Shown one piece after another: positions 1 through 42,127 of a stretch of 42,127 bases of DNA (position 1 is the stretch's first letter; each line of letters begins with the position of its first letter). The notes beneath the pieces were generated by a model, which worked only from the letters and a program-made list of their open reading frames with translations, ran no database searches and was not told the origin of the DNA. The DNA is from Coprobacter sp. (GTDB lineage: Bacteria; Bacteroidota; Bacteroidia; Bacteroidales; Coprobacteraceae), in the NCBI GenBank assembly GCA_022511245.1, contig JAFLRV010000004.1, positions 1-42,127 on the forward strand, in the 5' to 3' direction. A program made the position numbers and the translations under genes.

Positions 1-389
1 TCTTCAATAACAAACGTATCGTATATCTCAAAAGGGAGTGAGAGTATCGTACTGGCCAGAAACAACAGGCCGAAAAAAAACAGCGTACTCCACAACAGCG
101 AGCCGGGAAACACCGTCTGGACCCACGCATCCATACGCCCGAAAAATCCGGTACAGAGCAACAGGACAACCAATGCGGTCATAACCGTATCGGTGATGCT
201 TGCAAAACGGTTGTTTATTGCAAAATAACGTTGCTGCTCGGCATATTGCCGTTCGTCGTACAGCCCGGCCAAAGCCGGTGGCAAATGGGGCGAAGCGGCC
301 CGGCGGTTAAGCCGTGACAGGAGTTGCTGTACCGCATATTCGGATACGACAAAACCCAAGATAATCCACCCGATAACATTGTATTCCAT
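1..389 (-). CDS. M48 family metallopeptidase (Ste24/CAAX protease-like), N-terminal fragment
   Basis: About 129 residues are visible before the gene runs off the window edge. The start is the ATG at 389, five bases after the tsaD stop, so the two are probably cotranscribed. The visible part has a first membrane segment (about residues 5-17), a soluble stretch with the motif LYDERQYAEQQRYF, then two more hydrophobic segments and the sequence LPFEIYDTFVIE. That last motif and its placement are typical of the membrane-spanning N-terminal domain of Ste24-type zinc proteases. The HExxH zinc site would lie outside the window, so catalytic competence cannot be judged. Known members are integral membrane proteases that cleave membrane-associated proteins. 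The family call is from remembered sequence similarity. Confidence 0.75.
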   Translation of the reverse strand, partial: MEYNVIGWIILGFVVSEYAVQQLLSRLNRRAASPHLPPALAGLYDERQYAEQQRYFAINNRFASITDTVMTALVVLLLCTGFFGRMDAWVQTVFPGSLLWSTLFFFGLLFLASTILSLPFEIYDTFVIE

Positions 390-394
390 AATCG

Positions 395-1414
395 TTATAA
401 TTCTATCCGGGCAAACGGAGCGGCATCGACAGGACAAAAATCGTTGTCGAGATATTTATAATAGCCGGTAATGGCCACCATAGCGGCATTGTCGGTCGTA
501 AACGAGAATTTGGGCAAACAGACATTCCATCCATACCGGGTCCCGTACTCCTCAAAAGCAGCCCGCACGGCCGAATTGGCCGATACGCCGCCAGCTACCG
601 CCACCTCCTTTATCCCCAAATCCTGAGCGGCTTTGCGCAACTTCTCCATGAGAATATCCACAATCGTGGCCTGCAAAGAGGCGCACAAATCGTTTTTATT
701 CTCCTCGATAAAATCGGGATTTTCTTTCATCCGGTCACGCAACAGATAAAGGAACGAGGTTTTCAGTCCGCTAAAGCTGTAATTGTATCCTGCAATATGC
801 GGTTTATTGAACCGGAAGGCTTTGTCGTTTCCCTCTTTGGCCAGCCGGTCGATAACCGGTCCGCCCGGATAGGGCAGCCCCATCACTTTGGCACATTTGT
901 CGAAAGCCTCGCCGGCAGCATCGTCGATAGTCTGTCCGATGACCTCCATATCTCTGTATGAACTTACTTTTATAATCTGAGAGTTTCCACCTGATACCAG
1001 CAGGCAGAGGAAAGGGAACGAGGGAGGTACGGCTTCGCTCCCGGCCTCCTTAATAAAGTGGGCCAGCACATGAGCCTGCAAATGGTTGACCTCCACCATA
1101 GGAATACCCAGTGCCGATGAAAAACCTTTGGCAAAAGAGGTGCCTACCAGCAATGAACCCATCAGACCGGGCCCTCTGGTAAACGCAACGGCACTCAGCT
1201 CTTTTTTCGACACACCGGCCCGCTTCAATGCCTCTGAAACCACCGGAATAATATTTTGCTGATGAGCTCTGGAAGCCAGTTCGGGAACAACCCCTCCGAA
1301 AGATTCATGGACAGCCTGACTTGATATTACATTCGACAGCAGCACCCCGTCCCGGATAACAGCCGCCGACGTGTCGTCGCAAGAAGACTCTATTCCTAAA
1401 ATTATTGTACTCAT
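395..1414 (-). CDS. tsaD: tRNA N6-adenosine threonylcarbamoyltransferase TsaD
   Basis: This is a 339-aa protein of the Kae1/TsaD family. With TsaB and TsaE partners elsewhere, the family transfers the threonylcarbamoyl group to A37 of tRNAs that read ANN codons. Visible signatures are the N-terminal ILGIESSCDDT, the iron-binding histidines H111 and H115 in VNHLQAHVLAHF, and SGGNSQII of the ASKHA nucleotide fold. A longer reading frame reaches back to 1459, but the ATG at 1414 begins exactly where the family begins, so I use that start. The gene is divergent from tamB and lies five bases upstream of the M48 protease gene, suggesting a two-gene transcript. The length is normal and nothing is missing. 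Confidence 0.97.
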   Translation of the reverse strand: MSTIILGIESSCDDTSAAVIRDGVLLSNVISSQAVHESFGGVVPELASRAHQQNIIPVVSEALKRAGVSKKELSAVAFTRGPGLMGSLLVGTSFAKGFSSALGIPMVEVNHLQAHVLAHFIKEAGSEAVPPSFPFLCLLVSGGNSQIIKVSSYRDMEVIGQTIDDAAGEAFDKCAKVMGLPYPGGPVIDRLAKEGNDKAFRFNKPHIAGYNYSFSGLKTSFLYLLRDRMKENPDFIEENKNDLCASLQATIVDILMEKLRKAAQDLGIKEVAVAGGVSANSAVRAAFEEYGTRYGWNVCLPKFSFTTDNAAMVAITGYYKYLDNDFCPVDAAPFARIEL

Positions 1415-1510
1415 AACTCTTCTCAAACGCATGTTTTTGCAGTGGACGAAATTACACAATAAAAAATAATTATTTCACAGCGGGGTCGAAAATTATTTCC
1501 CGAAAAATCA

Positions 1511-1518
1511 TAAATTTG
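1511..1518 (+). promoter_or_regulatory. Candidate -7 box for the tamB-like gene
   Basis: TAAATTTG matches the Bacteroidota -7 consensus TAnnTTTG and ends 12 bases before the chosen ATG at 1531. No TTTG lies at the expected -33 position, and the leader would be very short, so this is only moderately supported. Confidence 0.35.
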
Positions 1519-1530
1519 CGTCTCAATGGT

Positions 1531-4500
1531 ATGAAGACACTGTATAAAATATTCAAATACATCATTATCTGTGTAGTGGCTTTCACCGGCATGCTGTATG
1601 CGGGTCTCTATCTCCTTTTGCATATCCCCGCCGTACAACGGAAAGTCAAAGAGGTCAGCACAACCGAACTCAGCGAAAGACTGGGAGTGCCGGTGTCTGT
1701 GGGAGAGGTAACCATTTACCCGTTCGACAAAGTTGCCCTGTATGATGTCTGCCTGCCCGACCGGCAGAACGATACCCTGCTGTATGCCCGGAAAGTAATG
1801 GCGGGCGTAGAACTGACATCGCTGTTTAACCGTAAACTGACGTTCACGACGGCACACCTGCTGGATTTCGACATACGCCTGACCCGGAAAAATCCCGAAG
1901 CCGACTTAAATCTGCAATTCGTCATCGAGGCGTTCCGGCAGAAAGAGAAAAAAAAGAAATCGCCTTTCGATGTACAAATCAATACCGTTGTCATCCGACG
2001 GGGAAACATCTCCTACGACCTGCTCTCCGAACCGGAAAAAACGGTCTCCGGATTCGACAGGAACCACATCTCCGTCCGCAATTTCCTTTCCACCATATCG
2101 CTGAAATCTCTGCGCCGGGACTCTATCAATATCAATGTACGGCGGTTGAGTTTTGAGGAAAAATCCGGATTTGTCCTGCCCAAACTCTCTTTTAAACTGG
2201 CGGCAAACAACCGGGAGGCCTATTTTTCCCAATTTTCCCTGCAACTGAAACAGTCGCTTATCGCACTGAATACGGCCCATGTAGATTTGAGCCGGATGAA
2301 AGAGGTGTCCCAATTCTGCGACAGTTGCGACATACGGTTCGCCATCGACAACTCCCGGCTGGTATTTAACGATTTGGCTCCATTTGTACCGGCATTGCAA
2401 AATTTCAATACCCCCACCGATTTTTCCTGTTTCGTTGAAGGTGCCGTAAACCACCTGAAACTAAACCGGTTGCAGTTCAACTACGGAAAAGGAGATATCA
2501 TAGCGTCTCTGGAAGGAACCCTCGACGGCATTACCCGCATACAAGAGGCGTTCCTGTTCGGAAAAGTCAGCGACCTGCGGGCCACACCGGAAGGACTGGC
2601 CTCCATTATCAACAATTTCTCTTCAACAGACCAGCAAGTGTCTCCCGTACTCACCCGGTTGGGAATTACCCATTTTCAAGGCGAAATATCGGGATTCCTC
2701 AGCAATATGGTCATGTTCGGAACGCTCTCCGGAGATCCCGGAAAAATATCCGCCGACCTCATGCTCTCCCGCAATTTCGAGACACAGTCTCTGGCCTATC
2801 AAGGCAGTATCAAAACAGATGATTTCGACCTGCACCGGCTGTTCGGCAAAAACAACCTGTTCGGGTCGGTCGATTTAAACCTCGATCTCGACGGACGCCA
2901 TTATGTGAACGGAACCCCGACAGGCCAGCTCGCCGGACAAATAGGCCGCATCGAATACAACGGATACGCCTATGAAAACATCCAGCTCAACGGCGATTAT
3001 CAGGGGTCCCGGTTCGAAGGGGCTGCCATCATCGACAACGAAAACGGCTATCTCTCCCTGTTGGGAGCCATAGATCTGATGAATAAAAGACCTGAATTCG
3101 ATTTTATGGCATACGGCAGACATATCCGGCCCGAAGCCCTGAAACTGACCAACAAATACAAGGGTGCCGACCTCTCTTTCGGGATGCACGCCAATTTTAC
3201 CGGCAACTCGCTCGACAATGCAGAAGGAGAACTCTCCATTGACAGCGTAGAATTTATAAAAGGCGACGATTCTTTCTTTTTGAACCAATTTCGCATTATC
3301 GCACACAACGAAGATATTCCGCAGTATATACAGGTCCGCTCCGATATCCTCAACGGCGAGATTCAGGGGAAATATTCGTTCCAGTCGCTGAAAAACTCAC
3401 TTACCAACATTATCGCCTCCGTGCTGCCGGCCGTTGTGTCGCCCCCTGCTGAAAAGAAGAAATCCCCCAAAAGCATTCCGGTCGAAAATTCATTCAACTA
3501 CCTTTTCGAGATTAATCCGACCGAAGAGCTGTCCCGGATATTCGAACTGCCCGTTACACTGGCTTCCGGAGGCGAAATCGAAGGATTCTACAACGATACG
3601 GAAAACCGCTTCCGGCTGAATACGATTTTCCCTTCGCTGCAATACAAAAAGTCGAGATTCAACAACGTATTGCTGCACACGGAGAAAAAACAAGACAACC
3701 TCTCTCTGTCGGTTCGGGCCAGCAACACCAATAAAAAGAACAAAACACTTTTATGGGCGATTCAGGCCGATGCCTGCAACGACAATCTGGAAACCCGCAT
3801 TAACTGGAGCAACGCCGGAGAATCCACTTTCTGCGGCGAACTGTCGGCTTCTACCCGTTTCATCCGAACCGGAGCAAAAAAACCGGCGGCAACCATAGAA
3901 ATCAACCCGACGAATATCATTCTGAACGATTCGATATGGAAAATCCTGCCGGCCACCATTACCGCCGACTCCGGCAAGATAAACATCGAACATTTTGAAA
4001 TCCGGCACGACAAACAGTACCTTCATATCGACGGTATGGCGTCCAAATCGCCGGACGACGAGATAGACCTGCGGCTCAATGACCTCAGCCTCAACTATAT
4101 TTTTGAATCGCTGAACATTCCCAATGTCTCGTTCGGAGGACAGGCAACCGGAAATATCCTCGTCTCCGATTTGCTCTCCGGCGCCCCCCGACTAAACACC
4201 CATAAATTCCATGTCAAGGACTTCTCCTACAACGATGCCGTTTTCGGAGACCTTAACCTGTACAGCCAGTGGGAAAACGAGAGTCAAGGCATTCTGTTGC
4301 AAGGTAGCGTTTCCCAGCACGGACATCCCGATACGGGGATATACGGACACATATTCCCCACCAAAGACTCGCTGCATCTCTCTTTCGACGCCCACTATCT
4401 GAACCTCGATTTTCTGCGCCCGTTCATCGGCAACATCCTGACCGGATTCACCGGACGAGCTTCCGGGAAAGTCGACTTTTACGGAAAATTCAACGCCCTC

Positions 4501-6045
4501 ACCGTTACAGGCGATGCCTATGCCCAAAACGTAACATTCGGTATCGATTACCTGAATACGGTCTATTCTCTCTCCGACAGCATTCATCTGACCCCCAACC
4601 TGATACGATTCGAAAATGTGACCGTGTCAGACAAATTCGGACGCACCGGGCTGGCCAGAGGACGGCTCGAACACAACCATTTCAAAAACATGACATACGA
4701 TATCGGTATCTCCGACGTACACAATATGCTGGTATTCGATGTGACCGAACTGATTAATCCGGATTACTACGGTACGGTATTCGGTTCAGGAACAGCCTCC
4801 ATTACCGGAGACATGGCCCGGACCAATATCGATGTGAACATGAGAACCGACGACAATTCCAAATTTACGTTCGTACTTACCGGCAGCGAAACAGCCAGCG
4901 ATTATCCCTTTATCACTTTTGTAAACAAAGCGCAGGAAATGCGGCGGCAAGAGGGAGCGAACCCGACCGGACAGCCACTGCCAACCCCCAACCCAAAACC
5001 GGAAAATCCGGCCAATACCCATGTCATCAACGTCAATCTCCAAATCGACGCCACACCTGAAGCCACCATGCAAATCGTTATGGACCCGGTGACAGGAGAC
5101 CTCATCAAAGCCAACGGGACAGGCGGAATCCGGCTCGAATACAATACATTCGCCGACATGAAGATGTACGGGACCTACACGCTGGAAAAAGGAAGCTACA
5201 GTTTCAACCTGCAAGACCTGATTACCCGGTTGTTCAACATCAAATCCGGCAGTTCGATTTCGTTTCGGGGCGACCCGCTGGAAGCCTATCTCGACATTAC
5301 GGCCACCTACTCTTTGACCGCAAATCTGACAGACCTGTCCGAAAGTTTCGCCCAAGAAAAAGAGCTGAGCCGTACCAGCGTACCGGTAAACACCGTATTG
5401 AGCGTATCGGAAAATCTCCAGCATCCCGACCTGAAATTCGACATCGAATTCCCCACCCTGACACAGGATATCGACCGGCAGGTACGAAGCATCATCAGCA
5501 CCGAAGAGATGATGAACCGGCAAATCATCTACCTGCTGGCGCTGGGGAAATTCTATACGCCCGACTACATGAATACGGGCCAACGCAGCAACGAACTGGC
5601 ATCGGTCGCATCCTCGACATTGTCATCGCAATTAAACAACATGCTGGGACAAATCAGCGACAAACTGAACATCGGCACCAATATCCGAAGCGACAAAGGC
5701 GATTTTTCCGATGTCGAAGTCGAACTGGCCCTGTCCAGCCAGCTGCTCAACAACCGGCTTATCCTGAACGGGAACTTCGGATACCGTGACAATCAGGTCA
5801 ACAGCAATGCTTTCGTAGGCGACTTCGACCTCGAATACCTGCTCAACAAAAGCGGTAATATGCGGCTCAAAGCCTACAACCACTACAACGACCGCAACTA
5901 CTACATCAAATCGGCGCTCACCACACAAGGGGTCGGCGTGATGTTCAAACGGGATTTCAGCCGCCTTTCCGAAATCTTCAACCAAATATCGGACAATATG
6001 GCCAAACGCCGCCAGAAACGGGCAGAAAAACGAGACAGGGAATAA
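1531..6045 (+). CDS. tamB: TamB-like translocation and assembly module protein (DUF490)
   Basis: This is a very large (1504 aa) AsmA/TamB-type protein. One N-terminal membrane segment (about residues 8-30) is followed by a long, mostly beta-rich repetitive body. The C-terminal TamB domain (roughly the last 350 residues) shows AYLDITATYSLTANL, phrases such as GNIGI-like beta repeats, and DFDLEYLLNKSGNMRLKAYN near the end. TamB-family proteins span the periplasm and are linked to outer-membrane protein assembly and, more recently, to phospholipid transport. A TTG-initiated frame begins at 1516, but the ATG at 1531 gives a normal MKTLYK signal anchor. A proline/asparagine-rich linker precedes the C-terminal domain. 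No TamA partner is adjacent. Divergence from tsaD is an arrangement I have seen in Bacteroidota. Confidence 0.9.
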   Translation: MKTLYKIFKYIIICVVAFTGMLYAGLYLLLHIPAVQRKVKEVSTTELSERLGVPVSVGEVTIYPFDKVALYDVCLPDRQNDTLLYARKVMAGVELTSLFNRKLTFTTAHLLDFDIRLTRKNPEADLNLQFVIEAFRQKEKKKKSPFDVQINTVVIRRGNISYDLLSEPEKTVSGFDRNHISVRNFLSTISLKSLRRDSININVRRLSFEEKSGFVLPKLSFKLAANNREAYFSQFSLQLKQSLIALNTAHVDLSRMKEVSQFCDSCDIRFAIDNSRLVFNDLAPFVPALQNFNTPTDFSCFVEGAVNHLKLNRLQFNYGKGDIIASLEGTLDGITRIQEAFLFGKVSDLRATPEGLASIINNFSSTDQQVSPVLTRLGITHFQGEISGFLSNMVMFGTLSGDPGKISADLMLSRNFETQSLAYQGSIKTDDFDLHRLFGKNNLFGSVDLNLDLDGRHYVNGTPTGQLAGQIGRIEYNGYAYENIQLNGDYQGSRFEGAAIIDNENGYLSLLGAIDLMNKRPEFDFMAYGRHIRPEALKLTNKYKGADLSFGMHANFTGNSLDNAEGELSIDSVEFIKGDDSFFLNQFRIIAHNEDIPQYIQVRSDILNGEIQGKYSFQSLKNSLTNIIASVLPAVVSPPAEKKKSPKSIPVENSFNYLFEINPTEELSRIFELPVTLASGGEIEGFYNDTENRFRLNTIFPSLQYKKSRFNNVLLHTEKKQDNLSLSVRASNTNKKNKTLLWAIQADACNDNLETRINWSNAGESTFCGELSASTRFIRTGAKKPAATIEINPTNIILNDSIWKILPATITADSGKINIEHFEIRHDKQYLHIDGMASKSPDDEIDLRLNDLSLNYIFESLNIPNVSFGGQATGNILVSDLLSGAPRLNTHKFHVKDFSYNDAVFGDLNLYSQWENESQGILLQGSVSQHGHPDTGIYGHIFPTKDSLHLSFDAHYLNLDFLRPFIGNILTGFTGRASGKVDFYGKFNALTVTGDAYAQNVTFGIDYLNTVYSLSDSIHLTPNLIRFENVTVSDKFGRTGLARGRLEHNHFKNMTYDIGISDVHNMLVFDVTELINPDYYGTVFGSGTASITGDMARTNIDVNMRTDDNSKFTFVLTGSETASDYPFITFVNKAQEMRRQEGANPTGQPLPTPNPKPENPANTHVINVNLQIDATPEATMQIVMDPVTGDLIKANGTGGIRLEYNTFADMKMYGTYTLEKGSYSFNLQDLITRLFNIKSGSSISFRGDPLEAYLDITATYSLTANLTDLSESFAQEKELSRTSVPVNTVLSVSENLQHPDLKFDIEFPTLTQDIDRQVRSIISTEEMMNRQIIYLLALGKFYTPDYMNTGQRSNELASVASSTLSSQLNNMLGQISDKLNIGTNIRSDKGDFSDVEVELALSSQLLNNRLILNGNFGYRDNQVNSNAFVGDFDLEYLLNKSGNMRLKAYNHYNDRNYYIKSALTTQGVGVMFKRDFSRLSEIFNQISDNMAKRRQKRAEKRDRE

Positions 6046-6051
6046 CATAAA

Positions 6052-6084
6052 AAATGGGTTACAGCATAGCCGCATAACCCATTT
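6052..6084. terminator. Bidirectional terminator hairpin between tamB and the DUF4241 gene
   Basis: A perfect 10-bp inverted repeat pairs AAATGGGTTA (6052-6061) with TAACCCATTT (6075-6084) around a 13-base loop, with A/T-rich flanks on both sides. It lies between convergent genes and so can end transcription in both directions. The minus-strand reading carries the better T tract. Confidence 0.75.
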
Positions 6085-6110
6085 CTTCCATTATTATTTC
6101 TGTATGTTAT

Positions 6111-6851
6111 TTACTCTTCCTCGCAATACGTCTGCTCGATATCGATAAAGAAGATAACAAGCTGGCAGATATTGCCGTTTTCGTCGAATCCCCAGTAAAC
6201 GGGATAGGCTCCGTCGCCGAAACCGCTTTGGAAAACGGGGAGATGATAGTCAGTACCCGGAATTTGCCAGTTAATCCAGTCTCCGTCCACACGCTGGTAT
6301 TCGGGATGTTCCTGATAACTCTTTTCAAAAAGAGGAGAAAAATAATCGTTATAATACTCTTTTCCGGGATTTTCCCGATGCCACTGTTCCCACCAGTCAC
6401 AAAACGCCTGATGAACCTCTTTGTCACAAATACATCCCAATCCGGCATCGACATTGAAACCGAAATACATATCTCCGTCCAGTTCAGATAAATCTTCATC
6501 TCCGATCAAGGCTTCATAAAAATGAACGGGACGGGATTCGGAGAACCGGAGCCGGACGGCAGCATAACGGGCACAATCACCCTCTCCGTCGGGTTTGACA
6601 ACACAAACCTCCGTACGGTACGTCCCGGCAGGAACTGAGCAGAAATAGGGTTTTTCCTCCCGCTGAACAAGATACACAAACGGGTCCCGTACCAGCACCT
6701 GTCCACTGGGCAGACTGCACGGCCCTATATCCATCACATCTAATCGGGCAGTAGCTATCTGCGACTGCTCGAAATAGGCATTCAAATCTACCGGAGGAAC
6801 ACTTTTGTCTTTCACCTGTTCCCACTGCTCTAACCACTCTTTTGCAGGCAT
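6111..6851 (-). CDS. DUF4241 domain-containing protein
   Basis: This 246-aa protein has no signal peptide or membrane segment and is predicted cytoplasmic. The pattern LPSGQVLVRDPFVYL (about residues 47-61), then VPAGTYRTEV and, near the end, GDGAYPVYWGFDENGNICQLVIFF, matches my memory of the DUF4241 family, whose biochemical role is unknown. It is acidic and rich in tryptophan and tyrosine. It starts 25 bases downstream of the WG-repeat lipoprotein stop on the same strand, so the two are probably one transcript driven by the promoter at 7400-7430. It ends facing tamB across a shared terminator. The family call is fairly confident. I do not propose a function. Confidence 0.7.
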   Translation of the reverse strand: MPAKEWLEQWEQVKDKSVPPVDLNAYFEQSQIATARLDVMDIGPCSLPSGQVLVRDPFVYLVQREEKPYFCSVPAGTYRTEVCVVKPDGEGDCARYAAVRLRFSESRPVHFYEALIGDEDLSELDGDMYFGFNVDAGLGCICDKEVHQAFCDWWEQWHRENPGKEYYNDYFSPLFEKSYQEHPEYQRVDGDWINWQIPGTDYHLPVFQSGFGDGAYPVYWGFDENGNICQLVIFFIDIEQTYCEEE

Positions 6852-6876
6852 ATCGCTATCTCTTTTTTAATAAAGT

Positions 6877-7332
6877 TTACCGGCCTCTTTTAGTTTGAGA
6901 CTGGGACTGAGGTTGTTGCGGCTGTGCCTGCGGCTGATTCTGCGGTCGGGGCTGAACCTGAGGTTGAGCCGGAGAACCGGGTTGGGGCGCCGGCTGTTTC
7001 TGCGTCTTGCCCTGCTTGTCTATATAGTGCCATTTGTTGCTTTCCCATGCCGGATTCGCACCGCCGGGAGGTGGCGGAGGCGTGGCGGGCATTCCTTTTT
7101 TCGTGACTTTGGCCTGCCCGTTCTCAAACGGATAACCGAAAGCATATTTGGGTCTGACCACGACCTTCCCCGCCTGATTGGTATAACCGATACGGCCGTG
7201 CTTATCGACAATACGGCGCATGCCGTCGTGATAGATATCGTCTCGGTTGTCGTACCGGTAAACGGTGTAATTGCCCGGAATACATCCGACCATAAACAGC
7301 AAAGTCATGGAATAAACAAACTTTTTCATCAT
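6877..7332 (-). CDS. WG-repeat lipoprotein with a Pro/Gln-rich C-terminal tail
   Basis: This 151-aa protein starts with a lipoprotein signal (MMKKFVYSMTLLFMVGC, lipobox cysteine near residue 17). It then carries a WG-type repeat unit, RIGYTNQAGKVVVRPKYAFG followed by YPFENGQAKVT, and a second partial unit ending in WHYIDKQGKTQ. The last 40 or so residues are almost only proline, glutamine, alanine and serine, ending in KRGR. WG repeats occur in secreted or surface proteins of unknown function, and the tail could be a flexible cell-wall spacer. CATCAT gives two adjacent possible start codons (7332 or 7329). A strong -33/-7 promoter lies about 70 bases upstream, and DUF4241 follows in the same transcript. 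Confidence 0.7.
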   Translation of the reverse strand: MMKKFVYSMTLLFMVGCIPGNYTVYRYDNRDDIYHDGMRRIVDKHGRIGYTNQAGKVVVRPKYAFGYPFENGQAKVTKKGMPATPPPPPGGANPAWESNKWHYIDKQGKTQKQPAPQPGSPAQPQVQPRPQNQPQAQPQQPQSQSQTKRGR

Positions 7333-7399
7333 ATCGAGATATTATGGTTATTTTCATCCAAGAGACATCCGAATTTATTCTCCGTCGCCCCTCACTGCA

Positions 7400-7430
7400 C
7401 AAAAATAGGAAAAAAGAAAACGAAGACAAA
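7400..7430 (-). promoter_or_regulatory. Bacteroidota-type promoter for the WG lipoprotein / DUF4241 pair
   Basis: Read on the minus strand, TTTG (7430-7427) is followed 19 bases later by TATTTTTG (7407-7400), an exact fit to TTTG-N19-TAnnTTTG. It would give a leader of about 60 bases. Confidence 0.6.
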
Positions 7431-7433
7431 CCT

Positions 7434-7460
7434 TTTGTATCAACTATTTTCATACCTTTG
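7434..7460 (+). promoter_or_regulatory. Candidate promoter for the DUF4836 operon
   Basis: TACCTTTG (7453-7460) matches the TAnnTTTG -7 box and lies 37 bases before the ATG at 7498. A TTTG at 7434-7437 is only 15 bases upstream, closer than the usual 19-21, so the -33 assignment is doubtful. It is back to back with the minus-strand promoter at 7400-7430. Confidence 0.4.
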
Positions 7461-7497
7461 TATAATCGGTAAAAAATACAATCGAAACATAACCATA

Positions 7498-9021
7498 ATG
7501 AAAACTTGTTTTACATTTTTAAAAAGCTGGGCAATATTTGCCATCGCGGTTTTCACCCTGTTTTCCTGTAAAAAACAAAACAGCGACTACCTGCAATCGA
7601 TTCCGGCAGACGCCGATATGGTGGTCTCGCTCAATCTGCAAAATTTAATCGAGAAAGGAGATATAGCCGCACTGTTGAAAAATCCCCGCATAGAAAAAGC
7701 GGTGCAACAGGGATTAAACAACCTCTCTCCCGAAAGCCGGACAGTCATGGAGGAAATTTTGCGCCATCCGCAGGAAGCCGGACTTTCGTTGAAAGACAAT
7801 ATCGTTTTCTTTTTCAATATAACCGAAAATGAGTTCGGCCTGCTGTCGAAAATCGAAGACCGGAAAAAATTCGAAAACACGCTTTCCGCCTTGTTTTCCG
7901 CAAACGGCTCCGGGCAAAAAATCGGCCAGCACGGTAACGGCTGTTTTTTGGAGATGGGCAACGGTTTTGTCTGTGCATTCGACGACGATAAAGCGGTGCT
8001 TTTCGGGAGACCTTACCTCCTGACAGGAATGAAGGATGAAGCTCTCCAACTGCTGAATCAGAAAAAAGAGCAGAGTTTGTTGTCGAACGACGGATTTACC
8101 CGATTCCTGCAATCAAAGAAAGACATCGACATCTGGGTATCCTTGTCTGTATACACCCGTCAAAATCCGGTCTACACAGCGATTCTCCCGGAAGGATTGA
8201 CCAACGACATGTACATTACCCACCACATCGATTTCCAGCAAGGAAAAATTGTCGACAATATTGAAAACCTATGCGGCAATTCCGACGGACAGAAATCATG
8301 GGAACATTTCTTATCTTTCATCGGCAATTCGGCGAACGATTTTCTACCCTATTTCCCGGAAAATACATGGGGAATCTGGAGTCTTGACCTCAACGGAAAG
8401 AAACTGTATGATATCCTTTCCGAAAATCCCTATTTTGCCCTGATGAGCGACAATGTATCGGGCGAAATAGACTTGCAGGGGCTTATCGGTTCCATCGACG
8501 GAAACATAACCGTCGGAATGACGGGGCTTTCCGCAAACGATGTATTCGGATATATGCCGCATCTCACGCTGCTGGTTGCGGTCAAAGACCATTCGCTGCT
8601 GGACTTTCTGAAGCAGAACCTGCAACTGCTGAATGTATCGGCTCTCGCCGACAACCAGTACAAAGTGAACTGGAGCGGAACAGACATCTATTTCGGACTG
8701 ATAGACAAACACATTCTTTACATCTCGACCGATACAAAAGTCCCCCGAAAAGCCGCTGCCCCATTTTCGGAAACGCCGGCGGCCAAAATTTTCAAATCGG
8801 GAGGTGCTATGGCCATCGATATGAAACCCTTGCGGCAATGTTTATCTTTGATATTGCCGGCCAAAGATTATTCCCAAATCGACACATGGTTATCGACCAT
8901 CTCTTCGATTGAATCCCAATCGGAGAATCTGTCGGGCAAACTCACCATTCACATGAGCAATGTGTCGGAAAATGCCTTGTCCACGATTTTAAGAAGTATC
9001 GAAAGCCGGACACAACCCTAA
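7498..9021 (+). CDS. DUF4836 family lipoprotein
   Basis: This is a 507-aa protein. A much longer upstream frame is fortuitous: the ATG at 7498 starts a clear lipoprotein signal with lipobox LFSC and cysteine 24. The mature part begins SIPADADMVVSLNLQNLIEKG, a hallmark of the Bacteroidota family DUF4836, where paired domains contain phrases such as KDNIVFFFN and FLPYFPENTWGIWSLDLNGKKLYD. The function is unknown. The protein is expected to be anchored in the inner or outer membrane facing the periplasm. The gene leads a plus-strand operon with an ABC ATPase seven bases downstream and an FtsX-like permease, so it may be the extracytoplasmic partner of that transporter. The family call is strong; the link to the transporter is inference from context. 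Confidence 0.85.
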   Translation: MKTCFTFLKSWAIFAIAVFTLFSCKKQNSDYLQSIPADADMVVSLNLQNLIEKGDIAALLKNPRIEKAVQQGLNNLSPESRTVMEEILRHPQEAGLSLKDNIVFFFNITENEFGLLSKIEDRKKFENTLSALFSANGSGQKIGQHGNGCFLEMGNGFVCAFDDDKAVLFGRPYLLTGMKDEALQLLNQKKEQSLLSNDGFTRFLQSKKDIDIWVSLSVYTRQNPVYTAILPEGLTNDMYITHHIDFQQGKIVDNIENLCGNSDGQKSWEHFLSFIGNSANDFLPYFPENTWGIWSLDLNGKKLYDILSENPYFALMSDNVSGEIDLQGLIGSIDGNITVGMTGLSANDVFGYMPHLTLLVAVKDHSLLDFLKQNLQLLNVSALADNQYKVNWSGTDIYFGLIDKHILYISTDTKVPRKAAAPFSETPAAKIFKSGGAMAIDMKPLRQCLSLILPAKDYSQIDTWLSTISSIESQSENLSGKLTIHMSNVSENALSTILRSIESRTQP

Positions 9022-9028
9022 GCTCCCT

Positions 9029-9676
9029 ATGGATACCATAACACTACAACAGGTACTGCCGGCCGTCTTTGCCGAAAACCGGGAGGAGATCGATTCGGAA
9101 ATATGGCTCTGCGAACGGGTGCTGCAAAAAGGGAAATCCTACTTGATAGAGGCGGTTTCAGGAGCCGGCAAATCTTCTTTCTGTAGCTATCTGTACGGGT
9201 ATCGGCACGACTATTCCGGCGATATCCGGTTCGACGGACAATCTACCCGGACTTTTTCTATCCGGCAATGGACACAGTTGCGACGGACCGCTATCAGCTG
9301 CCTGTTTCAGGATTTGCGCCTGTTTCCCGAACTGACGGTCCGGGAAAATATCGAACTTAAAAACAGCCTGACCCGACATAAACCGGAAACGGAAATACGC
9401 CATTATTTCGACAGACTGGGAATCGGCGACAAATGGGAATCGAAAACAGCCCGGCTCTCTTTCGGACAACAACAGCGGGTCGCCTTTGTCCGGGCACTTT
9501 GCCAGCCCTTCGATTTCATTCTGCTCGATGAGCCGATAAGCCACCTGGATGATGCCAACGGGCAGATAATGGCCGACATTCTGCTGCACGAGTGTAAAGC
9601 GCAATCGGCCGGCATCATCGTCACCTCGATTGGAAAACATCCGGATATTTCCTACGATGAAATACTCCGTTTATAA
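9029..9676 (+). CDS. ABC transporter ATP-binding protein (MacB/LolD-like)
   Basis: This 215-aa nucleotide-binding domain has Walker A at residues 42-49 (AVSGAGKS, with Ala in place of the first Gly), the Q-loop glutamine at 94 (CLFQDLRLFPELTVREN), the signature LSFGQ at 143-147, Walker B FILLDEP with D167 and E168, and the D-loop SHLD. The switch position, where the family normally has VTHD, reads VTSIGKH, so the usual histidine is Ser200. The body is short and lacks accessory domains, as in LolD or MacB-type exporters. It lies 5 bases upstream of an FtsX-type permease, which is surely its partner. The substrate is unknown. The missing H-loop histidine suggests altered or slow ATP hydrolysis. 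Confidence 0.88.
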   Translation: MDTITLQQVLPAVFAENREEIDSEIWLCERVLQKGKSYLIEAVSGAGKSSFCSYLYGYRHDYSGDIRFDGQSTRTFSIRQWTQLRRTAISCLFQDLRLFPELTVRENIELKNSLTRHKPETEIRHYFDRLGIGDKWESKTARLSFGQQQRVAFVRALCQPFDFILLDEPISHLDDANGQIMADILLHECKAQSAGIIVTSIGKHPDISYDEILRL

Positions 9677-9681
9677 ATGAC

Positions 9682-10887
9682 ATGCACATGAAAACAGTCT
9701 GGAAACTGCTTCGTCAACATATCAGCATTGCGCAATTTGCGGGATTCGTACTCGCCAATCTGGCCGGTATGATTATCGTGCTCTTCTGCCTTCAGTTTTA
9801 CAACGATGTCATTCCTTTCTTTTCGGGGAACGACAGCCTGCTGAAAAACGACTATCTTATCCTCTCCAAAAGTGTCGGCACTTCAGGTTACGGAAAAAAC
9901 AACCGGTTTACCGAATCCGATATCGAAGATATACAAGGACAGCCGTTTGTCCAGCATGTCGGGGAGTTTACCTCCAGCCAGTATCATGTATCGGCCGGTA
10001 TCAATCTCATCGGAGGACAGATGCAGCTCTCTACCCAAATGTTTTTCGAATCGGTTCCCGACCGGTTTGTCGATATTGAAACCGCCACCGACTGGCATTT
10101 CGATGAACGCACCGGATTCATTCCCATTATTCTGCCCAAAAATTACCTGAATCTGTATAATTACGGATTTGCCCAGTCCCGGAGTCTGCCCCAGCTTTCG
10201 GAAGGCATACTCGGCCTTATCGGCCTCGACATCCGGATATCGGGGAACTCGCTTTCCCGCAATTTCAAAGGCCGCATCGTCGGCTTTTCCAACCGGCTGA
10301 ATACAATACTCGTTCCCGAATCTTTCATGCAATGGAGCAACCGCACATTCGGCAACGGACACCAGGCAGAACCGGCCCGGCTCATCGTCGAGGTGAACAA
10401 TCCGGCCGACGACAAACTGGTACAATACCTGCAGGCCAAAGGATACGAGCCCGAAAATGACAAACTGGACGCCGGGAAAACCAGCTATTTTCTGAAAATA
10501 ACCGCCGCACTGGTAATCGGCATAGGCATCCTTATCAGCGCCCTCTCGTTTTTTATCCTTATGCTCAGCATCTACCTGCTGTTGCAGAAGAACACGCAGA
10601 AACTGGAAAATTTGCTGCTCATCGGGTACAGTCCGGAGCAGGTATCTCGCCCCTATCAGATATTGACCGTAGCACTCAATACCGTTGTCCTCGTCATCTC
10701 TCTCGTTGTCGTTTTTCTTGTCCGGGAACATTATCTCGAACTGTTCGGCAAGATGTGGCCGGGATTCGAAAGCAGTTCAACGACAACAGCTGTCTTGACG
10801 GGTTTTCTGCTGCTGGGATTGACATCCATACTGAATATTCTGACAATTCGTCACAAAGTAAATACCTTGTGGGACGGTACCCGATAA
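9682..10887 (+). CDS. FtsX-like ABC transporter permease
   Basis: This 401-aa membrane protein has the type VII (FtsX/MacB/LolC) layout. A first membrane segment (about residues 18-38) is followed by an extracytoplasmic domain of about 220 residues, then three C-terminal membrane segments (about 270-300, 325-347 and 365-388). The loop LENLLLIGYSPEQVSRPYQI between segments 2 and 3 is the conserved FtsX-type coupling region. Two in-frame starts are possible (9682 and 9688), and the second gives MKTVWKLL. The gene is 5 bases after the ATPase and 25 bases before murF. Family members drive mechanical work on periplasmic or outer-membrane partners rather than classical transport. The DUF4836 lipoprotein is a possible partner (inference). 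Confidence 0.85.
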   Translation: MHMKTVWKLLRQHISIAQFAGFVLANLAGMIIVLFCLQFYNDVIPFFSGNDSLLKNDYLILSKSVGTSGYGKNNRFTESDIEDIQGQPFVQHVGEFTSSQYHVSAGINLIGGQMQLSTQMFFESVPDRFVDIETATDWHFDERTGFIPIILPKNYLNLYNYGFAQSRSLPQLSEGILGLIGLDIRISGNSLSRNFKGRIVGFSNRLNTILVPESFMQWSNRTFGNGHQAEPARLIVEVNNPADDKLVQYLQAKGYEPENDKLDAGKTSYFLKITAALVIGIGILISALSFFILMLSIYLLLQKNTQKLENLLLIGYSPEQVSRPYQILTVALNTVVLVISLVVVFLVREHYLELFGKMWPGFESSSTTTAVLTGFLLLGLTSILNILTIRHKVNTLWDGTR

Positions 10888-10912
10888 AAACAGAAACATA
10901 TATCCAAGACTT

Positions 10913-12199
10913 ATGAAAACCGAACTTCTTTATACATTATATCAAGCCCACCCCGTCATCACGACCGACAGCCGCCGGTGTATTCCGGATTCTATCTTTT
11001 TCGCATTGAAAGGCGAAAATTTCAACGGAAACCGTTTTGCAGCTCAAGCACTCGAAGCCGGATGCGCTTATGCTGTCGTAGATGAAGCCGAATATGCCAC
11101 AGACAACCGCATCATACTGGTCGACAACTGCCTGAAAGCCCTGCAACAGCTGGCCCGGCATCACCGGCGCAACTTGGGATTACCCGTCATCGGCATTACC
11201 GGAACCAACGGCAAAACCACGACAAAAGAGCTTACGGCTGCCTGTCTGTCTCAAAAGTACAATATTTGGGCGACACAAGGCAATCTCAACAACCACATCG
11301 GCGTTCCGCTTACCCTGCTGCAACTCACCGCAGCCCACGAAATGGCGGTAATAGAGATGGGAGCCAGCCATCCGGGCGATATTCGGGAACTGGTCGACAT
11401 CGCCGAACCGGATTACGGCATCATCACCAATGTAGCCAAAGCCCATTTGCAGGGATTCGGCTCTTTTGAGGGGGTTATCCGCACCAAATGCGAACTGTAC
11501 GATTACATCCGGGAACATCAGGGGCATATTTTTATCCAGCACGAGAACGGCTATTTGCAGCCCCAAAGTCAAGGGATAGAAAAAACGGAATACGGAACCA
11601 CTGAAAATCTGTACGTCAGCGGCCACGTTACCGACTGCTCTCCGTTCCTTGCCTTTGAAATCCAATTCAACAGTGCCGACAAACTGGCTGTACAAACGCA
11701 ACTCATCGGGAGCTACAATCTGCCCAACGCACTGGCAGCCGCAGCCATAGCCACCCGGTTCGGAGTATCTCCTGCACAAATAAAAACAGCTATCGAAACC
11801 TATACGCCGCAAAACAAACGCTCCCAACTGCAAAAAACGGCGGACAATACGTTGATTATAGATGCCTACAACGCCAACCCGGCCAGCATGGAGGCTGCCT
11901 TGAACAACTTTATGGACATGAACGCCCCATCCAAAGCCGTCATACTCGGCAACATGGGAGAACTCGGCGACGGCAGTGCAGACGAGCACCAAAAAATCAT
12001 AGAGAAACTGGAAACAGCCGGGTTCGACAAAGTCCTGCTTTCCGGAGGAGAGTTTTGTAAAACAACGACAGACTTTCCCTGTTTCCCCGATACCGATGCG
12101 CTGGTACAGGAACTGAAACTGCATCCGTTGAAAGGATACACGATTCTGATAAAAGGTTCGAGAAGCACCCGGTTGGAACAATGCATCGAATGGCTTTGA
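10913..12199 (+). CDS. murF: UDP-N-acetylmuramoyl-tripeptide--D-alanyl-D-alanine ligase MurF
   Basis: This 428-aa Mur ligase adds D-Ala-D-Ala to the UDP-MurNAc tripeptide in the cytoplasm, the last step of the soluble peptidoglycan precursor pathway. Visible are the N-terminal MurF-type substrate domain (TDSRRCIPDSIFFALKGENF), the P-loop GTNGKTT at residues 97-103, EMGASHPGDI, the central ATPase motifs, and DAYNANPASMEAAL followed by LGNMGELGD in the C-terminal ligase domain. Length is slightly short compared with the E. coli enzyme but normal for Bacteroidota. It sits 25 bases after the permease gene and is probably in the same operon. The usual dcw cluster genes are not nearby. Confidence 0.96.
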   Translation: MKTELLYTLYQAHPVITTDSRRCIPDSIFFALKGENFNGNRFAAQALEAGCAYAVVDEAEYATDNRIILVDNCLKALQQLARHHRRNLGLPVIGITGTNGKTTTKELTAACLSQKYNIWATQGNLNNHIGVPLTLLQLTAAHEMAVIEMGASHPGDIRELVDIAEPDYGIITNVAKAHLQGFGSFEGVIRTKCELYDYIREHQGHIFIQHENGYLQPQSQGIEKTEYGTTENLYVSGHVTDCSPFLAFEIQFNSADKLAVQTQLIGSYNLPNALAAAAIATRFGVSPAQIKTAIETYTPQNKRSQLQKTADNTLIIDAYNANPASMEAALNNFMDMNAPSKAVILGNMGELGDGSADEHQKIIEKLETAGFDKVLLSGGEFCKTTTDFPCFPDTDALVQELKLHPLKGYTILIKGSRSTRLEQCIEWL

Positions 12200-12240
12200 C
12201 AAATTGCTGGAACAGGCCTACGGATATCGATTAAAAACTG

Positions 12241-12248
12241 TACTTTTG
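12241..12248 (+). promoter_or_regulatory. Candidate -7 box for cca
   Basis: TACTTTTG matches TAnnTTTG and lies 31 bases before the ATG at 12279, inside a longer reading frame that begins at a TTG. It supports the downstream start and suggests that cca can be transcribed apart from murF. No TTTG is found at the -33 position. Confidence 0.4.
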
Positions 12249-12278
12249 CACCTGAAAATCCCGAAATCGTTTAAATCT

Positions 12279-13718
12279 ATGCAACCGGACAGCGTACATC
12301 TTGAAAAACAGCTCAAAAATCCCTTATTCCCATTGATATCGGAAACAGCCGACGAACTGGGAATGCCCTGCTATGTCATCGGAGGATATGTCCGGGATAT
12401 ATTTCTGGAAAGGGACTCCAAAGACATCGATGTCGTCACGCTGGGCAGCGGAATCAATCTGGCGACGGCCTTTGCCGAAAAGTTAGGACCCAAAGCGCAT
12501 CTGTCCGTTTTCAAAAATTTCGGAACCGCACAGGTAAAATACAAAAATCTGGAGGTCGAATTTGTCGGTGCCCGCAAAGAGTCCTACAACCGGAACTCCC
12601 GTAAACCGATTGTGGAAGACGGGACACTGACCGACGACCAGAACCGGCGCGATTTTACGATAAATGCACTGGCGATTTGCCTGAACCGGAATCATTTCGG
12701 AGAACTGACCGACCCGTTCGGAGGAGTGAAAGATTTGACAAACCGAATCATACGCACCCCTCTCGACCCGGACATTACGTTCAGCGACGACCCGTTGCGC
12801 ATGATGCGGGCCATCCGTTTTGCAACCCAGCTCGGATTTACGATAGAAGAGCAAACTTTTCAGGCCATTGCCCGAAACAAAGAGCGCATCGAGATTATTT
12901 CCAAAGAGCGCATCATCGACGAACTGAACAAGATTATCGCCGCCAAACAACCCTCGACCGGATTCATACTGCTCGACAAATGCGGACTGCTGCCGCTGAT
13001 ATTTCCTGAACTGCATGCCCTCAAAGGTATAGAAAACCGGGACGGACGGGGACACAAAGACAATTTTTACCACACATTGACGGTGCTCGACAATGTATCG
13101 GTACAGAGCGACAACCTGTGGTTGCGATGGGCAGCCCTGTTTCACGACATTGCCAAACCGGCGACCAAGCGGTACGAAGAAAAACTGGGATGGACATTCC
13201 ACAATCACAATTTCATCGGGGCCCGCATGATTCCCGGCATATTCCGCCGGATGAAACTCCCGCTCAATGAAAAGATGAAATATGTACAGAAAATGGTCGA
13301 TCTCCATATGCGGCCGATTGTCCTGGCCGAAGAAATCGTTACCGATTCAGCCGTGCGGCGCCTGCTGTTCGACGCCGGAGACGATATCGATGATCTGATG
13401 ACATTGTGCGAAGCCGACATTACATCGAAAAACCGGGAAAAAGTAAAACGCTATCTTGCCAATTTTGCACTGGTACGCCAAAAACTCAAAGAGATAGAAG
13501 AAAAGGACCGCATCCGGAATATGCAGCCGCCGATAAGCGGAGAGGAAATTATGGAGATTTTCGGATTGAGTCCCTGCCGCACCGTAGGCGACATCAAGAC
13601 TGTACTCAAAGACGCCATATTGGACGGCATTATCCCCAACGAAAGAGAGGAAGCCTACCGCTACATGCTCGAATACGCCCGCACGCTCGGACTGGAACCG
13701 GTCAATCCGCCGGCATGA
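12279..13718 (+). CDS. cca: CCA tRNA nucleotidyltransferase (class II, with HD domain)
   Basis: This 479-aa enzyme adds or repairs the 3' CCA end of tRNAs. The nucleotidyltransferase head has VIGGYVRDIF (GG at 35-36) and the metal-binding DID at 49-51. These are followed by the RRDFTINALA motif, SDDPLRMMRAIRFATQL in the neck, and a C-terminal HD phosphohydrolase domain with LFHDIAKP. An in-frame TTG at 12204 would add 25 residues that do not resemble the family, and a -7 box lies within that stretch, so I start at 12279. The enzyme is needed here because the tRNA-Arg in this window has no encoded CCA. The last 17 bases overlap the end of gldH on the other strand. Confidence 0.94.
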   Translation: MQPDSVHLEKQLKNPLFPLISETADELGMPCYVIGGYVRDIFLERDSKDIDVVTLGSGINLATAFAEKLGPKAHLSVFKNFGTAQVKYKNLEVEFVGARKESYNRNSRKPIVEDGTLTDDQNRRDFTINALAICLNRNHFGELTDPFGGVKDLTNRIIRTPLDPDITFSDDPLRMMRAIRFATQLGFTIEEQTFQAIARNKERIEIISKERIIDELNKIIAAKQPSTGFILLDKCGLLPLIFPELHALKGIENRDGRGHKDNFYHTLTVLDNVSVQSDNLWLRWAALFHDIAKPATKRYEEKLGWTFHNHNFIGARMIPGIFRRMKLPLNEKMKYVQKMVDLHMRPIVLAEEIVTDSAVRRLLFDAGDDIDDLMTLCEADITSKNREKVKRYLANFALVRQKLKEIEEKDRIRNMQPPISGEEIMEIFGLSPCRTVGDIKTVLKDAILDGIIPNEREEAYRYMLEYARTLGLEPVNPPA

Positions 13719-14187
13719 CTTTCGTCACCCGGAGGCCGATATCGTCGATGTGACGTATGACATCCTCCCGCATCCCCTGTTGCACGGAGAACCGGTATTC
13801 CCCGCTTTGCGGGAACCGGAACTGCTTTTTAAACGGAATCACCTGCTGGTAGGAGGCACCCCAGCCCGAACCGTACCACTTGCCGTAGACATCGGCCAAC
13901 CGGCACTCCAGCGTATCGGTACATGCCCGGCCCTCTTCATCGGTATATCCGACAAACAGCCACAAATTGCTATAGGCATAGTCGTTGGTATAACGCAGTG
14001 ATATATCGATATCGTAGAGACTTAACGTATCTTCTATTTCCGGCAAAAACGTCTGAATCTCCTGTTTGTCCCACCCGTCGGGCGAAAGATGATTGAATGA
14101 ATAAAATGCCACCTCTTTGTTGCGGCAGGAACACAATCCTGCCACCAGCAACAAAAACGCGCCTATGCTGTATATCGATGTTTTCAC
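13702..14187 (-). CDS. gldH: Gliding motility lipoprotein GldH
   Basis: This is a 161-aa lipoprotein with signal MKTSIYSIGAFLLLVAGLCS and lipobox cysteine 21. The body contains YSFNHLSPDGWDKQEIQTF, SLRYTNDYAYSNLWLFV and the closing QGMREDVIRHIDDIGLRVTK, which fit GldH as I remember it. GldH is found throughout Bacteroidota, including non-motile gut species, and is associated with the type IX secretion/gliding apparatus. Its precise role is unknown. The start overlaps the stop of the RicT-like gene by ATGA, so translation is likely coupled. The 3' end overlaps cca by 17 bases tail to tail. The distant sprA fragment in this window belongs to the same secretion system. Confidence 0.85.
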   Translation of the reverse strand: MKTSIYSIGAFLLLVAGLCSCRNKEVAFYSFNHLSPDGWDKQEIQTFLPEIEDTLSLYDIDISLRYTNDYAYSNLWLFVGYTDEEGRACTDTLECRLADVYGKWYGSGWGASYQQVIPFKKQFRFPQSGEYRFSVQQGMREDVIRHIDDIGLRVTKVMPAD

Positions 14188-15389
14188 GCCGGTTTCTGTG
14201 ATTCGTTCTCCGGTTTCCGGTTCGGCTTCGGAGTATTGTTGTTGCCGCCGTCACCGTTATTACCCGGTTTCTTGGCAAAAGATTTTTTCTTGCGTCTGTT
14301 CCCGTTCGATTTCTTTTTGGCTTTGTCAAACCGGGTCAGACTATCCTGCCCTACCACATCCTGAAACTCCTTCTTAACCGGCTCCTTAGCCGAATCCGGC
14401 ACCAGACTGTCAGGATGCACGCCCCGTTTGTTCAGTGCAATAATCTCAAATACACGGGAAGCATCGAGCGTAACCAGATTAACCGCCATATCCTTACTGG
14501 TGGAATAGGTCATCTGCCGCTTGAATATATCGGTCTTGAAATGGTAATAGGTCCCTTCTTTGGTCTCCAGCGGAATCTCTCTCGAAGGCAGTTTTTTCTG
14601 GCTCTCCACATAGGCATCGGCCTCATAATTGAGACAGCATTTCAGTTTGGCGCACTGTCCGGCCAGTTTCTGCGGATTGAGCGAAATATCCTGATATCGG
14701 GCGGCACTGGTAGCGACCGAAACGAAATTCGTCATCCAGCTGGAACAGCACAGCTGCCGTCCGCAAGGACCGATTCCGCCTATGCGGCCCGCTTCCTGCC
14801 GGGCTCCGATCTGTTTCATTTCAATACGCACCTTGAAAGCATCGGCGAGTACCTTAATCAGTTGGCGGAAATCGACCCGGTCATCGGCAATATAATAAAA
14901 AATGGCCTTATTGCCGTCTCCCTGATACTCCACATCGCCGATTTTCATGTTCAGTTTCAAATCTTCCGCAATTTTGCGGGCCCGCAGCATCGTATCGTGC
15001 TCCTTAGCCTTCGCCTCTTCACATTTTTCCAAATCATTGGGTTTCGCCTTGCGATAGATTCTTTTCAAATCGGGACTGTCGGGTTTTACGCCGTTTTTCT
15101 TCATCTGCAGCAGCACCAGACGACCGGTAAGCGTCACAACGCCGATATCGTGACCGGGATTGGCTTCCACCGCCACGACATCACCCTTTTCCAGTTTGAT
15201 ATGCGTCGAGTTTTTGTAATACCCTTTCCGGGTATTTTTAAACTGCACCTCCACCATGTCGGTGTCTTTATGCGATTCGGGCAAATCCGACAGCCAGTCG
15301 TAGCAATGCAGTTTGACAGCCTGCTCTTTGCAACAACACTTTTTTTTCGGTGGTTGGTTATTTATATTGTTATCTGATGTATTGTCCAT
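14184..15389 (-). CDS. RicT/YaaT-like PSP1-domain protein, cysteine rich
   Basis: This 401-aa PSP1-domain protein has a core with VVAVEANPGHDIGVVTLTGR and ARQEAGRIGGIGPCGRQLCC, which identify the YaaT/RicT family. Cysteines are clustered at 18-20, 209, 214-215, 246 and 251-252. In Bacillus subtilis, RicT with RicA and RicF binds iron-sulfur clusters and directs RNase Y. Here the gene directly follows rny on the same strand (93-base gap) and is coupled to gldH through an ATGA overlap. The C-terminal 70 residues are a basic, low-complexity tail rich in Lys, Asn and Pro (PFAM-poor). A frame extension reaches 15437, but MDNTSDNN at 15389 is the better start. Regulation of RNase Y is inferred from family and position. 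Confidence 0.85.
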   Translation of the reverse strand: MDNTSDNNINNQPPKKKCCCKEQAVKLHCYDWLSDLPESHKDTDMVEVQFKNTRKGYYKNSTHIKLEKGDVVAVEANPGHDIGVVTLTGRLVLLQMKKNGVKPDSPDLKRIYRKAKPNDLEKCEEAKAKEHDTMLRARKIAEDLKLNMKIGDVEYQGDGNKAIFYYIADDRVDFRQLIKVLADAFKVRIEMKQIGARQEAGRIGGIGPCGRQLCCSSWMTNFVSVATSAARYQDISLNPQKLAGQCAKLKCCLNYEADAYVESQKKLPSREIPLETKEGTYYHFKTDIFKRQMTYSTSKDMAVNLVTLDASRVFEIIALNKRGVHPDSLVPDSAKEPVKKEFQDVVGQDSLTRFDKAKKKSNGNRRKKKSFAKKPGNNGDGGNNNTPKPNRKPENESQKPA

Positions 15390-15482
15390 ATCATCGTATT
15401 CTCTTTCAACGACACCGGCTGCAGGCTGCATCCGCATACCCGCAGCCCGTACCGTTCATGACGGGCATCTGCCCTCCTGTGT

Positions 15483-17024
15483 TTATTTTGCGAAACTTAC
15501 CGCACGGGTTTCCCGTATTACGGTTATCTTCACCTGACCCGGATAGGTCATTTCGTCTTGTATGCGTTTGGCGATTTCAGTCGAGAGATTTTCGGTTTCG
15601 GCATCGTCTATCTTGTCTGCGCCGACAATTACCCGCAACTCACGACCGGCCTGTATGGCATACGTCTTCAATACGCCCGGATAGGAAAGAGCCAGCTGTT
15701 CAAGGTCATTCAACCGTTTGATATAAGCCTCGACAATTTCCCGGCGGGCACCCGGACGAGCTCCTGAAATAGCATCGCACACCTGCACCAGCGGAGCAAT
15801 GAGACTCGACATCTCCACTTCATCGTGATGGGCTCCGATAGCATTGCAGATATCCGGTTTTTCCTTGTATTTCTCGGCCAGTTTCATACCCAGCAAAGCA
15901 TGCGGCAGTTCCGGCTCTTCATCGGGCACCTTGCCTATATCGTGCAGTAATCCGGCCCGTTTGGCTTTCTTGGGATTCAATCCCAGCTCACTGGCCATGA
16001 CAGCGCACAAATTGGCCGTTTCACGGGAGTGCTGCAACAAATTCTGACCATAAGAAGAACGGTATTTCATTTTACCTACCAGACGAATCAGTTCGGGATG
16101 CAACCCGTGAATACCCAAATCAATAGCTGTACGCTTACCCGTTTCGATAATCTCCTCTTCAATCTGTTTGCGCACTTTGGCGACAACTTCCTCGATACGG
16201 GCCGGATGTATACGGCCATCGGTTACCAGCTGGTGCAATGCCAGACGGGCAATCTCACGACGCACGGGGTCAAATGCCGAAAGAACAATCGCTTCCGGCG
16301 TATCGTCCACAATAATTTCCACTCCGGTAGCCGCTTCCAAAGCCCGGATGTTGCGGCCTTCGCGACCGATGATGCGGCCTTTCATTTCATCGGATTCGAT
16401 ATGGAACACCGTCACCGAATTTTCTATCGCCGTTTCCGTCGCTACCCGCTGTATGCTTTGTATAACGATACGTTTGGCTTCTTTGTTAGCCGTCAGTTTG
16501 GCCTCATCCATAATATCGTTGATATAGGATGCAGCCTCCGTCTTGGCCTCTTCTTTCAGCGATTCTATCAGTTTTTCCTTTGCCTCATCAGCCGAAAGAC
16601 CGGAAAGATGTTCCAGTTTCTCCACTTCGATTTTATGCAGCCGCTCCAACTCCTGTTTCTTTTTCTCAATCACTTCGAGCTGGGCATCCAGATTCGAACG
16701 AATGGCATCGGCCTCACTCTTTTTCCGTTGCAATTCCTGTTGCTGCTGATTCAGCTGCAACTCTTTCTGACGGGCTTTGGCTTCGGCCGACTGCAACTTG
16801 GCATTGCGGGCATTGGCCTGTTTCTCCATATCCGCTTTCAGGTGAAGGAACTTTTCTTTCACCTCCAGCATTTTGTTTTTCTTAATCACTTCAGCCTCTT
16901 TATCGGCCTCTTCAATAATCGATTTCACTCTGGCATTCAACAGTGTACGGTAAAGGACGTAAACCAGACCGCCCCCTGCCAACAAACAACCGACACCGAC
17001 TCCAATTAACGATATGTAATCCAT
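15483..17024 (-). CDS. rny: Ribonuclease Y
   Basis: This 513-aa endoribonuclease is anchored by one N-terminal membrane segment ([24 protein letters not shown]). It is followed by a long coiled coil rich in Lys, Glu and Gln (about residues 30-195), a KH RNA-binding domain ([21 protein letters not shown]) and an HD domain ([18 protein letters not shown], then [14 protein letters not shown]). RNase Y starts decay of many mRNAs at the inner face of the membrane. The frame extends 11 codons upstream to 17057, but MDYISL is where the family begins. It sits between zapA (95 bases upstream) and the RicT-like gene. All catalytic motifs are present and the length is typical. Confidence 0.96.
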
Positions 17025-17119
17025 CTGTTTCGTGTTTAAATTATTATAAAAAAGCACTACAACGCAGGCATTTCTACCTCGTGCAGTGCAGGAAAATATT
17101 CACTCAAAAATTGGTTTGT

Positions 17120-17419
17120 TCAGTCTTTTTTCAAATAGCCATTCAACTCCTCATCCAGCTCCTTAATCGATTGGGTCAACATATCTACATCACGCGACTC
17201 TTTCATCTTCAAATATGTATATGCTATTTCCAAAGCTGCCATACTCAAAAAATCCTGTTGACTTTTCGCTTCATCCGCACGGTAACGTGTGGCATAATTG
17301 GCCAGCTTCACCTCTATCAATTTTGCCGCTTTCCGGATTAACTCTTCCTCTTCCCGTTTAATAGTGAGAGAATGAGTTTTCCCAGCTATTATCAAATTAA
17401 TTTTCAACTTATCGTTCAT
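17120..17419 (-). CDS. zapA: Cell division protein ZapA
   Basis: This small protein (99 aa) has the ZapA fold. A beta-stranded head (KLKINLIIAGKTHSLTIKREEEELIRKAAKLI) leads into a long helix containing DFLSMAALEIAYTYLKM and a C-terminal coiled coil. ZapA binds FtsZ and bundles its filaments at the division ring. It starts six bases after the stop of a predicted coiled-coil gene, and rny follows 95 bases downstream. I examined the zapA-rny gap for a 6S RNA, as is found next to zapA in other bacteria, but it is too short to hold one. Confidence 0.88.
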   Translation of the reverse strand: MNDKLKINLIIAGKTHSLTIKREEEELIRKAAKLIEVKLANYATRYRADEAKSQQDFLSMAALEIAYTYLKMKESRDVDMLTQSIKELDEELNGYLKKD

Positions 17420-17425
17420 AGCATC

Positions 17426-17719
17426 CTATTCATTTAATAATGAGATGCACTTATCGATTTCCCGCACTAATTTGTTAAACCTGTTCCGGGCTTCACGGAC
17501 ATCTTCCATACCGAAAGACAACCCTTTTGCCGTTTTCAGATTCTGATATTTGACCTTCATCTCCTCCAATTCCGTTTTGAGAGCCGTTATTTCATTCGAT
17601 TGTTGCTCAATAACCTGTTCTTTGGTCTCGACCAGCTCCTTCAGTTCTTCATAACGCCTCATCATCTCTTTGATTTTAGCGCTTAAAGCATCCAATGACA
17701 ATTTCGGATTATCGGACAT
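17426..17719 (-). CDS. Small coiled-coil protein, ZapB-like
   Basis: This 97-aa, highly charged protein is predicted to be almost entirely one helix. Residues 12-65 carry heptad-like spacing with many Glu, Lys, Leu and Gln, and the tail reads REARNRFNKLVREIDKCISLLNE. It has no signal peptide or membrane segment. The start is ATG 17719, with a -7 box 19 bases upstream, and it is six bases from zapA in the same transcript. Position and shape suggest a partner of ZapA, comparable to ZapB, but I see no specific ZapB signature. Low complexity means that any homology search must be handled with care. The functional label is inference. Confidence 0.6.
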   Translation of the reverse strand: MSDNPKLSLDALSAKIKEMMRRYEELKELVETKEQVIEQQSNEITALKTELEEMKVKYQNLKTAKGLSFGMEDVREARNRFNKLVREIDKCISLLNE

Positions 17720-17737
17720 TCTATATCAAATTCTACA

Positions 17738-17745
17738 CAAATATA
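17738..17745 (-). promoter_or_regulatory. Candidate -7 box for the ZapB-like / zapA / rny operon
   Basis: On the minus strand TATATTTG matches TAnnTTTG and ends 18 bases before the ATG at 17719. No TTTG is at the expected -33 spacing. The divergent region 17720-17965 is A/T rich and holds this box, the one at 17935, and nothing else that I can recognise. Confidence 0.35.
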
Positions 17746-17934
17746 GGAATTATCATCGAATATCGGCACATATAATCAAATATTTTAACTCTTTCCTAAA
17801 AATTTTTACGACGACACAACACTTTCCGACGAGACCCAAAACAAACAAAATCCTCGTAATACCATGTATCATAATAAGTTATGAGAATACATAAACATAG
17901 TTGTCATAAAATCGGAACACCCATATAATTTTTG

Positions 17935-17942
17935 TATCTTTG
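17935..17942 (+). promoter_or_regulatory. Candidate -7 box for the radical SAM gene
   Basis: TATCTTTG matches TAnnTTTG and ends 23 bases before the ATG at 17966, a common distance. No -33 TTTG is visible at 19-21 bases upstream. Confidence 0.4.
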
Positions 17943-17965
17943 TCACAAAATACAAACTTACGTTT

Positions 17966-19615
17966 ATGAGACTACTTTGGATTGACCTGAACAGTTCCTA
18001 TACCCATGCTTCGCTGGCTTTGCCGGCCATACATGCACAGATACCGGATGACCCGATGGTCAAATGGACGGTCGTATCGGCCACCATCAATGAAAATATC
18101 GGAACCATCGTGGAGAATGCCGCCCGATACCGGCCCGATATCATCGCCGCAACAACATGGCTTTTCAACCGGGAGGTGCTGTTGCATGTCATATCCCGTC
18201 TCAAGACACTTTTTCCGGCGGCCACCGTCATTTTGGGAGGCCCCGAATTTTTAGATAAAAACTATGTTTTCTTACAGTCACACCCCTATATCAACTGTGT
18301 CTTTCGGGGCGAAGGAGAAGAGCATTTCCCGCAATGGCTTCAGGTGGTCTATGATGTCGAACAGTGGGAAAACATCGCCGGACTCTGTTATTTCGACAAC
18401 CGGGGAACATATCACGACAACGGTACAGCCCATGTACAGCAATTCGACCGGCTGAAAGCTCCCGAATCGAGCCGTTTTTTCAACTGGGAGAAACCGTTTG
18501 TTCAGCTGGAAACGGCTCGGGGATGCTTCAATACCTGTGCCTTTTGCGTGAGCGGCGGAGAAAAACCGGTACGGACCCTTCCCGTCGAAAGTATACGTAC
18601 CCGGCTGCAAAACATCGCCGCTCACGGCATACGGGAAGTCCGCATACTCGACAGAACGTTCAATTACGACGCCGCACGGACACAAGCATTGCTCGCCCTT
18701 TTCTGTGAGTTCAAAGACACCCTGCGGTTCCATGTAGAGGTTCATCCGGGATTGCTCACCGACAGCATAAAAGAAACACTCCGCAACATCCCGTCGGGAT
18801 TGCTGCATATCGAAGCCGGCATACAAAGTCTGCACGAAGAAGTACTTGAACGCTGTGAACGTAAAGGCGATTTCAAGAATTCGCTGGAAGGACTGACTTT
18901 TTTGTGTCACCTGCCCAATGTGAAAACCCATGCCGATTTAATTGCCGGACTGCCGTTGTACCGTTACAAAGACATTATCGAAGACGTGCATATACTGGCA
19001 TTAATCGGAGCCGAAGAGATACAGCTCGAATCCCTTAAAATTCTTCCGGGCACGGTCATGAGAAACCAGGCCGTCCAATGGGGCATACGATACGCTCCCC
19101 TGCCGCCTTATGAAGTGCTGCAGACCGATGACATGTCGACCGGCGAACTGCAGCAGGCCCGTCGGCTGTCCCGCCTGCTCGACTACTATTACAACTGCCC
19201 GGCATGGAGACGCATCACCCGCCAGCTTATATTGAGGGAATGCGATTTTATCATCCGGTTTCTCGAATACCTCACGGATTGCGGCGCAATAGAAAAACCG
19301 CTGAGCATCGAAAAACGGGGGCTCCTGCTTTATACGTTCTGTCGGAGAGAATATCCTCGACATGCCGAGTCCGTGTCGGTTGCTTGGATTCAGGCCGGCA
19401 TGTCCCTGAAAAAAGAGCCGGCAAAGGGAATCCGGACCAAAGGTTTACAACCGCCGTCCGACTGGAGAATCATCGAAGGCGAATATCGTGAAAACATGAA
19501 ACTCTGCACCCTGACGGGAACCAACATTCAATATTGGTTCGGCTACGACATCCGGGAGAAACAGGGAGTTCCGCACATGGTAGCCATTACCGATTTGCAG
19601 AAATCTCCCGAATAA
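17966..19615 (+). CDS. B12-binding radical SAM protein with C-terminal DUF4080
   Basis: This 549-aa protein has an N-terminal cobalamin-binding Rossmann-like domain (about residues 1-125, with DIIAATTWLFNREVL and VILGGPEF). A radical SAM core follows, with the iron-sulfur cysteines C187, C191 and C194 in GCFNTCAFC. The C-terminal 150-200 residues contain YEVLQTDDMSTGELQQARRL and ILRECDFIIRFLEYL, a DUF4080 region. Related enzymes carry out B12-dependent methyl transfer or other radical chemistry, but this branch has no established substrate. It stands alone with its own likely promoter, and the Crp-type gene starts 52 bases downstream. Cobalamin use is inferred from the domain order. The cysteine motif is seen directly. 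Confidence 0.9.
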   Translation: MRLLWIDLNSSYTHASLALPAIHAQIPDDPMVKWTVVSATINENIGTIVENAARYRPDIIAATTWLFNREVLLHVISRLKTLFPAATVILGGPEFLDKNYVFLQSHPYINCVFRGEGEEHFPQWLQVVYDVEQWENIAGLCYFDNRGTYHDNGTAHVQQFDRLKAPESSRFFNWEKPFVQLETARGCFNTCAFCVSGGEKPVRTLPVESIRTRLQNIAAHGIREVRILDRTFNYDAARTQALLALFCEFKDTLRFHVEVHPGLLTDSIKETLRNIPSGLLHIEAGIQSLHEEVLERCERKGDFKNSLEGLTFLCHLPNVKTHADLIAGLPLYRYKDIIEDVHILALIGAEEIQLESLKILPGTVMRNQAVQWGIRYAPLPPYEVLQTDDMSTGELQQARRLSRLLDYYYNCPAWRRITRQLILRECDFIIRFLEYLTDCGAIEKPLSIEKRGLLLYTFCRREYPRHAESVSVAWIQAGMSLKKEPAKGIRTKGLQPPSDWRIIEGEYRENMKLCTLTGTNIQYWFGYDIREKQGVPHMVAITDLQKSPE

Positions 19616-19640
19616 TTCCGGCCCGACCGGTACCCATTCG

Positions 19641-19648
19641 TATATTTG
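19641..19648 (+). promoter_or_regulatory. Candidate -7 box for the first Crp/Fnr-type gene
   Basis: TATATTTG matches TAnnTTTG and lies 19 bases before the ATG at 19668, without a -33 TTTG at the right distance. It suggests that the regulator has its own promoter rather than depending on the radical SAM gene. Confidence 0.35.
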
Positions 19649-19667
19649 TGACAGAAACCAGCGCATT

Positions 19668-20243
19668 ATGCAAGAATTCATCGACTATCTACAGGATAAA
19701 CTGCAATTATCGGCCCTGCAAACCGAAATGCTGAAAACCCGTATCGTTGCCCAACATTTCAAGAAAGGAGAGATACGGGTCAATTCCGCCGAATTCGAAG
19801 GCCAGCTGTTCTATATCCGGCAGGGCTGCTGCCGCAGTTTTTACCTGAAAGACGGGAAAGACATTACGTTCTCTTTCGCCCTCGAAGGCGACCTGTTGGT
19901 TTCGATACGTTCCAAAGCGACCCAAAAAGACTATCCGGAAATCATAGAATTTCTCGAAGACACCGAAGCCTTTTCGCTGAAACTGCCTCCGATTGACAAA
20001 GCCGGCAAAAATTTCCCCCAAATTACCCGTTTCGCCCTGAACATCTTGTACCGCTACAATATCTTTCTGGAAGAACGCATCATCAACCTGCAATGCAAAA
20101 CAGCCAAAGAACGTTACGAATGGCTGCTTTCGAAACATCCGAAACTCCTGCAAAGAGCCCCGTTGGGCCATATCGCCTCTTTTTTGGGTATAACGCCGGA
20201 AACACTCAGCCGCATACGGGCCGATAAAAAAAAGAACCTCTAA
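19668..20243 (+). CDS. Crp/Fnr-type transcriptional regulator, upstream of the RND operon
   Basis: This 191-aa protein has an N-terminal cyclic-nucleotide-binding-like beta-roll (about residues 20-110, with FEGQLFYIRQGCCRSFYLKDGKDITFSF split over strands). A dimer helix follows, then a C-terminal winged helix with HIASFLGITPETLSRIRAD (168-186) as the helix-turn-helix. No cysteine cluster of the FNR kind is seen. The ligand is unknown; Bacteroidota have many such short members. It is followed after about 70 bases by a near-perfect 22-bp palindrome in front of the RND operon. Its recognition helix TLSRIRA is identical to that of the second regulator at 28393-28968. Control of the efflux operon is inference from this geometry. 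Confidence 0.9.
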   Translation: MQEFIDYLQDKLQLSALQTEMLKTRIVAQHFKKGEIRVNSAEFEGQLFYIRQGCCRSFYLKDGKDITFSFALEGDLLVSIRSKATQKDYPEIIEFLEDTEAFSLKLPPIDKAGKNFPQITRFALNILYRYNIFLEERIINLQCKTAKERYEWLLSKHPKLLQRAPLGHIASFLGITPETLSRIRADKKKNL

Positions 20244-20312
20244 TCACTTTTTGCCGGAAGCAAAGTCAGCCTATCCCCCATTTTTTAACCTCCTTTATTA
20301 TTATTTGTACAG

Positions 20313-20334
20313 CTTTTTGACAAAAATCAAAAAG
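20313..20334 (+). promoter_or_regulatory. Predicted Crp/Fnr-type operator of the RND efflux operon
   Basis: A perfect 8-bp inverted repeat, CTTTTTGA-CAAAAA-TCAAAAAG, has the 5-6-5 core geometry TTTGA-N6-TCAAA used by Crp/Fnr dimers. Its centre (20323.5) lies about 41 bases upstream of the start point expected from the -7 box at 20353-20360, which is a class II activator position. A partial extra copy of the right half, CAAAAATCAA, recurs 20 bases downstream (20341-20350). Confidence 0.6.
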
Positions 20335-20352
20335 TAAAAACAAAAATCAAGA

Positions 20353-20360
20353 TACTTTTG
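20353..20360 (+). promoter_or_regulatory. -7 box of the RND efflux operon
   Basis: TACTTTTG matches TAnnTTTG. No -33 TTTG is present; that position is occupied by the right arm of the palindrome at 20313-20334, as expected for an activator-dependent promoter. The leader to the ATG at 20441 would be about 75 bases. Confidence 0.55.
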
Positions 20361-20440
20361 CAGTCGATTTTATCCGTGACGGATAAATATTCCCGAGAAA
20401 ATAGTAAATTTAAGAAGATAACAATCAAAACAAGCTGACA

Positions 20441-21613
20441 ATGAAAATTAGCAATTTTATGACTCATCCGTTTCAGAAAGTCATTATCATCGCCTTGTCT
20501 CTGTCACTGTTTGCCTGTGACAAAAAAGGACAAACCTCGCAAAATGCCGTACCGGAATACGCTGTTATCACCCTTGCTCCCGAAGCCATAGAGCTTAACA
20601 GCAGCTATCCTGCCACGATAAAAGGCTGCCAGGATATCGAAATCAGACCCAACGTCGGCGGATTCATTACTAAATTGTGCGTAGACGAAGGCTCCATAGT
20701 GCGAAAAGGACAACTCTTGTTTGTTATCGACCCCATTCCGTATCAGGAAGCGGTCAAGGTAGCCGAAGCCAACGTCAAGGTAGCCGAAGCCAACGCCGCA
20801 ACAGCAGAACTTACGGTCAACAACAAAAGAGAACTCCGAAAGAAAGATATCATCAGCGATTACGACCTGCAGATGGCCGAAAACCAGCTGGCCACCCAAA
20901 AAGCCGTGCTGGCACAGGCACAAGCACAGCTGACCACCGCCCGCAACAACCTTTCCTACACGCAGGTAACCAGTCCGTCCGACGGTATCGTCGGCAACAT
21001 ACCTTTCCGTACCGGAAGTCTGGTCGGCCCCACATCGGCTACTCCGCTGACCGTCGTTTCAGACATTACCAAAATGTATGTATATTTCTCGATGAACGAG
21101 AAACAAATTCTTGACCTTACCCGGCAGGGGAACGGCGCTCTGGCCCAAATGCCCGAAGTGCAGTTGCAGCTGGCAGACGGAAGCATCTATCCCGAAACCG
21201 GAAAAATCGAGACGTTGAGCGGTGTTATCGACCCGGCTACCGGAGCAGCCAGCATCCGGGCGACATTCTCGAATCCCGACAAAATACTGCGCAGCGGCGG
21301 TTCCGGTAAGATTCTGGTACCCGTCAAAAACGATGCCGCCCTTGTTATTCCTCAAAAAGCCACCTACGAAATACAGGACAAACGGTATGCATTCGTAGTG
21401 AACGACAGCTCGACCGTAAAGATTGCCGGCATCGAGGTGCTGCCTATCAATAACGGGCAGCAATATGTCGTCACCTCCGGACTGAATGCCGGCGACCGCA
21501 TCGTAGTCGAAGGCGTGGGAACGACCGTCCGGGACGGAATGACCATCAAACCCATTACCCCCGAAGAATCGGCAGCCAAAATCCAACAGGTTACACAAGC
21601 CGCCCAAAAATAA
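20441..21613 (+). CDS. RND efflux periplasmic adaptor subunit (AcrA/MexA-like lipoprotein)
   Basis: This 390-aa membrane fusion protein has a lipoprotein signal ending LSLFAC (cysteine 26). The barrel-sandwich strand reads IEIRPNVGGFITKLCVDEGSIVRKGQLLF, then comes the alpha-hairpin (about residues 100-170), the returning lipoyl half YTQVTSPSDGIVGNIPFRTG, and a beta-barrel/membrane-proximal domain. It links the inner-membrane pump to the outer-membrane channel. A perfect 21-bp tandem repeat (20753-20794) encodes two copies of VKVAEAN in the first hairpin helix. It is the first gene of a four-gene operon behind the palindrome at 20313. The drug or lipid substrate cannot be told from sequence. 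Confidence 0.93.
   Translation: MKISNFMTHPFQKVIIIALSLSLFACDKKGQTSQNAVPEYAVITLAPEAIELNSSYPATIKGCQDIEIRPNVGGFITKLCVDEGSIVRKGQLLFVIDPIPYQEAVKVAEANVKVAEANAATAELTVNNKRELRKKDIISDYDLQMAENQLATQKAVLAQAQAQLTTARNNLSYTQVTSPSDGIVGNIPFRTGSLVGPTSATPLTVVSDITKMYVYFSMNEKQILDLTRQGNGALAQMPEVQLQLADGSIYPETGKIETLSGVIDPATGAASIRATFSNPDKILRSGGSGKILVPVKNDAALVIPQKATYEIQDKRYAFVVNDSSTVKIAGIEVLPINNGQQYVVTSGLNAGDRIVVEGVGTTVRDGMTIKPITPEESAAKIQQVTQAAQK
20753..20794 (+). repeat. 21-bp perfect tandem duplication inside the adaptor gene
   Basis: Two adjacent identical 21-base units, 20753-20773 and 20774-20794, encode the heptad VKVAEAN twice in the coiled-coil hairpin. The frame is kept. The hairpin length seems normal for the family, so this may be replacement or convergence rather than a recent insertion. 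Confidence 0.8.
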
Positions 21614-21672
21614 AATACACCGTCTATCTTGGATAAAGCGGCACATTTCATCCGCATAAACACATCAGAATT

Positions 21673-24600
21673 ATGAAATTAGACAGATTTATAAAACGCC
21701 CGGTACTATCGACGGTAATCTCCATACTTATCGTCATATTGGGTATACTGGGACTTATATCGTTGCCGGTAACGCAATACCCGACTATAGCCCCGCCGAC
21801 CGTACAGGTAAGCACCTCCTACACCGGAGCCAATGCCCAGACGGTGCTGAACAGTGTCATCGCCCCGCTGGAAGAGCAGATTAACGGAGTGGAAAACATG
21901 ATGTATATGACCTCTACCGCCGCCAATACGGGAGAAGCCACTATTCAGGTATATTTCAAACAGGGAACCGACCCCGACATGGCCGCCGTAAACGTGCAGA
22001 ACCGGGTAGCCAAAGCGCAGGGATTCCTTCCCGCCGAAGTTACCCGTGTAGGTGTCATCACCAGCAAGCGGCAGACCAGTATGCTCATGAGTATTTCCGT
22101 GTTCAGTTCCGACGACCGGTACGACGAAACATTTCTCCAGAACTATGTAAAGATTAATCTGATACCTCAGATTCAGCGTGTGGCCGGTGTCGGCGACGCC
22201 ATGGTGCTGGGAGCCGACTATTCGATGCGTATATGGCTCAAGCCCGATGTTATGGCACAGTACAAGCTCATGCCGAGCGATATCTCCGCCATTCTGGCCG
22301 AACAGAACATCGAAGCCGCTCCGGGACAGTTCGGCGAAAGCGGCGAACAGTCGTTCCAGTACATCATGAAATACAAAGGACGCCTCTCCACCCCCGAAGA
22401 ATTTGAGGAAATTGTAGTGCGTGCCACCGAAGACGGAGAGGTGCTGCGGCTGAAAGACATAGCCCGCATCGAATTGGGCGGATTGTCCTACGGATTCGGT
22501 ACCCGTACCAACGGACATCCCGGCGTAACGGCCATGATATTCCAGACCGCCGGCTCCAATGCCACAGAAATTATCAACAACATCAGCGAAATTCTCAAAG
22601 AGTCGTCCAAAGATTTTCCGCCGGGCGTGAAATACGATGTCCTGCTGAATGCCAATGATTTCCTCTACGCCTCTATCCATGAGGTATTGAAAACGCTGTT
22701 GGAAGCATTTATTCTGGTATTCCTCGTGGTATTCATCTTCTTGCAGGATTTCCGTTCGACACTGATTCCGGCCATTGCCATTCCGGTGGCGCTGGTAGGT
22801 ACATTCTGCGTACTTTCTTTAATCGGATTCAGCCTTAACCTGCTCACCCTCTGTGCCCTTGTACTGGCCATTGCGATAGTGGTCGATGATGCGATAGTAG
22901 TCGTCGAAGCCGTACATGCCAAACTGGATCAAGGTTACAAGTCACCGATGAAAGCCTCTATCGATGCCATGAACGAGATCTCGGGTGCCATTGTTTCCAT
23001 TACGTTGGTCATGATGTCGGTATTTATCCCCGTAAGTTTCATGCCGGGAACCTCCGGAACCTTTTTCCGTCAGTTCGGTCTGACGATGGCTATCTCTATC
23101 GGTCTGTCGGCCGTGAACGCCCTTACGCTGAGTCCCGCACTCTGTGCGCTGTTCCTCAAACCCCATCAGGAGGACGGAGACAACAGCGGCAAAAAAAGTT
23201 TGATGAAACGGTTCCACACCGCCTTCAATACAGCATACGATGTCACCCTCGAAAAATACAAAAAGGGAGTCATGGTATTCATCAACAAAAAATGGTTGGG
23301 ATTCGCAGCCGTTGTCATCAGTATCGCAGCTTTGGTACTCTTGATGAAAAACACCCCGACCGGACTGGTGCCCAACGAAGACACCGGCACCTTCTTTGTC
23401 GTAGTCGATATGCCGCCGGCCACCTCGTTGGAACGGACAAAAGCCGCTTTGAAAGAAATCGACAACCTGATAGCATCGAACCCGGCCGTCAAGAGCCGTA
23501 CCGAGATTGCCGGTTACAGCTTCATCGCCGGACAGGGAAGTTCATACGGAACATTCATCTGCAAACTCAAGCCGTGGGAAGAGCGAGGCAAAGGGCAAGA
23601 TGTCAATTCAGTAGTGGGAACATTGTATATGCAGGCCATGAATCTGATTAAAGATGCCCGGGTGCTGGTATTTGCACCCCCGATGATTCCGGGATACAGT
23701 ATCACCAACGGTTTCGAACTGAATCTGCAGGACAAGACCGGAGGCGATTTGGACAAATTCTACTCCATCGCCCAGAACTTCCTGGCCAAACTGAACGAAC
23801 GGCCCGAAATTTCGGCCGCCCGCACCCTGTTTAACCCCAGTTATCCGCAATACATGGTGGATATCGACGTGGCCAAGTGCAAACAGGCCGGAATCAGTCC
23901 GAGCACCCTGCTGACCGCATTGCAAGGGTACTACGGCGGATTGTATGCCTCCAACTTCAACCGGTTCGGAAAACTCTACCGGGTCATGATACAGGCCGAT
24001 GCCAATTTCCGGGTCAATCCCGAAACGCTGAACCAGATTATGATTCGCAACGGCAACGACATGGCGCCTATCACCCAGTTCATGACCCTGCGTAAAGTAT
24101 ACGGTCCTGACAATATCAAGCGGTTCAACATGTTTACCGCCATGTCGATTAACGGTTCCCCCGCACCCGGCTACAGTTCAGGACAAGCCATTCAGGCAAT
24201 TGAAGAGGTAGCCAAAGAAACGCTGCCGGCCGGCTACGGATACGAATATTCCGGTATGACACGGGAAGAACAAAGTTCCAGCGGAAATACCACCTATCTG
24301 ATATTCCTGCTCTGTTTCGTATTCGTTTACCTGCTGTTGAGCGCACAGTACGAAAGCTATATCCTGCCGTTGGCCGTTATCCTTTCGGTACCGTTCGGAT
24401 TGATGGGCAGTTTCATCTTTGCCCAGTTCATGGGAGTAGAAAACAACATCTACATGCAAATCGCCCTGATTATGCTCATCGGTCTGTTGGCCAAAAATGC
24501 CATACTTATCGTTGAGTTCGCCCTCGAACGCCGGCAAACCGGAATGAGCATCGTTTCGGCAGCCGTTCTCGGAGCTTCGGCCCGGTTGCGTCCCATCCTG

Positions 24601-24852
24601 ATGACCTCTCTGGCAATGGTTATCGGATTGCTGCCCATGATGTTCGCACACGGTGTAGGAGCCAACGGAAACAGTACACTGGGAACCGGAGCCATCGGAG
24701 GTATGTTCATCGGTATGATTTGCCAGATATTCGTCGTACCGACCCTGTTCGTAGCTTTCCAGAGTTTGCAGGAAAAATTCAAACCTATCGAATGGAAAGA
24801 CCTCGACAATACCGAATTCGAAGCCGATATCGAGCAATATATCAGCAAGTAA
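21673..24852 (+). CDS. RND efflux pump inner-membrane subunit (HAE1 family, AcrB-like)
   Basis: This 1059-aa, twelve-helix pump belongs to the hydrophobe/amphiphile efflux family. It begins MKLDRFIKRPVLSTVISILI, has the first porter domain with ISLPVTQYPTIAPPTVQVST, and the helix-4 aspartate pair in LAIAIVVDDAIVVVEAV that relays protons. The second half repeats the plan, with GLLAKNAILIVEFALERR and a closing GTGAIGGMFIGMICQIFVVPTLF. Length and motifs are complete. It lies 59 bases after the adaptor and 21 before the outer-membrane factor. It would form a tripartite pump driven by proton flow that exports compounds from periplasm or inner-membrane leaflet. The substrate range is not predictable here. 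Confidence 0.95.
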   Translation: MKLDRFIKRPVLSTVISILIVILGILGLISLPVTQYPTIAPPTVQVSTSYTGANAQTVLNSVIAPLEEQINGVENMMYMTSTAANTGEATIQVYFKQGTDPDMAAVNVQNRVAKAQGFLPAEVTRVGVITSKRQTSMLMSISVFSSDDRYDETFLQNYVKINLIPQIQRVAGVGDAMVLGADYSMRIWLKPDVMAQYKLMPSDISAILAEQNIEAAPGQFGESGEQSFQYIMKYKGRLSTPEEFEEIVVRATEDGEVLRLKDIARIELGGLSYGFGTRTNGHPGVTAMIFQTAGSNATEIINNISEILKESSKDFPPGVKYDVLLNANDFLYASIHEVLKTLLEAFILVFLVVFIFLQDFRSTLIPAIAIPVALVGTFCVLSLIGFSLNLLTLCALVLAIAIVVDDAIVVVEAVHAKLDQGYKSPMKASIDAMNEISGAIVSITLVMMSVFIPVSFMPGTSGTFFRQFGLTMAISIGLSAVNALTLSPALCALFLKPHQEDGDNSGKKSLMKRFHTAFNTAYDVTLEKYKKGVMVFINKKWLGFAAVVISIAALVLLMKNTPTGLVPNEDTGTFFVVVDMPPATSLERTKAALKEIDNLIASNPAVKSRTEIAGYSFIAGQGSSYGTFICKLKPWEERGKGQDVNSVVGTLYMQAMNLIKDARVLVFAPPMIPGYSITNGFELNLQDKTGGDLDKFYSIAQNFLAKLNERPEISAARTLFNPSYPQYMVDIDVAKCKQAGISPSTLLTALQGYYGGLYASNFNRFGKLYRVMIQADANFRVNPETLNQIMIRNGNDMAPITQFMTLRKVYGPDNIKRFNMFTAMSINGSPAPGYSSGQAIQAIEEVAKETLPAGYGYEYSGMTREEQSSSGNTTYLIFLLCFVFVYLLLSAQYESYILPLAVILSVPFGLMGSFIFAQFMGVENNIYMQIALIMLIGLLAKNAILIVEFALERRQTGMSIVSAAVLGASARLRPILMTSLAMVIGLLPMMFAHGVGANGNSTLGTGAIGGMFIGMICQIFVVPTLFVAFQSLQEKFKPIEWKDLDNTEFEADIEQYISK

Positions 24853-24873
24853 GAACCTTTTAAAAACAAAAGA

Positions 24874-26250
24874 ATGAAAAAACAAATCTTATATACCGTA
24901 TGTCTGGCAACCTTGATGAGCAGCTGCCACATATACAAATCCTACGACCGTCCCGATGTCGACATACAAGGACTTTACCGGGATCCTGTCTCTGTACGGG
25001 ATACGCTGGTGTCGGACACGGCCAATATGGGAAATCTGCCTTGGAAAGAGATTTTCACCGACCCGCAGCTGCAAATACTCATACAAACCGGACTGGAACG
25101 CAATACCGACCTCCAGAACGCCCTGTTGAGCGTAAAACAGGCCGAAGCCGGACTGACAGCCGCCCGCATGGCCTATGTCCCCACACTGGCGCTGGCTCCG
25201 CAGGGAGGTATCAGCAGTTTCAACAACATCTCCTCCGGATGGACATGGACAGCTCCGGTCGCTGCCAGCTGGGAAATCGACATCTTCGGCAAGCTGCTGA
25301 ATGCCAAACGGAAAGCCAAAGTAACACTGTTGCAAAGCGACGATTACCGGCAGGCCGTACAAACACAAGTTATCTCGGCCATCGCTTCATATTACTATAC
25401 CCTGCTGATGCTCGACAAACAACTTGCCATCAGCCAGGAAACAGTCGTATTGTGGGACAAAAGCCTGGAGACGATGCGGGCCATGAAACAGGCCGGCATG
25501 CTTAACGAAGCGGCCATTGCCCAAAGCGAAGCCAACAGCTATATGGTCAAGACCTCCATTCCCGAAATGAAAAAACAGATTCGGGAAATCGAAAACGCCC
25601 TGTCGCTGCTGCTCCGGCAGGTACCCCAGACCATAGAGCGGGGAACTCTCGATGCACAGACCTTCCCGGCAGCCATTCAGGTCGGCATCCCGGCACAGCT
25701 GCTCTCGAACCGGCCCGATGTAAAAGCGGCTGAAATGGCTCTGGCCGCCGCCTATTACGATACCAACAGTGCCCGTGCCAACTTTTACCCGCAGCTTACA
25801 CTCTCCGGGACACTCGGCTGGACCAATCAGGCCGGAAGCATGATTATCAATCCGGGCAAAATGATTCTTTCGGCACTGGGTTCACTCACCCAACCCCTCC
25901 TCTATCGGGGAGCCAATATCGCCCAGCTGAAAATAGCCAAAGCCCGGCAGGAAAGTGCCAGACTCAGCTTCGAACAGGCTCTTCTGAATGCCGGCAGCGA
26001 AGTGAGCAACGCCCTTTCCCAATACGAAACGGAACGGCAAAAAAGCGCACTGCGGGAAAAACAGATTGAATCGCTGGAAAAATCGGTCGAATACACCCAG
26101 CAGCTGCTCACGCTGGGCACCTCCACCTATCTGGAAGTACTTACCGCACAACAATCGCTGTTGAGCGCACAACTCTCGGAAGTTACCGACAATTTCCAGC
26201 AGATGCAAGCCATCGTCAACCTCTACCGGGCATTGGGCGGAGGAAGATAA
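24874..26250 (+). CDS. RND efflux outer-membrane lipoprotein (TolC/OprM-like factor)
   Basis: This 458-aa protein is of the NodT/OprM type. Its lipoprotein signal MKKQILYTVCLATLMSSC ends at cysteine 18. Two long repeats of coiled-coil helices and strands follow, with LPWKEIFTDPQLQILIQTGLERNTDLQ, VAASWEIDIFGKL and IPAQLLSNRPDVKAAE in the first part and TQPLLYRGANIAQLKIAKARQ and LEVLTAQQSLLSAQL in the second. These are classic marks of the outer-membrane channel of tripartite pumps. It starts 21 bases after the pump gene and is followed 14-26 bases later by the LpxA-like gene, so all four are probably one transcript. Confidence 0.94.
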   Translation: MKKQILYTVCLATLMSSCHIYKSYDRPDVDIQGLYRDPVSVRDTLVSDTANMGNLPWKEIFTDPQLQILIQTGLERNTDLQNALLSVKQAEAGLTAARMAYVPTLALAPQGGISSFNNISSGWTWTAPVAASWEIDIFGKLLNAKRKAKVTLLQSDDYRQAVQTQVISAIASYYYTLLMLDKQLAISQETVVLWDKSLETMRAMKQAGMLNEAAIAQSEANSYMVKTSIPEMKKQIREIENALSLLLRQVPQTIERGTLDAQTFPAAIQVGIPAQLLSNRPDVKAAEMALAAAYYDTNSARANFYPQLTLSGTLGWTNQAGSMIINPGKMILSALGSLTQPLLYRGANIAQLKIAKARQESARLSFEQALLNAGSEVSNALSQYETERQKSALREKQIESLEKSVEYTQQLLTLGTSTYLEVLTAQQSLLSAQLSEVTDNFQQMQAIVNLYRALGGGR

Positions 26251-26276
26251 AATAGTAACCTTAAATGAATAACAGT

Positions 26277-27056
26277 ATGATCAGTCCATTGGCTTATGTA
26301 AATCCGAATGCAAAAATCGGAGAAAACGTCACAATACACCCGTTTGCCTATATCGACGAAAATGTCGAAATCGGAGACAACTGTACCATCATGCCCTATG
26401 CCAGCATCCTGTCCGGCACACGCATGGGAACCGGAAACACGGTATATCAGGCCGCTATCATCGGAGCGACCCCGCAAGATTTCAAGTTCAAGGGAGACAA
26501 CACGTTTGTAATCATCGGAGACAACAACACCATCCGGGAAAAAGTAATTATCAACCGGGCGACATTCGAAGGCGATGCTACCGTTGTAGGTAACGGCAAT
26601 TACATTCTCGAAGGTGCCCATATCGCCCACGACACCCGCGTAGGAAATGGATGCGTATTGGGGAACGGCACCAAAACCGCCGGCAACTGCACCCTCGATG
26701 ACTCAGCCATACTGGGCAGCGGCGTCATTCTCAAACATGGCTGCCACATCGGAGGCTGGACGCTAGTCCGGGACGGGAGCCGTGTCAACAAAGACGTACC
26801 GCCTTATATTATCGCCGCTCACAACCCCATCGGCTATTCCGGCATCAATGCTGTTCTGCTGTCGAAACAGGGCCATCTCAGCGACGAGATTCTCGACAAT
26901 ATCGCCAAAGCCTACCGGCAGATTTACCAATGCGGCACCAGCCTGAACAATGCCCTGCGCAATATCCGGCAGATGGTAACGCTGTCACCCGAAATCGAAT
27001 ACATTCTCCGATTCATCGAACAGTCCGACAAAGGCATCATCGGAAACGTACAGTAA
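26277..27056 (+). CDS. LpxA-like acyl-ACP--UDP-sugar O-acyltransferase, divergent paralog
   Basis: This left-handed beta-helix acyltransferase (259 aa from this start) has hexapeptide repeats through about residue 180 and an LpxA-type helical C-terminal tail. An upstream ATG at 26265 is possible, but MISPLAYVNP aligns with the start of E. coli LpxA (MIDKSAFVHP). The catalytic His (E. coli H125) and H122 are kept in AHIAHD. However E. coli H99, H144, H160 and the acyl-length ruler G173 are replaced by N, N, K and D, and R204/R205 by K/Q. It is not beside lpxC/fabZ or lpxD, and closes the RND operon. It may acylate a different sugar or use a different acyl chain. The residue mapping is my own alignment. 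Confidence 0.85.
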   Translation: MISPLAYVNPNAKIGENVTIHPFAYIDENVEIGDNCTIMPYASILSGTRMGTGNTVYQAAIIGATPQDFKFKGDNTFVIIGDNNTIREKVIINRATFEGDATVVGNGNYILEGAHIAHDTRVGNGCVLGNGTKTAGNCTLDDSAILGSGVILKHGCHIGGWTLVRDGSRVNKDVPPYIIAAHNPIGYSGINAVLLSKQGHLSDEILDNIAKAYRQIYQCGTSLNNALRNIRQMVTLSPEIEYILRFIEQSDKGIIGNVQ

Positions 27057-27073
27057 CCTATTCCTAAAAAACA

Positions 27074-27110
27074 GCAGAGCCGCCGGACACCATATGTCCG
27101 GCGGCTCTGC
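27074..27110. terminator. Strong bidirectional terminator between the LpxA-like and acyltransferase genes
   Basis: A perfect 16-bp stem (starting GCAGAGCCGCCGGACA at 27074 and its complement ending at 27110) closes a 5-base loop, with an A run before it and TTTT after it. It separates two convergent operons and can act on both strands. Confidence 0.85.
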
Positions 27111-27129
27111 CATTTTCAACAGACGGTAT

Positions 27130-28326
27130 CTATCCCATTATATATTTCCCGACTTTGGGTATGCGCTGCAGACACACGGAGACGACAGCGACACAGACAA
27201 AGGCGCACACCGCAGAAAGCAGTATCTCGGCCGGAGCCGTCCAGAATCCCAGCCGGCTCTGAAGCCCGGTACCTAACCAATCACGGATTCCCGCAGACAG
27301 GGGAACCAATATCAGCAGATGACACAGATACATCCCGTAACTGGCTTTGGAAACCGGCAATACGACACGCCGATACCCCTTGCCTGAGGCCGTTATTTTG
27401 CGCAAAACGAGAATCCACGCCACCGTCATCAATGCGACTCCGACGGTGTCATTACACCAGGTCGTTTCCCACCAAACGGCTTTTTCAACCAACCCTTCCA
27501 CCGGGAAACAGCCACCGGCTGTCGCCAGCACCCTCCGCCAGAAACCGCCGAACGATACGGCAAAACCGACTAAATAACAGGGGACAGCCACAGCAAGACT
27601 TCTTTTCCACGACAGGTCACCGACAAATTTCCGGAAATAAAGCCCCAGTAACAGATAGCCGATAAAACCGCTGAAATAGTAAAATACCCCGTACCCGTTC
27701 CAGCTGGCCTCACCCCAAAGGGGGAACAATGCCTGACGGGGCAATCCCGACGGGCCGTAAATCACCGTCGGCTCTCCGCCGGCAACCCAGTCCCGAATTA
27801 ACGGAATCAACGTGGTAAAGAAACAGACTCCCAAATAAAACTGAAGTTCTTTTTTCTCCACTTTTTCAGCCCACGAAGAGAGCAGAGGCATCAAAAGATA
27901 GACCCCCAGCAACATGTATACATACCACAAATGACCTGCCGAATAATTGAAATTAAGCAGTAAATTTTTAAAATTGTCGGCCGGCTCGCCCCATACCAGT
28001 GCGTAAATTACCGACCAAAGGGCGAACGGAATCAAAATCCGCACGGCCCGGCGACGGAAAAATTCACCGGTCGAATAGTGAAGCGGGAACTGCAAATAAC
28101 TGGATATTACGACAAAAACAGGCACACAGGCCCGGACTACGGTGTCGAAAAACGCTGTCCAGAAAGCATCGGTTCCGGTAAGAATGAGCGAACCGTCACC
28201 ACCCAAATAAAAAGGTTCCGTACTGTGTACCACGATAACCATAAAACAGGCCAGCATGCGTGCCCAGTCCATCCATACCGTCCGTTTTGCATCTTGTGCT
28301 TGAATTGTTTTTTCCATTGTATTCAC
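27130..28326 (-). CDS. Acyltransferase family 3 membrane protein (OatA/WecH-like)
   Basis: This 398-aa integral membrane protein has about ten hydrophobic segments and no soluble SGNH domain. The first segment has DWARMLACFMVIVVHSTEPF, with the arginine and histidine of the acyltransferase-3 family, followed by RRRAVRILIPFALWSVIYAL and SKASYGMYLCHLLILVPL near the end. Family members move acetyl or other acyl groups across the membrane onto sugars, peptidoglycan or lipids. The start may be 28326 or 28317. The gene is preceded by a TTTGA-N6-TCAAA palindrome directly after the second Crp/Fnr gene, and ends at the strong terminator at 27074. The target is unknown. Confidence 0.85.
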   Translation of the reverse strand: MNTMEKTIQAQDAKRTVWMDWARMLACFMVIVVHSTEPFYLGGDGSLILTGTDAFWTAFFDTVVRACVPVFVVISSYLQFPLHYSTGEFFRRRAVRILIPFALWSVIYALVWGEPADNFKNLLLNFNYSAGHLWYVYMLLGVYLLMPLLSSWAEKVEKKELQFYLGVCFFTTLIPLIRDWVAGGEPTVIYGPSGLPRQALFPLWGEASWNGYGVFYYFSGFIGYLLLGLYFRKFVGDLSWKRSLAVAVPCYLVGFAVSFGGFWRRVLATAGGCFPVEGLVEKAVWWETTWCNDTVGVALMTVAWILVLRKITASGKGYRRVVLPVSKASYGMYLCHLLILVPLSAGIRDWLGTGLQSRLGFWTAPAEILLSAVCAFVCVAVVSVCLQRIPKVGKYIMG

Positions 28327-28342
28327 TCTTTAACTGATAGTG

Positions 28343-28350
28343 CAAAATAG
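28343..28350 (-). promoter_or_regulatory. Degenerate -7 element for the acyltransferase gene
   Basis: CTATTTTG on the minus strand resembles TAnnTTTG with one base fewer between TA and TTTG. Its last G is 36.5 bases from the centre of the palindrome at 28372-28387, exactly as in the RND promoter. Confidence 0.35.
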
Positions 28351-28371
28351 CTCAAAGTAATTCAAACAACA

Positions 28372-28387
28372 TTTGATATGCATCAAA
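28372..28387 (-). promoter_or_regulatory. Predicted Crp/Fnr-type operator of the acyltransferase gene
   Basis: TTTGAT-ATGC-ATCAAA is a perfect 6-bp inverted repeat with TTTGA-N6-TCAAA geometry; it also contains TTGAT-N4-ATCAA, the FNR consensus form. It lies between the stop of the second Crp/Fnr gene (28393) and the acyltransferase start (28326), in the same relative position as the operator at 20313-20334. Confidence 0.55.
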
Positions 28388-28392
28388 AAAAG

Positions 28393-28968
28393 CTATAAAG
28401 CCCTTATCCGGCTCAGGGTCGCCGGATCCATTCCCAGATAGGAGGCAATATCTCCCAGCGAAGCACGGGAGGAGATTTCGGGAAACTGTTCCCGGAACAT
28501 CTTATACCGGCTTTCGGCCGGAAGAGTCAGCCGCTCTTTGTGGGAGCGGTGCAACCGGCGGTATTCATTCTGGTGTATCACCCGGCCCCAGTTGCATAAC
28601 TGCAAGTTGTTGCAAAACAAATTTTCCAGTGCGGGCAGCGCAATCCGCCACGCCTCGACCGGTTCTGCCGCCTGAGCATATTCCTGACTGGGCAATCCGT
28701 AATACAATTCATCCATGCTGAATACCAAACCGCCTTCAATCGTAAACGAAGTGACAATCTCTTTTCCGTCCTCTAACCAAAAATGGCGTATCAAACCCTT
28801 CTCGATAAACCATGCATAGCGGCAGAACGCATCGCCCCGAAGAATCATCTCTTTTTTCCGGAAACGGCACTCTTCCAGCTGTCCAGCCAGCAGCGATACC
28901 GTCGCCTCGTCGACGGGAACCACTCTCCGCATCATCTCCAGAAACCGGCTTTGGCTGAACGCTATCAT
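28393..28968 (-). CDS. Second Crp/Fnr-type transcriptional regulator
   Basis: This 191-aa protein is the same length as the regulator at 19668. Its beta-roll sensory domain (KKEMILRGDAFCRYAWFIEKGLI, HFWLEDGKEIVTSFTIEGG) leads to a C-terminal helix-turn-helix with DIASYLGMDPATLSRIRAL at 173-191. The recognition helix TLSRIRA is identical in the two proteins although the sensory halves differ, so they should read a similar DNA site. It begins 7 bases after the DUF5009 acetyltransferase stop and precedes an operator-like palindrome and a second acyltransferase. No FNR-type cysteine cluster is visible, so the signal is unknown. Joint control of the neighbouring envelope genes is inference. Confidence 0.9.
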   Translation of the reverse strand: MIAFSQSRFLEMMRRVVPVDEATVSLLAGQLEECRFRKKEMILRGDAFCRYAWFIEKGLIRHFWLEDGKEIVTSFTIEGGLVFSMDELYYGLPSQEYAQAAEPVEAWRIALPALENLFCNNLQLCNWGRVIHQNEYRRLHRSHKERLTLPAESRYKMFREQFPEISSRASLGDIASYLGMDPATLSRIRAL

Positions 28969-28975
28969 AACAATC

Positions 28976-30121
28976 TCAGATTTTTACAAATATCCTGCAC
29001 CGGTAGAGCAGCAGAAGAATCAGAAACACGATTGAAAAGTTGGCGAAAGTAAGCCAAACGGCATACCACTCCGGCCCGACAATCCGCTCCAGCCCGAACG
29101 TAAGCGATGCCGCCACACAGCGAAAGTTAACCACCTCGCCGAGTACATAGGCCGTTATCGAATTCATACCGTAGATTCTCAACCACAGCCAGCCTCGTGT
29201 ATGGCCGCATACATCTATCCACCAGTAAAACAGTGCCATAAGCACAAAACACAGGCCACCGGAAAAAAGAGTCATACTGCATGTCCACAACCGTTTGATA
29301 ATCGGCATCTGTATCTGCCACAACAATCCGGCGACTATCAGTCCGGCACCGATACAAAGCAACTGACGCACAGCCCGCAGGCGGGTTGCTCCGGCCTCTT
29401 TCATGACCTGCCCGGCAAAACTGCCGAGCATCACCGACACCCCGAACGTGAGACTGCTCCAAATCCATGTATACGTATAACCGGGCCAAAAATGCCACGA
29501 ACCGGCCTCGTCCCAATACACGCCATCCCGCCAACGGCCCAGCACCCACCGGTCGACCTGCTCGGCAAAATTTCCCTCCGGTGTGAAATCTCCGCAAAAG
29601 GTCATGGGAACCCAATAGATAAAAAGCAACACCGCAACGGCCGCCACCTGCCTGCGCAGCGACAAATGAAGCATCAGCATCGACGCAATCAAATAACCGG
29701 CCGCAATCGCCTGAAGCGTATTGGAATAGAGACGCAGCGCTTTCATATCGAGAGCCAGCAAATTGCCCTGTACGACCATCCCGAGCAGAAAGAGGATAAC
29801 GACCCGCCTGACGATTTTGACATATACTGGGCGACGGGAAGGCATCGACCGGTATTTCGCCAAAGAGAACGGCATCGACACCCCGCTCATAAACAGAAAC
29901 AGCGGCATCACCAAATCCCAAAAACGGAATCCGGCCCAACTTTCATGGTCGAACTGATACAATACCCTGTCGAGCCACCCGATGCGGGCGGTCTCTCCGA
30001 CAGCAATCAGCACCGGCTGGAGAAAGACCAGCAGAAACAAGTCGAATCCCCGCAGTATATCGAGCGAGAGCAAACGGTCTCCCGGACGGGCGATATTATC
30101 CATACAATTATTACGTACCAT
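28976..30121 (-). CDS. DUF5009 / heparan-alpha-glucosaminide N-acetyltransferase-like membrane protein
   Basis: This 381-aa membrane protein has about ten hydrophobic segments. The opening LLSLDILRGFDLFLLVFLQP, then FWDLVMPLFLFMSGVSMPFSL and RIYGMNSITAYVLGEVVNF, fits the DUF5009/HGSNAT-like acetyltransferase family. Such proteins pass acetyl groups from cytoplasmic acetyl-CoA through the membrane to amino sugars on the outside. The frame starts with the ATG at 30121 that abuts the previous stop codon (TAAATG), and a second ATG at 30103 (MDNIARPG) is a good alternative. It lies directly before the second Crp/Fnr gene. With the acyltransferase-3 gene it makes two membrane acyl-transfer enzymes in one cluster. 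Confidence 0.85.
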   Translation of the reverse strand: MVRNNCMDNIARPGDRLLSLDILRGFDLFLLVFLQPVLIAVGETARIGWLDRVLYQFDHESWAGFRFWDLVMPLFLFMSGVSMPFSLAKYRSMPSRRPVYVKIVRRVVILFLLGMVVQGNLLALDMKALRLYSNTLQAIAAGYLIASMLMLHLSLRRQVAAVAVLLFIYWVPMTFCGDFTPEGNFAEQVDRWVLGRWRDGVYWDEAGSWHFWPGYTYTWIWSSLTFGVSVMLGSFAGQVMKEAGATRLRAVRQLLCIGAGLIVAGLLWQIQMPIIKRLWTCSMTLFSGGLCFVLMALFYWWIDVCGHTRGWLWLRIYGMNSITAYVLGEVVNFRCVAASLTFGLERIVGPEWYAVWLTFANFSIVFLILLLLYRCRIFVKI

Positions 30122-30598
30122 TTAATCTGTTTCTTTTAATTTTTCACCCACGATGCGGGCGGCCGCCATAATATAACCGATACAGGGACGACGCCGGTAA
30201 TAATTTTCCGTCCGCTCCGACGGTTCCGAAGTATCGTGCTTACAGGTCAGATTCAGCAACTCACGGCAAACGAGAGAGCCGTTCTCCTGCTCGAACCGGG
30301 CCGCCAGCTCCTGAACGACGGCATAATTTCTTGCTTTGGCAGCCCTGCCCTCCGGCGTGTCGGCCGGCCGGTCGGCGGGAAACTTCAACCCGGCCACCAG
30401 AAACGAGGCGCTTACCGCCCCGCAGACCTCACGCAAACGGCCCATTCCGCCGCCCAAAGGTGCCACTAATTTCGCACCGAAAGAGGCCTCGATACCGAAC
30501 AAATCGCAATAGGCCAAAAATACAGCCTGCGAACAGTTGTATCCTTGAAGGAAAAAGGCTTTTGCCCGTTCGGTTCTCTCCGCTACATCTATCTCCAT
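30122..30598 (-). CDS. C_GCAxxG_C_C family redox-type protein
   Basis: This 158-aa cytoplasmic protein belongs to the small C_GCAxxG_C_C family. Cysteines are C22 (GYNCSQAVFLAY), C59 in GGGMGRLREVCGAVSAS, C111, C119 and C139 (RRPCIGY). The usual second glycine of the GCAxxG-like motif reads Ala (CGAVSA). Members are small cysteine proteins thought to have redox or metal roles, but none is well characterised. Its stop codon directly abuts the DUF5009 start, and its own start is 4 bases after the ung stop, so the block 28393-31265 looks like one transcript. Confidence 0.85.
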   Translation of the reverse strand: MEIDVAERTERAKAFFLQGYNCSQAVFLAYCDLFGIEASFGAKLVAPLGGGMGRLREVCGAVSASFLVAGLKFPADRPADTPEGRAAKARNYAVVQELAARFEQENGSLVCRELLNLTCKHDTSEPSERTENYYRRRPCIGYIMAAARIVGEKLKETD

Positions 30599-30602
30599 AC
30601 CA

Positions 30603-31265
30603 TTACCACTGTATCGGCGTTATACCGTGTTCCTGCAAATAGGCGTTAGTCCGGCTGAAATGACGGTTACCGAAAAATCCCCGATGCGCCGACAAAGGAG
30701 AGGGATGCGGTGAGGTCAGCACCAGATGTTTCGAACGGTCGATGAAACTGCCTTTCCGCTGGGCATAAGAGCCCCACAGGATAAAGACCAGATGCTCCCG
30801 TTCGGCCGCCAGCCGGTGAATAACGGCATCGGTAAACTGTTCCCAACCCCGATTCTGATGCGACCCGGCCTGGTGGGCCCGCACTGTCAGCGTGGCATTG
30901 AGCAGCAATACACCCTGCGCCGCCCAGCGGGACAAATCACCGCTTGCTGGGACAGGAGCTCCCAAATCGGAAGCTATCTCTTTAAAAATATTCTGCAACG
31001 AAGGCGGGAAAGGGATTCCGTCGTTAACCGAGAAACACAATCCGTTGGCTTGTCGGGGTTCATGATAGGGGTCTTGTCCCAGTATGACCACCTTTACCCG
31101 GTCGAAAGGGCAGGCATCAAAGGCATTAAACATCTGCCGGCCGGGAGGATATACGGTAGCGGTCGCATATTCCGAACGGACAAAATCGGTAAGTTTCACA
31201 AAATAATCTTTGTCAAACTCCTCCTGTAAACGCTGTTTCCAGCTCTCCTCTATACGGACATCCAT
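30603..31265 (-). CDS. ung: Uracil-DNA glycosylase
   Basis: This 220-aa enzyme removes uracil from DNA. Visible are the catalytic water-activating D65 in GQDPYHEPRQANGLCFSV, LLLNATLTVRAHQAGSH, and the late HPSPLSAHRGFFG with its catalytic histidine. The frame extends upstream through the tRNA region to 31508, which cannot be coding; the ATG at 31265 gives the normal family start and length. It heads the minus-strand gene block with a -7 box at 31301-31308. Nothing is missing. Confidence 0.96.
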   Translation of the reverse strand: MDVRIEESWKQRLQEEFDKDYFVKLTDFVRSEYATATVYPPGRQMFNAFDACPFDRVKVVILGQDPYHEPRQANGLCFSVNDGIPFPPSLQNIFKEIASDLGAPVPASGDLSRWAAQGVLLLNATLTVRAHQAGSHQNRGWEQFTDAVIHRLAAEREHLVFILWGSYAQRKGSFIDRSKHLVLTSPHPSPLSAHRGFFGNRHFSRTNAYLQEHGITPIQW

Positions 31266-31296
31266 AAATATTGTATTAAACTTTTTGATATATCTA

Positions 31297-31327
31297 TTTG
31301 CAAAGCTACAAATATTTCTTACATTTG
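31297..31327 (+). promoter_or_regulatory. Promoter of tRNA-Arg
   Basis: TTTG (31297-31300), 19 bases, then TACATTTG (31320-31327) is an exact Bacteroidota-type promoter. The tRNA 5' end is 11 bases after the -7 box. The candidate -7 box of ung on the other strand (31301-31308) lies inside the spacer. Confidence 0.7.
31301..31308 (-). promoter_or_regulatory. Candidate -7 box for the ung operon
   Basis: TAGCTTTG on the minus strand matches TAnnTTTG and lies 35 bases before the ATG at 31265. It overlaps the spacer of the plus-strand tRNA promoter. No TTTG at -33 is seen. Confidence 0.4.
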
Positions 31328-31337
31328 CACTCCGAAA

Positions 31338-31410
31338 GGCCCCATAGTTTAGTGAATAGAACGTCAGATTCCGGTTCTGAAGGTCGCAGGTTTGAGTCCT
31401 GCTGGGGTCA
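31338..31410 (+). tRNA. tRNA-Arg (anticodon CCG)
   Basis: The 73-base sequence folds as a standard cloverleaf. The acceptor GGCCCCA pairs with TGGGGTC (one G-U), the D arm is GTTT/GAAC, the anticodon arm TCAGA-TTCCGGT-TCTGA holds anticodon CCG, and the T arm is GCAGG-TTTGAGT-CCTGC. The discriminator is A at 31410. No CCA follows (next bases CTG), so the end must be added by the cca enzyme. It reads the CGG codon. Confidence 0.93.
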
Positions 31411-31413
31411 CTG

Positions 31414-31449
31414 AACGAGACGAATGACATTTCATTGGTCTCGTTTTTC
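31414..31449 (+). terminator. Terminator of tRNA-Arg
   Basis: A 14-bp stem with one mismatch (AACGAGACGAATGA at 31414-31427 with TCATTGGTCTCGTT at 31432-31445) is followed by a T-rich run (TTTCTTTTT). It lies 4 bases after the tRNA. Confidence 0.8.
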
Positions 31450-31494
31450 TTTTTACATCCTCGCAATCCGCTGTTTTTATGGGGATTATCCCGG

Positions 31495-32712
31495 TTACAG
31501 GGTTTCAATCACTTTGTCGAGCACCTCCATACGCTGCCTGTAGCCTTGTTTGAGTCGGTCGACAGCTTTGGGAAACGACAGTTTCGTATCTTCGTTTACG
31601 TAGTCGTATTTTTTGTTGGACCAACGGTTCATATTCATCTCTGCCGACTCTTTTATTTGCGTCGCCCGCATATCGATATAACCCTCTATTTGTTCGAGAC
31701 TGCTTTTATGCATTGTCCAACGCTCTTTCACCCGTTCGGTGAACGCAGCATTTTTCATCAAGGCCCCATACCAGAGGCTCGAAGATATGATGAGCGATTT
31801 GGGAGTCGACGGTTTGAAAGTGGCGTAGTCGAAATCCCATACCGGACCGGCACACAGCTTACCGTTCCGGTCTTTGTACATATAGCAGCTTTTCGGATGA
31901 TTGGGTTCGCCGTTCCCCGTGAGTTCGTGCACCAGCCACCAGTCTATAAACGAATCCATATCGATGTAATCGAACAGGTTCTCGCCTGTGCTGTTGCCGC
32001 CGTAAAGCATATTTTCGATGCGGTTGAAATAGTTTTGTACATAATTCATCTGTGCGGCGGCAATATTTTCATCCGGGTCTTTGAATTGTACGGGCAGACC
32101 TTGATATGATGTCGTAAATTTAAACAACTCGTCGTAATTGATGTCCAGTTCAAAAACATATCCGCCGGTAACCGATACATCGTCAATGTCGGTCGGCCCT
32201 ATCCCGGTGATGTTCAACCGGTTCTGGTCGACCTTAATCTGCTCGCACAGATAGTAGTTGCCCAAAGGCTCGCCGTTCATGACCACCTCTACAAATTCGC
32301 CATGCGGCGTCCATGCCAGTCCCGGCATGCAACGGGCAATCTCGAAAGATACGTCATTTCTCAGACAGGTGTGGTCCAGATAGTTGGCAAGCAGCACCCA
32401 GCGTTTGTGCTTGGGCATGCCCAATACCTCTTCCTTTTTGTCGAGTTTGATGGCATAAGGCTTTTTAGGGTATCTCCAGGTCGAATTGCCACGTCCTTTT
32501 ATCTGCACGTTTTCATATACGGCATCGTTCCCGCCGGAGTTGCATATCGATATACGGCAAGATTTCACCCAATCTTCTTTGCTTACAATCTTTGCGGGCG
32601 TGGTGATATATACGATGGGAAGTCTGCTGCCGGAAAGGTCTATCTCCTCTTTTTCACAGCCTACCAAAACGAATATTGCCGCCAGAATGAATACAACAGA
32701 AAATTTTTTCAT
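31495..32712 (-). CDS. CotH kinase-family lipoprotein
   Basis: This is a 405-aa protein. A longer frame to 32814 runs through a terminator and promoter, and the ATG at 32712 begins the lipoprotein signal MKKFSVVFILAAIFVLVGC. Visible family motifs are GRGNSTWRYPKKPYAIKLDKK, LRNDVSFEIAR, GNYYLCEQIKVDQNRLNI and the late GPVWDFDYATF with the metal-binding DFD-like aspartates. CotH proteins phosphorylate spore coat proteins in Bacillus; the many Bacteroidota versions are surface or periplasmic lipoproteins of unknown substrate, often near polysaccharide genes. None lies nearby here. It has its own promoter. Confidence 0.88.
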   Translation of the reverse strand: MKKFSVVFILAAIFVLVGCEKEEIDLSGSRLPIVYITTPAKIVSKEDWVKSCRISICNSGGNDAVYENVQIKGRGNSTWRYPKKPYAIKLDKKEEVLGMPKHKRWVLLANYLDHTCLRNDVSFEIARCMPGLAWTPHGEFVEVVMNGEPLGNYYLCEQIKVDQNRLNITGIGPTDIDDVSVTGGYVFELDINYDELFKFTTSYQGLPVQFKDPDENIAAAQMNYVQNYFNRIENMLYGGNSTGENLFDYIDMDSFIDWWLVHELTGNGEPNHPKSCYMYKDRNGKLCAGPVWDFDYATFKPSTPKSLIISSSLWYGALMKNAAFTERVKERWTMHKSSLEQIEGYIDMRATQIKESAEMNMNRWSNKKYDYVNEDTKLSFPKAVDRLKQGYRQRMEVLDKVIETL

Positions 32713-32760
32713 AACCGATACGCACTTAAAAATCTTTGCGAACGAACGTACAACACGGGG

Positions 32761-32790
32761 CAAAGATACAAAAAAAGGGGGTGTGTCAAA
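32761..32790 (-). promoter_or_regulatory. Promoter of the CotH lipoprotein gene
   Basis: On the minus strand TTTG (32790-32787), 18 bases, then TATCTTTG (32768-32761) fits the Bacteroidota consensus with one base less than usual. The -33 element lies in the loop of the hairpin at 32770-32797. Confidence 0.55.
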
Positions 32791-32797
32791 ACACCCC
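32770..32797 (-). terminator. Second terminator-like hairpin behind nqrF
   Basis: On the minus strand GGGGTGT-TTTGAC-ACACCCC is followed by C and seven T. It could stop read-through from the nqr operon directly in front of the CotH promoter, with which it overlaps. Confidence 0.65.
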
Positions 32798-32841
32798 TTT
32801 TGGCATTGCATCATATACCGCAGGCTGTCAGGTCACCAACG

Positions 32842-32872
32842 AAAAAAAGCGATGAAAATCATCGCCTTTTTT
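32842..32872 (-). terminator. Terminator of the nqr operon
   Basis: The 7-bp stem GCGATGA/TCATCGC (32849-32865) with a 3-base loop is flanked by seven A and six T, so it works best as a terminator on the minus strand, 12 bases after the nqrF stop. It could act on both strands. Confidence 0.85.
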
Positions 32873-32884
32873 CGTTCTGTATCA

Positions 32885-34147
32885 TTATGCGCCGAAATCG
32901 TCGTACATCAGCATTTCACGGGGAACGCCCAAATCCCACAACATTTTCTTGACGGCATTGGCCATCGGGCCGGGACCGCACATGTAATATTCGATATCTT
33001 CGGGAGCATCGTGCTCTTTCAGATAATTGTCATATATTACCTGATGGATAAATCCGGTATAGCCAGTCCAGTTGTCTTCGGGCTGCGGGTCGCTCAATGC
33101 GATATGGAACGAGAAATTGGGAAATTCCCGTTCGATGGCCCGGAAATCTTCTTCGTAGAAAATCTCCCGGCGCGAGCGGGCGCCATACCAGTACGATATT
33201 TTGCGGTCGGTCGTCTTCAGCGTGTGGAACAGATGCAGCAGGTGCGAACGCAAGGGGGCCATACCGGCTCCGCCTCCGATATAGAGCATCTCCCGTTTGG
33301 TATCGAGAATATGGAACTCCCCGTAAGGGCCCGATACGGTCACTTTGTCGCCCGGCTTGCGGGTAAAGATGTAAGAGGAGCATATACCCGGCTTGATGCC
33401 CTGCGCCCACGTTCCGGTATTGCGGTCGAACGGCGGCGTGGCGATACGGATGTTCAGCATCACGATATTGCCCTCAGCGGGGTGGTTGGCCATCGAATAG
33501 GCCCGATAGGTTTCCTCCTCGTTACGGCAGACAAGTCCCCACATCTTGTATTTGTCCCACTCGTCGTGGTATTCCTTGTCGATATCCATGTCGGAAAACT
33601 TGATATCGTATTTGGGCACATCAATCTGAATATAGCTGCCCGGCTTGAAATTGAGGGTTTCTCCTTCCGGCAGCCGCACGACGAACTCTTTGATAAAAGA
33701 GGCGACATTGCGGTTCGAAACCACTTCACATTCCCACTTTTTGATACCCAGTACCTCTTGGGGTATCTGTATTTCCAAATCGTTCTTGACTTTTACCTGA
33801 CAGGCCAGCCGGTAGTGGTCATGTATCTGTTTGCGGGTAAAAAAGCCCGTTTCGGTAGGCAGTATCTCACCGCCGCCTTCCAGTACCCGGCAGCGGCACA
33901 TTCCGCAGCTGCCGCCCCCGCCGCAGGCCGAAGGCAAAAATATTTTGTTGGCCGACAACGAAGCCAGCAGCGTCGTACCAGCATCGGTCACCACCTCCCG
34001 CTCCTTGTCGTTGATGTCGATGGTCAGTTTCCCTGAAGGGGTCAACTTGTTTTTAGCCAGCAGCAATACGGCCACCAACACCAGTATCAACAGCAGAAAT
34101 ATAACTACGGCAGCTCCCACTGTGGGATTTATCAGTAATAATGTCAT
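32885..34147 (-). CDS. nqrF: NADH:ubiquinone reductase (Na+-transporting) subunit F
   Basis: This 420-aa subunit takes electrons from NADH in the Na+-pumping NADH:quinone reductase. One N-terminal membrane helix (about residues 10-30) is followed by a plant-type 2Fe-2S domain with C75, C81, C84 and C116, an FAD-binding domain (YRAYSMANHP) and an NAD-binding domain (LYIGGGAGMAPLRSHL, YMCGPGPMANAVKKM). All cofactor motifs are intact and the length is normal. It is the last gene of the operon and is followed by a strong terminator. The nqrE stop lies 28 bases upstream. Confidence 0.97.
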   Translation of the reverse strand: MTLLLINPTVGAAVVIFLLLILVLVAVLLLAKNKLTPSGKLTIDINDKEREVVTDAGTTLLASLSANKIFLPSACGGGGSCGMCRCRVLEGGGEILPTETGFFTRKQIHDHYRLACQVKVKNDLEIQIPQEVLGIKKWECEVVSNRNVASFIKEFVVRLPEGETLNFKPGSYIQIDVPKYDIKFSDMDIDKEYHDEWDKYKMWGLVCRNEEETYRAYSMANHPAEGNIVMLNIRIATPPFDRNTGTWAQGIKPGICSSYIFTRKPGDKVTVSGPYGEFHILDTKREMLYIGGGAGMAPLRSHLLHLFHTLKTTDRKISYWYGARSRREIFYEEDFRAIEREFPNFSFHIALSDPQPEDNWTGYTGFIHQVIYDNYLKEHDAPEDIEYYMCGPGPMANAVKKMLWDLGVPREMLMYDDFGA

Positions 34148-34175
34148 TGTATCTTTCGTTTAAATTGAAACCCGA

Positions 34176-34790
34176 TTATAGTTTAATTCCCAAAAAGCTC
34201 ATAAAGGCGATACCCATCAGTCCGGTGGCGATAAAGGTAATCCCTATGCCCCGCAGCGGTGCCGGTACGTTGGAATAGGCCAGTTTTTCCCGAATAGCGG
34301 CAATTCCCATAATGGCCAGCAGCCATCCGATACCCGAACCTAACCCGTAAACCGTTGCAGCTCCCACCGACGGGAATGCCCGCTGCTGCATAAAAAGCGA
34401 ACCGCCCAAAATGGCGCAGTTAACGGCTATCAGCGGCAGGAAGATACCTAACGAGGCATACAGGGCCGGAGCGTATTTCTCGACGAACATCTCGACCAGC
34501 TGCACCATAGAGGCGATAACGGCGATAAACATAATCAGACTGAGGAAACTCAAATCGACCGTTTTATACTCTTCGCCGAGCCACTGCAAGGCTCCCGGTT
34601 TCAGGATATAGTTTTCGAGCATATAATCTACCGGCAGGGTAATTACCAGCACAAAAGTTACGGCCAGTCCCAGACCGATAGCGGTCTTTACACTTTTCGA
34701 TACGGCCAAATAAGAACACATCCCTAAAAAGTAGGCAAATATCATATTGTCTATAAAAATAGACCGGATAAACAGATTCAGATTTTCCAT
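34176..34790 (-). CDS. nqrE: Na+-NQR subunit E
   Basis: This 204-aa protein has six membrane helices and opens MENLNLFIRSIFIDNMIFAYFLGMCSYLAVSKSVKTA, with VNCAILGGSLFMQQR in the middle. These are the marks of NqrE, which with NqrD forms the pair of inverted membrane subunits that hold the central iron centre (the family places an iron between cysteines of NqrD and NqrE). One cysteine is seen at the N-terminal region (GMCSYL) and one in VNCAILGG. Spacing is 24 bases to nqrD upstream and 28 to nqrF downstream. Confidence 0.95.
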   Translation of the reverse strand: MENLNLFIRSIFIDNMIFAYFLGMCSYLAVSKSVKTAIGLGLAVTFVLVITLPVDYMLENYILKPGALQWLGEEYKTVDLSFLSLIMFIAVIASMVQLVEMFVEKYAPALYASLGIFLPLIAVNCAILGGSLFMQQRAFPSVGAATVYGLGSGIGWLLAIMGIAAIREKLAYSNVPAPLRGIGITFIATGLMGIAFMSFLGIKL

Positions 34791-34814
34791 TTTTCGCTTG
34801 TTTTTATGTAGTTC

Positions 34815-35441
34815 TTATCTTTTTTCCTGCAACTCTTTGTTTCTCGCCCGGTGTACCCAGATGATACAGGCTGCCGTTATCAACGCCATCGGAGGCAATA
34901 TCATCAAACCGTTGTTTTCGTAGCCCCAGTCGTAAAAAATCTGCGGAACGACCTGATAACCGAACAGGGTTCCCGAACCCAGCAATTCCCGGAAGAAAGC
35001 CACGATAACCAGAATAATCCCGTAACCGATACCGTTGCCTACGCCATCGAGGAAAGAGTCCCACGGGCCGTTACCCAAAGCAAAGGCTTCGAGACGTCCC
35101 ATCAATATACAGTTGGTAATAATCAGTCCCACAAATACCGACAACTGTTTGCTTACATCGTAGGCGTAGGCCTTCAGCACCTGATCTACGATAATCACCA
35201 GTGCGGCGACCACAACCAGCTGTACGATGATACGGATGCTATTGGGAATAGTATTCCGCAGCAGCGATATGATGACATTGGCAAACGCCAGTACGGCGGT
35301 TACCGACACCGCCATGACAAAAGCCGGTTCCAATTTGGCGGTTACCGCCAGAGCCGAGCAGATACCCAATACCTGCACGATAACCGGATTATTTTTCGAG
35401 AGGGGGCCGAGCAATACTTGTTTCGTCTTTTTCGATATCAT
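34815..35441 (-). CDS. nqrD: Na+-NQR subunit D
   Basis: This 208-aa membrane subunit of the Na+-translocating NADH:quinone reductase shows [21 protein letters not shown] and [27 protein letters not shown], the two cysteine-bearing segments that match those of NqrE. It is 15 bases after nqrC and 24 bases before nqrE. The length is typical and nothing is out of order. Confidence 0.95.
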
Positions 35442-35456
35442 ATTTTCTTCCTCCGC

Positions 35457-36158
35457 TTATTTTTTTAATGACTCCAAAAATTTCTGATACGGGGTCAGAC
35501 AGTTCTGCATCATCGACTGCACCCCTTTGCTGGTAATCGTTCCGCCCGATATGGCATCGACATAATCGGCTCCGTCAACGGGTTTCTGTCCTTTTTTCTC
35601 TACCGTTACCGATTTGAACACACCGTCGATAAAAAGCCGTTTTCCCTGATACTGGTCCGAGAAAGCCGGTTTTTCGATTTCGGCTCCCAGTCCCGGCGTT
35701 TCGCCCTGATGAGCGAAATAAGCACCATAAATCGTATCGCCACCGGCATCGACCGAAACATATCCCCAGATGGGGCCCCACAATCCGGCGCCGTACATCG
35801 GGAAGATGTATTTCTCGGAACCGTCATCCAGACGGCATACGAAAACGGGCAGCTCCCGCTCTCCGGCCGGTCGTTTCACCTGCACGGCCACATCGACAAG
35901 GAAGGCATCGCCGGGAACCCGGTTTCCCTGTTCGTCGACCAGATAGGAATCAACGATATATTTTTTATACAAGTCTTCCGCATCCTTTGCATCGGAAGCG
36001 ATGTTGACCGAACTCAATATCTGTTTCATCTTGTCAATCCGGACATTCTGGGTCTGCGCCGGCTTCAGGGCCAATGCGGCCAAAGCCAGTACCGCAGCTA
36101 CCACAACCACCATGACAGCGGCATATATCACCGTATAAACATTACTCTGTTTGTTCAT
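35457..36158 (-). CDS. nqrC: Na+-NQR subunit C (covalent FMN carrier)
   Basis: This 233-aa subunit has an N-terminal membrane helix (VYTVIYAAVMVVVVAAVLALAALAL) and a periplasmic FMN-binding domain. The FMN attachment site is the threonine in AISGGTITSKGVQ near the C-terminus, the S(G/T)xT-type motif of flavinylated proteins. Three in-frame starts exist: 36176 overlaps the nqrB stop as ATGA, 36164, and 36158. I choose 36158 since AAAGGAG lies 8 bases before it and MNKQSN is the family-like start, but coupling through 36176 is possible. ApbE, which attaches the flavin, is not in the window. Confidence 0.93.
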   Translation of the reverse strand: MNKQSNVYTVIYAAVMVVVVAAVLALAALALKPAQTQNVRIDKMKQILSSVNIASDAKDAEDLYKKYIVDSYLVDEQGNRVPGDAFLVDVAVQVKRPAGERELPVFVCRLDDGSEKYIFPMYGAGLWGPIWGYVSVDAGGDTIYGAYFAHQGETPGLGAEIEKPAFSDQYQGKRLFIDGVFKSVTVEKKGQKPVDGADYVDAISGGTITSKGVQSMMQNCLTPYQKFLESLKK

Positions 36159-36172
36159 CTTCATTTCTCCTT

Positions 36173-37387
36173 TCATGCGTTAGTTCCGGCAGCCCGTTTG
36201 ATTCTCCGTTTCATGTTGCGGCCCACCACGAAATAGTCGATAAGCGGGGCAAACACATTCATCAGCAATACCGCCAGCATGGCTCCTTCGGGATAACCGT
36301 TGTTATACACCCGGATGACAATGGCGACAACCCCGATTAAAAAGCCGTATATGTATTTCCCGGCGGTCGTGCGGGCGCCGGTCACCGGGTCGGTGGCCAT
36401 AAAGACAGCGGCAAAAGCAAATCCGCCCAGACAAATCTGTTCGACGGGAGTCAGCAGCGAAGCCGGATATACGGGTGAGGCAAACAGATGGGCCACATAT
36501 CCCATACACAACCCGCCGGCAAATACCGACAGCATGATGCGCCAGCTGGCTACGCGGGTAAAGAGCAGTATCGCCGCCCCGATGAGAATGGCCAGCGTAG
36601 AGGTCTCCCCGATAGAACCGGGAATGAGCCCCACAAAGAAATCCCACAACGAAGCAGGCTCGCCCAGTATATTCGTAATGTGCAGCGACTCACCCGTCGA
36701 GGTGGCTACCTGACCCAGCGGCGTAGCTCCTGAAAAATTGTCGACCGTTGCTCCGGCTCCCAGTCCGAACGTATCGGAGGTGCGCACAAAAACGGCATCG
36801 CCCGACATTTTGGAGGGATAGGCAAAAAAGAGGAACGCCCGTGTAACCAATGCAACGTTGAACACGTTCATACCGGTACCGCCGAATACCTCTTTGGCAA
36901 AAATGACGGCAAAAGCCGTAGCCACAGCAATCATCCACAGCGGGGTGTCCACAGGAACAATCATCGGAATCAGGATACCCGATACCAGGAAACCCTCCTG
37001 TATCTCGTGACCTCGCAGCTGGGCAGCTGTAAACTCGATACCCAGTCCCACAGCATACGAAACGACGATTTGGGGAAGAACGGACAAAAAGCCGAAAAGG
37101 AACATCGCCCAGCCACTCACCGATGCGGCTTGTCCGATAGCCATATAGTGCTGATACCCGACATTGTACATGCCGAAAAGCAGGGCCGGAATCAACGCCA
37201 GAATAACCACCGACATCGTGCGTTTGGCATCGATGCTGTCGTGGATGTGTACACCCGTTTTCGAGGTCGAGGCCGGCACGAACAGAAATGTTTCGAAGCC
37301 TTCAAAAACAGACTGAAACTTTTCGAACCGGCCGCCCGGCTGGAAATCGGGTTTTATCTTGTCGATATAATTTCTTAATGCTTTCAA
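36173..37387 (-). CDS. nqrB: Na+-NQR subunit B (covalent FMN carrier)
   Basis: This 404-aa, multi-helix membrane subunit has the covalent FMN site SGAT with Thr222 (SGATPLGQ), and motifs such as FGGTGMNVFNVALVTRAFLFFAYP and MATDPVTGARTTAGKYIYG. NqrB is held to be the site of sodium movement and quinone reduction. The length is normal. It starts 30 bases after nqrA and its stop overlaps the upstream nqrC start candidate. Confidence 0.96.
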   Translation of the reverse strand: MKALRNYIDKIKPDFQPGGRFEKFQSVFEGFETFLFVPASTSKTGVHIHDSIDAKRTMSVVILALIPALLFGMYNVGYQHYMAIGQAASVSGWAMFLFGFLSVLPQIVVSYAVGLGIEFTAAQLRGHEIQEGFLVSGILIPMIVPVDTPLWMIAVATAFAVIFAKEVFGGTGMNVFNVALVTRAFLFFAYPSKMSGDAVFVRTSDTFGLGAGATVDNFSGATPLGQVATSTGESLHITNILGEPASLWDFFVGLIPGSIGETSTLAILIGAAILLFTRVASWRIMLSVFAGGLCMGYVAHLFASPVYPASLLTPVEQICLGGFAFAAVFMATDPVTGARTTAGKYIYGFLIGVVAIVIRVYNNGYPEGAMLAVLLMNVFAPLIDYFVVGRNMKRRIKRAAGTNA

Positions 37388-37417
37388 TGTTATATATTAT
37401 TTTGAGGTTATACCTGT

Positions 37418-38764
37418 TTAGTTCATCTCTTTCATCAGTTCGTCGAGACCTGTACGGATAATTTTCTGTATTTCCAGTTTCGAGGTATCCACGAACTCGC
37501 ACAAGGCAAAATCTTCCGGTGCCACTTCATAGATACCCAGATTTTCCATTTTCTCCACATCGAAAGCCAGCACTGCTTTGATGAGAAACTCCGGCAGGAT
37601 ATCCATCGGCAACACCCGGTCATATTCGCCCGACATGATAATGGCCCGCTCGCCGCCGTTCAGCCGGGCATCGAGCGTATAACTCTTTTTGGGGAACAAC
37701 CACGAAAAATAGGTGTGGCTTACACTGAATTTTTTCAATCCCGGCATGGCCCAGCCGAAGAGTTCGTGACAGTCGTCCCCTTCGGGGATAACGGTCAGCT
37801 GGCTGTGCGGCGCCCGCAGGTAATCCATTTCCGAAATATGCGTACCGGTCAGTACATTACCGCTGATAATGCGGCGATGGTAATCGGCCGGTGTCAACCG
37901 TCCCGCCAGCAACGAATCGATACGGGCTCCTACACAGGTGCGCACATACACCGGATTTGCCACTTCGGAACCGGTTACAGCTACCAGACGGGAGAAATCG
38001 ACCACGCCCTTATTGAGCAGACGACCGATAAACAACACATCGAAAGCGTTCATCGTCCACACGACCTCGCCTTTGTTCACCGGAGCGATATGCTGTATCT
38101 GCACCCCGACATTACCGGTCGGATGAGGGCCGTCGAAAAGAACAGATTCTACGTTCGACACGGCAATCGGAGCTTTGGCCGGCATCCCGACATACACCTT
38201 GCCCGAAGTGAGTTTGCGCAACGCATCCAGTCCGGTTTGGAAATGGGCCTCCTCCCCTTTCAGCACGAAACCGAAATCGGGGGCCAGCGGCGCCGTATCC
38301 CACGCCGTTACGAAAATATCCCGCGGCGTTACATCGGGATTGGCAATCACATCGTAGGGACGCTGTTTGATAAAGGGGAACATTCCGGCCTGCAACAACA
38401 GTTCCTTCATCTGCTCGCCCGACAGTTCGTCCGCCGACTTTTTCCCGAACTCCACAAAGGTCTGTTCGGCATCGGCCTTTATCGTAATGTCCAGTACCTT
38501 ACGGCGCTCGCCACGATTTACCGCCACCACTTCACCGCTTACCGGAGCGACGAATTTTATCTCCGGCCGGTTCTTGTCGTACATCAGCGGCGTTCCGGCA
38601 TCGACGTGCTCACCGGGTTTTACAACGACTTTGGGGACCACCCCGTGAAAGTCGTCCGGAACCAGTGCATAATATTCGCACGGAGCCGACTCCTCGACCA
38701 CCCCTGCCGGTTTCCCTTTCAGGTTGATATCAAGTCCTTTCTTTAATTTTATCACCTTCGTCAT
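37418..38764 (-). CDS. nqrA: Na+-NQR subunit A
   Basis: This 448-aa peripheral subunit is the quinone-binding part of the Na+-NQR complex. It starts MTKVIKLKKGLDINLKGKPAG at 38764; a longer frame to 38992 runs through a terminator-like hairpin and is rejected. Other marks are VVVKPGEHVDAGTPLMYDKNRPE, VSPVSGEV-like GEVVAVNRGERRKVLDI and the C-terminal CEFVDTSKLEIQKIIRTGLDELMKEMN. It leads the six-gene operon; the whole set A to F is present in the standard order, so the cell can build a complete sodium pump coupled to NADH oxidation. Confidence 0.96.
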   Translation of the reverse strand: MTKVIKLKKGLDINLKGKPAGVVEESAPCEYYALVPDDFHGVVPKVVVKPGEHVDAGTPLMYDKNRPEIKFVAPVSGEVVAVNRGERRKVLDITIKADAEQTFVEFGKKSADELSGEQMKELLLQAGMFPFIKQRPYDVIANPDVTPRDIFVTAWDTAPLAPDFGFVLKGEEAHFQTGLDALRKLTSGKVYVGMPAKAPIAVSNVESVLFDGPHPTGNVGVQIQHIAPVNKGEVVWTMNAFDVLFIGRLLNKGVVDFSRLVAVTGSEVANPVYVRTCVGARIDSLLAGRLTPADYHRRIISGNVLTGTHISEMDYLRAPHSQLTVIPEGDDCHELFGWAMPGLKKFSVSHTYFSWLFPKKSYTLDARLNGGERAIIMSGEYDRVLPMDILPEFLIKAVLAFDVEKMENLGIYEVAPEDFALCEFVDTSKLEIQKIIRTGLDELMKEMN

Positions 38765-38797
38765 ATCGACTTTAATAAAATATTTCAAAATAAAGTG

Positions 38798-38805
38798 CAA
38801 AGATA
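38798..38805 (-). promoter_or_regulatory. Candidate -7 box of the nqr operon
   Basis: On the minus strand TATCTTTG matches TAnnTTTG and lies 33 bases before the nqrA ATG. No -33 TTTG is at the usual distance. Confidence 0.45.
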
Positions 38806-38887
38806 ACTTTTTGTCCCGATAATCGAGAGCAGAATGACAGAAAATTTCTTTAATTCCGTTCAAACTCCCCACCTCACACAAAAAAAG

Positions 38888-38917
38888 CAGGCAAAAAGTT
38901 GTAACCCCTTTTGCCTG
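38888..38917. terminator. Bidirectional terminator hairpin behind the FGE-like gene
   Basis: CAGGCAAAA (38888-38896) pairs with TTTTGCCTG (38909-38917), flanked by A and T runs. It lies about 100 bases after the stop of the FGE-like lipoprotein gene and upstream of the nqr promoter. The rest of 38806-39014 holds no gene that I can support. Confidence 0.7.
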
Positions 38918-39014
38918 TTTTTCATTCATTTGTGCGGTTCGGTGCCGCCTGCACGGGCAGGACCGATATTTTTTCTTTTCCACTCGGGACATCGCTCCCG
39001 AAACACCGTCGGAA

Positions 39015-39893
39015 TCAGTTTAACGGCAGTACGATACGCACCCCGTAGTATTGGCGACGGCGATCCAATGTGGCGGCGATGCCGATACGGTACGACACCC
39101 GGTTGTAATAATCGTCATAGTAATAGCTGCCGCCCCGAAGCACGCGGGCAGAACCGGATGAGGGCCCTGTAGGATTGGTCTCCGGCGTACTGCTGTAACT
39201 GCCGAACCAGTCACTGCACCACTCATATACATTGCCGCTCATATCGTACAATCCCAACGCATTGGGCGCCTTCGAGCCTACCTTATGCGTCTTGTTATTG
39301 GGGTCGTTTATATTATACCACGCCACTTCTTCTATATCGTTGCTCCCGGCATATTTGTAATAGGTACCGGACTGGCCTTTCGTGCGGGTATATTCGTCCT
39401 TCTGTCCGCCCCGCGCCGCATACTCCCACTCCGCCTCCGTCGGCAGCCGGAAGTTTTTCCCGGTCATCTCGTTCAGCTTGGCGACAAATTCCTGGCAGTC
39501 GTTCCACGATATAAACTCCACCGGCAAATCATCGCCCCGATAAGTACTCGGATTCACCCCCATAACCTTTTTCCACAGCTTCTGTGTCACTTCATATTTC
39601 CCGATGTAATAGGAGTCCAGCGTCACTTCGTGTACCGGAGATTCTTCGCTGGATGCCGCCGCCGCATCATAATTGACTTCGTTCGGGTTGCGGTCCTGCG
39701 CCCCCATGAAGAAGGTACCACCCTCCACAAAAACCAGTTCATCATACTCCAGGTCGGGGAATATATTTATCTCGGCAGCCGGGCCCTCTTCGGTGTCACG
39801 GTCCTTATCGCTGTCTTGAGGATTATCCTCTTTGCTGCAACTGCTCATGGCCAGCAACGCCGCCATAAACCACATCATTCCTTTCCTTGTCAT
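39015..39893 (-). CDS. FGE-fold (SUMF1-type) lipoprotein, catalytic cysteines absent
   Basis: This 292-aa lipoprotein is from an ATG at 39893 (a 12-codon longer frame is less likely). The signal MTRKGMMWFMAALLAMSSC is followed by an acidic linker (SKEDNPQDSDKDRDTEEG). A SUMF1-type fold is shown by VEGGTFFMGAQDRNP, YYIGKYEVTQKLWKKVMG, LPVEFISWNDCQEFVAKL, FRLPTEAEWEYAARGG, ALGLYDMSGNVYEWCSDWFG and VLRGGSYYYDDYYNRVSYRI. The two cysteines of true formylglycine enzymes, expected after RGGS, are tyrosines or asparagine here, so it should not activate sulfatases. Related lipoproteins in Bacteroidota include GldJ/GldK of the type IX system; sprA lies 95 bases upstream on the same strand. Confidence 0.85.
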   Translation of the reverse strand: MTRKGMMWFMAALLAMSSCSKEDNPQDSDKDRDTEEGPAAEINIFPDLEYDELVFVEGGTFFMGAQDRNPNEVNYDAAAASSEESPVHEVTLDSYYIGKYEVTQKLWKKVMGVNPSTYRGDDLPVEFISWNDCQEFVAKLNEMTGKNFRLPTEAEWEYAARGGQKDEYTRTKGQSGTYYKYAGSNDIEEVAWYNINDPNNKTHKVGSKAPNALGLYDMSGNVYEWCSDWFGSYSSTPETNPTGPSSGSARVLRGGSYYYDDYYNRVSYRIGIAATLDRRRQYYGVRIVLPLN

Positions 39894-39926
39894 TGTTTTT
39901 TCTGTTTGGTTTATAATTTCTGACAA

Positions 39927-39934
39927 CAAAAATA
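39927..39934 (-). promoter_or_regulatory. Candidate -7 box for the FGE-like lipoprotein gene
   Basis: On the minus strand TATTTTTG matches TAnnTTTG, 33 bases before the ATG at 39893, in the gap behind sprA. The -33 TTTG is not seen. Confidence 0.35.
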
Positions 39935-39988
39935 CACATTTACTTTATTTATCCTCATTTTATCTCCCTGAAAATTAAACAATCCGAT

Positions 39989-42127
39989 TTACCGCACCAA
40001 ACTGAGCCGTACGGCAATACCGAAATTGCTGTCGGAAATGGGATATGCAGTGGAAGAGACCAACGGGGTGTTGATTTGCCGCTCATAGAAAGCTCTCAGG
40101 GTAATATAGCGGCTCAGGGCATAATCGGCCGATACTTTAAGCATCATTGTCCGGGTACCGCTTGTCGCTTGAGTAAAGTTCTGCTCGATACGCCGTATCA
40201 GGGCCAGTGTTTTGCGGAACGACCAGTCGGCCCGCAAAGTGAGGTCGTTGCTGAAGTTGCCCGACCGGCCGCTTTTCATTTTCAATACGGCATTGAGGTC
40301 GACAATCTTGTATCCGGCTCCGACCGTAATATCCTGTGTGGATGATTCGACAATCTGTCCGGCGGCCGAATTGAGGCTCAAATTGCGGGAATCCTTGTAT
40401 TCGGCCCGTAAAGTCACGTTATTGTTCATCGTCATGTCGATACCGATGAGCGGAGCAAAACTTTCGGTAATGCTCACCGACGAGATATCGAACGGCGACG
40501 ACGGCACCGGATTGCCGGAGAGTTCGTCCAGCACAAACCCCCAGCCGTTGCTGCCCGCTCCGTCCGCTTCGAGCCAGTTCAGGTATGAGGCGAACGAGCC
40601 CACTGAATAGGTACACCGGTAGGCATGGCTCAATGTGATACTGCGAAAATGCTTCTGCAACGCCTTAATCTTTCCCAGACCATCATAGGTTATGCGCCAG
40701 TTGGGCAACAGACTTTTCAGTGAGGGGAAAGCCGTAAGCCCCACTTTGTTGGGGTCTTTACCACTGTAGGCGGCAATAAAGGCAGGAATCATCACATCGG
40801 CCGAATTCAGATTCACTCCGCCGTTCTGGGGATTGTAGAGAGTCCCTGCCAGCTGGGGCGACCCTTGAGCGATATACCCCAGTCGGGGATAACGCAAGTC
40901 ATGACCGGTATACATCTGACCGATGCGGTCGGCAATGACCTGCCGGTAAGCCAGAAAATTGTCGAACGTGCGAGAACTGTATCCGTTCCCCGCTTTGGAC
41001 GGCTTCAAAGCGGTCTTTATCGCCACGTGAGTCATGGTGAAGTTACCGCCTTGAATGCGGGGCATCCCTTCATACATGAACTGCACCTGATTGTTGTGGT
41101 TATGGGTACGGTTGGCGTTCAACGAAATTTTCAAGCCTTTGAAAGGTTCGACAGAGGCATCTATCTGCACCTCTTCGGTACGGTTGACCACTACGGGCGA
41201 AACCAGCGAATCGTTGACGATGAGCCAGTCTTTCTCCATGATTTTACGGATATATTCCTCGCCGGTCAGGCCGAAAGCAAAATCGAGACCCGGTGCCAGC
41301 ACGTCATAAGCGGCCGACTGTCCGAAAATGTCGCCCACATTCGGTTTGAACGAGGGAACATTCATCGTATTGGAACGGCGGTAACGCACATTCACGTTGC
41401 GCACCATCATGGCAAAACGGGAGGTGTATTCGAGGGCTTTGTACCATTTTTCGTCTTCCATGCGCTTGCCCGATGCCACCGTCAGACTGATGCGTACACT
41501 GTCTTTTGTCAACAGGACGATATTGTTCCGGTCGACCACTCTGTATTTTACCGGATAGACTTTTCCGTCGGAGCCTTTCGCCGTCACGATAACCCGTTTG
41601 TTGTCGAGATTGTGACGTATGGCCACCGTCGTGTCTTTCTTGAGCTGAACCTGTCGGGTATAGGGCTTTTTCTTCTGGCTGCCCGATGCCGAGCCCCGAC
41701 TGGAACTGCTGAACTTCCGGTTGACATTTTTCAGAAATTTCGATTTGTTGTACAGCGATTCCAGATTGAACCGGCTGTCGAAATTCCACTGTCCCTGATT
41801 GTTGATGTTATTTCCCAGATTGGTCTCAGCATCGACAGCCACCCCTCTGTTCCATGCATAAGTAGAGTTATACTTCACCGAGAAGTTAATCCAGTCGAGT
41901 ACCGGAATCCGGTTAAAAGGGGCATCGAACGATGCATTGAACACCTGATTGTAATTCCACGGACGGCCCAGCTCCACGATACTGCGCATTACGGTATCTT
42001 TCCATGCCTCGAACTCATCGGGGAAAAGTTTTTTGTTGACAATGCCGGCCGGTTCGTCCACCCGTGCATTGGTCATGGTCGACAAGGAGAAATTGAGGGC
42101 TTTCATCATATTCCACTGAATACCGAA
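39989..42127 (-). CDS. sprA: Cell-surface/T9SS translocon protein SprA, C-terminal part
   Basis: About 712 residues of a protein whose N-terminal part lies outside the window, coding to the window edge (FGIQWN precedes the first methionine). Recognisable phrases are LNFSLSTMTNARVDEPAG, LGRPWNYNQVFNASFDAPFNRIPVLDWIN, GLTGEEYIRKIMEKDWLI, and the closing TLRAFYERQINTPLVSSTAYPISDSNFGIAVRLSLVR in pieces; these fit SprA. SprA is a giant outer-membrane beta-barrel that forms the type IX secretion channel. A basic, serine-rich insert (near 41640-41740) is low complexity. The gldH gene in this window belongs to the same system. The reading frame is open throughout. Confidence 0.9.
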   Translation of the reverse strand, partial: FGIQWNMMKALNFSLSTMTNARVDEPAGIVNKKLFPDEFEAWKDTVMRSIVELGRPWNYNQVFNASFDAPFNRIPVLDWINFSVKYNSTYAWNRGVAVDAETNLGNNINNQGQWNFDSRFNLESLYNKSKFLKNVNRKFSSSSRGSASGSQKKKPYTRQVQLKKDTTVAIRHNLDNKRVIVTAKGSDGKVYPVKYRVVDRNNIVLLTKDSVRISLTVASGKRMEDEKWYKALEYTSRFAMMVRNVNVRYRRSNTMNVPSFKPNVGDIFGQSAAYDVLAPGLDFAFGLTGEEYIRKIMEKDWLIVNDSLVSPVVVNRTEEVQIDASVEPFKGLKISLNANRTHNHNNQVQFMYEGMPRIQGGNFTMTHVAIKTALKPSKAGNGYSSRTFDNFLAYRQVIADRIGQMYTGHDLRYPRLGYIAQGSPQLAGTLYNPQNGGVNLNSADVMIPAFIAAYSGKDPNKVGLTAFPSLKSLLPNWRITYDGLGKIKALQKHFRSITLSHAYRCTYSVGSFASYLNWLEADGAGSNGWGFVLDELSGNPVPSSPFDISSVSITESFAPLIGIDMTMNNNVTLRAEYKDSRNLSLNSAAGQIVESSTQDITVGAGYKIVDLNAVLKMKSGRSGNFSNDLTLRADWSFRKTLALIRRIEQNFTQATSGTRTMMLKVSADYALSRYITLRAFYERQINTPLVSSTAYPISDSNFGIAVRLSLVR

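Follow-up and report, generated by a model that had tools for sequence, protein, structure and literature searches.

How is the RND efflux operon of a gut Bacteroidales bacterium controlled when a gene for a small Crp/Fnr-family protein lies just upstream of it and the gap between the two holds a palindrome? The question arises from the window analysed here, a stretch of 42,127 nucleotides of Coprobacter sp. DNA (contig JAFLRV010000004.1), in which positions 20313-20334 read CTTTTTGACAAAAATCAAAAAG, that is, CTTTTTGA-CAAAAA-TCAAAAAG. The palindrome is the perfect 8-6-8 inverted repeat that the initial annotation had described. Its core, TTTGA-N6-TCAAA, occupies 20316-20331, and from its conservation and uniqueness it is taken as a putative FNR-type operator, with no strand assigned. 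In promoters of the Bacteroidota, a TAnnTTTG box has its centre at -7, and TTTG recurs as a second element around -33 (PMC7366714). A box that follows the former consensus (TACTTTTG, 20353-20360, plus strand) lies 21 bp after the operator core, and the promoter of the operon has no TTTG at -33, where the right arm of the palindrome sits instead. Both the box and the missing -33 TTTG had been recognized at the outset. The distances given with them need a small correction: 18 bases, not 19, lie between the palindrome and the box (19 is the difference between 20334 and 20353), and 69, not 70, between the palindrome and the end of the regulator gene at 20243; the layout itself stands.

The genes downstream are all on the plus strand and encode a periplasmic adaptor (20441-21613; TIGR01730, E 2.7e-74), an AcrB-type efflux permease (21673-24852; ACR_tran, E 3e-301; TIGR00915 over its cut-off), an outer-membrane factor (24874-26250; TIGR01845 over its cut-off) and a second LpxA, a UDP-GlcNAc acyltransferase (26265-27056; TIGR01852 and NF003657 over their cut-offs). 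Adaptor, AcrB-type permease and outer-membrane factor together have the composition of a tripartite RND operon of the HAE-1 type, as judged from the encoded proteins, and the four genes in the window are separated by gaps of only 59, 21 and 14 bases. Each of the five Coprobacter genomes has two copies of lpxA, one of them away from the operon. In Bacteroides thetaiotaomicron, the lipid A gene BT_3336 likewise has an oprM-type efflux gene on its 5' side (PMC7366714), and a connection of pump with lipid A may therefore reach beyond the regulator studied here. Adaptor homologues in other Bacteroidales, about 43 to 49% identical, belong to operons with different company. Inspection of the sequences by eye finds a divergent AraC-like neighbour in some (e.g. 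L235, L237, L239, L243 and L247), an upstream MarR-like neighbour in others (L241, L248, L249 and L250) and no obvious regulator near several close relatives. Thus Crp/Fnr control of the present operon looks lineage-specific. In a literature search that covered few subscription journals, no paper dealt with RND efflux under Crp/Fnr control in Bacteroidales.

The regulator (19668-20243, plus strand) is a protein of 191 residues with the recognition helix TPETLSRIR; a possible -7 box for its own gene, TATATTTG, is suggested by the bases at 19641-19648 on the same strand. Its match to the Pfam family cNMP_binding is weak and below the cut-off of that family, and NCBIfam gives no match. A profile search started from the regulator retrieves Crp/Fnr proteins of known structure, and its predicted structure (pLDDT 84) matches FNR, CRP and GlxR over the full length with Z of about 17; in this model about 185 of the 191 residues align to CRP and FNR chains with an rmsd of about 2.6. 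The architecture of the Crp/Fnr superfamily, with an N-terminal double-stranded β-helix, a long dimer helix and a C-terminal winged helix, is thus present in the predicted fold. The recognition residues E-x-x-S-R of FNR are preserved as ETLSR, and the accompanying site reads TTGAY-N4-RTCAA in five genomes. The site, a two-fold symmetric 22 bp with N6 between 5-bp half-sites, is conserved beside the regulator gene and covaries with the recognition helix. It had been called a Crp/Fnr-type operator, which is right as to type, and the narrower name FNR-type fits it better. The cysteine set that holds the 4Fe-4S cluster of FNR is absent: the only cysteines of the regulator are C54, C55 and C143, and C54 and C55 are not retained in every orthologue. 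No residues of the cAMP phosphate-binding cassette were found in the regulator by eye. The protein is neither a true FNR nor a recognizable cAMP-CRP.

Loss of the palindrome from orthologous intergenic regions had been named in advance as a finding that would overturn the annotation. A scan of genome contigs gave only five loci. In all five Coprobacter genomes TTTGAYAWAWATCAAA lies in the gap from regulator to RND adaptor, and exactly 21 bp further on comes TAnnTTTG. The regulator orthologues of the other four genomes are 45 to 79% identical. Across the five genomes the distance from the stop codon of the regulator to the core varies from 72 to 90 and that from the core to the start codon of the adaptor from 104 to 174, while the gap from core to box is constant, indicating that what stays fixed is the register to the -7 box. 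The pattern TTTGA-N6-TCAAA-N19..23-TAnnTTTG has exactly one match in each of the five genomes, every time at the RND locus, and the reversed control pattern has none in any of them. If the box is relaxed to TTTG only, the five genomes together yield one extra match, which lies behind the window's second Crp/Fnr gene; the other four genomes still show the RND site only. Two further bare cores occur in the genome, both out of register. A wide regulon can therefore be set aside, as the register-constrained pattern is found nowhere else in the five genomes apart from the place behind that second Crp/Fnr gene. In the same five genomes, a gene for a B12-binding radical SAM protein with DUF4080 (17966-19615 in the window) lies directly 5' of the regulator; it was not detected in the stretches examined from other families.

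The order regulator, adaptor, pump, outer-membrane factor and LpxA also occurs in G089, G184 and G262, three genomes that belong to a second family, and in G029, a genome of a third, so that regulator and operon are syntenic in nine genomes in all, and LpxA is retained in the operon across these nine genomes and three families. In the second and third families the helix of the regulator has ETLYR instead of ETLSR and the sites read (A/T)ATGA-N6-TCATA, an altered form of the Coprobacter palindrome; the register in the second family is longer by one, at 34 rather than 33. In the alignment, the residue that differs falls on Ser212 of E. coli FNR, which contacts the first T of TTGAT. In a further genome, G137 (loci L230 and L075), the operon has retained TATGA-N6-TCATA and the offset to TTTG is unchanged, with the ETLYR regulator on another contig. 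Regulator and operon are likely to be truly separated in this genome, whose assembly is in pieces, and their arrangement would point to control in trans. A second conserved element, TTTAAC-N4-TTT(A/G), is present at 20284-20297 on the plus strand of the window in a single copy. Its start lies 32-33 bp 5' of the operator core in eight of eight genomes of two families, a spacing measured directly and not through a multiple DNA alignment, since the intergenic regions aligned poorly; it is absent from the third family and from the other regulators. This element may be the site of a second factor or an upstream promoter element.

The same geometry recurs far outside these operons. From 294 genomes of the order, together with the relatives collected earlier, 149 distinct regulators were taken with their flanks, palindromes were required to have at least 6 of 7 symmetric pairs, and the offset was measured from the centre of the palindrome to TTTG. 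On the 3' side of the regulator genes the offsets peak sharply at 33 nt (29 of the 149 regulators), compared with 0 to 7 regulators at each other tabulated offset and 0.3 in shuffles. On the 5' side there is no peak, with 2 regulators at offset 33, and autoregulation of the regulators is accordingly rejected. Nor is the peak a general property of Bacteroidales DNA: of 3705 palindromes in other parts of this DNA (1.03 Mb), 39 stand at offset 33 and no peak is seen. At the cut-off used, an in-register site accompanies only 62 of the 149 relatives. Counted over all in-register sites, the two arms both have G at half-site position 4 in 28 of 28 cases where the helix carries ET at the positions equivalent to CRP E181-T182, and in 10 of 32 where it does not. 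When each cluster at 40% identity is represented by a single regulator, these numbers fall to 12/12 and 3/19 (Fisher p 3e-6), although such clustering removes shared ancestry only in part. This covariation links the regulators to the sites 3' of them. It agrees in kind with the published behaviour of CRP, whose positions 180 and 181 covary with operator bases, and of HcpR2 proteins without E181, which have the motif GTAACnnnnGTTAC (PMC1274295).

Placing the box at 20353-20360 at -7 gives a predicted start near 20364 and puts the centre of the palindrome at about -40.5, with its right arm over -33. In a class II promoter the operator has its centre near -41.5, at a set distance from the core promoter. 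The register here is constant within the genus and peaked across relatives, and the class II position proposed by the initial annotation is in keeping with the predicted start. Its overall reading, a Crp/Fnr switch on the RND operon, is likewise supported by the conservation in all five Coprobacter genomes and in two further families. According to this reading, the protein encoded at 19668-20243 would bind the palindrome as a dimer, contact RNA polymerase from about -40.5 and activate the class II promoter, switching on adaptor, pump, outer-membrane factor and second LpxA as one operon. The operator would replace the missing -33 element, so that the promoter should depend on the regulator, and the regulator appears to have a single target. 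Dependence on an activator is the natural reading of a class II geometry in which the operator stands in place of the -33 element. It is likely, judging from the arrangement and its conservation, that the protein is an FNR-like, one-target class II activator of the adaptor-pump-outer-membrane factor-LpxA operon, with binding, activation, the start site and co-transcription through LpxA as its predicted parts. The recurrence of the layout across the order makes it a well-supported case of a familiar type of gene switch.

The direction of control calls for some caution, as a site near -41 can also serve repression. The regulator might bind the palindrome and repress the operon by shielding the -33 region for as long as no signal frees it; the operator overlaps the position of a -33 element, and Crp/Fnr proteins can act as repressors. 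However, a distance to the -7 box that is fixed across many promoters is what contact with polymerase demands, whereas a repressor tolerates varied positions, and a -33 TTTG is missing from the promoter itself. Repression is thus unlikely, and activation by the neighbouring regulator remains the preferred reading.

Less probable still is a reading in which some other Crp/Fnr protein of the cell occupies the palindrome and the neighbouring regulator has a different target. One candidate is the second Crp/Fnr-family regulator of the window (28393-28968, minus strand), a separate system that provides a parallel example of the same layout: the operator TTTGATGCATATCAAA at 28372-28387 is followed by the -7-like box CTATTTTG at 28343-28350 in the same TTTG register, in one genome only. 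Because this regulator also stands before a TTTGA-N6-TCAAA site, cross-talk is possible. The half-site, however, changes with the recognition helix of the neighbour, regulator and site occur together in nine genomes, and the remaining four Coprobacter genomes have the RND site alone, all of which favours the neighbour as the binder.

An RNA hairpin, acting as terminator of the regulator transcript or as a 5' leader element, is rejected as highly improbable. The RNA fold is stable (-7.9 kcal/mol, better than all 200 shuffles), but its context does not fit: no U-run follows the palindrome, the palindrome lies 5' of the predicted start, and among relatives the arms outside the core vary without compensation while the core and its distance to the -7 box are kept. 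As for chance, when the 197-base intergenic stretch was shuffled 5000 times with its dinucleotides preserved, 54 shuffles (1.1%) held a perfect 8-6-8 repeat and 8% held 8-bp arms with an even gap of no more than 20, so that the palindrome alone, taken without comparison, would be only suggestive; the core with the register-constrained -7 box arises in 0 of 5000. Together with the comparative evidence the palindrome is far beyond chance, and coincidence, opposed by conservation in five genomes, a fixed register and a pattern found once per genome, is rejected as having a negligible probability.

Among known systems, FNR of E. coli and of A. fischeri (TTGATnnnnATCAA box) shares the full-length fold, the ETxSR helix, the TTGAY half-site and the class II spacing. 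It differs in having an N-terminal set of Fe-S cysteines and a global regulon, whereas the present regulator lacks that set, has 191 residues and apparently serves one local target. HcpR1 and HcpR2 of anaerobes resemble it in being FNR-like without the cysteine motif, in often having a small regulon beside their own gene and in an operator whose bases track CRP positions 180 and 181; in Bacteroides, hcp is the sole target of HcpR2 (PMC1274295). HcpR, reported to bind haem in Porphyromonas gingivalis (PMC12750200), controls hcp and redox genes, while the target here is an efflux operon. CrpPg of P. gingivalis is likewise a Crp/Fnr protein of the Bacteroidales, and one that does not depend on cAMP, but it is reported to regulate globally and to use a CRP-like box (PMC12040651). 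The AraC- and MarR-neighboured RND operons of other Bacteroidales have a homologous adaptor with a different regulator family alongside.

This RND efflux operon of gut Bacteroidales thereby gains a putative regulator and operator and a likely mode of action, in an arrangement that is not a one-off, and a switch shared by the pump and the second LpxA suggests that export and the make-up of lipid A are controlled together. The geometry and the helix-operator code, which hold for many small Crp/Fnr proteins of the order, form a more interesting result than the single locus. An invariant register with covariation offers a direct route to predicting the targets of many such proteins. It seems rather likely that the Bacteroidales hold a large set of one-target Crp/Fnr activators placed directly 5' of their targets, with a single register relative to the -7 box and a code that can be read from helix to operator. 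If so, target and site of many uncharacterized regulators could be read from sequence, and the target here would be one that joins drug efflux to a second LpxA.

The gene 3' of the TTTGATGCATATCAAA operator (27130-28326, minus strand) belongs to Acyl_transf_3, and several relatives elsewhere likewise precede acyltransferase genes. A further half-site class is seen at L128 and L139, where regulators with a VTLC helix have an in-register TTTAA-N6-TTAAA before acyltransferase genes.
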